Shown: piece by piece, positions 1 to 64,000 of the stretch | How positions within the stretch are numbered: position 1 is the first letter of the stretch | Layout: the number at the start of each line of letters is the position of its first letter | Origin: Acidimicrobium ferrooxidans | Lineage (GTDB): Bacteria; Actinomycetota; Geothermincolia; Fen-727; Anoxymicrobiaceae | Direction of reading: 5' to 3' | DNA: 64,000 bases | Assembly (NCBI GenBank): GCA_020723485.1 | Contig: DYIU01000002.1 | Span: 281,543-345,542, forward strand | Program-made: the position numbers and the translations under genes | Notes under the pieces: model-generated | The model's database searches: none | Seen by the model: only the letters and a program-made list of their open reading frames with translations | What the model was told of the DNA's origin: nothing

Positions 1-1
1 G

Positions 2-535
2 TTCAACGTGCGGTCGGGACGCCTCGAGCTGGGCATCGACGGGCAGATCTCGAACTGGTCCATCAAGGATTACACCGGCGGGTCGTGCCTGGGCTCCGAG
101 ATAGAGCTCATCTACTTCGACACTAGCACCCCTTTCCTGCGCATAGACGGCGCCGAGCAGCTCGACCCGGAGCTGTTCCTGAGGAGCGCGCCGTCTTTCC
201 TGGTCTGGGTATTGCGGCTGCTTTTTCTCGAGGACGTGATGACCCGATACTACGATTTTCACCTGGTAGCCACCGATCTCGTCGCCAACTTCTACAAGGA
301 GCAGCTGCCCGACTACATACCCGCGCTCGTCGCCGAGGCGAACGACTTCTTCGCGACTGAAGCCGCCGAGCTGGGTATCGAGCCGCTTTCCGAGAAGGAG
401 GTCCGCTCCTATTACCGGGAGGACGCGGTGATCTGGAGCCTGTACCTGAACGCGAGACGCATAGACCGCTTCCTCCGGACGCGGCTGCTGCGCAGGGAAT
501 ACCCATACATCCTACCCGGCAAGATAAAGAGGTGA
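2..535 (+). CDS. Unrecognised protein, 3' part only (cut by left edge)
   Basis: The reading frame is open from the left edge, so this is the C-terminal part of a longer gene; 177 codons are visible. I do not recognise the family. There is a hydrophobic stretch near the middle (SFLVWVLRLLFLEDV) and a basic C-terminus ending PGKIKR; no nucleotide, metal or catalytic motif stands out. The gene stops 8 bases before the ATG of the aminotransferase, and the ribosome binding site of that gene (AGAGGTGATC) lies over its last codons. The two are therefore probably cotranscribed and translationally coupled. A GTG at position 8 could be read as a start, but nothing upstream is visible to support it. Confidence 0.6.
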   Translation, partial: FNVRSGRLELGIDGQISNWSIKDYTGGSCLGSEIELIYFDTSTPFLRIDGAEQLDPELFLRSAPSFLVWVLRLLFLEDVMTRYYDFHLVATDLVANFYKEQLPDYIPALVAEANDFFATEAAELGIEPLSEKEVRSYYREDAVIWSLYLNARRIDRFLRTRLLRREYPYILPGKIKR

Positions 536-543
536 TCGGCCAG

Positions 544-1806
544 ATGAGCGTAGTTGGACAGGAATCGATCGAGAAGATAACCGAGCTCTTCTCCAGGCAC
601 GTCTCCAGCGGCAAGGTTGAGTTCTTCACCAACGCCGGCGTCAACTTCATCCTCGGCAGGCGCGAGGGGATCCACATGTACGACCTGGAGGGGAACCGCT
701 ACATAAACTGCAACTGCAACGGCGGGGTGTTCAACCTGGGTCACCGGAACGCCGAGGTCATAGGGGCCCTGGAGGAAGGGCTGGCCGAGCTCGACATAGG
801 AACGCACCACACCGTGAGCGAGCAGCGGGCATTACTGGGCGAGGAGCTCGCCTCCGTCTGCCCCGGCGATATAAACCGGGTCATATACGGCGTGAGCGGC
901 GGCGAGGTCATAGACGCCGCCATCAAGCTCGCCCGTGGCCACACGGGCCGCCCCGGGGTCGTCTCGGCCGTAGGCGGGTACCACGGCCACACCGGGTTCG
1001 CCCTGCCTGCTGGGCACGAACAGTATTCCGAGCCGTTCAAGCCCCTTGTCCCCGGTTACACCCAGGTGCCTTTCGGCGACCTGGCCGCCCTCGACGCAGC
1101 GGTCGACGAGAACACGGCCTGCGTGCTCTTCGAGACCATACCCGCCACGCTCGGAATCGTCCTGCCGCCGGAGGATTTCTACGCGGGCGTCCGCAGGATA
1201 TGCGACGAGCGCGGCGCGGTCATGGTGATGGACGAGGTGCAGACCGGACTAGGCCGCTGCGGCGCGTACTGGGGTATAGAAACGTACGGCGTGGTCCCGG
1301 ACGTCTTGGTGAGCGCGAAGGGGCTCTCGGGCGGCATCTACCCGCTGAGCGCCGTCCTGTTCAGTGACCGCATGAACCAGTTCTGGCACGACAACCCGTT
1401 CATCCACATCTCCACGTTCGGCGGGCCCGAGCTCGGGTGCCGTGTCACCCTGAAGGTGCTCGAGATACTCAAGCGCCCCGGGTTCCTGGAGCATGTCAGG
1501 GAGATGGCCTCCGTCTTCGAGAAGGGATACGTGGAGCTCAAGACCTCTCACTCGGACCTGCTTCTCGAGACCAGGCAGCGCGGCCTGTTCACAGGGCTCA
1601 AGATGAAGAACGAGATGTGCGGGCCGCTGATGACCGTCGCCGGCATGCGCAACGGCATATTCACCGTCTACGCCAACAACGACAACTCGGTGAGCCAGAT
1701 AATCCCGCCCCTCATCATCCAGGAGAAGGAAGCGCTCGAGGTACTCGAGCGCCTCGACGCGATGATGTCCTGGGTCGAGAAGACCATGGGCGAGTTCGAA
1801 GCATAG
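544..1806 (+). CDS. Class III PLP-dependent aminotransferase (GSA-aminomutase-like)
   Basis: This 420-residue protein has the fold-type I class III aminotransferase pattern. The PLP-binding Asp is D230 in MVMDEVQTG and the Schiff-base Lys is K259 in VSAKGLSGG. The N-terminal part (GIHMYDLEGNRYI, GGVFNLGHRNAEV) is typical of the glutamate-1-semialdehyde aminomutase, acetylornithine and omega-amino-acid transaminase group. The substrate cannot be assigned. I chose the ATG at 544 over an in-frame GTG at 532 because AGAGGTGATC at 528-537 lies 6 bases before the ATG. It follows the unrecognised partial gene by 8 bases. The TAG stop runs directly into the left arm of an inverted-repeat element, so the element supplies its 3' end. 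Confidence 0.87.
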   Translation: MSVVGQESIEKITELFSRHVSSGKVEFFTNAGVNFILGRREGIHMYDLEGNRYINCNCNGGVFNLGHRNAEVIGALEEGLAELDIGTHHTVSEQRALLGEELASVCPGDINRVIYGVSGGEVIDAAIKLARGHTGRPGVVSAVGGYHGHTGFALPAGHEQYSEPFKPLVPGYTQVPFGDLAALDAAVDENTACVLFETIPATLGIVLPPEDFYAGVRRICDERGAVMVMDEVQTGLGRCGAYWGIETYGVVPDVLVSAKGLSGGIYPLSAVLFSDRMNQFWHDNPFIHISTFGGPELGCRVTLKVLEILKRPGFLEHVREMASVFEKGYVELKTSHSDLLLETRQRGLFTGLKMKNEMCGPLMTVAGMRNGIFTVYANNDNSVSQIIPPLIIQEKEALEVLERLDAMMSWVEKTMGEFEA

Positions 1807-1913
1807 GGGTCAGACCACTTTCGTTCCATTGACAACAGCAGATAACAACAGCCACAGACTGCTGTTGCTGCTGTTGTTGATGTGGCTGACGGAACGAAAG
1901 TGGTCTGACCCTA
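1804..1913. repeat. Inverted-repeat element, copy A (bidirectional terminator-like)
   Basis: Two arms of about 21 bases (GGGTCAGACC then ACTTTCGTTCC on the left) are perfect reverse complements and flank a centre of about 60 bases. The centre holds its own CAACAGCAG / CTGCTGTTG dyad. The left arm overlaps the TAG stop of the aminotransferase (1804-1806). The right arm overlaps the TAG stop of the convergent acyl-CoA dehydrogenase gene (1911-1913, minus strand). Ends match the other copies in the window, but the inner arm sequence is different and symmetrical. Likely role: transcription end for both convergent genes, or a small mobile palindrome. Confidence 0.85.
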
Positions 1914-3611
1914 ATCGGACCAGGTGTACTGGCCCTCGAGTGAGTAGGCCTCCGCGAGCACCTTCTCGAACCGCGCCTGGTCCGCGACCGGCTTGCGTAT
2001 CATCCTGAGCGCGAGGTCCATCTGCACCTGGGTGCTCGATGTCTTCGAGTACAGCTGCAGGGCGAACTTCGAGAAGTCCCGCACCATGAAGTCGAAGATC
2101 TGGTCGAGCATCTCTCGCGAGACGTCGTATATCTTCGAGTTCTCGATTATCAGCTGCCCGTATCCTACAAGGGTGAACAACTCTCCGAGGATGAGCAGGA
2201 AATCGATGTCGTCTATCTGCGCGTCGCTCGGCGGGGCCTGAAGCAGGAGCTCCTTAAGTACCTCTATCTGCTCCTTGAAGACGTTCACGTTGGGCAGGTC
2301 TACGCTCCCGTAGGCGATGTTGTAGTCGTGGAACTGTATCTTCCCGAGGCCCTTGGTCGGTCCCTGGTCGAACAGGAACTCGTCGTCGGCCGCGTCCATC
2401 CTCTGCCCGATCTCGGGGAACTGCCCCGGGTTGAAGAAGTAGTTGGGCATGAACTTAATGATGAGCGCCATGTTGACGTGGACCGTGCCTTCGAGCTTGG
2501 GGAGCGCCCTGATATCGCGAGCGGCCTGCTCGAAGTACATGTCCTTCTCGAAGCCCTTTGCGGCTATGACGTCCCACAGGAGGTTGATGACCTCCTCGCC
2601 CTGGGTGGTGACCTTCATCTTCACCATCGGGTTGTAAAGGAGGTAGCGCCTGTCCTCCGGCGACGCTGAGCGCATGTAGTCAATGGCGCGTAGGCTGAAC
2701 AGCTTCATGGCGACCAGGCGCGTGTAGGCGTCGACGAAGAGCTGCTTGATGTGCGTGAAGTCTATGACGTAATGCTTGTACAGGAAGCGGTGCGAGGCGT
2801 GGTCGATGGCTTCGAAGTACGCGTGCGTGCAGATGCCGATGGAGGCCCAGCCGAGGTTGAACTTGCCGACGTTGACCGTGTTGAGCGCGGAGTCCCATGC
2901 GTCCCGCCCCATGGTCAGTATCTCGGCGTCGGTTATCGGGTAGTCGGTAAGGGCGTACTCGGCCACAAAGTTCTGGGAGTTCACGACGTTCTTCACAACC
3001 TCGAACTTCGGGTTCCTGTCACCCACGACAAAAAAGACGTAGTCGCCGGTGTCCGTCATCTTGCCGAACGTGGACACCAGCGCGGCCTCGTTGGCGTTGC
3101 CGATGTAGTACTTCCTGCCGTTCGCCAGGTACTTGCCGTCGCCGAGCGGCTTCAATGCCATCTCCGTCGAGTAGAGGTCGGCGCCGTGCTCCTTCTCGGA
3201 GAGTCCGAACGCGAATATCCCCCCGTCGCGGAGCAGTTCGGCGGTGCGCTTCTTTACCGCCTCGTTCCCGCCCATCCAGATGGGCCCCAGGCCCAGGATC
3301 GAGACCTGCCACGTGTACCAGTAGTTCAACCCGTAGAAGGCGGTTATCTCGTTGAAGGCGCAGTTGCGCCAGGTGTCCCATCGCGAGTCCGCGTCGAGAG
3401 CGTAGGCCGATGGCGTCAGGAGGGTGGAGAACGCGCCGACCTCCTTCTGGAAGTCCAGGAAATCCTGGTACCAGGTCCTCTCGTGGTCATCCTTCTTCGT
3501 CTCTCCGCGCCCTTTGCGCTCGAAGAAATCGATGGTCTTGCGCATTATCTCGTCCGAGCGCTTGTCGGAGAATTCCCAGCCGAACTTCTTGGGGTTCAGT
3601 AGTATCATCAT
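1911..3611 (-). CDS. Large divergent acyl-CoA dehydrogenase/oxidase-like flavoprotein
   Basis: A 566-residue protein with the acyl-CoA dehydrogenase N-terminal and middle domains. FGLSEKEHGADLYS is the counterpart of the LTEPxxGSD flavin-binding loop, and LANGRKYYIGNANEA of the usual NGxKxxIT(N)G strand. It is much longer than ordinary members (about 380-400 residues). The C-terminal half (about residue 300 onward) is long and helical, as in acyl-CoA oxidases and the large FadE-like dehydrogenases. The start is placed at an ATG pair at 3611/3608, preceded on the minus strand by GGAAAGGAC; the longer frame upstream has no ribosome binding site. It probably oxidises an acyl-CoA thioester; chain specificity is unknown. 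It ends inside inverted-repeat copy A, facing the aminotransferase. Confidence 0.82.
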   Translation of the reverse strand: MMILLNPKKFGWEFSDKRSDEIMRKTIDFFERKGRGETKKDDHERTWYQDFLDFQKEVGAFSTLLTPSAYALDADSRWDTWRNCAFNEITAFYGLNYWYTWQVSILGLGPIWMGGNEAVKKRTAELLRDGGIFAFGLSEKEHGADLYSTEMALKPLGDGKYLANGRKYYIGNANEAALVSTFGKMTDTGDYVFFVVGDRNPKFEVVKNVVNSQNFVAEYALTDYPITDAEILTMGRDAWDSALNTVNVGKFNLGWASIGICTHAYFEAIDHASHRFLYKHYVIDFTHIKQLFVDAYTRLVAMKLFSLRAIDYMRSASPEDRRYLLYNPMVKMKVTTQGEEVINLLWDVIAAKGFEKDMYFEQAARDIRALPKLEGTVHVNMALIIKFMPNYFFNPGQFPEIGQRMDAADDEFLFDQGPTKGLGKIQFHDYNIAYGSVDLPNVNVFKEQIEVLKELLLQAPPSDAQIDDIDFLLILGELFTLVGYGQLIIENSKIYDVSREMLDQIFDFMVRDFSKFALQLYSKTSSTQVQMDLALRMIRKPVADQARFEKVLAEAYSLEGQYTWSD

Positions 3612-3739
3612 GCGTCCTTTCCTGGTCCGGTACTGCGGCATATAGCATATCAGAAGGTCCGCTCCGGGGTCGTGCATTGCACCCGCTCATGGTGGATAAT
3701 CAAATCGCATCGTGCCGCCACCAGGAACCGGGAGGGGAT

Positions 3740-4195
3740 ATGGAACTGAACAGGCAGCAGATACCGCCGTGCGGACTCTACTGCGGGGTCTGTGGAATAA
3801 TGTACGCCACCCGGGACGAAAACCAGAAGTTCAAGGAGAAACTGGCGCCGGTATACGGCCTCCTGCCGGACGACATCTACTGCGAGGGATGCCGGGCGGA
3901 AGGCGAGAAGGTCTTTACCTACTGCCGTGTATGTCCCATCAAGAACTGCACGACGGAGCGCGGATACGAGGGCTGCCACCAGTGCGACGACTTCCCCTGC
4001 GAGTTCATAGACAACTTCCCCATCCCGGTCGGCAAGAAGGTCATCATGAGGGCAATCCCGAGGTGGCGCGAGGTCGGCACCGAGAAGTGGGTCGAGGAGG
4101 AAGAGGCCCGCTACGTCTGCCCTCACTGCGGGGAGCGGTTGTTCCGGGGGGCGAAGCGCTGCAGGGTGTGCAAGGAGCCTGTGGACGTCGACTGA
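3740..4195 (+). CDS. Cysteine-rich DUF3795-type protein
   Basis: A 151-residue cysteine-rich protein. It opens with PPCGLYCGVCG, the hallmark of DUF3795 proteins, then has paired cysteines (YCEGC, YCRVC, GCHQCDDFPC). The extreme C-terminus is a zinc-ribbon-like pair (CPHCG ... CRVC). The family is of unknown function; members probably bind zinc or an Fe-S cluster. The ATG at 3740 has GGAGGGG 5 bases upstream; the frame is open much further upstream but without start signals, and it overlaps the opposite-strand dehydrogenase gene there. It is followed by the methyltransferase after 24 bases, so the two may form a small operon. Confidence 0.8.
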   Translation: MELNRQQIPPCGLYCGVCGIMYATRDENQKFKEKLAPVYGLLPDDIYCEGCRAEGEKVFTYCRVCPIKNCTTERGYEGCHQCDDFPCEFIDNFPIPVGKKVIMRAIPRWREVGTEKWVEEEEARYVCPHCGERLFRGAKRCRVCKEPVDVD

Positions 4196-4219
4196 AGCGC
4201 TCCGCGGTGTGGAGGAGTG

Positions 4220-4789
4220 ATGGCTCACAAGGGAAGGAAGAGATTTCCCCACGACGACCCTGAGCGGCGCGAGTGGCAGGACCCCGAGGCCGTCCTGGCC
4301 GAGATCGGCCTGGGACCGGGCCACGTCTTCGTCGACGTGGGGTGCGGTGAGGGGTTCTTCTCCGTGCCGGCTTCAAGGGTCGTCGGAGAGAACGGCCGTG
4401 TCTACGCCCTCGACATAAACACCGAGGCGGTCGACCGCCTCCGTAAGTTCGCGGAGGAGCACGGGCTCGACAACATCGTGGCCCGAGCCGGGGCGGCGGA
4501 GCGCAGGGTGATGTGCGACGGTTGCGCCGACTTCGTGTTCTTAGGTATAGACCTTCACGACTTCTCCGACCCCGCGGCGGTCCTGCGAAACGCCGTGTCG
4601 ATGCTGAAACCCGGTGGGAGACTCGTCGACCTGGACTGGAAGAAGGAAGAGACGCCCATCGGCCCGCCGCTCGAGATAAGGTTCGACCAGGAGAAGGCGG
4701 TGGGCCTGATAGAAGGAGCCGGTCTCCGGGTGGAATCAGTGAGAGACCACGGCCCCTGGCACTACCTCATCACGGCGACGCCTGTCTGA
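4220..4789 (+). CDS. Class I SAM-dependent methyltransferase
   Basis: A 189-residue Rossmann-type methyltransferase. Motif I is VDVGCGEGFFS and the acidic residue binding the ribose is in YALDINTE. A later LKPGGRLVDLDW segment is the usual post-motif strand. It resembles the UbiE/type 11 group; the substrate is unknown. ATG 4220 is preferred over GTG 4217 because GGAGG lies at 4211-4215. Its 3' end faces the HtrA-like protease on the other strand with only a few bases between the stop codons and no room for a terminator hairpin. Confidence 0.83.
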   Translation: MAHKGRKRFPHDDPERREWQDPEAVLAEIGLGPGHVFVDVGCGEGFFSVPASRVVGENGRVYALDINTEAVDRLRKFAEEHGLDNIVARAGAAERRVMCDGCADFVFLGIDLHDFSDPAAVLRNAVSMLKPGGRLVDLDWKKEETPIGPPLEIRFDQEKAVGLIEGAGLRVESVRDHGPWHYLITATPV

Positions 4790-4792
4790 ACG

Positions 4793-5830
4793 TCAGTGCC
4801 CCTTCTCCACCGGAGTGATGGGCAGTTCCAGCTTCTCGGTGCGCCGTATGACGGTTATCAGCGAACCCGCTCCGATCTGGTCCTCCGTCAGGAGGACGTG
4901 CAGGTCGTCGATGCCTCGCACCGCGCAGTCCCCGTAACCGATTATCACGTCGCCGTCTTTGAGACCCGCCTTCGCCGCCGGGCCTCCCTCCTCGACGCTG
5001 GTCACCAGGAAACCGGTCTCGACCTCGAGCCCATGGAAGCGGACCACGCGCCTGAGGATGGGTGCGTCCTGCCCCGCGACGCCCAGGTAGCTGCGCTTCA
5101 CCCTGCCGTGCTTCATCAGCCGTCCGGCGACGAATTTCGCGGTGTTGACGGCGATGGCGAAGCATATCCCCTGCGCAGGCAGGATTATCGCGGTGTTCAC
5201 GCCGATGACCTCGCCGAACGAGTTCACCAGGGGGCCGCCCGAATTCCCAGGGTTCAGGGCGGCGTCGGTCTGGATGACGTTGTCGATCAGGCGCCCGGAG
5301 CTCGAGCGCAGGGACCTCCCGAGGGCGCTTATGACCCCGGCGGTGACCGAGTACTGGAAGCCGAACGGGTTTCCGACCGCCACGACCAGCTGGCCGACCT
5401 TCAGCCACTGGGAATCACCAAGCTGCACCGGCGGGAGGTCGGATGCGCTTATCCTTATGACCGCGAGGTCGGTATCCGGGTCGTCTCCGACTACGTCCGC
5501 GTCCATCGAGCGGCCGTCGGGAAGAGCTACCTCGAGCTTCTTGGAGTCCTGTACGACGTGGCTGTTGGTGAGTATGAAACCGTCGCCCGTGAATATGAAC
5601 CCGGAGCCGGTCCCCGTCCTGTCGGGAGAGAACCGGCTCCTGGCCTTCGAGCCCCGCTCCTGCGTTACCGATATGTTGACCACTGACGGGCTCACCAGGT
5701 CAGATGCGCTGATCACCGCGCGCGAGTAGGCGTCCATTATCTCGCTTTCAGGGGCAGGCGGCCGCTCGGGAGGGCACGGCGCCCCCTCTGGCAGCTCGAT
5801 CCCCGATACCAGCTTGAGTTTCTTTTCCAT
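4793..5830 (-). CDS. HtrA/DegP-type serine protease with PDZ domain
   Basis: A 345-residue trypsin-like protease with a full catalytic triad: H91 (LTNSHVV), D121 (DPDTDLAVI) and S197 (LNPGNSGGP). A C-terminal PDZ domain covers roughly residues 245-335 (VEEGGPAAKAGLKDGDVI). There is no signal peptide or membrane segment; the first 45 residues are proline-rich and polar. It is therefore predicted to stay in the cytoplasm, unlike most DegP/HtrA proteins, or to be exported by an unusual route. The start ATG has GGAGGTGCG directly upstream. About 108 bases separate it from the upstream PilB/GspE-like gene on the same strand. Confidence 0.9.
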   Translation of the reverse strand: MEKKLKLVSGIELPEGAPCPPERPPAPESEIMDAYSRAVISASDLVSPSVVNISVTQERGSKARSRFSPDRTGTGSGFIFTGDGFILTNSHVVQDSKKLEVALPDGRSMDADVVGDDPDTDLAVIRISASDLPPVQLGDSQWLKVGQLVVAVGNPFGFQYSVTAGVISALGRSLRSSSGRLIDNVIQTDAALNPGNSGGPLVNSFGEVIGVNTAIILPAQGICFAIAVNTAKFVAGRLMKHGRVKRSYLGVAGQDAPILRRVVRFHGLEVETGFLVTSVEEGGPAAKAGLKDGDVIIGYGDCAVRGIDDLHVLLTEDQIGAGSLITVIRRTEKLELPITPVEKGH

Positions 5831-5938
5831 CGCACCTCCGCTGTAAGCACTACATCCTATTGATACAAGAACGCGCGCCGCGCCGCAATGACCGATTTCA
5901 AGCAGGTGAGAGCTGGGCGGCCGTGGCGGTGCATCTAT

Positions 5939-7639
5939 TCAGCGGGGAAGGGTGCGCCTTATCTCCTCCAGCGAGGTCACGCCGGCAGCCACCTTCTGGA
6001 CCCCGTTCTGCCAGAGGGTCTGCATTCCCTGCCGCACCGCGACATCGGTGATGTCGTCGAGCTGCACACCGGGCACCATCAAGTCACGTATCTCTTCGGT
6101 CACGGGCATGACCTCGAAGATACCTATGCGGTCAAGGTAGCCCGTGCCTCTGCATTCCTCGCACCCGGCTGCTCTGAAGAGCGAGACGTCCGGGCCGGCG
6201 TCAAGCCCCATCTCGCCGAGCTCGGCGTCCGACGGGACGTACTGCTCCCGGCAGACAACGCACAGCCTCCGCGCAAGCCTCTGGGCGACGACCAGCTTGA
6301 CCACCTCGCGCACGTAGTAGTATTCGATGCCTATCTCCATGAGCCGGAGCAGCACCTCGGGAGCGTCGGTGGTGTGCAGGGTGCTCAGCAGCAGGTGCCC
6401 GGTGAGCGCGGCGCGCACCGCGACGTCCGCCGTCTCACTGTCCCTTATCTCGCCGAGCAGGATCACGTTCGGGTCCTGGCGGAGCACGGAACGTAACAGC
6501 GGGGCGAACCCCAGGCCTATCTCGTGGTTCACCTGTATCTGGTTGAGGTTCTCCATCCGGTATTCGACCGGGTCCTCGATGGTCACCACCTTGCGTGTGA
6601 CGCTGTCTATCTTGTTCAGCATCGAGTACATGGTGGTCGTCTTGCCGCTCCCGGTAGGGCCTGTGGAAAGGACGAAACCGTACGGCTCGCTCAAAGCCTT
6701 CATTATCTTGGCCATATCGTCGGCGTCGAAACCGAGCGATTCAAGGTCGGCGCCCGCCCGGCTCTGGTCGAGAACACTCAATGTGACGGACTCACCGTAG
6801 ATTGTCGGTGAGGTCGCCACCCTGAAATCGACATCCCTTCGGCCGAACTTCACGAAGATGACTCCGTCCTGCGGCTGTCGCCTCTCGGCGATATCGAGCT
6901 CCGAGAGTATCTTCACCCTGGAGATCACCGCTTTGTGCACCTCGCGGTTCATCTCCTGCACACGTCCCAGGAGGCCGTCTATCCTGTACCTCACCAGGGA
7001 GTGCTCCATCTTGGGCTCAATGTGGATGTCGCTCGCCCTTCGCCTGATAGCGTCGGCGAGCAGTTTCTCTACCAGCCTTACCACGTGCTCTTCGTCGAGA
7101 TCGAGCTCCTCGCACTCCTCACTGATACCCGTCCCCTCGGAGACCGAAAGACATTCCAGCTTCTCAGCACCTGCCTCGATATCGATCTCTTCTGCGGTGA
7201 ACTGGCCGGGGAAGAAGATGGCCAGGGCGGCATCTACGTCCGGCCGGTCACACAGGAAGGCCCGCAGGGAACACCCCGAGGCGAAAGAGATTTCCTCCTG
7301 CGCCTCCATTGACAGCGGGCCGGAGACTGCGAGGGTGATAGTGCGGTCTGAAAGCGAGACCGGTATCAGCCGGTTCTCTATCGAGACGGCGGCCGGCACT
7401 CGCTTTACAGCCTGTGGATCGATGGAAGAGACGTCGAGATCCTCGTAAGGCAGGCCGAGGTGCGCGCTCATGGCGCTCATGACTGCCCCGCGCTCCGCGT
7501 AGCCCTCGGCGACGACCGTCTCCACCAGCTCTGCATCATCGCTGCCGGATACCGCGCGGGCACGCTCCAGCTGCTCCGGCGTTACCAGCCCGCCGGCGAT
7601 TAGGGCTCGGGCGAATCCTTCGTCATATTGCGCGTTCAC
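5939..7639 (-). CDS. Type II secretion / type IV pilus assembly ATPase (GspE/PilB family)
   Basis: A 566-residue secretion ATPase. The N-terminal 1-140 region is an MshEN/GspE-N domain (LVTPEQLERA, LGLPYEDLD). The ATPase domain has Walker A STGPTGSGKTTT at 325-336, an Asp box, and Walker B NVILLGEIRD followed by the His box LLSTLHTTDAP. A tetracysteine zinc site (CVVC ... CEEC, about 455-492) is typical of PilB and GspE. It powers pseudopilus or pilus assembly, or DNA uptake. No other pilus gene is in the window, so PilB and GspE cannot be separated. The start is a GTG; no ATG is in frame nearby. It lies 58 bases after the SCP2 gene on the same strand, with no clear terminator between them. 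Confidence 0.9.
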   Translation of the reverse strand: MNAQYDEGFARALIAGGLVTPEQLERARAVSGSDDAELVETVVAEGYAERGAVMSAMSAHLGLPYEDLDVSSIDPQAVKRVPAAVSIENRLIPVSLSDRTITLAVSGPLSMEAQEEISFASGCSLRAFLCDRPDVDAALAIFFPGQFTAEEIDIEAGAEKLECLSVSEGTGISEECEELDLDEEHVVRLVEKLLADAIRRRASDIHIEPKMEHSLVRYRIDGLLGRVQEMNREVHKAVISRVKILSELDIAERRQPQDGVIFVKFGRRDVDFRVATSPTIYGESVTLSVLDQSRAGADLESLGFDADDMAKIMKALSEPYGFVLSTGPTGSGKTTTMYSMLNKIDSVTRKVVTIEDPVEYRMENLNQIQVNHEIGLGFAPLLRSVLRQDPNVILLGEIRDSETADVAVRAALTGHLLLSTLHTTDAPEVLLRLMEIGIEYYYVREVVKLVVAQRLARRLCVVCREQYVPSDAELGEMGLDAGPDVSLFRAAGCEECRGTGYLDRIGIFEVMPVTEEIRDLMVPGVQLDDITDVAVRQGMQTLWQNGVQKVAAGVTSLEEIRRTLPR

Positions 7640-7697
7640 AACCTGGCCGCTCCGCTGCGCTCGTTGCGCAGGTCGTACTTTCCGGATTGAGGATATC

Positions 7698-8138
7698 CTA
7701 CTGCTTATGTATCACCTTGTCGCCGTAGCCCATCTCCTCGAGCGCGACCGGGAAAGAAGAGAATGCCGGCCTGACCACCGGGAGCAGCCTCATCATCGCG
7801 GTGACCTTTCCGCCCTGCTTGACCTTGCCCTTTGTGACCGCCGCGATGGGGTTCTCGTGACCGTGCCAGAAGCTGTGCGAGAAGTCCGCGGCCTGCTTTG
7901 ACCAGACGTCCTCCTGCAGGTCGCACGGTCCGAGATAGTAATTCCCGAAGTAACCGGGCTTCGTCGGCGGGTTCTTCAGGTCGATGGTTATCTCACCGTC
8001 GGGGTCCGTGTAGATGAACTTGATGATTATGCCGGCCTTGCTCATCTTCGGGCCTATTTTGGGGTCGGTGAGTATCTTGTCCATGAAGTACCCGTAGATC
8101 TCGTAGAGCTGGTCGATGTCCCTGTAGTACTCGCCCAT
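7698..8138 (-). CDS. SCP2 sterol-carrier-like domain protein
   Basis: A 146-residue single-domain protein with the SCP2-like pattern: amphipathic N-terminal helices, a central strand with ITIDLKNPPTKPG, a SHSFWHGHENPIAAVTKGKVKQGGK segment read in two parts, and a C-terminal hydrophobic helix. SCP2 domains bind lipids or fatty acyl-CoA in a hydrophobic tunnel. It is the last gene of the nine-gene run headed by the PadR gene, 16 bases after an acyl-CoA dehydrogenase. That position suggests it carries or buffers a hydrophobic acyl-CoA intermediate. AAGGAAGG precedes the ATG. Confidence 0.78.
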   Translation of the reverse strand: MGEYYRDIDQLYEIYGYFMDKILTDPKIGPKMSKAGIIIKFIYTDPDGEITIDLKNPPTKPGYFGNYYLGPCDLQEDVWSKQAADFSHSFWHGHENPIAAVTKGKVKQGGKVTAMMRLLPVVRPAFSSFPVALEEMGYGDKVIHKQ

Positions 8139-8154
8139 CGCCGACCTTCCTTTC

Positions 8155-9321
8155 CTACTTGCCGGGGCGCTGGTCGAAGCGCCGCCCGAAGAGCACGCTC
8201 GCCAGCGTCGTCCGGAGCATCTGGGTAGTGCCGCCGGCCACGCACCAGGCCCTCGCGTCCCTGACCATCCTCTCGACCGGGAAAGCCTTCGAATATCCGT
8301 AGCCGCCGAACACCAGGGCGGCGCTGTTGGTGACGTCGATGACCATCTCGTTCGCGTAGCACTTGGCGAGGGAGGCCTCGTAGATCGAGGGCAGGCCGCC
8401 CCCGGCGCCGCTCGCGGCCCTGTAGACCAGCAGGCGCGCCGCGTCGAGCTTCATCGCCATGTCGGCAATGCGGAACTGGATGTCCTGGAACTCGCAGATG
8501 GGCCTGCCGAAGGCGTGCCTCTGCAATGCGTACGCCCGCGCCTCCTCCATGGCCCCCCCGGCCACGCCGAGGCACATCGCCGCGTTCCCGCACCTCTCGA
8601 TGTCGAAGGTCAGCATCAGGTTTTTGAAATCACCGGCCCGGAGCACCACGTTCTCCTCCGGGATGCGGACGTCCTCGAATATCAGGTCGCATGACGGCAT
8701 CCCCCGGAGGCCCATCAGGTCCTCCTGGGGCCCGAAGGTAAAGCCCGGCATTCCCTTTTCCACGATGACCGCGCCTATGCCCCTGTAGCCCATCACGTCA
8801 CCGAACCTGGTGTAGACCAGGTAGTGGCTCGCCTCGCCTCCGCCGGTGATGAAAATCTTGCGGCCGTTCAGGACGTACCCATCGCCGTCCTCCACGACGT
8901 TGGTCGCGAGCGAGGTGAGGTCGCAGCCGGCCTCCGGCTCGGTCATGCAGACGCTCACGGAGAGCTCCCCTTTGCAGACCCCGGTCACGATCTTCTTCTT
9001 CTGCTCGTCGGTGCCGAACATGTCGACCACCCGGACCGGGCCGACGTTCGACTCGAAGACCGGCGCCGCCATCATCGGGCTGAACTTGGCGAGCTCCTCT
9101 ATCGCCAGCACGGCGGTGAGAGCCGGCTGTCCCTGCCCTCCATATTCCGGTGACAGCGTCATTCCCAGGAGGTCCATCCCGGCGTACATCGGCATGAGCT
9201 TCCACGGGAACTCTCCGGTCCTGTCGACCTCCGAGGCGAGGTCCTTGAAGTTCTCCTTCTCCCCCATCTCCCGGATTGTCTGGACGAGCAGCTGCTGCTC
9301 CTCGGTCAGCTTGAAGTCCAT
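8155..9321 (-). CDS. Acyl-CoA dehydrogenase (IVD-type catalytic Glu)
   Basis: A 388-residue acyl-CoA dehydrogenase: CMTEPEAGCDL is the flavin loop, LNGRKIFITGGGEA the middle strand, and FGGYGYSKAFPVERMVRDAR the C-terminal signature. The Glu that serves as catalytic base in medium-chain enzymes (within YEGT) is replaced: the window reads AGGT, with G363 at that place. A Glu is instead present in FDIER (E242), the position used by isovaleryl-CoA and long-chain dehydrogenases. The enzyme is thus probably active. It sits between MmgE/PrpD and SCP2 genes in the glycyl radical operon and likely makes the alpha,beta double bond of the pathway acyl-CoA. Confidence 0.9.
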   Translation of the reverse strand: MDFKLTEEQQLLVQTIREMGEKENFKDLASEVDRTGEFPWKLMPMYAGMDLLGMTLSPEYGGQGQPALTAVLAIEELAKFSPMMAAPVFESNVGPVRVVDMFGTDEQKKKIVTGVCKGELSVSVCMTEPEAGCDLTSLATNVVEDGDGYVLNGRKIFITGGGEASHYLVYTRFGDVMGYRGIGAVIVEKGMPGFTFGPQEDLMGLRGMPSCDLIFEDVRIPEENVVLRAGDFKNLMLTFDIERCGNAAMCLGVAGGAMEEARAYALQRHAFGRPICEFQDIQFRIADMAMKLDAARLLVYRAASGAGGGLPSIYEASLAKCYANEMVIDVTNSAALVFGGYGYSKAFPVERMVRDARAWCVAGGTTQMLRTTLASVLFGRRFDQRPGK

Positions 9322-9361
9322 CTTGCTCCTTTCACCTGGTCGCAGGGCGTCTCCCGACGCC

Positions 9362-10732
9362 TCAGATCGCCGCTGAGAGCTCGGAGACGTCTTTCAACTT
9401 CTCCAGGCCCATCACCAGCTCTATTATCCTGTCGGTGTCGCGGCCCTCGCGCAGCGAGGCGAACCGCTTCACCTTTTCCATTATCTCGGGCGCCTCCATG
9501 GGGTCCCGAGGGTCTCCTTTGGGGATGTCGACCTGCCTGGTGAGCACCCCGCCGTCTTTCATGGTCAGCTCGACCCGGCTCGCCGTCTTGTCCGGGTACA
9601 TGGCGTTGAGCTCGTCGTCCATCTCGACCGTCACCCTCGAGGCCAGCTCCATGACTGCAGGGTCCGCCATCCTGCGCTCGGTCAGCTGCGCGGGGCCGAG
9701 CTCGCCGTCGAGCAGGCAGGCCGCCACTACATAGGGGGTCGAGAACTGGGCGGAGACGAACGTCCCGTTCTCCGGCACGCCCTTGCCGACAGCGACCGAC
9801 GCAATGGCGTAAGTCCTTACAAGGACGCTGTCCACGTCCGCCGCGCGCACAGCCTTCTCCTTCATCAGCTCGAGGGTCGCCTGCGCCGCGCCGTGCGTGT
9901 GCCTGCAGGCGGTGTAAGGCTTGAAGTAGACGTCCATTATCGTGTAGCGCTCCCCCAGCCCGTCTGTTATGCGGTCGAGCACCGGCTCCGCCCCCGAGCG
10001 GAGCGTTATCTGGGTGAAGCCTCCGCCGAGCGCCGAGCCCTCCAGCACCTGCGGGTGCCCCGTGATGCCCGCGTCCGCCATCCCCGCGGCACCGATGCCC
10101 ACCACCGCGGCCTGCCCGCCCTGCAGTATCTTCACGGTGTAGCCGCCCATCAGGTCCTCCGCCATTGATATGGGCAGCAGGTACCCGGCGTTGCCCATCG
10201 CGTTCAGCGTACCCTCAGCGTCGAGTCCCATGAGGCGCGCGGCCGCGGCAGCGGCCCCGAATGAGCCGCAGGTGCCCGTCGGCAGGAAGCCGGACAGGGT
10301 GTGGAACGGGTGCACCGCCGCCGCGGCCCGGTTGGCGGCCTCGTACCCGGCGACCACCGCTTCCAGCACCCTGGAGCCGGGGAGCCCGAGCCACTCGGCC
10401 ATCGACAGCGAGGCCGGCATCACGGCCGAGCACGGGTGGTTGCCCCCGAACCTCACGCCGTCCTGTGCCTCGATGGCCTCAGCCAGCACTCCGCCTATGA
10501 AGGCGGCGTCACGGACGCTGGTCTTGAACCCGCACGCGGGCACGCTCACGCCTTCGCACGCCTGGCTCCGGTAATACCCGACCACCCGCTGTACGGCATC
10601 CAGCTCGAGGGAGCCGTAGATGTTGGCTATGTAGTCGAGCACGCACAGCTTCGCCTTATCCACCGCTTCCGCCGGAAGTGCATCCAGGGAGACCCCCGCG
10701 CAGAATTCAGCAAGCTTCCGTGAGTACTCCAT
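9362..10732 (-). CDS. MmgE/PrpD family protein
   Basis: A 456-residue member of the MmgE/PrpD family, all-helical N-terminal half and lid C-terminal half. Signatures visible: AFIGGVLAEAIEAQDG, FGGNHPCSAVMPASLS, and FKPYTACRHTHGA, where the His cluster lines the active site. Known members dehydrate 2-methylcitrate, decarboxylate cis-aconitate, or epimerise iminodisuccinate. None of the other methylcitrate-cycle genes are nearby, so a role in propionate use is not supported. The place in the operon, 15 bases after the CoA transferase beta gene, suggests it acts on a polycarboxylic or hydroxy acid intermediate of that pathway. GGAGGTC precedes the start. Confidence 0.85.
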   Translation of the reverse strand: MEYSRKLAEFCAGVSLDALPAEAVDKAKLCVLDYIANIYGSLELDAVQRVVGYYRSQACEGVSVPACGFKTSVRDAAFIGGVLAEAIEAQDGVRFGGNHPCSAVMPASLSMAEWLGLPGSRVLEAVVAGYEAANRAAAAVHPFHTLSGFLPTGTCGSFGAAAAAARLMGLDAEGTLNAMGNAGYLLPISMAEDLMGGYTVKILQGGQAAVVGIGAAGMADAGITGHPQVLEGSALGGGFTQITLRSGAEPVLDRITDGLGERYTIMDVYFKPYTACRHTHGAAQATLELMKEKAVRAADVDSVLVRTYAIASVAVGKGVPENGTFVSAQFSTPYVVAACLLDGELGPAQLTERRMADPAVMELASRVTVEMDDELNAMYPDKTASRVELTMKDGGVLTRQVDIPKGDPRDPMEAPEIMEKVKRFASLREGRDTDRIIELVMGLEKLKDVSELSAAI

Positions 10733-10747
10733 CTCCAGACCTCCTGC

Positions 10748-11548
10748 TCAGACGTAACCGCGCCTCTCGTAGATCTTTATCATCCTGGCCGGATCGATGA
10801 TGGTCCGCAGCACTCTGAGCTCCTCGCGGGTGGGCGGTTCCGTCTCGTGGACGTCGTCGGCGACCTTCAGGTCCCACGGCGTGTTCTCCACGATCTCTTC
10901 GACGGAGCTGTCCGGGTGATATGAAGCCAGGTACGCGACCTTCGTCTCGTCGTCGAACCTCATGACCGCCTTGTTCGTGACGATCACCTGCGGACCCGTG
11001 TCAGGCGGGAGGCCCCACTTCTCCCGTGCGCCGGGCCCGTCGAGGTAGCCGGGGGTGGTGATGAAGTCCACCTTCTCCGCCAGCCTGCGCGTGTCGTGGA
11101 GCGCGATTATCAGCACCCTCTTGACGAGGGCTCCTATGGGGCTTGCACCCCCGCTGCCGGGCAGGCGGCTCTTCGGGCTCTCGTAGTCGCCGATGACCGT
11201 GGTGTTTATGTTCCCGTACTTGTCCACCTGGCTTCCGGAGAGGAACCCCACGTCCACCCAGCCGGCCTGGAGGAACATCCCCATCACCTCTATGAGGCCG
11301 CCGATCATGGCGGCTCCGGGATTGAGGCATGGGTCGCCGACGGACACCGCCGGGCGCTTTGGGTCCGCGTCATACACCCCCGATTCCTGCATCATGACCG
11401 CGCTGGGCGCCTGTATGTGCTTGGCGATGTTCGCGGCCACCGTCGGGAACCCGGTGCCGACCATCACCCTGTCGTTGTCCCGTATCTCCCGGGCGCCGCA
11501 GCACGCCATCAACTCCGGCTTGATCCAGGGCTCGTCCAGAACGCTCAT
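10748..11548 (-). CDS. CoA transferase beta subunit (GctB/IpdB type)
   Basis: A 266-residue family I CoA transferase beta subunit. A Glu in MMQESGV (E55) is at the place of the catalytic Glu54 of glutaconate CoA transferase, where the covalent CoA ester forms. DVGFLSGSQVDKYGNINTTV is typical of the GctB/IpdB branch. Family members either move CoA between carboxylic acids or, in IpdAB, open a ring hydrolytically in steroid breakdown. The Glu favours a transferase, but this is an inference. The partner alpha subunit gene ends 12 bases upstream. Confidence 0.85.
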   Translation of the reverse strand: MSVLDEPWIKPELMACCGAREIRDNDRVMVGTGFPTVAANIAKHIQAPSAVMMQESGVYDADPKRPAVSVGDPCLNPGAAMIGGLIEVMGMFLQAGWVDVGFLSGSQVDKYGNINTTVIGDYESPKSRLPGSGGASPIGALVKRVLIIALHDTRRLAEKVDFITTPGYLDGPGAREKWGLPPDTGPQVIVTNKAVMRFDDETKVAYLASYHPDSSVEEIVENTPWDLKVADDVHETEPPTREELRVLRTIIDPARMIKIYERRGYV

Positions 11549-11560
11549 CTGCCTTCCCCC

Positions 11561-12496
11561 CTAGTACGAGTAGCTGACCGGGTAGCCGTAATCGAAAGCG
11601 GCCGCCAGGTCGGCGAACTGCTTGTACCCGAAGCGCTCGATGTAGTGGTTTACGTAGGCGGTCCTGTCCTCCACCCCGAAGACCCACTCGTCAAGGAAGG
11701 CTTGGAAGTCCTCGACGGTATTCGAGGCCGCCTGGTACATATAGCCGAAGTTGAGGTCGACGTCGTAGAATCCCGGAGTGTATCCCGGGTGCGAGCCGAA
11801 CGGCTCCTCGACCACGGCCACGACCTTGAAATCCGGCACAATGGTGCGGGACGGGTCCTTGCCTACCACCTCACGGCTGACCAGCCGCTCGCAGCTCACT
11901 ATCACCTTGCCGGAGGCGTTCGCCCCCACCTGGCAGTCCCCGCCTATCCCCCACATCTGCGCATTGCCGTTCTCGTCGCACTGCTGGACGTGGATGATCG
12001 CGACGTCCGGGTTGAGCGCCGGCACCAGCATCACCGGGCTGCCGTCGAACGGCGAGTCGATCATCTTGAACTTGCCGTCGCCCATGAATCCCCTGATGTT
12101 CATGAGGTCGGTGCCCACCATGTCCTTGACCGGGATGAAAGGCATGCCCATGGACCCCGCCATCAGCATCATCGGCAGCGATAGGTTCGTGTACTCCTCG
12201 AGCTCTATCTTGTGCGGGATGCCCTTCTCGATCGACCGCCGGAAGCAGCGTCCCAGCCCGTAGAGCCCGAGCGATAGGAACGTGGAGACGAACCGCTTCA
12301 CAACTCCGGCGCCGATGAGCATGTCGAAGTCGTCGGCCGCGTTGCTCCGGGTTATGGTGAGGTCCTTCCTGCCCTGCCTGATGAGCTCGTGCACCGCCGA
12401 GAACGGCGTCCGGCAGATGTATCCGCCCATGAACAGGAAATCCCCGTCGTGGACGTGCTCGGCGACGGCGTCGCGCATTGACATGACCTTGCTCAT
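11561..12496 (-). CDS. CoA transferase alpha subunit (GctA/IpdA type)
   Basis: A 311-residue family I CoA transferase alpha subunit. FLFMGGYICRTPFSAVHELI and ITRSNAADDFDMLIGAGVV are the typical GctA/IpdA N-terminal signatures; RCFRRSIEKG and LPMMLMAGSMGMPFIP follow in order. It should form an (alpha-beta) assembly with the next gene. The start ATG at 12496 has GGGGGA 7 bases upstream. The 97-base space to the glycyl radical enzyme gene is the widest in the run but carries no clear terminator, so cotranscription is likely. It probably activates an acid made or consumed by the glycyl radical enzyme. Confidence 0.85.
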   Translation of the reverse strand: MSKVMSMRDAVAEHVHDGDFLFMGGYICRTPFSAVHELIRQGRKDLTITRSNAADDFDMLIGAGVVKRFVSTFLSLGLYGLGRCFRRSIEKGIPHKIELEEYTNLSLPMMLMAGSMGMPFIPVKDMVGTDLMNIRGFMGDGKFKMIDSPFDGSPVMLVPALNPDVAIIHVQQCDENGNAQMWGIGGDCQVGANASGKVIVSCERLVSREVVGKDPSRTIVPDFKVVAVVEEPFGSHPGYTPGFYDVDLNFGYMYQAASNTVEDFQAFLDEWVFGVEDRTAYVNHYIERFGYKQFADLAAAFDYGYPVSYSY

Positions 12497-12593
12497 GACG
12501 TGTCCCCCAGTGCCATCTCGGTCGCCGGCGCCCGATTGAGCCCCGGCTCAAAGCCTGTTTCCCGCTGCCGGGTCACGAAGGCCCGGCGCGGGT

Positions 12594-14978
12594 CTAGTCG
12601 AGGTCGTACTCGGTGCGGCTGATTATCTCATCCTGCGCGGTGTCGCTCAGCCCGGTGAAGAGAGCCGAGTAGCCGCTCACCCTTACGACCAGGTCGCGGT
12701 ACTTCTCCGGCTCGGCCTGCGCCTGGCGGAGCATCTCGGAGTCGAGCATGTTGAACTGCACCTGGAAGCCGCCCTTGTCGAAATACGTCCTTATGAGGTG
12801 CACCAGCAACTGCGGCCTGGCCTTCCGACCCTCGAACCGGAGGTTGAGGTTGGTCCCGTTGTGCACCCTGACGAGCGGGAGCTTCGTCACCGAGTTCATC
12901 ACAGCCGTGGCGCCCTCCAGCGCGTTGCCGGTGGTCGGCGTCAGGCCGTTGCCCAGGACGTCACCCGCGAAGCGACCGTCGGGCGTGGCCCCGGTGAAAC
13001 ATCCCATCGCGACGTGGAAACCGACCGAGAAGATCCCCGGCCAGTAGTAGCCGCCGCGGTAGTTGCGGTGTTTCGCCAGCTCGTCGCAGAAGTGGACGAG
13101 CACCCGCGAGGCCATCTCGTCGACCTCGTCGACGTCGTTGCCGTACTTGGGCAGCCTGTTCAGGAAGTAGCTCCGCTTGTCCTCGGCGTCCATCCAGTCC
13201 GTGGCCATCCATTCGGCGAGGTCCGCCATCTCGAAGGTCCTGTCCTCGAAGACCGCCTTCTTCACCGAGTAAAGGCTGTCCGCGGTATTGGCGAACCCCA
13301 TGAACTGGACGCCGGTGGAGTTGTACACGGCGCCGCCCCCGGTGAGGTCGAGGCCCTTCTCGATGGGCCCGTCTACCATGGCTGACGCGAACGGCGAGGG
13401 CACCAGCTCCGCTATCGCGAGGTCCAGGACCTTCATCCCCTTATCGATCTGCCCCACGAAGTAGCGCACCTGCTCGTCGTACGCTTCCCATACCTGCTCG
13501 AAAGAGGTGAACCCGGCGGGGTCGCCGGTCGCCACCCCGGACTGGTAACCGAACACGTTGTCAATGCCGTTGGAGAGGGCGAACTCCAGGCACTTCATGC
13601 CGTTGAACTGCACGGCGAAAGTGGAGCCGAACGTCTTGCCCTGCGCGTTCGGTTCGACGCACCCGACCAGCCCGTAGTCGCGGGCGTCCTCGAGAGCCAC
13701 GCCCGCGTCAACCAGGGTGTCGATTATGGCTTCGTCGTTCAGGAAGTGCATAACGACATCGTCGGCCGCGTATTCCGCCGCCCGGTTGAAGAACTCGGGG
13801 GGGGATTTCCTGCTTATGCGGACCCCGAAATTCGGCTGGACGGTCCGGATGTCGGCGTAAGCGTCGAGGCCGATGAAGCTCAGCTCCGTGGTGGCGTCCT
13901 CGCCGTCGCGGCCGAGTCCGCCCACGGTGACGTTCTGCGTCGTCTTGCCCTCTGTTCCCTCTCCGCCCGGGATGAAAGCCTCCTCCAGCACGTTCCATAT
14001 CTCGCAGGTCTTGATGAACAGGAGGGACATGAGCTCCCGGGCCTCGTCGGGCGTTATGCGCCCGGCCTCGAGGTCGGCGCGGTAGTACGGGAACAGCACC
14101 TGGTCGATGCGCCCCAGTGATATCGAGTTGCCCCCTGACTCTATCTGGGATATGAGGTGGATGAAGTAGAGGCCCTGGACCGCCTCCCGGAAGCTCCCCG
14201 CCGGGTACTCCGGTACCCGGCGGCAGACCCGGGCAATCTCCTCGAGCTCGGCCTTCCTCCGCGTATCGGCCTCGGAAGCGGCCATAGATTCCGCCATGTC
14301 AGCGTAGCGGTTGGCGAAGCGCGCGGCCGCGTTCATCGACCGTATCATCGCCTCGTACAGCAGTCCCTTCTCGCCGGCGCGCTCCTCCTCCGAAAGGCCG
14401 TCCAGCTTCTCACGCACGTCGGTGATGACCCCGGAAAGTCCGCGCTCCAGCACCCTGGGGTGGTCCATCGTGAAGTGCCCTATGCCGTAGGTTATCTCGA
14501 GCATCATGGTGAAGACGTACTTGTCCATATCCTCCTCTACGTCGGCCGGCAGCAGCTCGTAGAGGCGGTCCTCGACTGTGCGCCCCTCCCAGAACGGAAG
14601 GACTTCCTCCCGGAGCACCTCCTTCTCCTCCTCGGTGATGAGGGCCCGCTGCAGGACGCGCTTCTCGAAGCTGTCCAGGTCGCCCTCGATCCATTTCGCC
14701 TTGTTCTCCGGGAACAGCGGCGCGCCCTTGAGCTTCGAGGTGCGGCAGCCGACGATGAGCTCGTCTTCCCTGATGGTGACCGTGATGTTGTCAAGGATCT
14801 CCTCGAGCGCCATGCTGATGCGTGTGAGCGGGTGCTCGTCCCAGTGCTTCCGCATCGACCTCGTGAGGTAGCGCGCGCGCTCGACGCAGACCTCCTGGGG
14901 GGCGCTGATTATCCGCTCCCTCAGCCTGGCCGCGCGGGGACGTTCATCCAAGAGTGCCTTTGCCGCTTCGGTCTTCAT
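12594..14978 (-). CDS. Glycyl radical enzyme, GCVE-type, unknown substrate
   Basis: A 794-residue glycyl radical enzyme of the pyruvate formate-lyase family. The C-terminal radical motif is RVSGYSALF with the radical Gly at 769. The active-site loop is DYGLVGCVEP with the thiyl Cys at 440 and Glu 442. This GCVE arrangement belongs to the eliminase/dehydratase branch (glycerol dehydratase C433/E435, choline TMA-lyase), not to PFL, which has two adjacent Cys. The spacing from Cys to Gly (329) matches glycerol dehydratase (330). However, the diol-binding Asp447 region of that enzyme (GKTEGWHD) reads GKTFGSTF here, so Asp is replaced by Phe454. A diol dehydratase is therefore unlikely. No radical-SAM activating enzyme is encoded in the window. 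Confidence 0.9.
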   Translation of the reverse strand: MKTEAAKALLDERPRAARLRERIISAPQEVCVERARYLTRSMRKHWDEHPLTRISMALEEILDNITVTIREDELIVGCRTSKLKGAPLFPENKAKWIEGDLDSFEKRVLQRALITEEEKEVLREEVLPFWEGRTVEDRLYELLPADVEEDMDKYVFTMMLEITYGIGHFTMDHPRVLERGLSGVITDVREKLDGLSEEERAGEKGLLYEAMIRSMNAAARFANRYADMAESMAASEADTRRKAELEEIARVCRRVPEYPAGSFREAVQGLYFIHLISQIESGGNSISLGRIDQVLFPYYRADLEAGRITPDEARELMSLLFIKTCEIWNVLEEAFIPGGEGTEGKTTQNVTVGGLGRDGEDATTELSFIGLDAYADIRTVQPNFGVRISRKSPPEFFNRAAEYAADDVVMHFLNDEAIIDTLVDAGVALEDARDYGLVGCVEPNAQGKTFGSTFAVQFNGMKCLEFALSNGIDNVFGYQSGVATGDPAGFTSFEQVWEAYDEQVRYFVGQIDKGMKVLDLAIAELVPSPFASAMVDGPIEKGLDLTGGGAVYNSTGVQFMGFANTADSLYSVKKAVFEDRTFEMADLAEWMATDWMDAEDKRSYFLNRLPKYGNDVDEVDEMASRVLVHFCDELAKHRNYRGGYYWPGIFSVGFHVAMGCFTGATPDGRFAGDVLGNGLTPTTGNALEGATAVMNSVTKLPLVRVHNGTNLNLRFEGRKARPQLLVHLIRTYFDKGGFQVQFNMLDSEMLRQAQAEPEKYRDLVVRVSGYSALFTGLSDTAQDEIISRTEYDLD

Positions 14979-15043
14979 CTTGCCCCTCCTGTCCGGTTAC
15001 CCGGAGTCTACCCCGGGCGCTCGGACCGCCGCCTTGTCGGCCG

Positions 15044-15880
15044 TCAATCCTTGACCTTGATGTCCATGAAGCTGACCAGTATGCCGTCCCTTATCTTCTT
15101 GGGGAGCACCTTGTTGATGAACAGGAAGAAGCTGTCGCGCACCGCGAACTGCGTGTAGAGCGGGGGCTTGTCCTTCCTTATGATCTTCACTATCTTCTCC
15201 GCGGCCTGCAGGGGGTCCGGAGCGCCCTTGATGAGCTCGTTGTCCCTGTCGATGAACCTCTTGACCCGCTCCCTGTAAGGGGAGCCCTCGGGCGGCAGGT
15301 GGTGGATCTTGGCCGCGAAAGTGGTCGAGACCTGCGCGGGCTCAATCATGGCCACCCGGATGTTGAACGGCTCGAGCTCGAGCGCCACCGACTGGAGCAT
15401 GCCGCCCAGCGCGAACTTGGTCGCCGTATACACGGACTCGAACGGGAAAGGTATGCGCCCCACCAGGGAGGACATCGCTATCATCTTGCCGCCCCCAGCC
15501 CCTCGCATCGCCGGTATGAACGCCTGGAACAGCGCAGCGGCGCCGACAACGTTTATCTCCATGCACCTGAAAGCGCTCTCGAGGTCGATCTCCTCGAACG
15601 GCCCGAAGAATCCGATGCCGACGTTGGAGAGCACGGTGTCGACCTTGCCGTACCTCTCGAGCACCTTGTCCCGGAACTCGAGGATGCGCGGGCGGTCGCA
15701 GATGTCGAACGCCTCCAGGAGATGGTCTCCGGCCGTACCCTCGAGCTCCTCGGCAAGCGTTGATATGCCTTCCGCATCGCAGTCGAAGCCGGCTACCGTA
15801 TCACCGGATTTCGCCAGCAGCTTCGCCACCTCCCGTCCCATGCCGTCCGCCAGACCCGTAATGACCACTACCTGCGACAT
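15044..15880 (-). CDS. Short-chain dehydrogenase/reductase
   Basis: A 278-residue SDR. The NAD(P)-binding Gly-rich turn is TGLADGMG at 7-14 and the catalytic YxxxK is in VYTATKFAL, with Ser in IAMSSLVGR. The C-terminal 50 residues carry a basic, hydrophobic extension (RDSFFLFINKVLPKKIRDG), as in membrane-associated SDRs. ATG 15880 is preferred because GGAGGGGG lies 6 bases upstream. The gene is 16 bases after the epimerase-like gene and 65 bases before the glycyl radical enzyme gene. It probably oxidises or reduces an alcohol/ketone in the same pathway. Confidence 0.88.
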   Translation of the reverse strand: MSQVVVITGLADGMGREVAKLLAKSGDTVAGFDCDAEGISTLAEELEGTAGDHLLEAFDICDRPRILEFRDKVLERYGKVDTVLSNVGIGFFGPFEEIDLESAFRCMEINVVGAAALFQAFIPAMRGAGGGKMIAMSSLVGRIPFPFESVYTATKFALGGMLQSVALELEPFNIRVAMIEPAQVSTTFAAKIHHLPPEGSPYRERVKRFIDRDNELIKGAPDPLQAAEKIVKIIRKDKPPLYTQFAVRDSFFLFINKVLPKKIRDGILVSFMDIKVKD

Positions 15881-15896
15881 TTTCTCCCCCTCCTGT

Positions 15897-16910
15897 TCAA
15901 GCACGGACGGTCATCGGGGCGGCATCGCAGCCGCCTGAGTCGTACCACTCTTTGATCTGCTTCATGGACCCGGCGAAGTCCGGGTACTTGAGCTCGAACC
16001 CGGTCGCCTTGAGCTTGCTTATGTCGACCACATAGTCGTCGTACAGGTACCGCACCGCGTCGTACTCCAGGTCGGGTATCTGACCCTTGCGGGCCGCCGC
16101 CCACCCCTGGACCTTCGCCATCGCCTTGACGACGCCGAGCGGGACGTGCATCTTCGGCGGCTTCGTCCCGAACACCTCGGCGGCGAGCGTCAGCGCCTCC
16201 TCGACGGTGGGATTGCTGTCGTCGGCCAGGTTGTATATCTGTCCGATGGACTCCTCGCGGTGCGAGAGGTACTCGACGGCCGCGGCGACGTCCTCCGAGC
16301 GTATGTTGGAGAGCAGCTGGCGGCCGTTCCCGGGAATGGCGTTGATGGACGTGGGGCGCGAAAACGCCTTTCCCGCGCCGTCGTTGCAGCGCGGCCCGTA
16401 GACCGTGCAGGGCCTCGTCATAATCGCGGGAAAGCCCTCCTCTATCCTTCTCAGCATGACGTCCTCGCCGTCACGCTTGCTGCGGCCGTAATCGTCCTGG
16501 GGCTCGCGCGGGTCGTCCTCCCTGAACGGGCGCCCGCGGTACGGCCCGTAGGCGCTGGTCGAGGCCACGTGCACGAACACCTTGACCCCGGCCTTCATTG
16601 CGGCTTCTGTTATCCGCTCCACGCCCAGCACGTTGGTCGGGTAGAGCTTCTCGTAGGGGGTAGAAAAATTGCAGATGGCCCCCAGGTGGAAGACCCTGTC
16701 CACCTCACCCTCGAACAGGGGCGGGATGGTCTCGGGTCTGGTGAGGTCAGCGCCCACGAACTCGACCCCCAGCGCGTCGAAGAACGGGGTGGCTTTCCTC
16801 GGGCGGGCGGTCGCCCGCACCCGTACCCCCATGTTCGCCAGGTATTCGACCACGTGGCTCCCCATGAAACCGGCCGCGCCGGTGACGAGTGTTATGCCGT
16901 CGAACTCCAT
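15897..16910 (-). CDS. NAD-dependent epimerase/dehydratase-family protein
   Basis: A 337-residue extended SDR. TGAAGFMGSHVVEYL is the Rossmann Gly motif, and DYGRSKRDGED holds the YxxxK pair. HLGAICNFSTPYEKLYPTN and NVLGVERITEA are typical of the dihydroflavonol reductase / 3-beta-hydroxysteroid dehydrogenase group rather than true sugar epimerases. The start ATG at 16910 overlaps the tail of the binding site GGAGGTG. It is 29 bases downstream of the PadR gene. The substrate is unknown; a hydroxyl/ketone conversion on a hydrophobic molecule fits both family and neighbours. Confidence 0.85.
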   Translation of the reverse strand: MEFDGITLVTGAAGFMGSHVVEYLANMGVRVRATARPRKATPFFDALGVEFVGADLTRPETIPPLFEGEVDRVFHLGAICNFSTPYEKLYPTNVLGVERITEAAMKAGVKVFVHVASTSAYGPYRGRPFREDDPREPQDDYGRSKRDGEDVMLRRIEEGFPAIMTRPCTVYGPRCNDGAGKAFSRPTSINAIPGNGRQLLSNIRSEDVAAAVEYLSHREESIGQIYNLADDSNPTVEEALTLAAEVFGTKPPKMHVPLGVVKAMAKVQGWAAARKGQIPDLEYDAVRYLYDDYVVDISKLKATGFELKYPDFAGSMKQIKEWYDSGGCDAAPMTVRA

Positions 16911-16939
16911 GAGCACCTCCCGTGCCGAGGTCGTGCGTC

Positions 16940-17506
16940 TCAGTCCGCCGCGCCGGAGGCCGCGGGGGATCCCGCCGCCTCCAGGCCTTGCACTATCTCC
17001 TCACGCGCCCGCCGCAGCCACTCGAGGAACATCTCGTTGAAGCTGAAGCCGAGCTCGGACATGAGCTGGACGTAAGGGCCGTGCCGCGAGCGCCTGGGCA
17101 TGTGGCCCTCCCTGCCCTTCAACTGCCCCTCGTAGTATGCTATCTGCTCGTCGATTATCCTCAGGGCGTCCTCGGTCCTGCCGAAGTCGAAGAAGACAAA
17201 TCGCGTGAGGAACGGATCGCGGATTATCATCGGGCGCTCCGGGGAGGCTGCGAGCCACCGGGTGAACTCCTCCCGCCCCGCGTCGGTGATCGAGTAGGAC
17301 TTCTTGTGAGGCCCCCCGTTCTCGGAGGGGGTCACCTCGAGCATCTCTACCAGGCCCTCCTCCTCGAGCTTGCGAAGCGTCTGGTAGATCTGCCCGTGGT
17401 TGATAGACCACATGTTCCCGAAGTCGCTCTCGATGACCTCCTTGATGCGGTACCCGTGCATGTCCTTGTACTGCAGGAGACCCAGGATGGTGTACCTGAC
17501 GGACAT
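16940..17506 (-). CDS. PadR-family transcriptional regulator
   Basis: A 188-residue PadR-type repressor. The N-terminal winged helix reads SVRYTILGLLQYKDMHGYRI followed by NHGQIYQTLRKLEEEGLVE, and the C-terminal half is the helical Vir_act_alpha_C dimerisation domain. The start is taken at the third possible ATG/GTG (17506), which has AGAAGGTG 6 bases upstream and gives the normal PadR N-terminus. It is the first gene of the run ending at 7698, and its own promoter carries AT-rich symmetric sequence. It most likely represses itself and the catabolic operon until a pathway compound is present. Confidence 0.9.
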   Translation of the reverse strand: MSVRYTILGLLQYKDMHGYRIKEVIESDFGNMWSINHGQIYQTLRKLEEEGLVEMLEVTPSENGGPHKKSYSITDAGREEFTRWLAASPERPMIIRDPFLTRFVFFDFGRTEDALRIIDEQIAYYEGQLKGREGHMPRRSRHGPYVQLMSELGFSFNEMFLEWLRRAREEIVQGLEAAGSPAASGAAD

Positions 17507-17547
17507 TTCCATCACCTTCTGGACGGGGTTGCCTGAACTATGAGGAA

Positions 17548-17577
17548 TTTATATATGTTGAGAGTATATACTGTCAA
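17548..17577 (-). promoter_or_regulatory. Promoter and likely PadR operator
   Basis: On the minus strand a perfect -35 TTGACA (17577-17572) is followed after 16-18 bases by TATATA/TATAAA (-10). The spacer contains the palindrome GTATATAC (17564-17571), and a second AT-rich box ATATAT lies at 17551-17556. The symmetric boxes overlapping the promoter fit self-regulation by the PadR protein encoded immediately downstream. Confidence 0.65.
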
Positions 17578-17717
17578 GACTCTTTTTCTGCAGGACCCGT
17601 TACCCTGCGCGGCAGATATGACAGGATTGGCGACGGTGCGGGGGAACTATAGATGAGAGCCCGGAACCAAACCCGCTGCCCCGGCGGTCCGAGGCCGGGG
17701 GAAGGAGGTCGCGCCAC

Positions 17718-18134
17718 ATGAAAAGGCTTATCGCTCTACTGCTCGCCCTCGCAGTGATCCTGCCCGCGGTGGGCCTCGTCGCAGCCGGCTGTGGAGAGCC
17801 GACGCCGGAGGAGGCGCGGGCCCAGCTGGAGACGGACCTCGATTCGCTCGAGACGGCCCTGACAGAGCTCGCCAACCCGACCATCTATACGAGCAAGGAT
17901 TCATTCGACGAGGCGGCCGACGATATCAAGGTGGCGTTCAACGACGTTATCAAGTCCGCTAAGCAGGTCGCCGACATCGAGACCGAAGACTTGCAGGACG
18001 CCTGGGACCAGCTGGAGAAGGCGATAAACAGCGACAAGCCCCTGACCGAGAAGATAGTCGACGTCCAGGAGGCGGCAGAGAACCTGAAGGACGCCTGGCA
18101 GGCGCTCGTCGAGAAGCTCGACGAGACACAGTAG
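17718..18134 (+). CDS. Small predicted lipoprotein
   Basis: A 138-residue secreted protein. The signal peptide (MKRLIALLLALAVILPAVGL) ends in a lipobox VAAGC, so the mature protein should begin with a lipid-modified Cys at about 25. The mature part is acidic and predicted helical, with heptad-like spacing (LETDLDSLETALTELA, LQDAWDQLEKAI, LKDAWQALVEKL), suggesting a small helical bundle or coiled coil on the outer face of the membrane. I do not recognise a function. GGAAGGAGGTCGCG lies before the ATG. The cupin gene follows after 15 bases. Confidence 0.75.
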   Translation: MKRLIALLLALAVILPAVGLVAAGCGEPTPEEARAQLETDLDSLETALTELANPTIYTSKDSFDEAADDIKVAFNDVIKSAKQVADIETEDLQDAWDQLEKAINSDKPLTEKIVDVQEAAENLKDAWQALVEKLDETQ

Positions 18135-18149
18135 CGGGGAGACGTTCAT

Positions 18150-18494
18150 TTGGCCGAAGACCGCGCGGCGGAAAGAGAGAAGCTGAAGGGACGCGTCCTG
18201 GACGCGGGCAACCTGGTCGCCTACCAGGAGGGCTCGGTGGTCAGCCGCGAGATAGTAAGGGGCGGCGCGGGTACCGTCTCCGTCTTCGCCTTCGACGCGG
18301 GCGAGGGCCTGAGCGAGCACACCGCGCCGTTCGACGCCCTTGTCCACGTGATAGACGGCGCCGTGGAGGTCAGCATCGGGGGAGAGCCCCACGAGGTAAG
18401 CGCCGGCGGAATGATAATCATGCCGGCCGGCATTCCCCACTCCCTCAATGCCCTTGGCCGCTTCAAGATGGTGCTTACCTTGATCAAGGAGTGA
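18150..18494 (+). CDS. Single-domain cupin protein
   Basis: A 114-residue cupin. The first motif is reduced (EGLSEHTAPFDALVHVIDG, with His and Glu) and the second is MIIMPAGIPHSLNAL. These residues usually bind a metal in the beta-barrel. Small cupins of this kind act as ligand sensors or isomerase/dioxygenase-like enzymes; the role here is unknown. The start is a TTG at 18150 with GGGGAGA 8 bases upstream; there is no better ATG. It is 15 bases after the lipoprotein gene, so the two probably form an operon. Confidence 0.8.
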   Translation: MAEDRAAEREKLKGRVLDAGNLVAYQEGSVVSREIVRGGAGTVSVFAFDAGEGLSEHTAPFDALVHVIDGAVEVSIGGEPHEVSAGGMIIMPAGIPHSLNALGRFKMVLTLIKE

Positions 18495-18513
18495 CAGGGG
18501 CAGGCACGATCGG

Positions 18514-18545
18514 CCAGTAACTCAAGGTCAGACCACTCTTACTGG
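18514..18545. repeat. Half-copy of the inverted-repeat family (copy E)
   Basis: GGTCAGACCACT at 18526-18537 equals the outer arm of copy A. No matching right arm is found. The piece lies in the loop of a separate hairpin formed by CCAGTAA (18514-18520) and TTACTGG (18539-18545). It lies between the cupin gene and the secreted propeller gene and may be a decayed copy. Confidence 0.5.
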
Positions 18546-18567
18546 GAGAATTCTTACTACCCAGGCG

Positions 18568-18573
18568 TATAAT
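18568..18573 (+). promoter_or_regulatory. Possible -10 box upstream of propeller gene
   Basis: A perfect TATAAT preceded by GCG lies 46 bases before the chosen start of the secreted protein gene. No convincing -35 is found at 16-18 bases upstream, so an activator or alternative sigma factor may be needed. Confidence 0.35.
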
Positions 18574-18619
18574 CTTGATGTCTGAAGTCGGCGCTTCTCA
18601 TGGCGATCTTGGGGGTGGC

Positions 18620-21022
18620 ATGAATAAGCTTCGTCTCCTATGGGCTTGCCTGGTATCCTTCTTCCTGATCGTCACATTTCCGGCCTCGGCACTTGCTGAT
18701 TCGACGATCCCATGTCCTGGGCCCCGGTTACAGATGACGGAGTTCCAGTTGCGGACCCAGGTCCTTATCGGTTACAGCAATGGCCCTGCCGATATCACGG
18801 CGGGTCCGGATGGAGCAATGTGGTTTACCTGGTATACAGAGGAAGCCAAGCCGCGGATTTGCCGCATCGACATGACCGGGTATTTCACGGAGTATGGATC
18901 GTGGGACGAGCCTCTTGATGACTTCGAATCGTGGTCACTGGCCGCAGGCCCGGACGGCGCCATGTGGTTTACCGAGTGTAGCACCAACAGGATCGGCCGC
19001 ATCACCATGTCTGGCGAGGTCACCGAGTTCCCTGTCCCGACCCCGAACAGTTGGCCCATCGATATCATTGAGGGCCCGGACGGCGCCATGTGGTTCACCG
19101 AAGCGGCGGGGAACCAGATCGGCCGTATCAGTACATCTGGTGAAATAACGGAGTTCAAGTTGTTGGATGATGCGCGTATACCTTACGGTATCACCACCGG
19201 GCCTGACGGCGCTCTGTGGTTCATCGAGTATGCGTCGGGCCAGATAGGTCGAATGACCACCTCGGGATCAGTCACTGAGTTCGATGTACCGGGTGGATTC
19301 GAGAGCGGGCACGGACCTTTCGGTATCACGGCGGGGCCTGACGGCGCAATCTGGTTCACGGGGCTCAAATCCAACAGAATCGGGCGCATCAGTACGTCCG
19401 GTCAAGTGAGGGAATTCGGCCAGGGGCTGTCACAGGGCGGGATAGACGTGGGCCCGGATGGCGCTCTCTGGCACGGTAACGGCGCGATCGTACGAACAAC
19501 ACCGACAGGATCGAGCACTATTTATGACGGCGTGGAAGGTAGTTGTTCAAGCATCGCGACCGGACAGGACGGCGCTTTATGGTTCACTATTGCAGATTTC
19601 ACGTCTGACGGCAGCCTCGAATTCGGAAAGATAGGCAGGGCGCGGCTCATGCCCAACTCGCCATATTACTTCGCGGAGGGCACCTGCCGCTCGGGCTTCG
19701 ATACATACTTCTGCATTCAGAACCCGAACGATACCTCCGCCGAGGTGAACCTCAGGTATATGAAGGGGGACGGGACCACCGAGGAGGATACGGCTGTCAT
19801 CCCGGCCCACTCGAGGGCGACGGTCACTCCGAGGGACAGGCTGGGTTCGGGCGATGACGCCGCCCACGATTTCGCAACCGTCGTACGGTGCAAGGATGAC
19901 AGGTCGATAGTTGTTGAGCGCTCTATCTACTTCAACTACAAGGGGAAGTGGACAGGCGGCTCCGATGTTGTCGGAGCGAGCGCTCCGGCGCACGAGTTCT
20001 TTTTCGCTGAAGGCTCGTGCCGCCCGGGCTTCGACACTTATTTCTGCATATTCAACCCTGGAGAAGAAGAAGCGTATGTGGAACTCACGTATGAGAAGAA
20101 GGGTCACGAAGTAACGGAAAGCCAGGCGCTGACCGTACCGGCGAACTCAAGAGCCACCGTCTATCCGAGGGACATCATGGGAACTGCTCAGGACGATGCG
20201 CACGATTTCTCGACGGTCGTCGAGAGCAAGGGAGTCCCGGTAGTCGTGGAGCGGCCCATGTATTTCAACTACGAGGGGCGATGGACCGGCGGAAGTGACG
20301 TGATGGGTGCCACCAGCAGGAGCAATACCTGGTACTTCGCTGAAGGGTGCACAAGGGCCGCTGCTGAAGGAACCTTCCGAGAATGGTTGTGCATCGACAA
20401 TCCCAACCATGACGCTGATATCCACATCCTATATACACTCGAAGACGGGAGCACTATCAGCAAGGCTTACCCTCTCATGGAGCCAGGACGCAACACGATC
20501 GACGTAACCGCCGATGTCGGAGCTGGCCACGATGTCTCAATATCGATGAGGGCTCACGATCACTTCGCTAACCCGGGCTTTCCGCATGACAGGTCGATAA
20601 CCGCCGAGCGGCTGTTGTATTTCGACTACGGCGGAGGTTGGACGGGTGGAAGCGCGTCTCTCGGAGCAACACCGGTGGACTGCTACTTCGCAGAAGGGAC
20701 GTGCCGCCCCGGCTTCGATACCTACTTCAGCATCCAGAATGCCGGAGACGCCACTGCCGACGTGAAACTCACTTACACGAGGGGCGACTGCACGATCTCC
20801 ACGCAGGATGTGCAGGTGCCGGCTCACTCGAGGGCGACTATCCAACCGAGAGACGTGCTCGGCACGGGTGACGGGCCCGCATACGACTTCTCGACCTCGG
20901 TCGAGTGCACGAATGGGCAGACAGTAAGGGTTGAGCGGCCGATGTATTTCAACTACAACGGCGCATGGACGGGGGGCCACGTCTCGCCCGGGTATAAGCC
21001 TGGGACCGTACCGCCGGGCTAA
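18620..21022 (+). CDS. Secreted seven-bladed Vgb-like propeller with four C-terminal repeats
   Basis: An 800-residue exported protein. Residues 1-28 form a signal peptide (LLWACLVSFFLIVTFPASALA). Residues about 40-340 contain seven blades, each with GPDGAMWFT or a variant (GPDGALWFI, GQDGALWFT) followed by IGRI(S/T)TSG, as in the streptogramin-lyase-like propeller family. From about 347 there are four repeats of 110-117 residues, starting near 347, 460, 570 and 687. Each opens YFAEGTCRPGFDTYF-like and ends VERPMYFNY..GxWTGG. The third repeat is the most diverged and carries an insertion. There is no membrane anchor or sortase motif at the C-terminus. A structural or surface-binding role is more likely than antibiotic lysis. 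ATG 18620 is chosen because it starts the signal peptide. Confidence 0.85.
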   Translation: MNKLRLLWACLVSFFLIVTFPASALADSTIPCPGPRLQMTEFQLRTQVLIGYSNGPADITAGPDGAMWFTWYTEEAKPRICRIDMTGYFTEYGSWDEPLDDFESWSLAAGPDGAMWFTECSTNRIGRITMSGEVTEFPVPTPNSWPIDIIEGPDGAMWFTEAAGNQIGRISTSGEITEFKLLDDARIPYGITTGPDGALWFIEYASGQIGRMTTSGSVTEFDVPGGFESGHGPFGITAGPDGAIWFTGLKSNRIGRISTSGQVREFGQGLSQGGIDVGPDGALWHGNGAIVRTTPTGSSTIYDGVEGSCSSIATGQDGALWFTIADFTSDGSLEFGKIGRARLMPNSPYYFAEGTCRSGFDTYFCIQNPNDTSAEVNLRYMKGDGTTEEDTAVIPAHSRATVTPRDRLGSGDDAAHDFATVVRCKDDRSIVVERSIYFNYKGKWTGGSDVVGASAPAHEFFFAEGSCRPGFDTYFCIFNPGEEEAYVELTYEKKGHEVTESQALTVPANSRATVYPRDIMGTAQDDAHDFSTVVESKGVPVVVERPMYFNYEGRWTGGSDVMGATSRSNTWYFAEGCTRAAAEGTFREWLCIDNPNHDADIHILYTLEDGSTISKAYPLMEPGRNTIDVTADVGAGHDVSISMRAHDHFANPGFPHDRSITAERLLYFDYGGGWTGGSASLGATPVDCYFAEGTCRPGFDTYFSIQNAGDATADVKLTYTRGDCTISTQDVQVPAHSRATIQPRDVLGTGDGPAYDFSTSVECTNGQTVRVERPMYFNYNGAWTGGHVSPGYKPGTVPPG

Positions 21023-21065
21023 CCGGAGGACACTGAACCTATGTGACCGTCCGAATTGCTCCTGA

Positions 21066-22547
21066 CTACTTGCTCATGCGTCTGCGCAGTATCCAGAGCG
21101 CGAGGAGCGCCAGGCCCGCCATCTGCAGCGGCTCCAGTATCCTCATGGCCCTTACCATGCGCTCGTACGGCTTGTACTCGACGTTGAGGGAGACGGACCT
21201 GTTCATCTTGTCCCCCGCCACGAGCTCGGCGGTCTTGTTCGCCGTCCAGATGGCCGCCTCCATGCCTCCCGAGCTGACGTGCGTCTTGGTGTAGTCGCCT
21301 GTCAGGTAGAGGTTGTCCAGCGGCGAGCGCTGGAAAGGCCGGAACGACTCCATGCCCGGGTGCGGCCTGTAGACGCCCTGCCTCTGGCGGACCACCTTCC
21401 ACTTCCTGACCTCGGCCTCCTGCGCGACCGGGAAGTCTTCCCTTATGCCCTCGATGCACATGTCGAATATGACCCTGTCCGGCAGGCCCTCTATGTGGTC
21501 TGCCGGAGAAAGTACCATCTCCAGCATACTGCCGCCCTTGAAGATGTGGGGCAGGACGTTCGAGAGGTCCGCGTAGGTGTTGTATACCCTGTTGTTAGAG
21601 AAGAAGGTGACGTCCACGTCGGTGAGCTTCCGGTCGAACCAGACCTGCAGCGAGAGCGACGGCGCGTAGCTGTATCGCCAGAGCTGGCGGAAGTAATCGT
21701 AGTCGAACGCCTCGTCCGGGAGCACCCTCCGCAGGGAGTACGGGCTCATCGCCGATACGTACAGGTCGGCCTCCACGGTCCGGCCGTCCTCCAGCGTGAT
21801 GCCCGCCACCTTTCCATCGTCCATGTTGATGGCGGTGACCGCCGTGTTGAGCTCTACCTCGCCCCCTTTGCGCTTGATGTAGTCGAGGCAGCTGTCCACC
21901 CATATCTCGCCCAGTCCCCCGTTGGCGAAACCGATGCGTGAGTTCTTCGAGGAGATGAACATCTTCAGAAACCAGTTGATCATCACCTTCGCTGAGACCT
22001 CGAAGCCCCTGGTGAAAGTGAGGCCGTTGATGGCCGGCTCCATGAGCGCCCGCATGCCCTCGAGCGAGCCGTACCGGGACAGGAAGCTCTCCATGCTGAC
22101 GTTGTCTATCTCGTCTAACCGTGGTATCGCCCGCATCATGCCGAACCCCATCGGGAAGCCGCCCATTATCATCTTCCAGCGGGGAGCCGCCTTGAAGTCC
22201 TTCAGGAGGTACCCCATCGCGTACAGCGCGTGGAGCGGGGCGGGAAGCTTGATGAAGTTGAGCACCGCGGACTCTCCGCCGGGCATCTGGAAGTAGAACC
22301 TGGAGTCCTTCCAGGTGATGTTCCCGTATATGCCCATCTTCTCGAAGAACGCCAGGAGGTTGACGTAGTACGGCATGAACACGTGCAGGGCGTTGTCTAT
22401 CATGTCGCCGTCCTCGTCCAGCCAGGAGCTCGCCCTGCCGCCGAATATCTCGTCGGCCTCGAGCAGGGTCACCTCTACGCCCAGGTCGAGGAGGTTTATC
22501 GCAGTGGCCAGACCGCTCATCCCTCCGCCCATTATCACTGCCTTCAT
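21066..22547 (-). CDS. FAD-dependent phytoene/squalene desaturase-like oxidoreductase (paralogue 1)
   Basis: A 493-residue amine-oxidase-type flavoprotein. MGGGMSGLATAINLLDLG is the FAD dinucleotide motif, and FGGRASSWLDEDGDMIDNA the conserved second half typical of carotenoid and squalene desaturases or HpnE. A C-terminal FAD-contact segment NLYLTGDYTKTHVSSGGMEA is present. The last 25 residues form a hydrophobic helix (MAGLALLALWIL), probably a membrane anchor. It is closely similar over its whole length to the gene at 49026. GGGAGGTAGACG precedes the ATG. The likely reaction is desaturation or isomerisation of a lipid; the substrate is unknown. Confidence 0.85.
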   Translation of the reverse strand: MKAVIMGGGMSGLATAINLLDLGVEVTLLEADEIFGGRASSWLDEDGDMIDNALHVFMPYYVNLLAFFEKMGIYGNITWKDSRFYFQMPGGESAVLNFIKLPAPLHALYAMGYLLKDFKAAPRWKMIMGGFPMGFGMMRAIPRLDEIDNVSMESFLSRYGSLEGMRALMEPAINGLTFTRGFEVSAKVMINWFLKMFISSKNSRIGFANGGLGEIWVDSCLDYIKRKGGEVELNTAVTAINMDDGKVAGITLEDGRTVEADLYVSAMSPYSLRRVLPDEAFDYDYFRQLWRYSYAPSLSLQVWFDRKLTDVDVTFFSNNRVYNTYADLSNVLPHIFKGGSMLEMVLSPADHIEGLPDRVIFDMCIEGIREDFPVAQEAEVRKWKVVRQRQGVYRPHPGMESFRPFQRSPLDNLYLTGDYTKTHVSSGGMEAAIWTANKTAELVAGDKMNRSVSLNVEYKPYERMVRAMRILEPLQMAGLALLALWILRRRMSK

Positions 22548-22585
22548 CGTCTACCTCCCAGTGCCCAGTAGCTTTCCTGACTCAC

Positions 22586-22600
22586 AAGTCATTCTGACTT
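22586..22600. promoter_or_regulatory. Perfect operator-like dyad upstream of FAD oxidoreductase
   Basis: AAGTCA-TTC-TGACTT is a perfect 15-base palindrome with an odd centre, 39 bases upstream of the FAD oxidoreductase start. A further TGACT half-site lies at 22578-22582. The form suits a TetR- or GntR-type dimer. The paralogous oxidoreductase at 49026 is in an operon with a TetR gene, so a TetR protein is a reasonable candidate. Confidence 0.5.
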
Positions 22601-22717
22601 ATCGTTTTAGCACAGGAGGGGCGTACTTTTCAAGCTGTTTCTGACCACCGGTAGACTTGCAAGCGCCCCTCAAGGGTCTACAATTGAGGTATAGCGGCAT
22701 GCGGCAAGGGAGGAATC

Positions 22718-22999
22718 ATGGAAGTCGAAGAATTCCTCGGTGTGGTCGCTGAAGGTCTCGGCGTGCAGGACCTCAAGGAGGCGGACAGGGTGGTGCGCGT
22801 GGTGGTCGGGGCACTCAAAGCCACCCTTCCCGGGGAGAGGGCAAACCTCATATCGGAGGCCCTGCCCTCGGGACTCGCCTCCGGCTGGGAAGACGTGGCT
22901 CCCCTTTCGGAGGACATCCTCGAGAGGGCTGAGTTCTACCTCGAGGAGGAAGAGCCCGCCGTCGAACACGAGCAGTACCCCAGCATCACCCAGGGCTAA
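22718..22999 (+). CDS. DUF2267-like small protein
   Basis: A 93-residue acidic protein resembling DUF2267: EEFLGVVAEGLGVQDLKEADRVVR, then VVGALKATLPGERANLISEALPSGL read across two segments. The pattern of a helix pair followed by LP..A..L...LP is the family signature. Function unknown; relatives are often small soluble proteins near stress genes. GGGAGG lies 5 bases before the ATG. Its 3' end meets inverted-repeat copy B after 8 bases, facing the PruA-type gene. Confidence 0.7.
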   Translation: MEVEEFLGVVAEGLGVQDLKEADRVVRVVVGALKATLPGERANLISEALPSGLASGWEDVAPLSEDILERAEFYLEEEEPAVEHEQYPSITQG

Positions 23000-23007
23000 C
23001 GCACAAC

Positions 23008-23083
23008 GGGGTCAGGTCACTTTGTTGCATTTGCACTTCCGTCAAGAAAAGGCACTTGAAATGCAACAAAGTGACCTGACCCC
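23008..23083. repeat. Inverted-repeat element, copy B
   Basis: Left arm GGGGTCAGGTCAC then TTTGTTGCAT and right arm ATGCAACAAA then GTGACCTGACCCC are perfect reverse complements of 23 bases with a 30-base centre. It lies between the stop codons of the convergent DUF2267-like and PruA-type genes, with little else in the gap. Its stem differs in the inner part from copies A and D but is symmetrical. Confidence 0.88.
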
Positions 23084-23092
23084 GATTTTGCA

Positions 23093-24724
23093 TCAGCTCT
23101 CTTCGAGGAACGGGTAGCGGTAGTCGGTCGGGGGAAGGAACGTCTCCTTTATGGCGCGGGGCGAGACCCAGCGCTCGAGGTTGATCCAGCTCCCCGCCTT
23201 GTCGTTGGTACCGGACGCCCGCGAGCCGCCGAACGGCTGCTGGCCCACCACCGCCCCGGTCGGCTTGTCGTTGATATAGAAGTTACCCGCTGCCCCGCGC
23301 AGGCCCTTGACCGCCTTTACTATCGCGAAGCGGTCCTGCGCGAAGATGGCCCCCGTCAGCGCGTAGGGGCTGGTGGTGTTGCAGAGCTCCAGTGTCTCTT
23401 CGTACTCCTTCTCCGGGTACGCGTAAACGGTGAACACGGGCCCGAATATCTCCTCGCACATGAGCTTGCTCCGTGGGTCCCTGCTCTCCACGACGGTCGG
23501 CTGCACGAAGTAACCGTCGGAATCGTCGTAAGTCCCGCCGCAGATTATCTCCATGTTCGGGTCCTGGCCCGCGAACTCGATGTACTCCGCTATCTTGTCG
23601 AAGGAGGCCTTGTCTATAACAGCGTTCACGAAGTTGGAGAAGTCGCGGACGTCACCGACCTTGATGGTCGTTATCTCGTCGAGCATCCTCTCCTTCACCT
23701 CGGGCCATATGCTGTCCGGGACGTACATACGGCTGGGGGCCGAGCACTTCTGGCCCTGGTACTCGAACGCGCCGCGTACCGCGGCCGCCACCAGTGCGTC
23801 GATGTCGGTTGACGCGTGCGCGAAGATGAAGTCCTTACCGCCGGTCTCCCCCACTATCCTCGGGTAGGAGTAGTACTTGCGAATGTCCGAACCGATGGCG
23901 AGCCATATGGTTGAGAACACGTACGTCGAGCCGGTGAAATGGACGCCGCCGAGGTCGAGGTGGTTCAAGACCGGCGGGCCTATGACCGGCCCGGGGCCGG
24001 GCACCATGTTTATGACTCCGTCGGGGAGGCCCGCTTCGGCGAGCACCTTCATTATGTAGTAGGCGGGAAGGACCGCCGTGGACGCTGGCTTCCAGACCAC
24101 GGCGTTGCCCATGAGCGCGGGGGCCGTCGGCAGGTTGCCCGCGATGGACGTGAAGTTGAATGGTGTTATGGCGAACACGAAACCCTCGAGCGGCCTGTGC
24201 TCCATGTAGTTCAGGAAATCCTTTGTCGAGATGGGCTGGTCGTCGTAGACCTCGGTCATGAAGTAGGGATTGAAGCGCCAGAAGTCGATTAGCTCGCACG
24301 CCGAGTCTATCTCGGCCTGGTGGCAGGTCTTGCTCATGCAGAGCATCGTGGCCGCGTTCAGCGTCTGCCGGTACTTGCCGGCGAGCAGCTCCGCCGCCTT
24401 GAGGAGTACGGTGGCCCTCGACGACCACTGCATGCTGCTCCATGCGACCTTGGCCTCGTTGGCGGCGTCTATCGCCAGGTCGGCCTCCTTCGGCCCGGCC
24501 CTGTGGTAGGTGCCCAGCACCTGTGAGAGGTCATGCGGCGCCCTCATCTCGACCAGGTCTCCGGTGGTCACGTCCCGGCCACCGATGACGCATGGCACCT
24601 CCACCGGGTTGTCTATCATCTCCTGGAGTGCGGCCTTGAGCTCGGCGCGCTCCCTGCTTCCCGGCGCGTAACCGAGGACCGGCTCGTTCTCGGGCTTGCG
24701 GATGTGGAATATCCCGTTGAACAT
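23093..24724 (-). CDS. pruA: L-glutamate gamma-semialdehyde (1-pyrroline-5-carboxylate) dehydrogenase
   Basis: A 543-residue aldehyde dehydrogenase matching the monofunctional P5C dehydrogenase branch in length and in sequence. Catalytic Cys is in GQKCSAPSRMY and the activating Glu in RIVGETGGKDF. Branch signatures include AITPFNFTSIAGNLPTAPAL, and GVHFTGSTYVF for NAD binding. It oxidises glutamate semialdehyde from proline or ornithine breakdown to glutamate with NAD+. No proline dehydrogenase gene is in the window. GGAGGAGATCC precedes the ATG. The gene ends next to inverted-repeat copy B and starts 45 bases from copy C. Confidence 0.9.
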   Translation of the reverse strand: MFNGIFHIRKPENEPVLGYAPGSRERAELKAALQEMIDNPVEVPCVIGGRDVTTGDLVEMRAPHDLSQVLGTYHRAGPKEADLAIDAANEAKVAWSSMQWSSRATVLLKAAELLAGKYRQTLNAATMLCMSKTCHQAEIDSACELIDFWRFNPYFMTEVYDDQPISTKDFLNYMEHRPLEGFVFAITPFNFTSIAGNLPTAPALMGNAVVWKPASTAVLPAYYIMKVLAEAGLPDGVINMVPGPGPVIGPPVLNHLDLGGVHFTGSTYVFSTIWLAIGSDIRKYYSYPRIVGETGGKDFIFAHASTDIDALVAAAVRGAFEYQGQKCSAPSRMYVPDSIWPEVKERMLDEITTIKVGDVRDFSNFVNAVIDKASFDKIAEYIEFAGQDPNMEIICGGTYDDSDGYFVQPTVVESRDPRSKLMCEEIFGPVFTVYAYPEKEYEETLELCNTTSPYALTGAIFAQDRFAIVKAVKGLRGAAGNFYINDKPTGAVVGQQPFGGSRASGTNDKAGSWINLERWVSPRAIKETFLPPTDYRYPFLEES

Positions 24725-24768
24725 CTGGATCTCCTCCCAGTTCGATGCTTGTCGACTGACGCAACACC

Positions 24769-24845
24769 GGGGTCAGGTCACTTTGTTGCATCAGCACGCA
24801 AGCTGCCTGCGCCGGCGGGATAACGCAACAAAGTGACCTGACCCC
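24769..24845. repeat. Inverted-repeat element, copy C
   Basis: Arms GGGGTCAGGTCAC-TTTGTTGC and GCAACAAA-GTGACCTGACCCC are perfect reverse complements (21 bases) around a GC-rich centre. The outer flanks also carry GCAAC on the left and GTTGC on the right. It lies downstream of an SDR gene and upstream of the PruA-type gene, both minus strand. It could end transcription of the SDR gene. Confidence 0.85.
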
Positions 24846-24891
24846 TTTGTTGCAACGGAAGATATGATACCAGAACGCCCCGCGGGCGGGC

Positions 24892-25707
24892 TTACTTCAG
24901 GGCCCTGTAGAAGAACCTCGCGAACGGCCGTACCATCGCCCTGTAAAGCGAGGGGGACACCCTCTTCGCGAACACCATCGCCTTCATCTGGGCGGTCGTA
25001 ACGACCAGCCGGCGGTCTTTCTTCACCGCCTCCACCACTAGTGCAGCGGTCTTTTCAGCAGAGAACCTGTTGGCCAGGGGGAACACGAACTTCTCGAGCC
25101 TGCGGCGGTCGAGCCCGCGCACACGGATGTGCCCGATTATCGGGGTCTTCGTGCTCCCGGGGCAGACCGTGGTGAGCACAATGTTGAAGCGTTCCACCTC
25201 GTGCTGGACGGTCTCCCCGAGGCCGACCAGGGCGAACTTCGACGCGCTGTAGGCGGACAGGCACGGGATGGTGACGAGCCCTCCACCCGAGGCGACGTTC
25301 ACTATGTGCCCGCTGCGCCGCTCGATCATCCGCGGAAGGAAAGCCCGCATGGTGTGCACCGGTCCCCAGAGGTTGACCCCCAGAGTCCACTCCCAGTCTT
25401 CCAGCGCGGTGTCTACGAAATCGGCCCAGACGAATACGCCCGCGTTGTTGACCAGGAGGTCCGGCGCCCCGAACTCCTCGAGCACGCTGGCAGCAAGTGC
25501 GTCGACCTGCTCGCGGTCCGAAACGTCGAGGGCGTACGTCCTGCACTCGGCGCCCACCGCTCCGACCTGGGCGGCGACCTCGCCGAGGTCTGCGATGTCA
25601 GCCAGCAGTACGACGGCACCCTCACGGGCGAGCGCGAGCGCTATCTCCCTGCCTATGCCGCTCGCGGCGCCTGTCACGAGAGCGGTCTTTCCGCGGAGCT
25701 CTCTCAT
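24892..25707 (-). CDS. Short-chain dehydrogenase/reductase
   Basis: A 271-residue classical SDR with TGAASGIG, NNAGVFV, and the YSASK catalytic pair (CLSAYSASKFALVGLG). The C-terminal third is longer and basic than in small SDRs (KAMVFAKRVSPSLYRAMVRP), as in the SDR group acting on hydrophobic substrates. The start ATG at 25707 has AAGGGG 5 bases upstream; the frame is open further upstream without a binding site. It is divergent from the next SDR gene at 25812, with about 100 bases between them. The two proteins share the same layout and look like distant paralogues. Confidence 0.87.
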   Translation of the reverse strand: MRELRGKTALVTGAASGIGREIALALAREGAVVLLADIADLGEVAAQVGAVGAECRTYALDVSDREQVDALAASVLEEFGAPDLLVNNAGVFVWADFVDTALEDWEWTLGVNLWGPVHTMRAFLPRMIERRSGHIVNVASGGGLVTIPCLSAYSASKFALVGLGETVQHEVERFNIVLTTVCPGSTKTPIIGHIRVRGLDRRRLEKFVFPLANRFSAEKTAALVVEAVKKDRRLVVTTAQMKAMVFAKRVSPSLYRAMVRPFARFFYRALK

Positions 25708-25811
25708 CGGTCCCCTTTCAGCCCGACACCTTATGTTTATCGGCTTCACCCTCGCGAGCCCTTGAAGCTCACCCTCCGGTGATAGAATAGTGCCCCTGCG
25801 GGAAGGGGGGC

Positions 25812-26645
25812 ATGATGACCGGGAGTTTCAATGACGAGCTCGCTCTGGTGACGGGAGCCGCAAGCGGCATCGGCCGCGCGCTTTCCCTCAGGCTGGCCCG
25901 GGAGGGTTGCTCGGTGATACTGGTCGACATAGACCGGGAGGGCCTCGAGGCCGCGTGCCGCGAGATAGACCCCTCCGGCACCAGGGCGACCTGGTACCTG
26001 GCGGACGTGAGCGACGCGGAGCAGGTGGAAAGGCTCCACGAGCTCGTGACGTCCGAAGTGGGGACACCTGACATCCTGGTCAATTCAGCCGGTGTGGCAA
26101 TGGCCGGGACGTTCGACCAGGTGAGCCTCGACGACTGGAGATGGCTGCTCGGGGTCAACCTCTGGGGCGCCGTGCACACCGTTCACTATTTCATCAACGA
26201 CTTCTACTCCCGGGGCTCCGGCCACATCATCAACATGGCGTCCGCAGCGGGCCTCTTCGTCCTGCCGGAGGCTGGACTCTACACGACCTCAAAGTACGCC
26301 ATGGTGGGATTCTCTGGCTCCCTCCGGATCCAGGCTTCCGTCCATGGCGTGAAGGTGATGACGGTCTGCCCCGGGTTCGTGGCGACCCCCATGCTCGAAA
26401 ACGTCAGAAGCGCCGAGCCGGGCTTCATAGAGGACGACGCGGCAGCGGCGAGGCGCATTGCGATGCGCCCGGACAGGCTGATAGACAAGATACTCGCAGG
26501 GATGCACAAGGACAGCCCGGTGGTGACCTGCCCGTTCTATATCAATCTGATGTACGGCACCGCCAGGCACTTCCCCCGCCTGTGGGACCGCCTCATGAAA
26601 GCCGGCGCAAGGGCCGCATTCAGGGCTAAGCAGCGGCGAGGGTGA
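25812..26645 (+). CDS. Short-chain dehydrogenase/reductase
   Basis: A 277-residue SDR: TGAASGIGRALSLRL, NSAGVAMAG, and the YTTSKYAM catalytic pair with Ser in NMASAAGL. The C-terminal part has HKDSPVVTCPFYINLMYG and a basic end. ATG 25812 and ATG 25815 are both possible; GGAAGGGGGG ends directly before them, so the second gives better spacing. It is divergent from the SDR at 24892. Its 3' end faces the ACD alpha-subunit gene with 16 bases between the stop codons. Confidence 0.87.
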   Translation: MMTGSFNDELALVTGAASGIGRALSLRLAREGCSVILVDIDREGLEAACREIDPSGTRATWYLADVSDAEQVERLHELVTSEVGTPDILVNSAGVAMAGTFDQVSLDDWRWLLGVNLWGAVHTVHYFINDFYSRGSGHIINMASAAGLFVLPEAGLYTTSKYAMVGFSGSLRIQASVHGVKVMTVCPGFVATPMLENVRSAEPGFIEDDAAAARRIAMRPDRLIDKILAGMHKDSPVVTCPFYINLMYGTARHFPRLWDRLMKAGARAAFRAKQRRG

Positions 26646-26661
26646 AAGCGCGCGCCTTCAG

Positions 26662-28089
26662 TCAGTAGCACTGGCGGAACCCGCCCACCCCGCCTGCCGA
26701 CCTCCATCTCCAGTAGTGGTACAGCGACGCGAGCGAGCGGGCGCCGGGCTCCGGGGAGACGTAGATGGGCACGTCAGGGCCGGCTACTTCGGCCATGTGC
26801 CCCACGAAATCGCTGTGGCCCACTGCGACGACTACAAGTGGTTTCCCGGGCGAGGCGTCCTTTATGGCGGCGATGTCCCCGAACCATCCCCTGCCGTCGA
26901 ATCCCATCTTCATCAACTCGCTGAACACGGCGTAAGGGATGATGGTGACCGCCAGCACCATGTCTATTTCGTCGTCCTCCATCAGCGCCGAGAGCGCCGC
27001 GGAGAACTGGCCGGACGGCCCGACGTCCAGGGGATTCTTCACATTCATCCATGTGGGCGAGTCGGCGCGCATGCGCTCCGCGGTCTTCTCCGAGAGCGGC
27101 GGCACGGCCAGGCCGTAGCGCACCGCCGTGTCCGTCGCCATCACCCCGAGGCTCCCGCTCGACGTGACGATGCCCAGGCGGTTGCCACGGGGCGCCGGCA
27201 GCGTTGAGAAGGCTCGGGCCATCTCGACCAGGCCCTCCAGGTTTGCGGCGCGTAGCGTGCCGGTCTGTGTGAAAACCGCCTCGTACAGCTCGTCCTCCCC
27301 GGAGAGGCTCGCCGTGTGCGACTCGGTCGCTGCCCTCCCGGCGGGCGTCCTCCCGCTCTTCAGGACCATCACCGGCTTCTTCATGGTCACGTCCGCGAGC
27401 ACGCGCTTCAGGCGCACCCCGTCGGCCGCGCCCTCCAGGTACATCATTATCACGCCGGTGTCGGGGTCGTCCGCGAGGTGCTCAAGCACGTCGCACTCGT
27501 TGACGTCCATGCGGTCCCCAAGCGTCACTGCCTTGCTGACGAACATCCTGAACTGCGGCAGCATGTCGAGCAGGCAGTTGCCGAAGACCCCGCTCTGCGC
27601 GATTATCGCCGTCCGTCCGGGCTCGAGCGACTCGTCGATTATCTCCACCGTGCTGAACCTGTTGGCCGTGTTGACCAGGCCGACGCAGTTCGGCCCGATC
27701 ACCCTGATGCCGTGCCCGGCGGCGACGGACGCGGCCTCGTCCTGCAGCTTGCGGCCCTGCTCGCCTATCTCGGCGAACCCGGCGCTCTCCACTATGGCGT
27801 GGCGTATCCCGCGGCGGCCTGTCTCCTCGAGCATCTTGGGGACCACCGCCGCAGGCACCAGCACCACCGCCAGGTCCACGGGATCGGGGACGTCAAGGAC
27901 GCTCGGGTACACCTTCATGCCGTGCAGCTCATCGACCGAGGGGTTGACCAGGTATGTCCTGTCCGCCCAGCCGTGCGCCTTGAGCAGGATGGGGATGCCG
28001 TAGCCGAAGCCCATGTTCCGGCGAGCGCCGACTATGGCCACGCCCTCGGGCTCGAAGAACGTCCGCAGTCCGGTGTCGCTCATCTCCAC
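26662..28089 (-). CDS. ADP-forming acyl-CoA synthetase, alpha-subunit-like (paralogue 1)
   Basis: A 475-residue protein with a CoA-binding Rossmann domain (EGVAIVGARRN), a succinyl-CoA-ligase-like flavodoxin domain (AIIAQSGVFGNCLLDML) and the phosphohistidine site in ESHTASLSG (H258). That His is the residue phosphorylated in ADP-forming acetyl-CoA synthetases. The ATP-grasp beta subunit is absent from this gene and from the window. It would convert an acyl-CoA to an acid plus ATP, or the reverse, with an unlinked beta subunit. The start is a GTG at 28089 or ATG at 28083; neither has a strong site. It follows the aminomutase-like gene by 4 bases, so translational coupling is likely. Confidence 0.85.
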   Translation of the reverse strand: MEMSDTGLRTFFEPEGVAIVGARRNMGFGYGIPILLKAHGWADRTYLVNPSVDELHGMKVYPSVLDVPDPVDLAVVLVPAAVVPKMLEETGRRGIRHAIVESAGFAEIGEQGRKLQDEAASVAAGHGIRVIGPNCVGLVNTANRFSTVEIIDESLEPGRTAIIAQSGVFGNCLLDMLPQFRMFVSKAVTLGDRMDVNECDVLEHLADDPDTGVIMMYLEGAADGVRLKRVLADVTMKKPVMVLKSGRTPAGRAATESHTASLSGEDELYEAVFTQTGTLRAANLEGLVEMARAFSTLPAPRGNRLGIVTSSGSLGVMATDTAVRYGLAVPPLSEKTAERMRADSPTWMNVKNPLDVGPSGQFSAALSALMEDDEIDMVLAVTIIPYAVFSELMKMGFDGRGWFGDIAAIKDASPGKPLVVVAVGHSDFVGHMAEVAGPDVPIYVSPEPGARSLASLYHYWRWRSAGGVGGFRQCY

Positions 28090-28093
28090 CAGC

Positions 28094-29494
28094 CTACTTC
28101 TTCGGTATCAGCGACAGTATGTACTCCCAGACCTCGAGGGTCTTCGACAAGGCCGCGTCGTCGTGCTGCATGCACGTGTACATCCGCGTGCCGGCGAGGG
28201 AGTTCAGACCGTTGAGCGAGGCCACCATCTGGTAGTCCTCCGCGGTCTTGCGCCTGCTGATGACCTCGAACGCCTTCGGGCCGGTGATGTCGACCCAGAA
28301 GAAACCGGTGGTGACGTACTGGATTATCGGGCCGTAGTTGTAGAGGAAGAACGGCAGGTCCGGCCGGGTGTCGAACAGCGCGTTCAGCTCTGCGGTGAGC
28401 CTGTCGGCGAAGGCGGTCGACTTTACCACGGCGTCGTTCTCCTCCATAAGCCTTATAGCATGGTAGCAGGCCCCGCACGATATCGGGTTGGCCGCGAGCG
28501 TGCCCCCCAGGTAGGGCCGCTGGCCCATGCCCGCTCCGACTATCTCCATGACCTCCCTGCGGCCCGCTACGGCGCCCGCGCTCGGGAACCCGTGCGCGAC
28601 TATCTTGCCGAGCACCGTCAGGTCGGCGGTTATGTCGAAGTACTTCTGCGCGCCGCCCATGTCGAGCCTGAAACCCGTCACCACCTCGTCGAAGATGAGG
28701 AGGGCGCCGTACTCATCACACAGCTCTCGGCACCGCCCGTTCCAGTCAGGGTGCACCGGGTGCACGCCGGACTCGCCGCCCACAGGCTCTATGACCATGC
28801 ACGCGATGTCGTCGGCGTTGTCAGCGAACGCCTTCTCAAGAGCGTCGAAGTCGTTGGGCTTCACCTCGACCAGCAGGTCATACGTCTGGGGTGGTATGCC
28901 GGGCGAGTTGAGGCCGGCCGTCCCCGGCACGTGCAGGTTGTAGACGTAGGTATCGTACCAGCCGTGGTAGCTCCCCTCTACCTTGATGACCTTCTGCCTG
29001 CCGGTTACCGCGCGGGCGATCCGGAGCGCCGCCATGTCGGCCTCCGTCCCGGACTGCAGGAACCGGACCACGTCGACCGAGGGCATGTGCTCGACTATCT
29101 TCTTCGAGGCCAGCAGCTCGTACTCGGAGGTGAGACCCGTGGACGGCCCCTTCTCCTGGATTATCTTGACCACCTCGTCGTCCAGCGGGTCATAGTGGTG
29201 ACCGAGGATTATCGGCGCGCCGCAGAGCAGGAAGTCGACGTACTCGTTGCCGTCCACGTCCCACATCTTGTAACCCTTGGCCCTGTCCATGGTCAGGGGG
29301 AACGGGTGGCTGGTCGCCAGATTATGCTCGACGCCCCCCGGGATATAGCTCTTGAGCTCCTCGAATATCTCGAGGGACCTCTTGCGGGTCTTGTAGAACT
29401 CGTCCTTGACCTTGTCCAGGACGTCGTCGGGAATAGGGTGCAGGTCGTCTTCCATGCAACGCGCCCTGCGCTCCATTATCTCGTCATAGTCCAT
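28094..29494 (-). CDS. Class III aminotransferase, glutamate-1-semialdehyde-aminomutase-like
   Basis: A 466-residue PLP enzyme. D269 (LIFDEVVTGFR) and K297 (LTVLGKIVAHG) are the PLP-contact Asp and Schiff-base Lys. The GSAM-type signatures PGGVEHN, RFLQSGTEADMAALR and GSYHGWYD are present. It is longer than HemL (about 430) at both ends and the HemL gate region differs, so a side-chain transaminase or aminomutase on another substrate is more likely than haem synthesis. AAGGTGATC lies 5 bases before the ATG. It is cotranscribed with the ACD alpha-subunit gene and sits 87 bases downstream of the MtrA-like gene on the same strand. Confidence 0.87.
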   Translation of the reverse strand: MDYDEIMERRARCMEDDLHPIPDDVLDKVKDEFYKTRKRSLEIFEELKSYIPGGVEHNLATSHPFPLTMDRAKGYKMWDVDGNEYVDFLLCGAPIILGHHYDPLDDEVVKIIQEKGPSTGLTSEYELLASKKIVEHMPSVDVVRFLQSGTEADMAALRIARAVTGRQKVIKVEGSYHGWYDTYVYNLHVPGTAGLNSPGIPPQTYDLLVEVKPNDFDALEKAFADNADDIACMVIEPVGGESGVHPVHPDWNGRCRELCDEYGALLIFDEVVTGFRLDMGGAQKYFDITADLTVLGKIVAHGFPSAGAVAGRREVMEIVGAGMGQRPYLGGTLAANPISCGACYHAIRLMEENDAVVKSTAFADRLTAELNALFDTRPDLPFFLYNYGPIIQYVTTGFFWVDITGPKAFEVISRRKTAEDYQMVASLNGLNSLAGTRMYTCMQHDDAALSKTLEVWEYILSLIPKK

Positions 29495-29581
29495 ATCCGA
29501 TCACCTTCCCGTTTCCGGCATCGTGCAGCGATGCATCGCCCAGGTGATTCTATCAAAAAGGGGAGCGGCCTCGCCTTCAGC

Positions 29582-30283
29582 CTAACCGCCGGGGTGTCCC
29601 TTCTGAGAGCCCTTCTGCCGTATCTTCTCCATCAGCGCCTCGGCATTGCGCTTGGCCTCGCGCTGCTTCTCGTCCTCTGGCTCCCAGTACGGTTGGAGTA
29701 TCTTCCAGGTTATGGTGCCGCTCAGTGGCGGCTCCGGGTAGGCGCCGATGTCGTACAGTTCCTGTCCCAGAAACTCGACGGGATCTTCCTGGTAGCACGA
29801 CCAGACCGCCCTGCGAACGAGGTCGGGGTCCTGCTGGAACTGGAGGTCGACGAGCGTCAACTGGCTCCTGAATCTCTCTATCATCTCAAGGGATATGTTG
29901 TAGAGGAACGGATGCGGCGACTCCGTGCCGATTATCCTCTGCTTTGCGTCCACCCCGTTCTCGAAGAGTGCCTTCACCGCTTCTCCCGTGAGATGGCCCT
30001 CGGACTCAGGCCCGCCCATCACGAGGTAGCGGATGTTCGGGTTGGAGACCACGTTGCAGATGACCTTCTCGAGCCCTATATTCTCCGTCTGGAGCGTCCC
30101 CGAGAGGGCCGCGCCGCTCTCGGCCCCGACGCGAACCAGCTTCTCTATCTCGGGGGGCACCTTGTCCTGCTCCCACCTGAGGATGATGAGGACCGCCACC
30201 GGTGAGCGGTCGTTTCCTCGTATGTAGCAGCCCTCCTCGGGCGGGTAATCCGGGTGTGTGTCGACCTTGAGCACGGCTATCAT
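29582..30283 (-). CDS. MtrA-like corrinoid-binding protein (stand-alone)
   Basis: A 233-residue protein matching the cytoplasmic domain of tetrahydromethanopterin S-methyltransferase subunit A. The family core runs through TLQTENIGLEKVICNVVSNP, NIRYLVMGGPESEGHLTG, EAVKALFENGVDAKQRIIG and PHPFLYNI. H97 in SEGHLTG aligns with the His that coordinates cobalt in methanogen MtrA. The C-terminal membrane helix of methanogen MtrA is lacking; the end is charged and hydrophilic. The ATG overlaps the TGA of the upstream small CxC protein (ATGA), so the gene is translationally coupled to the ars operon. No other Mtr subunit is present, so it cannot be part of a methanogenic complex. A methyl carrier role is likely, target unknown. 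Confidence 0.85.
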   Translation of the reverse strand: MIAVLKVDTHPDYPPEEGCYIRGNDRSPVAVLIILRWEQDKVPPEIEKLVRVGAESGAALSGTLQTENIGLEKVICNVVSNPNIRYLVMGGPESEGHLTGEAVKALFENGVDAKQRIIGTESPHPFLYNISLEMIERFRSQLTLVDLQFQQDPDLVRRAVWSCYQEDPVEFLGQELYDIGAYPEPPLSGTITWKILQPYWEPEDEKQREAKRNAEALMEKIRQKGSQKGHPGG

Positions 30284-30633
30284 CCCGCCTCTTCAAAGAA
30301 CAGCTCGGCCGCGGGGACCTCCCCGATGTACTTTAGCTCACCATCAACTGCCACGGAAGGCGTCGCGCTGTTCAGCGAGAAGGCGAGGTTCTCTGCGAGC
30401 TCGGTCTCCCCCGCGCCCTCCAGGTATCCCCTGAGCGCCCTCATTCCCTCCTCGTAGTCCGCGTCCTCGCCGAGCATCCACGCGCGCACCTCGAACCCCG
30501 CGTCCTTTTCGAGCGCGGCCTTCAACGCCAACGCCCTGGTTATCTTCTCCTGCCTCGCCGGGGTGGGCCCCCCTGCGCACGTGCAGGCGATCGGTCCTAT
30601 GAAGATCTCGACCAACCGTCTTGCTCCTTGCAT
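30280..30633 (-). CDS. Small thioredoxin-fold-like CxC protein in ars operon
   Basis: A 117-residue protein with VEIFIGPIACTCAGGP near the N-terminus, giving Cys17-x-Cys19. The strand-CxC-helix opening and a second half ending SATPSVAVDGELKYIG (a cis-Pro-like loop) fit a thioredoxin/glutaredoxin-type fold. The start may be ATG 30633, or TTG 30615, which has AAGGAG 8 bases upstream and gives a protein starting directly at the first strand. It follows acr3 by 6 bases and overlaps the MtrA-like gene. Possible roles: arsenic or thiol handling, or reduction of a partner. I cannot assign a reaction. Confidence 0.7.
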   Translation of the reverse strand: MQGARRLVEIFIGPIACTCAGGPTPARQEKITRALALKAALEKDAGFEVRAWMLGEDADYEEGMRALRGYLEGAGETELAENLAFSLNSATPSVAVDGELKYIGEVPAAELFFEEAG

Positions 30634-30639
30634 GTTGTG

Positions 30640-31836
30640 CTAAGCCTCTTGAGCAGCCTGTTTGACGACTTGCTCTCTTTTTCTCGGGAAGTGATCGCGG
30701 GTTCGCAATCCTATCCTTACGAGCGCAAGCATGATGGGCACCTCTATCAGCGGGCCTATCACCGTCGCCAGAGTGACCTTCGAGCTTATTCCGAACACCG
30801 CTGCCGCAACCGCTATGGCGAGCTCGAAGTTATTACTCGAGCCTGTCAGCCCGACCACAACAGAGTTCTCGTAACTGATGTTGAGCACCCAGGATGCGAA
30901 GTAGCCTCCCGCGAACATCGTGAAGAAGAATATAGTGACCGGGATCGCAACAAGCAATACGACTATCGGCTCGTCGATTATGACCTCGCCTTTGAGTGTG
31001 AACATGACGATCAGCGTGAAAAGGAGGCCCACAATCGCCATCACCCGCATCCAGGGCGAGAGCTTGTGCTCAATCCACTCCTCGCCGCGGGTATTGACCA
31101 ACCTGCGCCGCACAAAGAAACCTATTACCAGCGGCAACCCGAGAAAGACGAGTACCGTTACCAGGATATTCGGGATGTTGACCCTCGCGATGTCGAAGTC
31201 GATCTTCCGTCCGCTCGCGGCGATCTCGTTGACGTATCCCTTCGTCAGGAAGTAGGCGAAGAAGGAGAAGATGAACATCTGCACCACCGAGTTTATGGCC
31301 ATGAGGACCATGGCCAGTGCGTTGTTCCCATCCGCCAGGTACGACCACATCAGGACCATGGCGATGCAGGGCGCGACGCCGAGCAGGACGACTCCTATCG
31401 CGTACTCAGGATGGCTGCGGAGGAATATCCACGACAACAGGTACATGTAAAAGGGCGAGATAAACCAGCAGAAGAAGATTACGATACCCAGTTCCTTCCA
31501 GGCCTTTACGGCCTTGACCGCCTCCTCCAGCCTGATGCGGAGCATGATGGGAAACATCATCATGAAGAGCCCGACGGCTATAGGGATCGAGACAAAGCCG
31601 AGCTTCACATTGTCAAGCTGGGTGCCGAGTTGGGGAAACAGCTTGCCCAGGCCGAGGCCGATTCCCATACACACGAATATCCACACGAAGAGGTAGCGGT
31701 CGAAGAAGTCAAGGTGCTTGGGCTTGCCGAGCTCCCTGTCCACGGATTCGGCGTGCTCCATCCTCTCCTCGACGTCCCCGGTCAACAGGTCACCGGCGCC
31801 GCTCTTCCTCTTCTCTCCCCGGCCTCCGCCTGTCAT
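30640..31836 (-). CDS. acr3: Arsenite efflux permease, ACR3 family
   Basis: A 398-residue membrane protein with about ten hydrophobic helices after a charged 50-residue N-terminus. ACR3 signatures are present: GVAPCIAMVLMWSYLADGN with the conserved Cys in the fourth helix, and VVGLTGSSNNFELAIAVAAA. It exports As(III) (or Sb(III)) using the proton gradient. The ATG at 31836 shares a base with the arsR stop (TGATG) and has GAGGAG 8 bases upstream, so arsR and acr3 are translationally coupled. The gene is followed by the small CxC protein and the MtrA-like protein. Confidence 0.93.
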   Translation of the reverse strand: MTGGGRGEKRKSGAGDLLTGDVEERMEHAESVDRELGKPKHLDFFDRYLFVWIFVCMGIGLGLGKLFPQLGTQLDNVKLGFVSIPIAVGLFMMMFPIMLRIRLEEAVKAVKAWKELGIVIFFCWFISPFYMYLLSWIFLRSHPEYAIGVVLLGVAPCIAMVLMWSYLADGNNALAMVLMAINSVVQMFIFSFFAYFLTKGYVNEIAASGRKIDFDIARVNIPNILVTVLVFLGLPLVIGFFVRRRLVNTRGEEWIEHKLSPWMRVMAIVGLLFTLIVMFTLKGEVIIDEPIVVLLVAIPVTIFFFTMFAGGYFASWVLNISYENSVVVGLTGSSNNFELAIAVAAAVFGISSKVTLATVIGPLIEVPIMLALVRIGLRTRDHFPRKREQVVKQAAQEA

Positions 31837-32198
31837 CAACAGTTCTCCTCAGCTCTTTCGCATGCCGCACGGGCTACGCCTTCGCGCACCTTCCTGTAGT
31901 CGAGGAACCCGCCGAACATCTCATTTACCCTCTCGAGGGCGTCCCTTTCCACCGAGTAATAAGTCCAGGTGCCTTCCTTTCTGGACCTCAGCAGCCCGGC
32001 TTCCTTCAACACGTTGAGGTGGTGGCTCGCCAGCTGTTGTGAGATGTCGAGCTCGTGCTCGACGTGGCACACGCAGCTCTCCCCGGCCGATAGATAGCAC
32101 ATGATCCTCAGCCTGTTCGGGTCACAAAGTGCCTTGAGCGCCTCCGCGAGCTCCATCACCCTGGGATCTCTCATGCAGCTCGGCCCACGTTCTTTCAA
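31836..32198 (-). CDS. arsR: ArsR-family arsenic-responsive repressor
   Basis: A 120-residue winged-helix repressor. The As(III) site is C42-V-C44 in ESCVCHVEHEL, at the start of the recognition helix region as in classical ArsR (CVCDL). The helix-turn-helix follows (DISQQLASHHLNVLKEAGL), then the wing RKEGTWTYYSV. Two more Cys near the C-terminus may add to metal binding. A TTG start at 32198 has GGGAGAG 5 bases upstream; an internal ATG at 32174 is the alternative. It controls the operon through the dyad at 32223-32242. Confidence 0.92.
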   Translation of the reverse strand: MKERGPSCMRDPRVMELAEALKALCDPNRLRIMCYLSAGESCVCHVEHELDISQQLASHHLNVLKEAGLLRSRKEGTWTYYSVERDALERVNEMFGGFLDYRKVREGVARAACERAEENC

Positions 32199-32222
32199 AA
32201 TGTCTCTCCCGACTCTGAATAT

Positions 32223-32242
32223 ATACAAACCACCATTTGTAT
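32223..32242. promoter_or_regulatory. ArsR operator
   Basis: ATACAAA-CCACCA-TTTGTAT, a perfect 7+6+7 dyad directly downstream of the -10 box of the arsR promoter, so bound repressor would cover the transcription start. Spacing and symmetry fit ArsR/SmtB dimers. Confidence 0.8.
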
Positions 32243-32270
32243 TATAGCACCTCGAGCGGAAGTCCGGCAA
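32241..32270 (-). promoter_or_regulatory. Promoter of the ars operon
   Basis: On the minus strand TTGCCG and TATAAT are separated by 18 bases; TATAAT occupies 32246-32241. The operator overlaps its downstream side. Confidence 0.65.
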
Positions 32271-32289
32271 GCGATGCCGCGCCCGGCGA

Positions 32290-32295
32290 TATAAT
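32290..32295 (+). promoter_or_regulatory. Possible -10 box for ilvD-like gene
   Basis: A perfect TATAAT lies 40 bases before the ATG of the dehydratase gene, divergent from the ars promoter. No good -35 is seen at normal spacing. Confidence 0.4.
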
Positions 32296-32334
32296 CTCTT
32301 GTGACAACAGGTGGCGGATGCAAAGGAGCCAGCC

Positions 32335-33978
32335 ATGAAAAAACCCGTGAGCGCTCCCATCTTCAACGAGGCCGACTTCCTCATCAGCATCGTGCGGCTC
32401 TCCATTCTCAAGGGCACCGGGGTGGACATCGACGAGCTCAAGGAAAAGCCCATCATAGGCATAGCCAACTCGTTTACCGAGATGAACCCGGGCCACATGC
32501 ACCTCCGGGCGCTTGCCGAGCGTGTCAAGGAGGGGGTGCACGCGGGAGGAGGCATACCGTTCGAATTCAACGTCCCGGCTCCCTGCGACGGGCTCACCGA
32601 GGGCAACGAGGGGATGCGCTTCGTCCTGCCCCAGCGCGAGCTGGTGGCCGACGCGGTGGAGGTCTACGCGAGGAGCATGCTCTTCGACGGGCTGGTCATG
32701 ATTGCGAGCTGTGACAAGATCATCCCGGGCATGATAATGGCCGCCGCGCGCCTCGACAGGCCGACCGTCTTCCTGCCCGGCGGCCCCGGCGCCTTCCAGA
32801 TAAGGTTCTCCGCGAACATGAAGGACACGGTGAACGACAAGGACTACGACGACCTCCTGGACAAGCTTGCCACCGCCACCTGCGCAACGTGCGGCGCCTG
32901 CGAGCTCATGGGAACCGCTAACACCTTCCAGTGCCTCGCTGAGGCACTGGGGCTCACCATTCCGGGCTCCGCGAACGTCCCCGCCTATCACTCCGAGAAG
33001 CTTCTCTACGCACGGCGCGCCGGCAAGCGAGTCGTTGAGATGGTGGAAGAGGAGCTCACGGCCAGAGACATAATCACCAGCGACGCGATAGAGAACGCGC
33101 TGATAGTCGACCTTGCCATCGGCGGTTCCACCAACTCTGCGCTGCACCTGCCTGCGATAGCCCACGAGCTGGGCTCGGACCTTCCGCTCTCGCGGTTCAA
33201 CGAGCTGAACCGGAAGGTCCCCACCCTGTGCTCGATACGCCCGAGCGGCCCGCGCGGCATCCAGGACCTGTACGTCGCGGGCGGCATACCCGCGGTGATG
33301 AAGACCCTGGCAGCGGACCTTCATATGGACAGCCTGAACGTCACCGGTATGACGTGGGCCGCCACCCTGGAGAACGTGCAGGTGATGGACGAGCAGGTCA
33401 TCCCGCCCCGCGACCGCCCGTACCTCACCGAGGGCGGGACGGTCGCCCTCTTCGGAAACCTGGCCCCCGAGGGCGCGGTGGTCAAACAGTCGGCGGTGGC
33501 CGACGACATGCTGGAGTTCTCCGGCCCGGCGCGCGTCTTCGAGTCCGAGGCGGACTGCCTCGCCGCTCTTCGCGAGGGTTCGTTGAACGAGGGTGAGGTG
33601 GTCGTCATAAGGTACGAGGGCCCGAAGGGCGGGCCGGGGATGCCGGAGACACTGGCGGTGACCATGGCTCTCCCTCTCCACGGCTACCAGCGCGTGGCGC
33701 TCGTCACCGACGGCAGGTTCTCGGGGGCCTCGTCAGGCCCGTGCATCGGCCACGTGTCCCCGGAAGCCCAGGTCGGCGGCCCCATCGCGGCGCTTGAGGA
33801 TGGAGACATGGTGACCATCGACATCCCGGGCCGGAAGCTCGAGGTGGGCCTCTCAGATGATGAGATAAGCGCCAGGCTTGCCGGATGGTCCGCCCCAGAG
33901 CCCGACGTGCCTCAAGGGTACATGAGGCGATATGTCAGGTCGGTGAGCTCGGCCGCGAAAGGCGCGGTCCTCGAATAG
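32335..33978 (+). CDS. Dihydroxy-acid dehydratase family (IlvD/Edd)
   Basis: A 547-residue IlvD/Edd enzyme. NSFTEMNPGHMHLRALAE is the PGH-type active-site entry also found in Fe4S4-type IlvD. Cluster ligands are Cys126 in VMIASCDKIIPGM and the Cys group in CATCGACELMGTANTFQC. The C-terminal signature TDGRFSGASSGPCIGHVSPEA is intact. It dehydrates a 2,3-dihydroxy acid to a 2-keto acid, in valine/isoleucine synthesis or in sugar-acid breakdown. No ilvC, ilvB or ilvE gene is near, so the substrate is open. ATG 32335 has AAAGGAG 8 bases upstream. It is divergent from the ars operon. Confidence 0.88.
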   Translation: MKKPVSAPIFNEADFLISIVRLSILKGTGVDIDELKEKPIIGIANSFTEMNPGHMHLRALAERVKEGVHAGGGIPFEFNVPAPCDGLTEGNEGMRFVLPQRELVADAVEVYARSMLFDGLVMIASCDKIIPGMIMAAARLDRPTVFLPGGPGAFQIRFSANMKDTVNDKDYDDLLDKLATATCATCGACELMGTANTFQCLAEALGLTIPGSANVPAYHSEKLLYARRAGKRVVEMVEEELTARDIITSDAIENALIVDLAIGGSTNSALHLPAIAHELGSDLPLSRFNELNRKVPTLCSIRPSGPRGIQDLYVAGGIPAVMKTLAADLHMDSLNVTGMTWAATLENVQVMDEQVIPPRDRPYLTEGGTVALFGNLAPEGAVVKQSAVADDMLEFSGPARVFESEADCLAALREGSLNEGEVVVIRYEGPKGGPGMPETLAVTMALPLHGYQRVALVTDGRFSGASSGPCIGHVSPEAQVGGPIAALEDGDMVTIDIPGRKLEVGLSDDEISARLAGWSAPEPDVPQGYMRRYVRSVSSAAKGAVLE

Positions 33979-33982
33979 GCTC

Positions 33983-35026
33983 CTATTCGTAGAGCTTCCG
34001 GTGCTCCGCGGGCATCCGCGAGAAGGCCTTCTCGGCGTCGCGCGCGCTAAGGACATCAACCTCGCCGTCCTCGCGCTGTACGACGCAACCGGAGCGCTTG
34101 AGCAGGCGGTGGTTCTGCCTGGTCTCTTCTCTATCGCCCCAGCAGATTATCTGGCAGTTGCCGCAGGTCAGGTGCAGGCTGGTGTCCGCGAGCGCTATGT
34201 TCACGTACCCATCCGTCCCTCCCAACCGTTCAGGCCACTTGGAGTAGTTTTCCACAGCCCTGAAGAAGACCTTGCCCATCTCCTCCAGGCCGTCGGGAAT
34301 CTCGTACCTGCCCGGCGACCAGGTGGACCACTGGCCGCTCGGGTGCAGGCCGGTGAACCCACCGCATACCAGCTGGCACGGCAGGTACGACGGCCGCGCG
34401 CTGAAGCTGAAGGTCGTCCCTCCCAGTGTCACCGAGGTCTCCCGCTTCGCGTCGAACATCCCGGAGGGACAGCAGGCGACGCACCTCATGCACCGGTCAC
34501 AGAACGAGTCATCCTCCCCCTCGGGCTCCGTAGGTTCCAGCTCCGCGGACGTCACGGTCGTACCGAGGATGATGGCGGAACCGTAATCCTTGATGCCGAT
34601 ATTCCCCGACCACCCGAATGAGCCGACGCCCGAGCGCGCCGCCACGTACCGGTGCGATAGGTCCGGCGGCATCGAGAGCTCCCATCCCTCCACCTCTGTG
34701 CGGTAGATGTTGTTTGAGATTACCCTCTTCGAGACATAGCCCTCCTCCTCCAGCATGATAGCGAGCGCCTTGGCGAGCCTCGACGAGCGGACATTGGTGT
34801 CGAAGTTGTCCTGCTCGTGGGCGGTATGGCTCTGCTTTGAGAGATACAGCCGTATCTTGTCCCGGTCCAGCGGGAGGGCGAAGCTCACCGCCGACCTCGC
34901 TTCGGGGATGATGTAGCGCAGGTCAGCGCTCGGCGGGCCGCCGGCCATGGTCTCGAGGGTGGCGAATCCCACCTTCACCGCTCCTCTTTCCCTGAGGAAC
35001 TCCTCTATACGGGCGTTCAATGACAA
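33983..35026 (-). CDS. QueG/RdhA-like corrinoid and iron-sulfur protein
   Basis: A 347-residue cytoplasmic protein of the epoxyqueuosine reductase / reductive dehalogenase superfamily. One cluster motif, CDRCMRCVACCP, fits CX2CX2CX3CP exactly. The second, CGNCQIICWG, has Trp in place of the usual Pro. An N-terminal domain precedes them (VGFATLETMAGGPPSADLRY, ARSAVSFALPLD). No Tat signal and no HEAT-repeat tail are present, so it is neither a classical RdhA nor full-length QueG. It probably uses a cobalamin to reduce a substrate. The TTG start at 35026 has GGAGGTG 6 bases upstream. It faces the IlvD gene with 4 bases between the stop codons. Confidence 0.75.
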   Translation of the reverse strand: MSLNARIEEFLRERGAVKVGFATLETMAGGPPSADLRYIIPEARSAVSFALPLDRDKIRLYLSKQSHTAHEQDNFDTNVRSSRLAKALAIMLEEEGYVSKRVISNNIYRTEVEGWELSMPPDLSHRYVAARSGVGSFGWSGNIGIKDYGSAIILGTTVTSAELEPTEPEGEDDSFCDRCMRCVACCPSGMFDAKRETSVTLGGTTFSFSARPSYLPCQLVCGGFTGLHPSGQWSTWSPGRYEIPDGLEEMGKVFFRAVENYSKWPERLGGTDGYVNIALADTSLHLTCGNCQIICWGDREETRQNHRLLKRSGCVVQREDGEVDVLSARDAEKAFSRMPAEHRKLYE

Positions 35027-35232
35027 CCTGCGCACCTCCAATGCTCGCCGCCGCACGCTCGCTGGCTAAAGTCTATTAGCTCAGACCCTCGCCAGTCCAT
35101 ACTGCCCAATGGGGAGTCGACATCGACCGCGCCCTGATAAAGCTCCGGGACGGCGAGTGAGGGAAGCCACGCCGGTCCTCCCGGCTGGACTTCCCCCACC
35201 GTTGCCGCATCTATAAAGCTGACAAGCGCGAG

Positions 35233-35799
35233 CTAGGCCGTCAGGCTCGAAAGGCCCATCGCGAACGGCATGTCGCCCTCTATCTTGAGCTTCCCGCTCA
35301 TGAAGGCGGTCGGGCCCGCTATCTCGCCCTTGCTGATCGATACCCAGTCCTCGACTGTGCACTTGAAAGTGCTCTCCGGCGAATCGGCCCCGTTGAACGA
35401 GACCTTGATCACCGCGTTGCCTCCGTCCGGCGTGGTTAGGTCGAGCACCAGCACGCCGGAGACGCCCTTGATCTGGTCCAGGCGAGCCTTGTTCATCTGG
35501 CTCATGTCGGTGAACATGTCGGTGGCGCCCTCCATCTTGCCGGTCACGGCGGCCCGGAAGACGTCCTCGTTCATGGTCAGCTTCACCAGCGGATTGTCGA
35601 CGGGCCCTTCCTTGACCTCCAGTTCCTTGCCGTCCTTGACGACCAGGCTGTAGGTGGTCCCGTCGACATCGAACTGCACTCCTACTTCGGTGCCCTCCAT
35701 GCCGAGGGCGGCCGTCCCGGCCACCTGTTCGGCGAAGATCTTGGGAACGTATTCGTCGAAATATTCCTTTACGCCCACGCTCTCCGGTACGTCCACCAT
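35233..35799 (-). CDS. SCP2-like lipid-binding protein
   Basis: A 188-residue protein with an N-terminal helix (VKEYFDEYVPKIFAE) and an SCP2 domain: FDVDGTTYSLVVKDGKELEV, NPLVKLTMNEDVFRAAVTGK, and the C-terminal half with WVSISKGEIAGPTAFMSGKL and KIEGDMPFAMGL. Unlike the SCP2 gene at 7698 it has two SCP2-like halves fused or one long version. It probably binds fatty acyl-CoA or another lipid. AAGGAGGTACC lies before the ATG. The region between it and the QueG/RdhA-like gene (about 200 bases) shows no ORF with a binding site. Confidence 0.78.
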   Translation of the reverse strand: MVDVPESVGVKEYFDEYVPKIFAEQVAGTAALGMEGTEVGVQFDVDGTTYSLVVKDGKELEVKEGPVDNPLVKLTMNEDVFRAAVTGKMEGATDMFTDMSQMNKARLDQIKGVSGVLVLDLTTPDGGNAVIKVSFNGADSPESTFKCTVEDWVSISKGEIAGPTAFMSGKLKIEGDMPFAMGLSSLTA

Positions 35800-36059
35800 T
35801 CCCGGTACCTCCTTGTTCGCCTCCGGTTCTCACAGTGCGGCCTCAGGCAGGCAGCCGCGATCGCCTTCTCCTGGATGCTGTAAGTGTACCCATGATTGTC
35901 CCGGGCACCGCTCCACGGACTGACAGGTCAGTATAATATTTATAAATGACACCAGTGTCAATATGCCCGCGCCCGTCCGGCTTGCAGCGCTTTTCCCTGT
36001 GATAAAATCACACTCCATGACAGCGCGAAAACCAAGCATGAGAAGGGGTGTTAGGGGAA

Positions 36060-36620
36060 ATGGGCGAATCCGCTGACTATGGCCGGGGGCTCATCGAAGT
36101 GGAAGATTGCACGCTCGTGGTAATAGACATGCAGGGAAAACTCCTCGACTTGATGCACGGGAAGGAATCCGTGCTACGGAACACGGTCAAGCTGCTGAAA
36201 TTCGCGGAAATAGTAGGCATGCCGGTGCTGGTCACCGAGCAGGAGAACCTGGGGCCGAGCGTGGAGGAAGTGAGCTCTGCCGTAAAGGATTTCAGCCCGA
36301 TAACCAAGATCGAATTCGACGCGTGCAGGAGGGCCGAGTTCGCCCGCGCCCTCGAGTCGCTGAGCAGGAAGACGGTGATAGTCACGGGTATCGAGAGCCA
36401 TATCTGCGTGACGCAGACGGTCCTGGATCTTATGCCTGAATACACCGTTCACGTCATCAGCGACGCGGTCGCATCCCGTGCGCCTGAGAACAAGCAGGTT
36501 GCGATCGAGCGCATGCGTGACGCCGGCGCCGTCATCTCCACGACCGAGATGTTGATGTACGAGGCGCTGGTGAGGGCGGGGACCGACGAGTTCCGCCAGG
36601 TACTGAAGCTGGTCAAATAG
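36060..36620 (+). CDS. Isochorismatase-family cysteine hydrolase
   Basis: A 186-residue cysteine hydrolase with the full triad: D23 (LVVIDMQGKL), K83 (SPITKIEFDA) and C116 (ESHICVTQT), with the cis-peptide Gly-Ile before it. This group includes isochorismatase, nicotinamidase and the YcaC-like hydrolases; length and sequence are nearest the YcaC/YwoC sort. The substrate is an amide or vinyl ether of unknown identity. ATG 36060 is used; an in-frame GTG at 36048 is possible. It is followed by a thiolase gene with its own promoter. Confidence 0.87.
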   Translation: MGESADYGRGLIEVEDCTLVVIDMQGKLLDLMHGKESVLRNTVKLLKFAEIVGMPVLVTEQENLGPSVEEVSSAVKDFSPITKIEFDACRRAEFARALESLSRKTVIVTGIESHICVTQTVLDLMPEYTVHVISDAVASRAPENKQVAIERMRDAGAVISTTEMLMYEALVRAGTDEFRQVLKLVK

Positions 36621-36650
36621 CAATTTCTGCCATTGATTTCATCCTGCATA

Positions 36651-36678
36651 TTGCTTGTGGACTCCCAATCAATATAAT
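36651..36678 (+). promoter_or_regulatory. Promoter of the thiolase gene
   Basis: TTGCTT (36651-36656), a 16-base spacer, and a perfect TATAAT (36673-36678). The start codon of the thiolase is 100 bases downstream. This gives the gene an independent start from the isochorismatase gene. Confidence 0.6.
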
Positions 36679-36777
36679 TCCTTTTAGTATTCGATTGCCC
36701 AATTCGGCAGGGCCTGCACGGGCAGAGAACGGGTCCCGCTACCGGGGCCCGCGAACCGACCTTGAATGGAGGACGAT

Positions 36778-37962
36778 ATGGCAGAACTCAAAGAATGCGT
36801 GCTGGTGGACGGCGTCCGGACACCCAACGCGCGCGCGCACCCGGCCAAGGGCTGGTTCCGGAACCTGCGGCCGGACGAACTGCTGACCGCCGTCTACCTG
36901 GGGCTCTTCGAGCGCAATCCCCAGGTCAAGCCGGAGGACGTAGAGGCGGTCTTCTGCGGGACGGCCAACCAGACCGGCATGCAGAACGACATCGCCCGCT
37001 TCGCCTGGCTTGCCTCCGGGCTGCCCGTGGAGGTGCCCACCAATGGCATCAACCAGCAGTGCCCCTCCGGGATGGCGGCCATGGAGCACGCCGCCAGGGC
37101 TATAATGTGCGGCGAGGGCGACATCTACATCGCCTCGGGCGTCGAGGACATGATGAACGTGGGCATGGGGATGGGGATGGACTTCCCGCCGAGGCTGGTA
37201 GAGTACTTCAACCCCGCGGAGCTCCCCATGGGACCCACGGCGGAGAAGCTCTCCGAGGTGGAGAATATCTCGCGCGCCGACCAGGAACTGGTGGCCTATC
37301 ACAGCCACCTGCGCGCGAAGGCCGCCCGCGATGAAGGCAAGTTCAACGAGGAGATAGTGGCGGTCACCGGCCATGACGAGGAAGGAAACGAGTTCGTCTG
37401 CACCATGGACCAGTGGATACGCGACGACCCCTCCCTGGAGCAGATGGCCGGGATGAACCCGGCGTTCAAGCCCGACGGAGTGGTGACGGCGGCGACCAGC
37501 TCGCCCCTGACCACGGGGGCCTGCGCGGCGCTCCTCATGAGCCGCGAGAAGGCCGAAGAGCTGGGGCTTTCGTACTACGTCAAGTACGCGGGCGGCCAGA
37601 TGCACGGGTGGGACCCCACCCTGATGGGCCTCTCGGCGTACAACGCCGCCAAGAAGCTGCTCGAGCGGAAAGGGATGAAGGCGAGCGACGTTGATGTCTA
37701 CGAGGTCCACGAGGCGTTCAGCGTGGTCACGCTTGCCTGCGTGCGCAACCTCGGCATCGCTGAGAACGCCCCGTTCGACAACGTCAACCTCTGGGGAGGG
37801 GCCCTGGCGCTCGGCCACCCGCTGGGCGAGTCCGGCACCCGCCTGGTCATAACGCTTGCGAACGTCATGAAGAACGAGCGGCCCGACGCGAAGTTCGGCA
37901 TGGCCATGATGTGCGGCGGCTTCGGCAACGGCAACGCCTCTCTCTGGGAGAAAGTGGAGTAG
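36778..37962 (+). CDS. Thiolase (acetyl-CoA acyltransferase family)
   Basis: A 394-residue thiolase. The nucleophile is C95 (INQQCPSGMAAME), the catalytic His is in GHPLGESGTRL (about 347) and the second Cys is C379 (MAMMCGGFGNG). VYEVHEAFSVV is the conserved NEAF-like box, with His in place of the usual Asn. Full length, so active. It cleaves 3-ketoacyl-CoA or condenses two acetyl-CoA. ATG 36778 has GGAGG 5 bases upstream; the ATG at 36766 lies too close to be favoured. A strong hairpin terminator follows. Confidence 0.9.
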   Translation: MAELKECVLVDGVRTPNARAHPAKGWFRNLRPDELLTAVYLGLFERNPQVKPEDVEAVFCGTANQTGMQNDIARFAWLASGLPVEVPTNGINQQCPSGMAAMEHAARAIMCGEGDIYIASGVEDMMNVGMGMGMDFPPRLVEYFNPAELPMGPTAEKLSEVENISRADQELVAYHSHLRAKAARDEGKFNEEIVAVTGHDEEGNEFVCTMDQWIRDDPSLEQMAGMNPAFKPDGVVTAATSSPLTTGACAALLMSREKAEELGLSYYVKYAGGQMHGWDPTLMGLSAYNAAKKLLERKGMKASDVDVYEVHEAFSVVTLACVRNLGIAENAPFDNVNLWGGALALGHPLGESGTRLVITLANVMKNERPDAKFGMAMMCGGFGNGNASLWEKVE

Positions 37963-37988
37963 CGGGCAGGAGCCGACACGGATAAACT

Positions 37989-38024
37989 CGAGGGGGCCTC
38001 GAAAGGCCCCCTCGTTCATTTTCT
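37989..38024 (+). terminator. Intrinsic terminator after thiolase gene
   Basis: Perfect 10-base stem CGAGGGGGCC / GGCCCCCTCG with a 6-base loop TCGAAA, followed by TTCATTTTCT. It ends the thiolase transcript just before the flavoprotein gene. Confidence 0.85.
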
Positions 38025-38057
38025 GAACGCGGATGCCTGACCCCGGGAGGGAGTGGA

Positions 38058-39992
38058 ATGCCTGAGCTCGAACACCTGTTCAGCCCGCTGGTGATAAACG
38101 GCCTGGAGCTCTCGAACCGGGCGGTGATGCCGGCCATGGGCACCGGCTACGGGGACTATGACGGTTCCGTAACGGACCGGCTCGTCGCCTACCTCGCAAG
38201 GCGGGCCCGCGGGGGCGCCGCGCTTCTCATCACTGAAGTATGCGCGATAGACCCCCGCGGCAGGGGCTTCCCGACAGAGATCGGCGCCTGGTCCGATGAC
38301 CAGGTGGAAGGCCTTGCAAGGATCCCGGAGGCCGTTCACAGGGAAGGGTCCCGGGTGGCCCTGCAGCTCCACCACGCTGGGCGCGAGACGATGGAGGCTT
38401 TTGCCGGGGCCCCTCCCGAGGCGCCCTCCCCCATCCCGAGCGCGATGCTGAGGCAGCCCTGCGAGGAGATGTCCACAGCCCGCATCTCCGAGGTGCTCGA
38501 GGCATACGCGGCGGCGGCGGAGCGGGCGCGGGAGGCCGGGTACGACGCGGTCGAGCTACACGGCGCCCACGGGTACCTCATCAACCAGTTCCTCTCCCCT
38601 TTCAGCAACCAGCGCGAAGACGAGTACGGGGGGTCGGACGAGGCCAGGTCGCGCTTCGCACTCGAAGTCATCGCGGCGGTACGCGGGAGAGTCGGGGCCG
38701 GGTTCCCGGTGATCATCAGGGTGTCGGTCGAGGAAGCGGTACGCGGGGGTTACGGCCTCCCGTTCATGGAGTGGCTGGCGCCGCGGCTCGTCGGGGCCGG
38801 AGCGGACTGCGTGCACGCGTCCATCGGCGTCATCTCGACTCCCGGAGGCCTGACCATCGCGTCGATGGACACCGAACCCGGGTTCAACCTTGCCGGCGCG
38901 CGAGCCATCAGGGACGTGGTTGACGTGCCGGTCATAGGCGTCGGCAGGATACGCGATCCGCGGCTCGCAGACGAGGCGATAGCGAGAGGGGACGCGGACC
39001 TCATCAGCTTCGGCCGGCAGCACCTGGCCGACCCGGATTTCATCGCCAAGGCGCGCCGGGGCGATTACGACGACATCCGCTGGTGCCTGTCATGCAACCA
39101 GGGATGCATCGAGCGGCTGTCGTTCGAGCTCAAGCCGATAACCTGTGCCATCAATCCTGAATGCGGCGAGGAATATCTCGGAGAGCCGGAGGCCCCCGAA
39201 AAGCCGTCGAAGGTCTGGGTGGTCGGGAGTGGTCCGGCGGGGCTTTCCGCTGCGATGAGCGCCTCTGAGCGCGGTCACTCGGTCGAGCTGTTCGAGCGCG
39301 GCGCCGCGCCGGGCGGCCAGCTTATTCCGGCTTCGCGGCCGCCAAACAAGGGCGCCCTCGCCGAATGGGTCGACTGGGCGGTCCGCAGACTCGAGAGGTC
39401 GGGTGTCACGTTCAGGACCGGCACTGAGGTCACCGGCGCCGAACTGGCCGGCGGTAGCCCCGACCACGTCGTTCTAGCCACCGGTGCGCTGCCCTGCGTT
39501 CCCCCTGTCCCCGGAATCGACATGGAGAATGTGGTGGAGGCTAGAGCCCTCTTGATGGAAGAGGTGCCGCCCGTTGAGAGCGCTGTGATAATTGGGGCCG
39601 GCTACGTGGGGATGGAGACGGCCGACTACCTCATCGCGGCAGGCGTCACGGTCACGCTCCTGGAGAAGTGTACGACGCCTCCGGTGAGCCGCCTGACCAC
39701 GCACGGCTACTGGATGCACAGGCGGCTGCGCGATTCCGGGGGTACCCTGGTGCTCGGCGCATGCGTCACCTCCATCGGCCCCGACACGGTGACCTACGAG
39801 CAGGACGGGGCCGAGCATACCATCGGATACCATGGACTGGTGGTTAACGCCTCGGGGGCCGTCCCGGAGGTGGGACTCCTTTCATCGCTCGAGGACGCCG
39901 GGATTCCATACACGATGGCAGGCGACGCCGTCTCGCCGCGCAGGTTGATCGAAGCGGTTCACGAAGGCTACGCCGCCGGCCTCGCTCTTTAG
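38058..39992 (+). CDS. Old-yellow-enzyme-type 2,4-dienoyl-CoA/enoate reductase
   Basis: A 644-residue protein with three parts. Residues 1-330 form the FMN barrel of the NADH:flavin oxidoreductase family (LFSPLVINGLELSNRAVMP, GYDAVELHGAHGYLINQFLS). An Fe4S4 site follows (CLSCNQGCIER ... CAINPEC). A FAD/NAD domain comes next (VVGSGPAGLSAAMSASERG, APGGQL). This is the layout of FadH-type 2,4-dienoyl-CoA reductase and of BaiCD-like bile-acid reductases. It transfers electrons from NAD(P)H via FAD and the cluster to FMN and then to a conjugated double bond. GGGAGGGAG lies before the ATG. It ends 5 bases before inverted-repeat copy D. Confidence 0.88.
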   Translation: MPELEHLFSPLVINGLELSNRAVMPAMGTGYGDYDGSVTDRLVAYLARRARGGAALLITEVCAIDPRGRGFPTEIGAWSDDQVEGLARIPEAVHREGSRVALQLHHAGRETMEAFAGAPPEAPSPIPSAMLRQPCEEMSTARISEVLEAYAAAAERAREAGYDAVELHGAHGYLINQFLSPFSNQREDEYGGSDEARSRFALEVIAAVRGRVGAGFPVIIRVSVEEAVRGGYGLPFMEWLAPRLVGAGADCVHASIGVISTPGGLTIASMDTEPGFNLAGARAIRDVVDVPVIGVGRIRDPRLADEAIARGDADLISFGRQHLADPDFIAKARRGDYDDIRWCLSCNQGCIERLSFELKPITCAINPECGEEYLGEPEAPEKPSKVWVVGSGPAGLSAAMSASERGHSVELFERGAAPGGQLIPASRPPNKGALAEWVDWAVRRLERSGVTFRTGTEVTGAELAGGSPDHVVLATGALPCVPPVPGIDMENVVEARALLMEEVPPVESAVIIGAGYVGMETADYLIAAGVTVTLLEKCTTPPVSRLTTHGYWMHRRLRDSGGTLVLGACVTSIGPDTVTYEQDGAEHTIGYHGLVVNASGAVPEVGLLSSLEDAGIPYTMAGDAVSPRRLIEAVHEGYAAGLAL

Positions 39993-39997
39993 AAAAC

Positions 39998-40090
39998 GCA
40001 ACATCGGGGTCAGGTCGTTTTGTTGCATTATGCATTTCCCCGGGGGTAAACCACTGGAAATGCAACAAAACGACCTGACCCCGATGTTGC
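39998..40090. repeat. Inverted-repeat element, copy D (longest arms)
   Basis: Arms of 32 bases match perfectly: GCAACATCGGGGTCAGG then TCGTTTTGTTGCATT on the left, and their reverse complement on the right; the centre is about 29 bases. The element fills nearly the whole gap between the stop codons of the convergent flavoprotein and AMP-ligase genes. Relative to copies B and C the arm carries CGTTTT in place of CACTTT, and the other arm has the matching change. Confidence 0.9.
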
Positions 40091-40091
40091 A

Positions 40092-41735
40092 TCAGGTGGA
40101 TTCGCGCCTGGCGAGCTCCTCCTCCAGCAATGCGCGCCTTAGCACTTTTCCCACGAGGCTCTTAGGCAGCTCGGTCCTGAACTCCACGTGACGGGGCGCC
40201 TTGTAGGCGGCCAGGCGCCCGCGGCAGAACTCGATTATCTCCTCCTCCGTGGCCGCCTCGCCTTCCTTCAGCACGACATAGGCCTTCACCGTCTCACCCC
40301 TGTACTCGTCTGGGATACCGACCGCGACCGCCTCCGCGACCTTCGGGTGCTCATAGAGGACCTCGTCGATCTCGCGCGGGTAGATGTTGAAACCGCCGGC
40401 GATTATCATGTCCTTCTTGCGGTCGACTATGTAGAAGTAGCCGTCGGAGTCCATGGTCGCAATATCCCCCGTGTGGAGCCATCCGCCCTTTAGGGTCTCG
40501 GCGGTCTCCTCCGGCTTGTTCCAGTAACCCTTCATCACCTGCGGCCCCCGGATGAGGAGCTCGCCGGGCTCGTCGATCCCGAGCTCCTTCTCGTCGTCGT
40601 CCACGTCCACGATCTTGCAGTCTGTATCGGGGAACGGTATCCCGACAGAGCCTATCTTCTTCATCCCGAGGATCGGGTTCGAGTGCGTCACCGGAGAGGC
40701 CTCGGACAGGCCGTACCCCTCGCAGAATATCCCTCCGGATATGTGGCTGAACTGCTTGAGCACCTCGACCGGGAGCGGGGCCGAGCCGGAGTTGCACAGC
40801 TTAATCCTGTCGACGCCGTATGCGAGGGCTTCCGGGTGGCTCAGTATGGCCGTGTAGATGGTCGGCACTCCGGGGAAGAAGTTCGGCTGATATGTCTTGA
40901 TGGCCTGGAGCATCATGTTGATCTCGAACTGAGGTATGAGGACCATCGTGGACGCGTTGAACACCGCGTTGTTCATGGCCACGGACTGGCCGTAGGAGTG
41001 GAAGAACGGTATGACGCAGAGGTATACGTCCTTGCCTCTCTGGATGAATTCCTTTGCCCAGGAACCTATCTGCAGAACGTTTGCCAGCAGGTTCCTGTGT
41101 GTGAGCATGACGCCCTTTGCCACCCCGGTTGTGCCTCCCGTGTACTGCAGGGCCGCAAGGTCCTCCCGCGGGTCGATGTCGACGTCGGGGAGTTCGGGGC
41201 TCGAGTCCGCCAGCACCTCCAGGAAGTACCCGACGCCGGGCGCCTTCTCAGCCGCCGGCTGGACCGGGGTCTCCATGTAGTCGGTGATGCTCGTAACGAT
41301 GCTCCTCTTCAAGGGCGTGCTGCCTTTCACCGCCTCCACCCGGGAGTGGAACAGATCGAGGTATATCATCGTCTCGGAGCCCGAGTCGTTGAGCTCGTAC
41401 TCCACCTCACGCTCGACGTGCAGCGGGCTGATGTTGGTGACCACTCCGCCCGCCTCGAGGACCCCGTAATACGATATGAGCATCTGCGGGCAGTTGGGGA
41501 GCATGAGGGCCACCCGGTCCCCCTTCTTCACCCCCATGCCCACCAGCGCGGTCGCCAACCTGCGGACGTTGTCCCGCAGCTCGGCGTAGGTCATCTTCTG
41601 GTCGAAGAAGATTGACGCGACGTTGTCCTCGTACAGGAGGCACCCGTACTCGAGGACCTGTTGAAGTGGTATCTTCGGGTAGCGCAGGGTCTCCGGGACG
41701 AAGAAATCGTAGTTCTCGAGCCAGACCTTTTCCAT
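40092..41735 (-). CDS. AMP-forming long-chain fatty-acid-CoA ligase
   Basis: A 547-residue adenylate-forming enzyme. P-loop YTGGTTGVAKGVMLTH, the A5 segment GYGLSEASPVTH, A7 WLHTGDIA, and A8 hinge YFYIVDRKKDMIIAGGFNIYP are all present. The A10 Lys is in PKSLVGKVLRRAL. The sequence resembles FadD-type ligases of medium- to long-chain acids. ATG 41735 has GGAGGTCATC directly upstream; a longer frame upstream lacks a site. It is divergent from a TetR gene, whose product may control it through the dyad at 41876-41895. Confidence 0.9.
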   Translation of the reverse strand: MEKVWLENYDFFVPETLRYPKIPLQQVLEYGCLLYEDNVASIFFDQKMTYAELRDNVRRLATALVGMGVKKGDRVALMLPNCPQMLISYYGVLEAGGVVTNISPLHVEREVEYELNDSGSETMIYLDLFHSRVEAVKGSTPLKRSIVTSITDYMETPVQPAAEKAPGVGYFLEVLADSSPELPDVDIDPREDLAALQYTGGTTGVAKGVMLTHRNLLANVLQIGSWAKEFIQRGKDVYLCVIPFFHSYGQSVAMNNAVFNASTMVLIPQFEINMMLQAIKTYQPNFFPGVPTIYTAILSHPEALAYGVDRIKLCNSGSAPLPVEVLKQFSHISGGIFCEGYGLSEASPVTHSNPILGMKKIGSVGIPFPDTDCKIVDVDDDEKELGIDEPGELLIRGPQVMKGYWNKPEETAETLKGGWLHTGDIATMDSDGYFYIVDRKKDMIIAGGFNIYPREIDEVLYEHPKVAEAVAVGIPDEYRGETVKAYVVLKEGEAATEEEIIEFCRGRLAAYKAPRHVEFRTELPKSLVGKVLRRALLEEELARREST

Positions 41736-41875
41736 GATGACCTCCGCTCCTCGTGCCGACGCAAACATTCTATTAGAGGCGGCATCATACGGCCATACGT
41801 TTATGAGGCCCGGTCCGTTCACGGGGCGGTGCGCGCGTGGGGAGTCTCGCAGGGATTTGATTAAGAGGCGTTCTC

Positions 41876-41895
41876 GTCATATCATCATTAATGAC
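41876..41895. promoter_or_regulatory. Probable TetR operator between ligase and TetR genes
   Basis: GTCAT-N10-ATGAC with an inner perfect TCATTAATGA (41885-41894), lying 21 bases before the TetR start in the divergent region. A dimer binding here could repress both genes. Confidence 0.5.
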
Positions 41896-41915
41896 ACATC
41901 GATACAGGAGATGGC

Positions 41916-42593
41916 ATGGCGGCGGTGAGAAAGCGCATCCCGAAGGAACAACGCAAGGCCGAGATCCTTGACGCCGCCGTCAAGGTGTTCGCGGAGAAGG
42001 GCTACCGCAACGCTTCGATCACGGACATCAACGAGGCGGCGGGAATCGCCAGGGGCACCTTCTACCTGTACTTCGATTCCAAGAAAGACGTCTTCCTCGA
42101 GCTAGTTGAGTCCTACTTCAACCAGTACGCCAGGATACTCGAGGAGAACCAGGAGCACCTCAGGAACGCGTTCGAGACCGGCACGGACCCGCTGGTGTCC
42201 TGGAGGAACTTCGTTCTCGCGGCCCTCGAGTTCCACAGCGGGAACCCCGAGCTCACCGAGATAGTCTACCGGCAGGCGATCGGCAGGGACGAGGACTTCA
42301 GCGCCAGGGTCGAGGTCCTGCTGGAGGACGCCAGGAGCAAGGTCCTCGACGGCTACAAGCTCATGGCCGAGCGGGGGCTCCTGCGCGGCGTCGACCTCGA
42401 GGTGGCCACCTCCATCAGCATCGGCGCCATCGTCTACATCACCATGGACCAGGTCCTCCGGAAGAGGCGGGACGACCTGGAGAAGCTCGCCGACGAGATA
42501 GTGGACAACCAGATACGGGCTCTCGCCTCACCGAGGATCGACGCCGAGAAGGCCATCGAGGTCTCAAAAGCAAACCGCGCCGCAAAGGCCTGA
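41916..42593 (+). CDS. TetR-family transcriptional regulator
   Basis: A 225-residue TetR regulator. The N-terminal DNA-binding domain (residues 10-56) reads QRKAEILDAAVKVFAEKGYR, then TDINEAAGIARGTFYLYF with the SKKDVF turn. The C-terminal ligand domain is helical; the FadR/FabR-type branch often senses acyl-CoA. AGGAG lies 5 bases before the ATG. It is divergent from the fatty-acid-CoA ligase, which suggests control of acid activation. Its 3' end is 7 bases from the convergent epimerase-type gene. Confidence 0.9.
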   Translation: MAAVRKRIPKEQRKAEILDAAVKVFAEKGYRNASITDINEAAGIARGTFYLYFDSKKDVFLELVESYFNQYARILEENQEHLRNAFETGTDPLVSWRNFVLAALEFHSGNPELTEIVYRQAIGRDEDFSARVEVLLEDARSKVLDGYKLMAERGLLRGVDLEVATSISIGAIVYITMDQVLRKRRDDLEKLADEIVDNQIRALASPRIDAEKAIEVSKANRAAKA

Positions 42594-42600
42594 GAGCGGC

Positions 42601-43662
42601 CTAACCGGGTATCGGAAGTACCTTCAGCAGGTTCCCCACCGCTTTCATCAGAGCCTGGTAGGCGCCCTTCTGTGGCAGGTATCCTTCCCGCCTGTACCAG
42701 TCGATCGACCTCCGGATGGACTCCTCGGGGGGACCGGGGTCGTACCCCAGCTTTTCCCTCGCCTTCGAGATATCGAAGAACAGGTGCCGGGCGGAATAGG
42801 CCATCTCTTTCCCGGTGGAGATCGGCGGCACGCCGGTGGCGTCGGCGATCTTCTCGAACAGGTTGCCGACGAGAACCGCCACCGGGACAGGTATCTTGAT
42901 GAACTTCATGTCGAGCCCCGCTACCCTCGCCACCATCTCCATCAGCTCCTGGATGGTCACGTTCTGGTTGCCGAGGATGTACATCTCCCCGACCTCTCCG
43001 TGCTTCGCGGCCAGCACGTGGCCCCTGGCCACGTCCTTGACGTCAACGATATTCACGCCGCCTTCGAAGGTGAGGAACTGCGAGCCGTTGGCGATGTCGA
43101 GCATTATCTTCCCGGTCGGCGTCGGCGCGATGTCTCCCTCGCCGTACGGGAAGCACGGGTTCACCACCACAAGCGGCAGCCCGTCCTCCCTGGCGAACGT
43201 CAAGGCCTCCTGCTGCGAGAGGTGCTTGGTCAGCACGTAGTCGCTCGGGTTCTCCCACTGGTTGAACTCGGTCGTCTCGTCCGACAGCTGCCTGCCCGGG
43301 GCGATGCCCAGGCCCGCGATGGAGCTCGTGTAGACTATCTTCTCCGTGCCCGCCCGCTTCGCCGCCCACAGTACGTTGCGTGAACCCTGGAGATTCACCT
43401 TGAAGAAACAGCTCCGGTCCGGGACCCAGATGCAGTAGATGGCCGCCAGGTGGAAAAGCGTGTCGCAGCCTTTCAGCGCGGCGTCCACGCTCCCGACGTC
43501 CGTCACGTTGCCCTCGATCTTTTCGACGTCCACGCCAGCGAGGTTGCGCATGTCCTCGCCGGGCAGGATCATAGCGCGGACCTCCACGCCCTCTTCGAGC
43601 AGCTCGCGCACCACGTTCGAACCGATGAAGCCGGCCGCTCCAGTCACCAGTGCCTTTTTCAT
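42601..43662 (-). CDS. NAD-dependent epimerase/dehydratase (HpnA / dihydroflavonol-reductase-like)
   Basis: A 353-residue extended SDR. TGAAGFIGSNVVREL is the nucleotide-binding turn, YTSSIAGLGIAPG supplies Ser, and DYVLTKHLSQQEAL the YxxxK pair. FHLAAIYCIWVPD and NPCFPYGEGDIAPTPTGK are characteristic of HpnA-type and dihydroflavonol-4-reductase-like proteins. The last 30 residues are hydrophobic and may contact the membrane. AGGGGGG lies before the ATG. No hopanoid synthesis gene other than two desaturase-like flavoproteins is in the window, so the substrate is open. Confidence 0.85.
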   Translation of the reverse strand: MKKALVTGAAGFIGSNVVRELLEEGVEVRAMILPGEDMRNLAGVDVEKIEGNVTDVGSVDAALKGCDTLFHLAAIYCIWVPDRSCFFKVNLQGSRNVLWAAKRAGTEKIVYTSSIAGLGIAPGRQLSDETTEFNQWENPSDYVLTKHLSQQEALTFAREDGLPLVVVNPCFPYGEGDIAPTPTGKIMLDIANGSQFLTFEGGVNIVDVKDVARGHVLAAKHGEVGEMYILGNQNVTIQELMEMVARVAGLDMKFIKIPVPVAVLVGNLFEKIADATGVPPISTGKEMAYSARHLFFDISKAREKLGYDPGPPEESIRRSIDWYRREGYLPQKGAYQALMKAVGNLLKVLPIPG

Positions 43663-43804
43663 GCCCGCCCCCCTTAGTGCCGTTTACCTGGTCTACCTTA
43701 TCCCAACGCCCGCCGGGCAGGCCATACGAGGGGCGAAACTTAGACCGGCGGTCGAATGGATTCGCGCGGACTAATATGCTATACTCACTTGTCAGTTATA
43801 TATG

Positions 43805-43890
43805 GTGCGTTCGCGCACAACCCGAACTCATTTGGTGTTGGCGGCCGGCGGGGTGGTTCGGGGAAGGGCCCCACCCAGGGGCCTTTCCCC
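43805..43890 (+). ncRNA. Possible structured leader or small RNA
   Basis: Three stems in order: GTGCG-TTCG-CGCAC (43805-43818), CCCGAAC/GTTCGGG (43821-43827 with 43856-43862, 28-base loop), and GGGGAAGGGCCCC / GGGGCCTTTCCCC (43860-43890, one G-U pair, loop ACCCA). The last two share bases 43860-43862, so they compete, as in attenuators. There is no U-run after the last stem. I could not match a known riboswitch signature. Confidence 0.4.
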
Positions 43891-43971
43891 GTTTCAGGTC
43901 ACTGATGGATTCGTCGCGGAGTACTGCGATACTCAGGGGCGCTCCGGCCCGGAAGTGCTAAACTGCAAATC

Positions 43972-43995
43972 GGGGTCAGGTCACTTTGTTGCATT
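43972..43995 (+). repeat. Half-copy of the inverted-repeat family (copy F)
   Basis: GGGGTCAGGTCAC then TTTGTTGCATT equals the left arm of copies B and C; the flank GCAAATC also matches. No right arm follows. It lies 17 bases before the start of the ACD alpha-subunit gene, so the element end is inside its leader. Confidence 0.75.
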
Positions 43996-44011
43996 TAACG
44001 GCGGTCAGAAG

Positions 44012-45400
44012 ATGAGCGAACTATACCGGCAGCTCGACAAGGCGTTCCACCCGGCCTCCATAGCGGTGGTGGGAGTATCATCGCGCCTGGATAACCCCGG
44101 CACCCTGGCGCTCCGCTCCATAATGGGCATGGGTTTCGAAGGCCCCCTGTACCCGGTGAACCCGAAGTATGACGAGATACTCGGCCTGGCCTGCTATCCC
44201 TCGGTCAGAGATGCCCCTGTCACCCCCGAGCTGGTCCTGCTGGCGATACCGCCCGGCGCCGTTCCCGCGGCGGTCGCCGAGTGCGCGGAGGCCGGCGTCC
44301 GCGCCTGCGTGGTAAACGCGGCCGGCTTCTCGGAGACCGGGAGGCCCGGCGCGGCGGGGCTGGAAGCCGATATACTGGGGACCCTGAAGAACTCCGACCT
44401 GCGGCTTATCGGGCCGAACTGCATGGGCATCTACTCCTCCTCCGGCAAGGTGGCCCTCTTCGACGGACAGCAGCCGGGTGCCGGGCGCGTCAGCCTCGTA
44501 TCGCAGAGCGGCTCGCTCGCGTCTTTCATGTACCTGCTGGGCGCGGAACGGGCGATATCCTTCTCGAAGATGGTGTCCAGCGGGAACGAGCTGGACTTGA
44601 ACTGCGCGGACTTCCTCGACTACTTCTCACGCGACCCTGAGACCGAACTCGTCATCGCCTACCTCGAGCAGGTGCGCGACGCGCGGCGCTTCCTCGACAT
44701 CGCGCGGGACCTCAAAGGCAGGAAACCGCTGCTGGTGTGGAAGGCGGGCCTGAGCGGCTCCGGCGGCCGGGCGGCGACCTCGCACACTGGCGCGATGGCC
44801 GGGAGCGCGGACGTCTGGCAGGCGGCGGTGAAGCAGGCAGGTATCGTCGAGGTCTTCGACCTGGCCGACACAATGGACACCGCCGCCGCTTTCTATCACC
44901 TCGCTAGGCCCGCCGGCCGCCGCCTCGCTGTCATAAGTCCGCCCGGCGGCATCGCGGTGAACTGCGCGGACTTCGCCGAGCGGTACGGCCTGGAGCTCCC
45001 CGCGCTCGGCGGCGAGGCCGCCGAGAGACTCTCCGCCATCCTGCCCGGCGAGGGCACGAGCGTAGCCAACCCGGTCGACATGGGGTTCGGAGCGGTCGTA
45101 CCCGGCAACCTCGCGAGCGTGATCGAAGTGGTCGCATCCGACCCAGGGGTCGACATCCTTATGGTGGTCGCCGGCGCGCCCGCGTCCCGCAAGGGGGACC
45201 CCGGCCTTGTGAGGATGCACACCGCGGAATTGAAGGAAGCCTCAGCCCTCATCGAGAAGCCGCTGGTCGTCATAGGCGTGCCGACCGGACTGGCGTTCCC
45301 GTACATGGCCGAGCTATTCTGGGAGGGCGTTCCCTGTTACCTCACGCCACGCGCTGCCTGCGGTGCGCTCTCCAGGCTCCTCGACTACCACGGCCTCTAG
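44012..45400 (+). CDS. ADP-forming acyl-CoA synthetase, alpha-subunit-like (paralogue 2)
   Basis: A 462-residue paralogue of the gene at 26662. CoA-binding domain (ASIAVVGVSSRLDNPG), flavodoxin-like domain (VSLVSQSGSLASFMYLLG) and the phosphohistidine motif ATSHTGAMAG (H258) are intact. The ATP-grasp beta subunit is again absent. ATG 44012 is taken because the conserved N-terminus starts here; the site is weak (AGAAG). The upstream frame reads through the half-copy F repeat and a hairpin, which argues against a longer protein. It ends facing the Fe-S protein gene across a CTTAAACC/GGTTTAAG hairpin. Confidence 0.83.
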   Translation: MSELYRQLDKAFHPASIAVVGVSSRLDNPGTLALRSIMGMGFEGPLYPVNPKYDEILGLACYPSVRDAPVTPELVLLAIPPGAVPAAVAECAEAGVRACVVNAAGFSETGRPGAAGLEADILGTLKNSDLRLIGPNCMGIYSSSGKVALFDGQQPGAGRVSLVSQSGSLASFMYLLGAERAISFSKMVSSGNELDLNCADFLDYFSRDPETELVIAYLEQVRDARRFLDIARDLKGRKPLLVWKAGLSGSGGRAATSHTGAMAGSADVWQAAVKQAGIVEVFDLADTMDTAAAFYHLARPAGRRLAVISPPGGIAVNCADFAERYGLELPALGGEAAERLSAILPGEGTSVANPVDMGFGAVVPGNLASVIEVVASDPGVDILMVVAGAPASRKGDPGLVRMHTAELKEASALIEKPLVVIGVPTGLAFPYMAELFWEGVPCYLTPRAACGALSRLLDYHGL

Positions 45401-45417
45401 GACTATACAATCCCTGA

Positions 45418-45448
45418 CTTAAACCCAGGCCTGACCCCCCGGTTTAAG
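45418..45448. terminator. Hairpin between convergent genes, possibly decayed repeat
   Basis: CTTAAACC and GGTTTAAG are perfect 8-base inverted repeats with a loop that includes CCTGACCCCCC, similar to the outer end of the repeat family. No U-run. It lies between two convergent stop codons and could end both transcripts. Confidence 0.45.
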
Positions 45449-45456
45449 CGTTGGGC

Positions 45457-46512
45457 TCAGGTCTTGAGCCTGGCGCCGAGGAACTCGGAGACCTCAGGCG
45501 GTGGCACGACCTCCTCCCTGACGGAGAGAGTGATTGCGCCCTCACCCCCGCAGGTCGGCGTGCACACCCCGCAGCCGATGCAGACGGCCTCGTCGACTGC
45601 GGCGGTATCACCGACGGTGACAGCGCCGACCGGGCACCTCTCCTCGCACACGGCGCAAGCCGTGCAGGATTCCCCGTCCACCCTGGCGACGTAGTTCGAG
45701 CGCGATATGCAGTCATACCCGGCGATGTTCTTGGACCTGAGGAATGCGCAGCAGCAAGAGCAGCAGTTGCATATGGTGCCGAGCGCCCCCTCGATGTTGT
45801 CGCAGACGTGCACGAGGCCTTCCTCGGTCGCCTCCTTCAGTATCCGGAGGGTCTCCTCCTTCGATATCCGGCGGCCCATCCCCTGCTCCACTATGTAGCG
45901 CGCCATGCCGCCGAAGTGCAGGCAGTTCTCGAGCGTGTGCTCGCAGCCCTCACCGACGTACCTGGATATCTGGCGGCACGGGCAGTGCGCGACCGCGATG
46001 AACGCCCCATCCTTTATGCGCTCGCTTATGGCGTCGAACGGCAGGACCTCCGAGGCGTCCTCGAGCGAATCGGTTATCGGAACGACCCTGACTAGCGGGA
46101 CACCGCGGCCGAGTTCGCCCCCGAACTCCTCGCTGTAGTACTTGAACCAGAGCGGGGCGAGCGCCCTGGCGGTCTCGGTATCCTCACCGGCCCAGAACGG
46201 CGTCTCGGTGAAACCCACGATGCTGGGAAGAAGGCGGTATGTCCTCTCCTGCCCGGGCCTCTGCTCAGTGTAGACGGTGCCGCGCTTTGCCATTCGGTCG
46301 AGTATGCCGGGAAGTTCATCCGCCATGTCCGGGATGACCTCCGCCCACTGCTGCGCCGTCTTGTTGTCAAAGAAGGTCAGCTCGAGCGCGACCTCTGCCT
46401 CCTCCCCCGGGTAGAGTATCGCCAGGATCTTTAACAGGGTGGGAGACATCGGCACACCGGCGACGGCCCTGTCCAGGTGCTCAGCCAGGCGTTCATAAAG
46501 TGCATCGGGCAT
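45457..46512 (-). CDS. Multi-cluster Fe-S protein with two C-terminal Fe4S4 sites
   Basis: A 351-residue protein. The C-terminal 70 residues are a ferredoxin-like domain with two clusters (CTACAVCEERCPVGA and CIGCGVCTPTCGGEGA). Before it lies the Cys block CNCCSCCCAFL, and further in AHCPCRQISRYVG ... CEHTLENCLHF, which may bind another cluster or metal. The N-terminal 100 residues resemble a winged-helix segment (LLKILAILYPGEEAEVALEL). Proteins with this layout accompany oxidoreductase or sensor systems in anaerobes; role unknown. ATG 46512 has GGAGG 5 bases upstream. A promoter with a palindromic operator lies upstream. Confidence 0.75.
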   Translation of the reverse strand: MPDALYERLAEHLDRAVAGVPMSPTLLKILAILYPGEEAEVALELTFFDNKTAQQWAEVIPDMADELPGILDRMAKRGTVYTEQRPGQERTYRLLPSIVGFTETPFWAGEDTETARALAPLWFKYYSEEFGGELGRGVPLVRVVPITDSLEDASEVLPFDAISERIKDGAFIAVAHCPCRQISRYVGEGCEHTLENCLHFGGMARYIVEQGMGRRISKEETLRILKEATEEGLVHVCDNIEGALGTICNCCSCCCAFLRSKNIAGYDCISRSNYVARVDGESCTACAVCEERCPVGAVTVGDTAAVDEAVCIGCGVCTPTCGGEGAITLSVREEVVPPPEVSEFLGARLKT

Positions 46513-46573
46513 CAGGGCCTCCGTTCCGCCGGACGGCTCCGGCAAGCTCAGCATTCTCCGGGCTGAAGCCCGG

Positions 46574-46618
46574 CCATATTATGGTTGTAATATGGTGCCT
46601 GGAACGCGGGCGTGTCAA
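46574..46618 (-). promoter_or_regulatory. Promoter with perfect operator dyad for the Fe-S protein gene
   Basis: On the minus strand TTGACA (46618-46613) precedes a 4/6 -10 box CATATT after 18 bases. The -10 lies in CCATATTA-TGGTTG-TAATATGG (46574-46595), a perfect 8+6+8 dyad. A repressor bound there would block transcription. Confidence 0.55.
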
Positions 46619-46741
46619 GCATGCGTTTCTCGAGGGAACGGCCGCTCGGGCCCGTATCAGTGACCGGGGCGGTTGACCCGACCCCCCTGGACTGAGATAG
46701 GATTTGCCTACCAACCGCGGTACCGGAGGGGTGATGCAGCG

Positions 46742-48328
46742 ATGGAATTCGACTTCAACGATCCCGTCTACGTAAACCAGCGACAGCTCGTCATCGGAGA
46801 GATGCTTTCTCGCACGGCGCGGCTCAACCCGGACACCGAGGCTCTGGTCTTCGAGGACCGGCGCTACACTTACCGCGAGTTTGACGCCCGGACGGACCGC
46901 CTGGCGAACGGCCTGGCATCGCTCGGGGTCGGCAAGCAGGGAAAGGTCGCCGAGCTGCTCTTCAACTGCAGCGAGATCATCGACGCCTACTTCGCGGTCT
47001 GCAAGCTCGGTGCGGTCAACGTGCCCCTGAACTTCCGCCTGAAGGGACCCGAGGTCCTCTACCAGATAACCGACAGCGAGACTCAAGTCATAATCTTCGG
47101 CGAGGAGTTCACCCCGGTCATAGAAGAGATACGGGGTGAGCTGGAGGGTGTTCAGTACATCTGCGTCGGAGCGAACGTCCCCGAGTTCGCGATGCCGTAC
47201 GAGGACGTGATCCTGAAAGGCGAGGAACGTCCACCCGGCGTCCCGGTACATGATGACGACCCGGCGTTCATCATGTACACGTCCGGCACCACGGGGAAGC
47301 CCAAGGGCGCGGTGCTCACCCACAAGAACCAGATGATGAACGTCCTGAACTGCACCATCGAGCTCCTCAAGGTGGCGCCGGGATTCGGCGGGGACCGGGT
47401 CCAGTACGTGGCGCCGCTCTTCCACGAGGCGGCCCTCGCTTTCGCCCTGGTGTGCCTGTCCCAGGCCGCGACGCTCTGCGTGATGAAGTTCTTCATCCCG
47501 GAGGCCGTCGCCGCACAGATACAGGATGAGAAGATCACAGCGACACTCCTCATACCCGTGATGACGACGCTCCTGGTGAACACGGTAGACCTCTCCAAGT
47601 ACGATACCTCGACGCTCAGGTACTACGTGACAGGGGCGGCTATACTCCCTACGGAGACGAGGAAGCAGATAAACGAGGCTTTCCCCGGCGCGATGCTCTT
47701 CGACGTGTTCGGGCAGACCGAGATGAGCCCGGTGACCACGATGCTCAAGCCGGATGACGCGAAGAGGAAGACCGCTTCTGTCGGCGCCCCCGTGAACAAC
47801 GTCGAGGTCAGGGTCGTCGACGACAACGACGAGGACGTGCCGGTGGGCGAGATCGGAGAGATAGTCTACCGGGGGCCCACGGTGATGAAAGAGTACTACC
47901 GGAAACCCGAAGCGACCGCAGAGACGCTGCGCAACGGGTGGTTCCACTCCGGTGACCTGGTCCGGCAGGACGAGGAGGGCTTCGTCTACGTGGTGGACCG
48001 CAAGAAGGACATGATAATCTCCGGCGGCGAGAACGTGTATGCGGCCGAGGTGGAGGACGCGCTCTACGAGAACCCGAAGATACTCGAGGCCGCGGTCATC
48101 GGCTCCTTCGACGAGACCTGGGGCGAGATAGTGATGGCGGTGGTGGTGCCCAAGGAGGGCGAAAGCCTGACCGAGCAGGAAGTGATTGACTGGTGCGGCG
48201 ACCGAGTCGCAGGTTACAAGAAGCCGCGACGGGTCGAGTTCATGGACGCTCTTCCCAGGAACGCGGCCATGAAGGTCCTCAAGTTCGAACTCAGGGAGCA
48301 GTTCGGCAAATCGGTCCGCTACGAGTGA
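46742..48328 (+). CDS. AMP-forming acyl-CoA synthetase/ligase
   Basis: A 528-residue adenylate-forming ligase. P-loop MYTSGTTGKPKGAVLTH, A5 DVFGQTEMSPVTT, A7 WFHSGDLV, hinge FVYVVDRKKDMIISGGENVY, and A10 Lys in PRNAAMKVLKF are in order. It is related to short/medium-chain and aryl acid CoA ligases (FadD13/FadK-like). ATG 46742 has GGAGGGG 11 bases upstream and gives the usual N-terminus; an upstream extension lacks homology. It is followed by a TetR gene after a double operator, then by the FAD oxidoreductase paralogue. Confidence 0.9.
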   Translation: MEFDFNDPVYVNQRQLVIGEMLSRTARLNPDTEALVFEDRRYTYREFDARTDRLANGLASLGVGKQGKVAELLFNCSEIIDAYFAVCKLGAVNVPLNFRLKGPEVLYQITDSETQVIIFGEEFTPVIEEIRGELEGVQYICVGANVPEFAMPYEDVILKGEERPPGVPVHDDDPAFIMYTSGTTGKPKGAVLTHKNQMMNVLNCTIELLKVAPGFGGDRVQYVAPLFHEAALAFALVCLSQAATLCVMKFFIPEAVAAQIQDEKITATLLIPVMTTLLVNTVDLSKYDTSTLRYYVTGAAILPTETRKQINEAFPGAMLFDVFGQTEMSPVTTMLKPDDAKRKTASVGAPVNNVEVRVVDDNDEDVPVGEIGEIVYRGPTVMKEYYRKPEATAETLRNGWFHSGDLVRQDEEGFVYVVDRKKDMIISGGENVYAAEVEDALYENPKILEAAVIGSFDETWGEIVMAVVVPKEGESLTEQEVIDWCGDRVAGYKKPRRVEFMDALPRNAAMKVLKFELREQFGKSVRYE

Positions 48329-48332
48329 CAGC

Positions 48333-48386
48333 TTGACATCACAGCCCTTTGTGAGTTAGTGTGCACTAACGTTAGTAAGCACTAAC
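48333..48386 (+). promoter_or_regulatory. Promoter with two adjacent TetR-type operators
   Basis: A perfect -35 TTGACA lies at 48333-48338. From 48355 two dyads follow without a gap: GTTAGTG-TG-CACTAAC (48355-48370) and GTTAGT-AAGC-ACTAAC (48371-48386). Together they cover the expected -10 and start. They lie just before a TetR gene and are very likely its own operators. Confidence 0.75.
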
Positions 48387-48403
48387 ACATGGGGGGCTGA
48401 GAG

Positions 48404-49021
48404 TTGGCCGAGCCGCAGGAACCGGAAAGCAGCGACCGCAGGGCGCAGATCATCGAGTCCGCGCTGAACCTCATGTCAAATCGCGGTGTCGCGGGGACCA
48501 CCACCGCGCGCATCGCCGCCGACGTGGGCGTGTCAGAGCCCGCTCTCTACCGCCACTTCAAGAACAAGCAGGAGATCGTCCTCGCCGCGCTGGACGAGGT
48601 CAGCATGAGGCTCATCCTCTACACGACCTCCGCCGCGGACCCCGACGGCGGGGACCTCGAGAGGCTGCGTCAGATGAGCTCCGCCTTCTACGACTTCGTG
48701 ATGTCACACCCCGAGGAGACCAGGACCCTCTTCGACGCGGTCAGCGCCGTGCGGGACGAGGAGATGCGCGACGAGGTGCGCAACAAGTTCACGCAGCTGC
48801 TGGAGGTCGTCGAGGCGGTCCTCCGGCACGGGGTTGAAAGGGGCGGCCTGCGGGCGGACCTCGACGTGACACTCGCGGCCTGGGAGATAGTCTCCCTGGG
48901 GGTCGGCCTCTACTTCGCCTCGGTCCTGGGATTCGAGGACGTGCTCACCAAGGACAGGGCGCTGGCGGCGGTCGAGACGCTGCTCGGCTCTTTCAAAGCT
49001 CTGGAAACGGAAGGAGAGTGA
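48404..49021 (+). CDS. TetR-family transcriptional regulator
   Basis: A 205-residue TetR regulator. The helix-turn-helix is TTARIAADVGVSEPALYRHF with the KNKQEIV turn. The start is a TTG at 48404 with GGGGGGC 6 bases upstream; no ATG lies between it and the HTH. Two palindromic operators are directly upstream, indicating self-control. The FAD oxidoreductase gene starts 4 bases after its stop codon, so the two are cotranscribed. The protein probably senses a lipid or acyl-CoA handled by that enzyme and the ligase upstream. Confidence 0.9.
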   Translation: MAEPQEPESSDRRAQIIESALNLMSNRGVAGTTTARIAADVGVSEPALYRHFKNKQEIVLAALDEVSMRLILYTTSAADPDGGDLERLRQMSSAFYDFVMSHPEETRTLFDAVSAVRDEEMRDEVRNKFTQLLEVVEAVLRHGVERGGLRADLDVTLAAWEIVSLGVGLYFASVLGFEDVLTKDRALAAVETLLGSFKALETEGE

Positions 49022-49025
49022 CCGG

Positions 49026-50516
49026 ATGAAAGCGCTGGTTATGGGAGGAGGGATGGCGGGGCTGGCTACCGCCATAAACCTGCTCGACCTGGGCATCGAG
49101 GTCGAGCTCATCGAGGCCGACGAGATGTTCGGGGGCAGGGCGAGCTCCTGGCTGGACGAAGACGGCGACATGATCGACAACGCGCTCCACGTCTTCTTCC
49201 CCTACTACGTGAACCTGGTCAACTTCTTCAAGAAGATGGGCATATACGAGAACATCGCCTGGAAGGCCCCCGAGTTCTACTACATGCAGAAGGACGGCCA
49301 GGAGGCCGTCATGCGCTTCGCGAACCTGCCCGCGCCGCTCCACGCGGCGGCGGCCTACGTCTCCCTGCTCAGGGCTTACAAGGAGCTTCCGAAGTGGAAG
49401 CTCATAGCCGCGGCGATGGGCATGGGGGCGAGCATCTCCATCTACTCCAGGGAGCAGCTCGACGAGCTGGACGAGATGACGTTCGGCATGTGGGCCATGC
49501 GCTTCGCGCCCAAAGGCGCCTTCAAGCCCATGGAGCCGGGCATAAACGGCCTTACCTTCACCCCCTCCTCGATGATATCGGCGAAGGTCATGATCAACTG
49601 GTTCAAAAAGGTCAGCGCCTCGGCAGAGACCTCCCGCGTGGGGTTCGCGAACGGCGGACTCGGGGAGATCTGGGTGGACAACTGCCTCGACTACATCAGG
49701 TCCAGGGGCGGGACCTGCGAGCTCAACAAGGCCGTGACCTCCATAAACCTGGCGGACGGTAAGGTGAAAGGGGTCACGGTCGACGGGTCACAGGAGCGCA
49801 CCGCGGACCTCTACGTATCGACCATGAGCCCGTACTCCCTGCGCGACGTCCTGCCCGACGAGAGCTTCAAGCTCGATTACTTCCAGGACCTGTGGCACTT
49901 CCAGTACGCGCCGTCGCTGTCGCTGCAGGTGTGGTTCGACCGAAAGCTGACCGACGTAGACGTGACCTTCTTCTCGACGGACTGCATATTCAACACGTAC
50001 GCCGACCTGTCCAACGTGCTGCCTCACATCTTCAAGGGCGGCAGCATGTTCGAGATGGTCCTCTCCCCCGCCGACCACATCCAGGGGCTTCCGGACGAGG
50101 TCATATTCGACAAGGCCATCTCCCAGATCCGGGAGCTCTTCCCAGAGGCGCGGGACGCGGAGGTGCGGAAGTGGAAAGTGGTGCGGAAGCGCCAGGGCGT
50201 ATACAGGGCATACCCTGGAATGGAGAAGCACCGCCCGTTCCAGCGGTCGCCTTACGACAACTTATACCTCGCGGGTGACTTCACGAAGACCCACGTCTCC
50301 TCTGGCGGCATGGAGGCGGCGATATGGACGTCCAACCACTGCGCCGAGCTCATCGCCGCCGACAAGCTCGGAAAAACCATATCGCTCAACGTGGAGTTCG
50401 TGCCCGAGCGCGGGCTCATGCCGCTCATCAAGCCGGTTATGAGATACGGGCCTGCCGCCGCCGCGCTGCTCCTTGCGGCCGGCATCGCGCGCAGGACGCT
50501 CCGCAGAGACAAATAG
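49026..50516 (+). CDS. FAD-dependent phytoene/squalene desaturase-like oxidoreductase (paralogue 2)
   Basis: A 496-residue flavoprotein closely similar along its length to the one at 21066: MGGGMAGLATAINLLDLG, FGGRASSWLDEDGDMIDNA, VWFDRKLTDVDVTFFS and NLYLAGDFTKTHVSSGGMEA. A hydrophobic helix near the C-terminus (YGPAAAALLLAAGIA) is a likely membrane anchor. GGAGAG lies before the ATG. It is in an operon with a TetR gene. A short GC-rich hairpin ends the transcript. The duplicate set in the window suggests the two enzymes act on related lipids or at different steps. Confidence 0.87.
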   Translation: MKALVMGGGMAGLATAINLLDLGIEVELIEADEMFGGRASSWLDEDGDMIDNALHVFFPYYVNLVNFFKKMGIYENIAWKAPEFYYMQKDGQEAVMRFANLPAPLHAAAAYVSLLRAYKELPKWKLIAAAMGMGASISIYSREQLDELDEMTFGMWAMRFAPKGAFKPMEPGINGLTFTPSSMISAKVMINWFKKVSASAETSRVGFANGGLGEIWVDNCLDYIRSRGGTCELNKAVTSINLADGKVKGVTVDGSQERTADLYVSTMSPYSLRDVLPDESFKLDYFQDLWHFQYAPSLSLQVWFDRKLTDVDVTFFSTDCIFNTYADLSNVLPHIFKGGSMFEMVLSPADHIQGLPDEVIFDKAISQIRELFPEARDAEVRKWKVVRKRQGVYRAYPGMEKHRPFQRSPYDNLYLAGDFTKTHVSSGGMEAAIWTSNHCAELIAADKLGKTISLNVEFVPERGLMPLIKPVMRYGPAAAALLLAAGIARRTLRRDK

Positions 50517-50535
50517 CGACCCCCCCCCACAGGGC

Positions 50536-50570
50536 GCGGCGGGGGCTCAAATCCCCCGCCGCGGCCTTTC
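50536..50570 (+). terminator. Intrinsic terminator after FAD oxidoreductase paralogue 2
   Basis: Perfect 10-base stem GCGGCGGGGG / CCCCCGCCGC with loop CTCAAAT, followed by GGCCTTTCT. The CBS-domain gene on the opposite strand ends at its edge, so it may serve both directions. Confidence 0.75.
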
Positions 50571-50998
50571 TACGTGCCGGCCTCTTTCCACCTGATTCCC
50601 TTGATGAGGTCGATTCTTGTGACCACACCGATAGCGCGGTTCTCCCTGTCCACTACGACCAGGAAACGCGTCCCGTCCGCGAACATCTTCCTGGTAGCTG
50701 CCTGAACCGTCTCCTCCGGCTTTATCACGAACGGGGGAACATGCATGATATCTTTTACCAGGCGATAGCGACCGACGAAGGGCTCCTTCGCGACGAACAT
50801 CGCCATGACCTCGGAATCACGCGCGACACCGACGGGAGAACCCTCGGCGTTGACGACTGGTACACCGTGGTAATGGTGCTCGAGGAAAAGCTCTACAAGG
50901 TCGAGGATGGTGTCGTCTTCATTCACCACCACGGGGTCACCTACCATCACATCAGCCACGTTACCCGCAAGATACGGTTCGCAATCTGAACACTCCAT
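50570..50998 (-). CDS. Two-CBS-domain protein
   Basis: A 142-residue protein with two CBS repeats (about 14-70 and 82-138): VADVMVGDPVVVNEDDTILD, YHGVPVVNAEGSPVGVARDS, VKDIMHVPPFVIKPEETVQ and FLVVVDRENRAIGVVTRIDL. Two Cys close to the N-terminus (CSDC) are unusual. CBS pairs bind adenine nucleotides and gate transporters or enzymes. It lies 18 bases after the antiporter gene on the same strand, so it probably regulates that transporter. Confidence 0.88.
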   Translation of the reverse strand: MECSDCEPYLAGNVADVMVGDPVVVNEDDTILDLVELFLEHHYHGVPVVNAEGSPVGVARDSEVMAMFVAKEPFVGRYRLVKDIMHVPPFVIKPEETVQAATRKMFADGTRFLVVVDRENRAIGVVTRIDLIKGIRWKEAGT

Positions 50999-51016
50999 GC
51001 GGAAAGAAACCTCCCT

Positions 51017-52243
51017 CTAGACATTGACCTCTCCGGCCTTGAACACGGCGTAGCGTGTGCTCGGAGGACCGATTATCTGGAATATCAGGGAGGTCGCCGC
51101 GATATCGCTTATCGCCATCACTCCCAGTTCCACCCCCGCGTCGCCGTACTTTCCACTCCCGAAAGTTATCATTGTCTGGATTGAAAGACCAATGGCTACC
51201 CCCGCCTGTGAGAACAGGCACAGACCCAGGTACCTGGTCACCGCAGGCGGCGCCTTGGAAATGAGGCCGCCAGTGTACGCTCCGGACGTCTTGCCTATCG
51301 ATCTGAAAACGATGTACAAGAGACCGAGGACCCCGAGGCCCGCAAGTTTCCCCACGTCCAGCTGCGCGCCCACCAGTACGAAGAAGACCACGAACAGGGG
51401 TGGCGTGGTTCCCCGCATCAGCTCGAAGAGGTCGTCTCTCCTCCATTTCGTCAGGTTTACAACAGTCAGGCCCAGAGCCAGGTTGGCCAGGATAAGTGAG
51501 AGGTTGAGGTAATTCGCCAGGCCCGTCGTCGCGATTATGACGCCCCACGTCAGGACCAGGAGGCCCCTGCGGGCCGTATAGTTGCGTATCAGGAAAAGGA
51601 AGGCGAGCCCAACGGCGGTGCCCAGGGCAAGAGCCCCTGCGATCTCCCCCAGCGGCCTGAGTATGGCTTCTGCCACATGCACCTCGGACCTGGAGAGCAG
51701 GACTTTCGCGAAGAACGCCGCAAAGGCGTAGATCATTACTGCATAGGCGTCGTCTATACCGACCACTGCGAACGTGGTGGTGGTAAGGGGGCCGGAAGCC
51801 TGGTACTCGCGCAGGACGTCGACGGTCGCGGCCGGCGCGGTTGCGGCCGCCAGAGCACCGAAGATCAGCGCGACGTACAGCTCCTTCGTGTACAGGTAGA
51901 CAGCGATGGTCACAAGTGAAGTCGCACCGATTGTCTCGAGCGCCGATATCCAGAGTATCGGCTTGCCGAGGTTTCTCATCTTCTGGAACGCCAGCTCTCC
52001 CCCTATGTCAAACCCGATGCAGGCAAGGCCTATGTAGGTGATGAAGAAGAGGCCTTCGATATTGGCTTCATTGAAGAGACCCAGCAGCGACTTGCCGAGC
52101 ACGATCCCTACGATTATGTAACCTACGACCATGGGGACCTTGATCTTCCTGCAGAGCAGGCCGGCCACCCAGCCGAGGACCAGCGCAACGCCTATGAGGA
52201 CCGCAGTGAAGTTCGGATCGTGGGGGGCAAGGTTCTCAAGCAC
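51017..52243 (-). CDS. Cation:proton antiporter (CPA2 / Na+/H+ exchanger family)
   Basis: A 408-residue membrane protein with about 12 hydrophobic segments, matching the Na_H_Exchanger domain. LACIGFDIGGELAFQKM and TTFAVVGIDDAYAVMIYAF (the ion-site helices with Asp) are typical of CPA2. No C-terminal RCK/TrkA-N domain is present; the next gene, a CBS protein, may take that place. Start GTG 52243 overlaps the MarR stop by 8 bases; AAGGAC is 8 bases upstream. It exchanges Na+ or K+ for H+. Confidence 0.88.
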   Translation of the reverse strand: MLENLAPHDPNFTAVLIGVALVLGWVAGLLCRKIKVPMVVGYIIVGIVLGKSLLGLFNEANIEGLFFITYIGLACIGFDIGGELAFQKMRNLGKPILWISALETIGATSLVTIAVYLYTKELYVALIFGALAAATAPAATVDVLREYQASGPLTTTTFAVVGIDDAYAVMIYAFAAFFAKVLLSRSEVHVAEAILRPLGEIAGALALGTAVGLAFLFLIRNYTARRGLLVLTWGVIIATTGLANYLNLSLILANLALGLTVVNLTKWRRDDLFELMRGTTPPLFVVFFVLVGAQLDVGKLAGLGVLGLLYIVFRSIGKTSGAYTGGLISKAPPAVTRYLGLCLFSQAGVAIGLSIQTMITFGSGKYGDAGVELGVMAISDIAATSLIFQIIGPPSTRYAVFKAGEVNV

Positions 52244-52697
52244 CCGAACTGTCCTTGGTGGCTCTCAGGCCGAGATAGCTGCGTTCGAAGGACTCCAGAC
52301 CCAGCACCAGCTTGCTCACGGTGTCTTGCTCCATTCCGTTTACGACCCGGTTCAACAGCCGACGCCTCCTCGCGTTCACCCTCGTCACCACGTCCTTGCC
52401 CATCCCCGTTAGTTCCAGTACGACCCTCCTGCGGTCAGCCGCTGTATGGTTCCGCTTGATGTACCCGCTCTGTTCCAGACGCTCGAGGATCTGTGTGATC
52501 GCAGGCGGGCTGACGTCCAGCATCCTGGCTACTTCAGCTGGCTTGTCCCTGCCGTTGTAGACCATGTCCAGAATCCGGAACTGTGGGGCAGAGAGCCCGT
52601 GCACCTTCTCGTGCAGAAGTGACTCAGCGAGAATGTTGACCATTATCCTCGATGCTGACAACATCCTGTCTTCGAGTTGTCTTCCTGGAGCATTCAT
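52236..52697 (-). CDS. MarR-family transcriptional regulator
   Basis: A 153-residue MarR protein with the winged helix LSAPQFRILDMVYNGRDKPA, then EVARMLDVSPPAITQILERL and the wing GYIKRNHTAADRRRVVLELT. The start ATG at 52697 has GGGGGG 5 bases upstream; GTG 52700 is an alternative. It is the first gene of a MarR-antiporter-CBS operon. An AT-rich dyad upstream is its probable operator. It may sense ionic or redox stress. Confidence 0.9.
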   Translation of the reverse strand: MNAPGRQLEDRMLSASRIMVNILAESLLHEKVHGLSAPQFRILDMVYNGRDKPAEVARMLDVSPPAITQILERLEQSGYIKRNHTAADRRRVVLELTGMGKDVVTRVNARRRRLLNRVVNGMEQDTVSKLVLGLESFERSYLGLRATKDSSGA

Positions 52698-52743
52698 CAC
52701 ATCCCCCCTGCAGGCTCTCGGACTTATCTATTAATATCCTTAA

Positions 52744-52762
52744 ATATTTATTATATAAATAT
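52744..52762. promoter_or_regulatory. Probable MarR operator
   Basis: ATATTTA-TTATA-TAAATAT, a 7+5+7 dyad in an AT-rich stretch about 47 bases upstream of the MarR gene. AT-rich dyads of this kind are typical MarR sites. Confidence 0.5.
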
Positions 52763-52908
52763 CAACTACGCGATGCAACCGCTGCTGCCCGGCTCGACGA
52801 GCATTTCGTCCACGAACTGCGGAGCACCAACCTTTGACGCTGAAGCAGCTCAATTGATATATTGCGGTTCCGGGCGCATCGTGGAGGCTCTGAGCGGGAG
52901 GGCGGCTC

Positions 52909-53385
52909 ATGCTTCGCATCGTAGAGGAGTCGGTGAAGGCGGTTACCCCGCACCTCCTGGGCACGGGCGCCGTGGACTGGCTCCCGGACGCCGATCCGCA
53001 GGACTCCCTCGACTTCCTCCGCGACTGGTCGCGGTCAGGCATCGACGAGTTCACCCTCGTAACCACGGTGGCCTTCCTCGCGCTCAACGCCTATTCCCTT
53101 CTCAAGACGGGCAGACTGTTCCCGAGCCTCGGCTTCGAGGACCGGGAACACCTCATGAAGGGCCTGTTCCGGCTCAAGGGAGCGCTCGGTTTCCTACTCG
53201 GCTACTTCCTCGGCAGCCCGGCCATCAACGCATACTACAGCAGGGTGGACGTGCAGGTGGCGCTTGGATTCGACATCCCGGCCCTCAAGGAGGAGGCGGA
53301 GCGCCGGCAGGTCACGCGCGGGGGTGAGCCGCTCGGCCCCAGGGAATCGGACGACGAACGGCCCGGGGGAGGCGAGGGAGCATGA
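52909..53385 (+). CDS. Unrecognised small protein preceding GMC oxidoreductase
   Basis: A 158-residue protein I do not recognise. It has two moderately hydrophobic helical stretches (LVTTVAFLALNAYSLL, LKGALGFLLGYFLG) and a charged, glycine-rich tail (RRQVTRGGEPLGPRESDDER). No signal peptide is seen. GGGAGG lies before the ATG. Its stop overlaps the start of the GMC oxidoreductase gene (ATGA), so the two are translationally coupled and probably work together. It may be a membrane-associated partner subunit that docks the oxidoreductase. Confidence 0.65.
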   Translation: MLRIVEESVKAVTPHLLGTGAVDWLPDADPQDSLDFLRDWSRSGIDEFTLVTTVAFLALNAYSLLKTGRLFPSLGFEDREHLMKGLFRLKGALGFLLGYFLGSPAINAYYSRVDVQVALGFDIPALKEEAERRQVTRGGEPLGPRESDDERPGGGEGA

Positions 53386-54929
53386 TCCACCAGCCGGAGT
53401 CCGTCACGGGTGACCTGCGGCTGACCTCGGAGGTCGTGGTCATAGGTTCGGGCGCCGGCGGGGCGACGATCGCCCGGGAGCTGTCGCAGGCCGGCAGGAA
53501 GGTGATCGTTCTCGAGGCCGGCCGGCACTTCACCCGCGATGAATTCGATTTCCGCATGGACACCGCGTTCCTCAACATGTACTGGTACGGGGGCCAGCTG
53601 CTCACGCTCGGCTTTCCAGCCTTCATACTCCCCCAGGGGAAGACCGTGGGGGGGACCACGACCATCAATTCCGGGACCTGTTTCAGGATGCCCCACAGGG
53701 TGCTGAAGAGATGGCACCTGGACCACGGCCTCTGGGACATAACGGCCGAGGAGATGGAGCTCTACTACGCCGCGGTCGAGGAGTACCTGTTCGTACAGAA
53801 GGGCGACCCCGAGGTGATGGGCCGGAACGCGCTGATGTTCCTGGACGGGGCGAGGAAACTCGGGCTTTCGGGGGGCATACTGGCGCGCAACGCCAAGGAC
53901 TGTGAGGGTTACGGCGTCTGCTGCTTCGGCTGCCCGTCTGATGCCAAACAGAGCGCCAACGTCTCCTACATTCCCGACGCAGTAGAAGCGGGGTGCGAGC
54001 TCTACACCGGCTGCACCGTCGATGAGATAGTGGTCAGCAACGGAAGGGCCACGGGGGTAAAGGGCCGTCTGGAAAAGGGTGGCAAGGCAGGCCCGTCCGT
54101 CGAGGTCGAGGCGGGAGTGGTGGTGCTCGCCGCGGGCTCGCTGCACACGCCCCGCATGCTGCAGGTGCAGGGACTGTGCCGCTCGAGCGGCCAGGTAGGG
54201 CGCAACCTGACCATCCATCCGTGCGCGGGCACGGTCGCCGTCATGCCGGAGGAGCTGGGCAACCCGAAGGGTATCCCCCAGGCGACCTACGTGGACGAGT
54301 TCGCCGACGAGGGGATCATGCTCGAAGGCGGGACCACTCCGCCCCTCGGCATCGTGATGGGCCTGCCCTTCAAGGGCAGGCGGCTGGCAGAGTTCATGTC
54401 GCAGTACCCTCACTTCGGCATCTTCGGAGGGATGCTCTCCGAGCACTGCTCCACCGGGAGGGTAATCCCGCACCATCGCGATTCCTCGAGGCACCTGATC
54501 TTCTACAACCTCAGGGGCGAAGACACCAGGAAGTTCAAGTTCATGATCGAGCTCATGGCAGAGATCTGGTTCAGCCTGGGAGCGAAGACGGTGATAACGC
54601 CGACAACCGGCGACGTGGAGCTCCGCCCGGCGGACCTCGGTCGACTCAAGAGACGGAAGGCGAGGGCTTCGGATTATCCGGCGTCGAGCGCCTACCACCC
54701 CCTTGGGACGTGCCGCATGGGAAGCGACCCGGCGAGCTCGGTCGTCAGGCACACCGGTGAGACGTGGGAGGTCGAGAACCTGTTCATCTGCGACGGGAGC
54801 ATCGTCCCAACGTCGCTGGGCGTGAACCCGCAGATGACTATCTTCGCGCTCTCCATGCGCTGCGCCGGATTCATAGACGACAGGCTCGAGGCGATTGCCG
54901 GCAGGACTCCACCAGCCGCGCCTGCTTAA
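53382..54929 (+). CDS. GMC-family FAD oxidoreductase
   Basis: A 515-residue glucose-methanol-choline type flavoprotein. GSGAGGATIARELSQAGRKV is the FAD-binding motif; GKTVGGTTTINSGTC follows. The Cys-rich YGVCCFGCPSDAKQSANVSY segment is typical of the long-chain alcohol and steroid/sugar dehydrogenase sub-branch. The C-terminal active site is YHPLGTCRMGS and NPQMTIFALSMRCAG. It oxidises an alcohol to a carbonyl, likely on a hydrophobic substrate. It is coupled to the upstream small protein. Confidence 0.87.
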   Translation: MIHQPESVTGDLRLTSEVVVIGSGAGGATIARELSQAGRKVIVLEAGRHFTRDEFDFRMDTAFLNMYWYGGQLLTLGFPAFILPQGKTVGGTTTINSGTCFRMPHRVLKRWHLDHGLWDITAEEMELYYAAVEEYLFVQKGDPEVMGRNALMFLDGARKLGLSGGILARNAKDCEGYGVCCFGCPSDAKQSANVSYIPDAVEAGCELYTGCTVDEIVVSNGRATGVKGRLEKGGKAGPSVEVEAGVVVLAAGSLHTPRMLQVQGLCRSSGQVGRNLTIHPCAGTVAVMPEELGNPKGIPQATYVDEFADEGIMLEGGTTPPLGIVMGLPFKGRRLAEFMSQYPHFGIFGGMLSEHCSTGRVIPHHRDSSRHLIFYNLRGEDTRKFKFMIELMAEIWFSLGAKTVITPTTGDVELRPADLGRLKRRKARASDYPASSAYHPLGTCRMGSDPASSVVRHTGETWEVENLFICDGSIVPTSLGVNPQMTIFALSMRCAGFIDDRLEAIAGRTPPAAPA

Positions 54930-54999
54930 ATCGCGGCCTGACCCCGATTCTTGAGTGCGGGCTGCTCAGCCCGGTTCCGCCGTCTCTGAGCCCGGCCCC

Positions 55000-55239
55000 T
55001 CAGAGGTGCATTATCGTAAGGACCCCGTCTACAACCTGGGTCTTGACCGTCGTGTTGGACCTGACGGTCCCGTCCTCCGCGACCTGAATCGTGGGAGCGA
55101 TCCTTGCGCTTACCTGGACCGTCCCCTCGTTGCCGGCGGCCGCGCCCGCGAGAAAACAGCAGAAAAGTACCGTTATCATCAGGCCGGTGATGATAAGGCA
55201 TCTGAGGCTCGGTGAAGTCCTTCTTCTGGCTGCTCTCAT
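55000..55239 (-). CDS. Small secreted protein
   Basis: A 79-residue protein with a basic N-terminus (MRAARRRTSPSLR), a hydrophobic signal helix (IITGLMITVLFCCFLAG) and a possible cut after AAAG. The mature part carries VQVSARIAPTIQVAEDGTV and a short beta-rich tail. It has no recognised domain. It is likely exported or anchored. Codon use is like its neighbours, which supports a real gene although the ribosome binding site is weak (GGACG). Confidence 0.55.
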   Translation of the reverse strand: MRAARRRTSPSLRCLIITGLMITVLFCCFLAGAAAGNEGTVQVSARIAPTIQVAEDGTVRSNTTVKTQVVDGVLTIMHL

Positions 55240-55544
55240 CGCACACGTCCCTGGCCGTCACAGCCGCGTCGCGCCCGCATCGCCGCCGCCCCGCCGCCTG
55301 CGCCCGCTACTCCGTGCGAGAACTGCTGCTCTTTCACACTGCCTCGACGCGATTTCGTTCCCCGATTTGCCGCCTTCGTGCCTTTGGGAACTAATACGGA
55401 CATATTGGGGAAAACCCCTACGGGTCCTGCCTTGACCGTGCGTCCGACGGTGCGCCGTGCAGGGATAAAGCCTAGAATAGGAAAAGTAAAGGAAGTAAGT
55501 GAGTCTCTGATCTAGAGGCTCCGGGCCGGCGAACTGGAGGCCAG
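55240..55544. other. 305-base gene-free region upstream of the signalling cluster
   Basis: No gene with a start site is seen. The region contains the perfect palindrome GGGGAAAACCCC (55407-55418), within TATTGGGGAAAACCCCTACG, and a good binding site GGAGGCC just before the response-regulator start. The palindrome could be a site for the downstream NarL-type regulator or another factor. Nothing else notable. Confidence 0.5.
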
Positions 55545-56192
55545 ATGTCGATAACCGTCCTGCTTGCAGATGACCACGAGCTCTTCAGGGAGGGCATGAA
55601 GGCCGTTCTCGCCCGCGAGAAGCAGATAGAGATTGTCGCCGAGGCGTCGACCGGGAGCAAGGCGGTGGACCTGTCAATGCAGTTCTGCCCGGACATCGCC
55701 ATCGTGGACATTGACATGCCTGAGATGAACGGCCTCCTGGCAACCAAGGCTATCCGCAAGGTATGCGAAAAGACCCGCGTGCTCATCCTGTCGATGATAA
55801 TGGACGAGGACACCGTAGCGGAGGCCCTGAACAGCGGCGCGAGCGGCTACGTTCTGAAGGACTCGGCAATAGAGGAATTGCTTCTCGCCATCCGCGCCAT
55901 AATGGAGGGTGAGACCTACCTCAGCCCCAAAGTGGCCACAATGGTGGTACACCGCCTCCTGCTCGACCGGGAGGGCGGTAAGACCTCGGCACTGGACCTG
56001 CTGAGCCCCAGGGAGCAGGAGGTGCTGCAGCTCATTGCGGAAGGGAAGTCCACCAGGGACATCGCCGAGCACCTCTACCTGAGCCCGAAGACGGTCGAGA
56101 ACCACCGCGCGAACATAATGCGCAAGCTGGACATAAAGGACATACCGTCGCTCGTGAAGTTCGCAATCAGGTCCAGGCTGACGAGCCTCTGA
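55545..56192 (+). CDS. NarL/FixJ-family response regulator
   Basis: A 215-residue two-domain regulator. The receiver domain (1-120) has D9-D10 acidic pair, phospho-acceptor D55 (PDIAIVDIDMP) and the Lys in GASGYVLKDS. A LuxR-type HTH follows (LSPREQEVLQLIAEGKSTRD, LSPKTVENHRANIMRKL). It is activated by a histidine kinase; the receiver-PAS kinase next door on the opposite strand is a candidate. Start ATG 55545 has GGAGG 5 bases upstream. Confidence 0.92.
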   Translation: MSITVLLADDHELFREGMKAVLAREKQIEIVAEASTGSKAVDLSMQFCPDIAIVDIDMPEMNGLLATKAIRKVCEKTRVLILSMIMDEDTVAEALNSGASGYVLKDSAIEELLLAIRAIMEGETYLSPKVATMVVHRLLLDREGGKTSALDLLSPREQEVLQLIAEGKSTRDIAEHLYLSPKTVENHRANIMRKLDIKDIPSLVKFAIRSRLTSL

Positions 56193-56219
56193 GTCCCCGG
56201 GTGATCCAGCTGCGCCGGG

Positions 56220-57695
56220 TCATTCGAGGGTGAACGTGAAGGTGGTGCCTCCGCCTTCGCGCGGCTCGCACCATATCTCTCCCCCGTGGGCGTCGACTAT
56301 CTTTCCGGCCACGTACAGACCGATGCCCAGACCCGGGCGCGAATGGTGGATCGCGTCGTCGACCTGGTAGAAACGGTCGAACACCCTCTCCCTGTGCTCC
56401 TCCGGGATTCCTGGACCCCGGTCCGAGACCGACACCGCGAGCGCCCCTCCGCGCACGCCCACATCGACCTCGACCGGCGCTTCCTCGTCCGAATATACGG
56501 CGGCGTTCTCGAGGAGCAGGTAGAGGAGCTCGACGAACATCCCGGGGTCCACCTCCGCGTCACGCGCTGCGGCGGAGATCCTCGTCTCCACGGGAGGACT
56601 CAGGCCTCTTCGGCGGAGCTTCTCGATGGCCTCCGCGCACAGGCTCTCTATCTCGACACGCTCCCTCTCCGGCGGCAGGCGACCGGCGTCGACGGCGGAG
56701 ACGTCCATGAGCTTGCCGACAGTCCACGAGAGCCGGTCCGCCGCGGCCTCGAGGCTCCGGTAGACCTCGTCGACGAGCTCCTGGGGCATGTCCGCCCTGT
56801 GGCTCCTCAACGTCGAGGCGTATCCTTTGATCACGGTGACCGGGTGCCTCAGCTCGTGCGACGCGACGACCAGGAAGTGGCTGAGGCGCTCGGCCCGCTC
56901 CTTGAGTTCCTCCTCGTAGAGCTTCTCGCGCGTGATGTCCGTCAGCGAGACTATCATGAGGTCGCTGTTAGGGATCACGCCCATGCTGACGTACACCGTG
57001 AGGATGTTTCCCTTCACATCCCGGACCCTGCTCTCGAAGCTCGCCTGCTCCGCCCCGCCTCCTTCCAGCAGCCCTGCGTGGCGGGCCTTGAACTCCTCGA
57101 CGTCGCCCCGGTCGGTGTCCAGCAGGCCTGTAAAGGTCATGCCGCCCACAAGGTCCGCCTCGCTGTAACCCAGGAAGCGTGCGAACTGGCGGTTCACGAA
57201 GGACAACCGCATTTCGCCGTCGATTATGCAGTTGGCCGTGGCGGCGGATTCGAAGACCGTCCGGTACCTCTCCTCCGATTCCTGCAGGGCGGCCTCGGCC
57301 TGGCTACGCGTCCGGCGCTCGTCGACCTCGTCGAGGGCCCGCCTGACCGCCGGCACCAGCCTTGTCAGCCTGTGCTTGAGGACGTAGTCGGTCGCGCCCC
57401 GGCGCAGCATGTCGATCGCGGTGTCCTCGCCCATCACCCCGGTCACGAAGACGAACGGGACGTCGGGTGAGGCGGACTGGGCGATGATCAAGGCGGAGAT
57501 GCCGTCGAATGTAGGCAGCTCGTAGTCGGAGAGGATGATGTCCGGCGGTTGCTCCCTGAGCATGCGCCTGTATTCATCCTCGGTCTCGACGACCTCGTAT
57601 GAGAAATCGAGGCCCCCTTTGCGCAGCTCATAGGCTATCAGCTCCGCGTCGACCTTGTTATCCTCGAGCATCAGTACCCTGAGGGGTCTGTCCAC
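56220..57695 (-). CDS. Receiver-PAS-histidine kinase hybrid
   Basis: A 491-residue cytoplasmic protein. A receiver domain comes first (1-125, phospho-acceptor D57 in DIILSDYELP), then a PAS domain (about 140-260), HisKA (HELRHPVTVIKGYAS with the phospho-His, about 285-345), and a HATPase domain (about 385-490, SDRGPGIPEEHRERV and RPGLGIGLYVA). No membrane segment. The receiver at the N-terminus means it is itself controlled by phosphorylation. Start GTG 57695 has GGAGG 4 bases upstream, the same leader as the response-regulator gene. Confidence 0.9.
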   Translation of the reverse strand: MDRPLRVLMLEDNKVDAELIAYELRKGGLDFSYEVVETEDEYRRMLREQPPDIILSDYELPTFDGISALIIAQSASPDVPFVFVTGVMGEDTAIDMLRRGATDYVLKHRLTRLVPAVRRALDEVDERRTRSQAEAALQESEERYRTVFESAATANCIIDGEMRLSFVNRQFARFLGYSEADLVGGMTFTGLLDTDRGDVEEFKARHAGLLEGGGAEQASFESRVRDVKGNILTVYVSMGVIPNSDLMIVSLTDITREKLYEEELKERAERLSHFLVVASHELRHPVTVIKGYASTLRSHRADMPQELVDEVYRSLEAAADRLSWTVGKLMDVSAVDAGRLPPERERVEIESLCAEAIEKLRRRGLSPPVETRISAAARDAEVDPGMFVELLYLLLENAAVYSDEEAPVEVDVGVRGGALAVSVSDRGPGIPEEHRERVFDRFYQVDDAIHHSRPGLGIGLYVAGKIVDAHGGEIWCEPREGGGTTFTFTLE

Positions 57696-57832
57696 TGGCC
57701 TCCTCCGCCCGGCAGGCGCGGCTGCTGGCCTCCGCGCCCCAATTCGAGTCGCCGCTTACAGGTGAGGCGCGTCTCTGACTTATACTGGTTACAATTATAT
57801 GGAAGCGCCTGGCGCAATTCGAGAGGAATGCC

Positions 57833-60442
57833 GTGGACGCCCAATCAGTATCGAGCGGGATAGGAGCGCTGGACGATGTTCTCCAGGGGCTTCGCTGGGG
57901 GGACAACGTCGTCTTCCAGGTCGAGAGGCTCGCCGACTACCTGACGTTCACCGAGCCGTTCGCGCGCTCGGCGGCGGACCGCGCCCGGAAGTGCGTGTAT
58001 GTACGCTTCGCCCCACATCCACCCGTACTGGCCGAGCTGCCGGGGCTGCGGACCATCGAGGTCGACCCGGGACAGGGATTCGACCAGTTCAGCCGCACCG
58101 TGCACAACATCGTCGAGCGCGAGGGGAGGCATACGTTCTACGTACTGGACAACCTCTCGACGCTGGTCGTGGAGTGGGCGACCGACGAGCTCCTGGCCAA
58201 CTTTTTCCAGGTGATCTGTCCGTTCATGTACGAGATGGACTGCATCACGTATTTCGCGCTCACGCGCGGCAAGCACGCACATGCCGCGATAGCGCGCATA
58301 CGCGACACCACCCAGATACTGGTGGACGTCTACCACGTGGCCGGCAGCATGTACATCCACCCATTGAAGGTTTGGGACAGGTATTCTCCGCAGATGTTCC
58401 TGCCCCACGCAGTCGATTCTGAGAGCTGGCACCCGGTGTTCGAGAGCGGGGAGGCCGCCGCCGTCTCGGTCGGCTCCGTCCCGAGTCCCTTCGAGCCGGC
58501 CCAGAGCAGCGTCGCGCCGTGGGACATAGTCTACGAGAAGCTCAAGAACAGGACAGACAGACTCGCCGAGGACGACCCGGAAGTGCGGGCCCTCAAGCAT
58601 GAACTTCTCAAGATGATGATAGGAGAACACCCCGAGTTCTCCCCCCTCGCCGCGAGGCACCTGGACCTGGACAAGCTTATGGCCATCCGGGGAAGGATGG
58701 TAGGTTCGGGGCGGATAGGCGGCAAAGCGGCGGGCATGCTGCTGGCCAGGAGGATGCTCACCAACCGTGGGCTGTACCAGGGGGTCGACTTCGGTGAGAT
58801 AATGGACGACCACGACTCCTTCTACGTAGGCTCGGATGTCTTCTTCACATTCCTGGTCGAGAACGACCTCTTCAGGTTGAGGCTCAGGATGACGAGCGGT
58901 TCCACCATGGGTGAGGAGGAGTTCCGGCAGGTAGAGCGCAGGTTCCTGGATGGCCGCTTCTCGCCCCAGGCCATGGAGCAGTTCCAGGAACTCCTGGACT
59001 ACTATGGGCAAGCCCCGATCATAGTCCGCTCGTCGAGCCTGCTCGAAGACAGCTTCGGCAACGCCTTCGCCGGCAAGTACAGGAGCGAGTTCTGCGCGAA
59101 CCAGGGGACCCCGGATGAGCGCCTGCGGGACTTCACCCGAGCCCTCAAGCTCGTGTACGCGAGCGCCCTCAATCCCGACGCGCTCGCGTACAGGAGGAAC
59201 CGTGGGCTCGGTGAGAGCGACGAGCAGATGGCCATCCTCGTTCAGAGGGTATCGGGATTCAGGTACAGGCATTTCTTCTTCCCGCCGATGGCCGGCGTGG
59301 CCTTCTCGCGCAACCTGTACGCGTGGTCGGACCGCATCGACCACAGGCAGGGAGTCATCCGGCTGGTCATGGGGCTGGGGACCAGGGCGGTGGACAGGGT
59401 AGGGAGCGACTACCCGCGGATGATCGCGCTCAGCCATCCGGAGCTGAGGCCCGAGGACCCCGCCAGGACCGCCCGCTACTCGCAGCATTGCATCGACCTC
59501 ATCGACCTCGAGGAAAACAGCTTCGCCACGCTGGACCTGTTGGAGGTCCTGACCTCGGAGGAATTCCCGTGCCTCAACCTGCTGGTGTCCCTCGAGGAGG
59601 ACGGCTACGTGGTCGACCCGGTGGGAGGAAGGCTTCCAGCTGAACCCGGCCGCATGGTGCTGACCTTCAACAACCTGATAAGCAGGACGGACATGGTTGC
59701 CGTCTTCAAGGCGATGCTCTCCTGTCTGGAGGAAGAGTACGAGTGCCCTGTGGAGATCGAGTTCACCGCATCGGTGAACAAAGCGGGCCGGGTTCGCGTG
59801 AACCTCCTCCAATGCCGCCCGCTCTTCCAGGCCGGCGAGGTCGGCGTGGCGATGATACCGGAAGACCTCGACCGGGAGCGGGTTCTTTTCAGGAGCAACC
59901 GGATGATAAACGGCGGTACCGTCACCGGCATCCGCTACCTTCTCTACATCGATCCCGGCAGGTATAGCGTGATAGCCGACAGCTCGCTGAGAACGGGCCT
60001 AGGCCGGTTGGTCGGGAAGCTGAACGTCGTAGGGGCGTCTGGCGGAATGGTCATGATAGGCCCGGGCAGGTGGGGCTCGAGCAACATAGCGCTGGGTGTC
60101 AACGTCCGTTATTCGGATATCAGCAACGCGTCCGCCCTGGTTGAGCTCGCGAGGGAGGAAGCCGGCCACGTGCCCGAGGTCTCCTACGGCACGCACTTCT
60201 TCCAGGACCTTGTCGAGGCGGGGATAATCTACATGCCCGTCTGGCCTGACGACCCGGCGGCGGAATTCAACGGCGGCTTCTTCGACAGGTCGCCCAATGC
60301 CCTCACAGACCTGGTCCCTGGCGCCGGAGAATACGAGGGCCTGGTCAAGGTCATCGACCTCGAGGCCGCGACCGGCGGTAAGACAGGGGTGATAGTCGCC
60401 GATCCCAGGTGCAGGGAGGCCGTCCTCTACCTATCGGATTGA
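57833..60442 (+). CDS. KaiC-like / PEP-synthase-like fusion protein
   Basis: An 869-residue protein. Residues 1-230 look like a KaiC/RecA-type domain (SSGIGALDDVLQGLRWGDNVVF), but the Walker A segment after the strand is missing (QVERLADYLTF in its place), so ATP binding there is doubtful. Residues about 295-640 match the PEP/pyruvate-binding ATP-grasp domain (GRIGGKAAGMLLARR, PIIVRSSSLLEDSFG, FSRNLYAW). The central phospho-His domain and PEP-binding barrel of PEP synthase are absent. A conserved tail (GGMVMIGPGRWGSSNIALG, YGTHFFQDLVEAGI) follows. It is not a full PEP synthase; a signalling or phosphotransfer role fits the kinase genes around it. GTG 57833 is preceded by GAGAGGA. Confidence 0.8.
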   Translation: MDAQSVSSGIGALDDVLQGLRWGDNVVFQVERLADYLTFTEPFARSAADRARKCVYVRFAPHPPVLAELPGLRTIEVDPGQGFDQFSRTVHNIVEREGRHTFYVLDNLSTLVVEWATDELLANFFQVICPFMYEMDCITYFALTRGKHAHAAIARIRDTTQILVDVYHVAGSMYIHPLKVWDRYSPQMFLPHAVDSESWHPVFESGEAAAVSVGSVPSPFEPAQSSVAPWDIVYEKLKNRTDRLAEDDPEVRALKHELLKMMIGEHPEFSPLAARHLDLDKLMAIRGRMVGSGRIGGKAAGMLLARRMLTNRGLYQGVDFGEIMDDHDSFYVGSDVFFTFLVENDLFRLRLRMTSGSTMGEEEFRQVERRFLDGRFSPQAMEQFQELLDYYGQAPIIVRSSSLLEDSFGNAFAGKYRSEFCANQGTPDERLRDFTRALKLVYASALNPDALAYRRNRGLGESDEQMAILVQRVSGFRYRHFFFPPMAGVAFSRNLYAWSDRIDHRQGVIRLVMGLGTRAVDRVGSDYPRMIALSHPELRPEDPARTARYSQHCIDLIDLEENSFATLDLLEVLTSEEFPCLNLLVSLEEDGYVVDPVGGRLPAEPGRMVLTFNNLISRTDMVAVFKAMLSCLEEEYECPVEIEFTASVNKAGRVRVNLLQCRPLFQAGEVGVAMIPEDLDRERVLFRSNRMINGGTVTGIRYLLYIDPGRYSVIADSSLRTGLGRLVGKLNVVGASGGMVMIGPGRWGSSNIALGVNVRYSDISNASALVELAREEAGHVPEVSYGTHFFQDLVEAGIIYMPVWPDDPAAEFNGGFFDRSPNALTDLVPGAGEYEGLVKVIDLEAATGGKTGVIVADPRCREAVLYLSD

Positions 60443-63400
60443 GGGCTCCGGGGGGCCGCCGGCGTGGGGGGCTCGCCCTGGGCGGACGCCGCTTCCGTCG
60501 TGAAGTAGAAAGTCGCTCCCTCGCCGACCTTGCCCTCGGCCCAGACCCTGCCGCCGTGCCTTCGGACTATCCTCTGCACGACTGCCAGGCCGACCCCAAC
60601 TCCCTCGAAATCCTCGGCCGAGTGCAGCCTGCGGAACACGCCGAACAGCTTGTCGACGTAGCGCATGTCGAATCCGGCGCCGTTGTCCTTCACGAAGAAC
60701 ACCTGCTCGCCCTCGGCCCGCAGGCATCCTACCTCGATTCGGGCGTCCGCCCTGTCCCGGGAAAACTTGACGGCGTTGGAGAGAAGGTTCGCCCACACCT
60801 GCTGCCACATCACCGCGTCACCGTTTATCTCGGGCAGGTCGCCAAGCACGAACTCTACCTCCCTGCCTTCCAGGGAGAGTGTCAGTTCGTCCAACACCTG
60901 CCGCACGAGGCTGTTCATGTCGACCGGCGCGTCCACGCGTTCTTTCCTGTCTATGCGCGAAAGGGTTAGCAGGTGATCGATGAGCTCAGCCATGTACGTG
61001 GTGTTCCTGCGGATTATGTCGAGGAGCCTCTGCCCTTCCTCATCCAGCGACCCCGAATACTCGTCGATAAGCATGCGGGTGAACCCATCGATAGCCCTCA
61101 GCGGGGTCCGCAGGTCGTGCGAGACTGAATAGCCGAACGCTTCAAGCTCGCGGTTCGCGGCCTGGAGCTGGGCGGTCCGCTCGATCACCCGCCGCTCGAG
61201 CTCCTGGTTCAGCTTCTTGCGTTCCTCCTCCAGGCGCTTCTGCTCGGTGATGTCTCGAGCTACCCCGACGATGCCCACTATCTCGCCGTCCTTCACGAGC
61301 GGGGTGGAGCGGACCTCGCCCACCACCCTGCTCCCATCCTTCGCGACGAAGACGTACTCGGCGGGGCTGACCCTTTCACCCGCTAGAAGGGCGAGCGTAT
61401 CCGAAACGGCCGTGTCAACCGACTCCGGCGCGATGATGTTCATCTTGATGAAGTTCTTCCCGATTATCTCCTCCGGCTTGTAACCGAGCAGCCCCTCAAC
61501 CGAAGGCGAGATCGATATCAGGCTCGGTCCGCTGCCCATGGAATAGATGACGTCCGAGGAGTTGAGGAAGTGAGCGCGGTAGCGGGCCTCGCTCTCCCGG
61601 AGCGCCTCCTCCGCGCGCTTCTGCTCGGTGATGTCAGCGCAGACTCCCACCATCCTGGCCGGGATCCCGTCCTTGTCGCTCAGGACAATGCCCCTGTCAG
61701 TCCAGTCAAGGTAGGCGCCGCTCCGGTGCCTGATGCGGTACTCCTCGTAGTAGCGGCCGTTCCTCCCAGTGCTCGCGCGCAGCGAAGCCATCACCCTGTC
61801 GTGGTCATCCGGGTGCAGGGCCTCTTCCCAGGTTGCGAGGTCCCTGGCGAACTCGCCCGCTTCGTAGCCGAGAGCAATGTCGATGTCCCCGTACCACTCC
61901 ACGTGGTCCGTGGCGAAGTCCCACTCCCATACCACCTCGTTGGCCGCCGTCGCCGCGGTGCGGAACCTCTCCTCGCTCTCCCTCAGGGCATTCTGCGCAT
62001 CGGCGCGGGAGAGCGCCATGCCGATGATCTCCGCCGCCTCCTCGAGGAAGATGACCGACTCCTCGGAAAACCTGTCCTGCCGGTGGTCGGATAGCTGGAG
62101 CAGGCCGATGGTCGCCGCCTCCAGCCTGAGCGGAACCAGCGCGCTGGACCTGAATCCCTCCATGTAGCACGCCCGCCTGCGCGGCCCGAGGCCGTCAGCT
62201 TCGCCGGAATCCAGCAGCCCCGGCAGGTCGTTGGACCAGAAGCTGCCACCCGGCGTGAAGAACCTGCGTGCTTCGCCGGCGCGTCCCTGGAGCACGTCTC
62301 CGCAGAAGCATTCGAACAGGGGCTCTCCCGCCGGTCCGCATCGCGGGTGTCCCTCATCTGAGCCCTGGAGCACGGCCTCCGATTCAAGGAAGTCAGCCGG
62401 GAACCCGCTGGTGTACCGGTACGGGAACCCTGCGCCTTCCCTGAGCCTGAGTCCTATAGCCTCCACCCCGGTGAACTCCTTGATGATATCGATCATCTCC
62501 GGGACTATGTCCCAGGCCTCCGTGGAGCGGTTTACGAGCTCCAGAAGCCTGAAGATGAACCGCCGGCGCTCCCGAGCCGCTTTCTTGTCGGTGACATCCA
62601 GAACCCCAACGAGTGTCCCCGTGAGCTTGCCCCTGCTGTCGTACAGGGGGGCGGGGTGGACGGACACGAAAAGCGTCACGTCGTCCGCCCTCCGCAGCCG
62701 GAACGCGTCCTCCTCCTCGGCCCCCGCGGGCCTGCCCTCACCGGTGATGGGGTCGAGTCCGGGCGGCATCTCCACGAAATCGAGGACCGGACGGCCGATT
62801 AGGCTCTCGACGCGGCGGGAGAGCATGTCCGCCATCCGCCTGTTGGCGAAGGTGATTATTCCCCCGAGGTCGGCCGCGAGTATGCCCTCGTCCAGGGACT
62901 CGACGAGCACCCGGTACCTCTCCTCGCTCTGGAGCGCGAGGTCGCGCTGCTCCTCGAGCTCCCTTTCGGCGGACATGAGCTTCGTTATGTCAGTAGCGGA
63001 AATCAGGACCCGCGACCAGTCCTCCAGGCAACCCTCGTCGATGAAAGCTTTGAACTGCACATTCCTCAGGTTGCCCTCAAGAGTCGGTGCGACGATCTCG
63101 CTCTCCACGGTGCTGGACCCTCTGGCAGCCTCGTCCAGGTATCCTATGAAGATGGGAGCAGTCTGTTCCGTGAGAAAGACGCCCAGGTCTTTCGCGAACT
63201 CATCCTTCCCGACAGCCTCGACTAACTCCAGCAGCGCGTCGTTGACATCCAGGACCTCGATCGAATCGACCAGGAGCTCGAGCTCGTTGCGGCTCGATGT
63301 GAGGTATCCGGCAATGTCGGAAATACCCCGCCGGTGCAGTTCGTCGACTCGCGATTTGGCCAGTGACAGGTCAAGCGATGCCAGCCCCACAGGCGAGTTC

Positions 63401-64000
63401 TCGAAGAGCTCGCGGTACCTGCGCTCGCTCTGCGAGAGAGCCATTTCAGCGACCTTACGTTCGCTGATGTCCCTGGCCAACCCGGTGACGTAATCCCGGC
63501 CCCCGTGCGCGAACAGACTTATGTTCATCTCGACGGGGAAGGTGGTTCCATCCTTTCGCTGATGCACCGTTTCGAGTATGAACGAATCCGTCTTCTTCAG
63601 CTTGCTCCAGTTTGCCGCCCACTCCGCCTCACCGTAGTTCGGGTCTATGTCCATTACGGAGAGCTCGAGGAGCTCCTCGCGCGAGTACCCAAGCGAGGCG
63701 CATGCGGCGTCGTTCACGAACACGAAGCGCCCGTCGGGGTCGGTGATGAACACCGCCTCGGAAGAGCGGTCCACCGCGAACCGCGTGAGCCTGCGCTCAC
63801 CCTCTGAGCGGTGCTGCTCGGTGACGTCCAGCCCGGTGCCGATAACAAACTCGACCTGGCCACTCTCTCCCCTGAGGGAGGTGTTGCTCCACTCGATGAG
63901 CTTGGGCTCGCCCGCCTTCGTGAGCCAGTGGTTGACGTGACGGTTCGGCAACGCCCCGGACGCGAGGTCGGCGAAGACGGCTTTGACGTCCTCCACCTCG
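60427..64000 (-). CDS. Multi-PAS sensor histidine kinase (cut by right edge)
   Basis: The frame is open at the right edge; 1190 residues are visible and the start is beyond the window. In order from the edge: part of a PAS, a PAS (about 65-185), a PAS with a long helical insert (190-345), a PAS (355-475), a GAF (480-650), two more PAS (665-920), HisKA (SVSHDLRTPLRAIDGFTR, about 958) and HATPase (NGAGFDMRYVDKLFGVF, GVGVGLAVVQRIVRRHGG). No membrane helix is seen in the visible part. It phosphorylates an unlinked or nearby regulator in response to several signals. Its stop overlaps the end of the KaiC/PEP-synthase-like gene by 16 bases, convergent. Confidence 0.9.
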   Translation of the reverse strand, partial: EVEDVKAVFADLASGALPNRHVNHWLTKAGEPKLIEWSNTSLRGESGQVEFVIGTGLDVTEQHRSEGERRLTRFAVDRSSEAVFITDPDGRFVFVNDAACASLGYSREELLELSVMDIDPNYGEAEWAANWSKLKKTDSFILETVHQRKDGTTFPVEMNISLFAHGGRDYVTGLARDISERKVAEMALSQSERRYRELFENSPVGLASLDLSLAKSRVDELHRRGISDIAGYLTSSRNELELLVDSIEVLDVNDALLELVEAVGKDEFAKDLGVFLTEQTAPIFIGYLDEAARGSSTVESEIVAPTLEGNLRNVQFKAFIDEGCLEDWSRVLISATDITKLMSAERELEEQRDLALQSEERYRVLVESLDEGILAADLGGIITFANRRMADMLSRRVESLIGRPVLDFVEMPPGLDPITGEGRPAGAEEEDAFRLRRADDVTLFVSVHPAPLYDSRGKLTGTLVGVLDVTDKKAARERRRFIFRLLELVNRSTEAWDIVPEMIDIIKEFTGVEAIGLRLREGAGFPYRYTSGFPADFLESEAVLQGSDEGHPRCGPAGEPLFECFCGDVLQGRAGEARRFFTPGGSFWSNDLPGLLDSGEADGLGPRRRACYMEGFRSSALVPLRLEAATIGLLQLSDHRQDRFSEESVIFLEEAAEIIGMALSRADAQNALRESEERFRTAATAANEVVWEWDFATDHVEWYGDIDIALGYEAGEFARDLATWEEALHPDDHDRVMASLRASTGRNGRYYEEYRIRHRSGAYLDWTDRGIVLSDKDGIPARMVGVCADITEQKRAEEALRESEARYRAHFLNSSDVIYSMGSGPSLISISPSVEGLLGYKPEEIIGKNFIKMNIIAPESVDTAVSDTLALLAGERVSPAEYVFVAKDGSRVVGEVRSTPLVKDGEIVGIVGVARDITEQKRLEEERKKLNQELERRVIERTAQLQAANRELEAFGYSVSHDLRTPLRAIDGFTRMLIDEYSGSLDEEGQRLLDIIRRNTTYMAELIDHLLTLSRIDRKERVDAPVDMNSLVRQVLDELTLSLEGREVEFVLGDLPEINGDAVMWQQVWANLLSNAVKFSRDRADARIEVGCLRAEGEQVFFVKDNGAGFDMRYVDKLFGVFRRLHSAEDFEGVGVGLAVVQRIVRRHGGRVWAEGKVGEGATFYFTTEAASAQGEPPTPAAPRSPQSDR

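Follow-up and report, generated by a model that had tools for sequence, protein, structure and literature searches.

An MtrA homologue encoded in an arsenic operon of an Anoxymicrobiaceae genome and its recurrence beside arsenic genes

A homologue of MtrA that is predicted to bind a corrinoid is encoded by the last gene of a four-gene ars operon in the window, defined here as the whole 64,000-nucleotide stretch of DNA that was analyzed. MtrA is the cobalamin subunit of the Na+-pumping methyl-H4MPT:CoM methyltransferase. Relatives of the homologue adjoin ars genes in no fewer than four phyla, drawn from both bacteria and archaea, which is the outcome of the search across lineages that a sequence-only reading of this DNA had proposed. 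The protein is tentatively read as a soluble corrinoid methyl carrier dedicated to arsenic, with As(III) methylation as its likeliest reaction; this reading is given slightly less than an even chance.

The operon (Table 1) has the tight order arsR, acr3, the gene of a small protein with a CxC motif (here the CxC protein), and the MtrA homologue, as first noticed in the sequence and now confirmed by coordinates. The arsR and acr3 ORFs overlap by 4 bp, acr3 and the CxC gene are separated by 6 bp, and the CxC gene and the mtrA homologue overlap by 4 bp. The coupling described earlier for the last three genes is correct but too narrow, as arsR is coupled too. ArsR matches the metalloregulator model NF033788 with 93 bits (cut-off 55), and Acr3 matches the equivalog TIGR00832 with 347 bits (cut-off 282.8). 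The regulator gene and the arsenite efflux gene are co-directional and coupled, as in an ars operon. Two promoter-like sites were found in the region, compared with 1.1 expected by chance, and the site listed in Table 1 is only suggestive of an arsR promoter. The palindrome is located just downstream of the -10 box of this site, before arsR, and is a candidate ArsR operator.

Table 1. Genes and candidate regulatory sites of the ars operon (positions within the window)
Feature	Position	Strand	Remarks
MtrA homologue (PF04208), soluble corrinoid-protein homologue	29582-30283	-	233 aa; family-specific Cys76, Cys163
CxC protein, ArsD-like thioredoxin fold, C17-x-C19, candidate As(III) chaperone	30280-30633	-	117 aa
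acr3, arsenite efflux permease	30640-31839	-	TTG start; ATG at 31836; TIGR00832
arsR, ArsR/SmtB-type metalloregulator with CVC motif	31836-32198	-	TTG start; ATG at 32174; NF033788
Promoter-like site TTGCCG-18-TATAAT, extended TG, upstream of arsR	32241-32270	-	10/12 matches
Palindrome ATACAAA-6-TTTGTAT, candidate ArsR operator	32223-32242	.	7-bp arms, 100% complementary

The acr3 gene of the window is the sole acr3 in the 3.36-Mb genome, and it shares the operon with the sole PF04208 match of that genome, the MtrA homologue. The window lies within a 1.03-Mb contig of an assembly that is 95% complete and 0.1% contaminated, which makes it unlikely that a fragment of a methanogen was misassembled into it. 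Misassembly was rejected as the source of the MtrA homologue.

The MtrA homologue belongs to PF04208 with 137.9 bits against a curated cut-off of 25 and matches NF002126 with 188 bits against a cut-off of 161. The canonical MtrA equivalog TIGR01111 is not reached (130 vs 249 bits). In a phmmer search, the protein aligns to the cobalamin-bound MtrA of Methanothermus fervidus (5LAA), with His97 aligned exactly with the cobalt ligand His84. This histidine, which the sequence-only reading had singled out as the kept cobalt ligand, is present in 57 of 57 relatives. An AlphaFold model built from 36 relatives has a pLDDT of 85. The MtrA structures 5LAA and 5L8X are its only significant PDB matches, and its superposition on 5LAA has a TM-score of 0.91 to 0.93 and an rmsd of 2.2 Å. 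The side chains that contact cobalamin in MtrA are His84, Asn55, Thr53, Asn64, and Tyr18 (PMC4915002). By alignment, their equivalents are H97, N68, T66, N77, and Y20; the first four are kept in all 57 members of the core family defined below, and Y20 is kept in 53 of 55. Corrinoid binding is strongly predicted by the alignment to 5LAA, the fold match of the model, and the kept cobalamin contacts.

Other positions set the protein apart from canonical MtrA. In 14 of 57 members, Pro or Ala takes the place of Glu54, the residue of the His-cobalt relay that bridges His84 to the meander. Cys76 is present in 55 of 57 core-family members and is Ala or Val in 20 of 20 canonical MtrA sequences, while Cys163 is present in 56 of 57 members compared with 6 of the 20. 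No membrane helix occurs in either the sequence or the model, as had been claimed; the C-terminal helix (residues 205-227) is charged and has no hydrophobic segment. The claimed lack of Mtr partners holds for the gene neighborhood. The meander itself, GAIPF-Y/F-xEN in MtrA, is mostly A-P-H-P-F/Y-L-F/Y-N in the homologue family (SPHPFLYN in the window), and nearly all relatives have other residues in place of G, A, I, and E. The meander couples energy in the sodium pump, and its replacement is expected in a protein that has no pump.

The predicted fold of the CxC protein, which the sequence-only reading had left unexplained, is closest to that of the arsenic chaperone ArsD. Its AlphaFold model has a pLDDT of 85, and the best Foldseek matches of the model are the ArsD structures 3ktb, 3mwh, and 3kgk, with probabilities of 0.98-1.00 and TM-scores of only 0.44-0.60. 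The two proteins also share an N-terminal cysteine pair and an operon context. The CxC protein differs from ArsD in its C-x-C spacing, in having no match to a sequence family (no curated ArsD match, a weak Thioredoxin_3 match below the Pfam cut-off, and no NCBIfam match), and in a genome without full-length ArsA. ArsA was considered as a partner and rejected, as only short P-loop matches covering at most about 60 of 305 positions were found in the host genome. Only two or three homologues of the CxC protein occur here, and the CxC is kept in three. Acr3 or the MtrA homologue may receive As(III) from this protein.

The gene is present in seven of the 31 genomes of the class. Phylum-level draws using NF002126 place it in Actinomycetota, Spirochaetota, Desulfobacterota, and archaea of the methanogen phylum, and a GTDB scan returned 39 MtrA-homologue loci. 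The set analyzed has 63 distinct loci, of which 57 form the core family and six are of a more distant methanogen type. Locus L057, which ends at a contig edge, and loci L058-L061, which are N-terminal-only matches (truncated or frameshifted copies or fragments), were left out of the 63. A DMSO/selenate-type oxidoreductase gene adjoins the truncated copy in L061, and a related gene is present in L059.

An acr3 gene lies within 6 kb in 20 of the 63 loci, with 0.3 expected by chance from about 1.2 acr3 per 3.4 Mb, relatedness ignored. The binomial probability of this count under random placement is about 2e-31, again with relatedness ignored. Recurrence of the family in arsenic operons across these phyla rules out a pairing confined to the present genome, the outcome that would have spoken against the earlier reading. 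With ArsP-type permeases, arsM, and arsC included, 29 of 63 loci in four phyla have an arsenic gene nearby. The homologue overlaps acr3 in L028, an ArsP-type permease gene in L186, and a downstream arsM in L025; in L032 and L050, at most 2 bp separate it from acr3. A second copy in the genome of L045 (L160) is also close to acr3, and arsM adjoins the gene in four loci. Since 21 of the 31 genomes of the class have acr3 in any case, co-occurrence at that level carries no information, and the signal lies in adjacency. ArsG and ArsF are organoarsenical efflux and reduction proteins. Both are the commonest NCBIfam assignments among the 102 other proteins tallied at the arsenic-linked loci, with six each, and Pfam finds thiol-redox and radical SAM proteins among these neighbors. 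Judged by record titles, the hosts are mostly anaerobic lineages. A plasmid-borne ars element was considered and rejected. In PLSDB, the only tblastn matches were relatives of the DUF4346 type, located on plasmids of Planococcus and Paraburkholderia and 39-43% identical across roughly 60% of the query. No ars gene is annotated in the Planococcus neighborhood that was inspected, and the Paraburkholderia record is unannotated.

In a tree built by a quick method, the core family is one clade (SH-aLRT 100) on a long stem, apart from canonical MtrA. Degraded canonical MtrA was rejected as an explanation, since the family forms a separate clade and has invariant positions of its own. Arsenic-linked members occupy basal and several inner branches of the core-family tree by the same quick method. 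A mostly Desulfobacterota clade of 15 is largely without arsenic neighbors, except for arsM in two loci, and has largely lost the arsenic linkage or never had it.

Fusions and neighbors provide clues to the chemistry. The homologues of L176 and L177 carry a C-terminal PF04060 [4Fe-4S] domain (47 and 46 bits, cut-off 23) and are accompanied by arsR and an ArsP-type permease gene, with acr3 also present in L176. In corrinoid/iron-sulfur proteins and corrinoid activators, PF04060 serves cobalt reduction. A two-cluster ferredoxin gene directly precedes the homologue in L039; its product is most like HgcAB-type ferredoxins but scores below the HgcB cut-off. These fusions and the HgcB-resembling ferredoxin suggest a chemistry in which the corrinoid is redox-cycled. 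A winged helix (HTH_20, 34 bits, cut-off 27) is fused to one archaeal homologue. In more distant relatives, the MtrA domain is fused to PF14251, which Pfam names pterin-binding, an arrangement compatible with folate-linked methyl transfer. The four-gene operon itself encodes no methyltransferase partner. The host genome encodes 20 B12-binding domains and, besides DHPS, two methyl-THF:corrinoid methyltransferase homologues, so methyl donors exist in the host. A SAM-dependent ArsM is encoded elsewhere in this genome.

We infer an arsenic substrate, a bound corrinoid, and induction of the operon by arsenic. In the proposed mechanism, the whole gene set would be induced by arsenic via ArsR. The corrinoid would be held as Co(I) by low-potential electrons, from the fused [4Fe-4S] domain or neighboring ferredoxin in some members and from general ferredoxins in others, and would be methylated by a chromosomal methyl-THF (or methyl-H4MPT):corrinoid methyltransferase. 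As(III), brought by thiols or by the ArsD-like protein, would attack methyl-Co(III) to give methylarsenate and Co(I), and Co(I) would be remethylated from methyl-THF or methyl-H4MPT. Thioredoxin-type partners would reduce the methylarsenate product. Export would proceed through ArsP/ArsG-type permeases where present, and unmodified As(III) would leave through Acr3.

The fold, the kept contacts, the ars loci, the Fe-S fusions, the HgcB-resembling ferredoxin, the ArsF/ArsG neighbors, the B12-binding domains and methyl donors in the genome, and precedents argue for an arsenic methyl carrier. One precedent is arsenic methylation by MtaA/methylcobalamin, a side reaction in methanogens (PMC13262295). 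The other is HgcA, whose action on mercury is the analogy that favors As(III) methylation. The absence of a methyltransferase partner from the operon, the replaced Glu54, and the Desulfobacterota-rich clade argue against it, and methylation could be redundant given the separate ArsM in the genome and the adjoining arsM of four loci.

The opposite direction, anaerobic demethylation, is nearly as plausible as methylation, which is modestly favored; as a full account of the protein it is rather unlikely. Here, Co(I) would take a methyl group from methylarsenate or dimethylarsenate and pass it to folate or pterin, and the resulting As(III) or MAs(III) would be exported by Acr3 or ArsP. Functionally, this would correspond to the dioxygenase ArsI but without a need for oxygen. 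It is consistent with the mostly anaerobic hosts, with the organoarsenical transporters ArsP/ArsG that recur beside the gene, and with reductive-activation modules that suit Co(I) chemistry. Corrinoid proteins have been suggested for demethylation by methylotrophic methanogens, and the mechanism for dimethylarsenate is called unclear (PMC10579292). The ArsD-like chaperone, ArsC, and Acr3 indicate an inorganic substrate instead. By chemical reasoning, only pentavalent substrates are sensible, as removal of CH3+ from trivalent MAs(III) leaves As(I).

The corrinoid methyl transfer to or from arsenic that the sequence-only reading put forward is supported in part by the kept contacts, the Fe-S fusion, and the company of arsenic genes; sensing, which it had also named, stays beside it as an alternative. 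In this unlikely case, the MtrA fold would bind As(III) through Cys76 and Cys163 or sense the arsenic or B12 state, as a buffer, chaperone, or co-regulator. The two near-invariant cysteines are family-specific relative to canonical MtrA, one archaeal homologue has the winged-helix fusion, and the operon is without a catalytic partner. Such a role would however not require every cobalamin contact to be kept, those of the nucleotide-tail pocket included, and the fusion to a corrinoid-type Fe-S domain also argues against it.

Still less probable is service to another metalloid or metal (Sb, Se, Te, or Hg) or to general one-carbon metabolism, with placement in ars operons reflecting broad metalloid stress. 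Acr3 transporters can also handle antimonite, part of the family lies away from ars genes, and the oxidoreductase genes of L061 and L059 would fit. The recurrent coupling with Acr3, ArsR, ArsC, ArsM, and ArsP across phyla speaks against it. A chance neighborhood or annotation artefact, conceivable when a single genome was known, is already contradicted by the binomial probability given above (relatedness ignored) and by arsenic linkage over several deep tree branches, and is very improbable.

Arsenic is both methylated and demethylated in anaerobic soils and sediments, with consequences for its mobility and for rice toxicity. Neither of the known enzymes, ArsM (dependent on SAM) and ArsI (dependent on oxygen), explains anaerobic demethylation. 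A conserved, arsenic-linked candidate corrinoid protein of anaerobic lineages offers a defined gene for experiments and may serve as a marker in metagenomes. MtrA homologues of bacteria and non-methanogens are on record, mostly with the key histidine and without a stated function (PMC4915002); the present reading, if true, supplies a function for the soluble ones. No description of MtrA homologues in ars operons was found in the open-access library searched, and an ars operon with a corrinoid module may well represent a biochemical system that is new.

Compared with known systems, the homologue shares with MtrA and its cytoplasmic homologues (5LAA, 5L8X) the fold, the cobalt-ligand histidine, and the cobalamin-contact residues. 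It differs in its separate clade, the lack of a membrane anchor and of nearby Mtr complex genes, the conserved Cys76 and Cys163, its own N- and C-terminal motifs, and the ars operon context. ArsM would form the same product and adjoins the homologue in four loci, but it has an unrelated fold and takes its methyl group from SAM rather than a corrinoid; the homologue has no SAM methyltransferase domain. The C-As lyase ArsI would occupy the same niche if the reaction were demethylation. Unlike the homologue, it is an oxygen-dependent dioxygenase of unrelated fold, with the vicinal oxygen chelate (glyoxalase-like) domain that the homologue lacks. HgcA and HgcB, the mercury methylation proteins, are alike in pairing a corrinoid protein with an Fe-S reductant to act on a toxic element in anaerobes, and hgcAB can adjoin acr3, arsC, or arsM (PMC7438021). 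The homologue is unlike HgcA in having no CFeSP-type corrinoid-binding domain, PF04208 being its only Pfam match at E values up to 1, and the neighboring ferredoxin, below the HgcB cut-off, is not general in the family. There is about an even chance that the family, which crosses phyla, serves arsenic-induced C-As chemistry in anaerobes as a B12-dependent methyl transferase or demethylase, in which case it would be to arsenic what HgcA is to mercury and would provide an O2-free alternative to ArsM and ArsI. It would then stand with HgcA among corrinoid proteins devoted to a toxic element.

Two Desulfobacterota loci, L176 and L177, carry an MtrA homologue joined to a PF04060 [4Fe-4S] domain. 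Corrinoid redox activation is hinted at most clearly by these fusions. The fused gene is accompanied by arsR and arsP in both loci, and by acr3 as well in L176. Available positions are listed in the table.

Other architectures were found among the MtrA homologues. The C-terminal winged helix of the archaeal L185 protein could possibly make it a regulator that answers to corrinoid or arsenic. Desulfobacterota homologues of loci L171, L173, and L174 have a C-terminal extension containing a conserved Cys-containing motif; in L173 this motif is CQKTVGNCTIGSGCF, and the extension matched no Pfam family. In L062, L063, L175, and L162, the MtrA domain is preceded by a Cys-rich stretch at the N-terminus and followed at the C-terminus by a segment of DUF4346 type, the latter confirmed in L175 as PF14251 (pterin-binding). 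An ArsR-type gene directly follows the L175 gene. MtrA-like copies that are truncated or carry a frameshift come immediately after a molybdoenzyme gene in both L059 and L061; the molybdoenzyme of L061 is DMSO/selenate-reductase-like.

Positions of genes and fusions within the compared loci and the window
Feature	Locus	Position	Strand	Remarks
MtrA homologue with PF04060	L176	~7135-7990
Archaeal MtrA homologue, C-terminal winged helix (HTH_20)	L185		minus	~290 aa
Radical SAM/SPASM gene	L036	7811-9163
ArsM, own genome	L072	1108-2214		contig C3
ArsF-ArsG fusion (organoarsenical reduction/efflux)	L024	8362-9543
ArsF-ArsG fusion (organoarsenical reduction/efflux)	L027	8225-9406
URO-D/MtaA-superfamily gene	L028	3977-5083		same gene as L008 118-1224
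Fe-S protein	window	33983-35056
Class-III aminotransferase and acetate-CoA ligase alpha-type genes	window	26662-29494	same as mtrA

In the window, the aminotransferase and ligase genes start 87 bp downstream of mtrA. Their recurrence was not seen in related loci, and they therefore probably form a unit of their own. The Fe-S protein gene is close to the operon but lies on the far side of an opposite-strand ilvD gene. By eye, its product is similar to a class of B12 enzymes, the epoxyqueuosine reductase/reductive dehalogenase group; in Pfam it gave only weak ferredoxin matches.

Radical SAM/SPASM genes are present in several arsenic-linked MtrA neighbourhoods, including L036, and TIGR04317 was matched by 4 of the 102 neighbours. 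Both ArsF-ArsG fusions sit inside arsR-acr3-ArsD-like operons that also contain an MtrA homologue. The genome's own ArsM, distant from the window, adjoins a separate ArsR-like gene and has a C-terminal extension that by eye is like ArsM-AhpD fusions. The URO-D/MtaA-superfamily gene lies 259 bp downstream of the L028 MtrA homologue, on the same strand. Arsenic methylation has been reported for MtaA, a methanogen enzyme (review PMC13262295).
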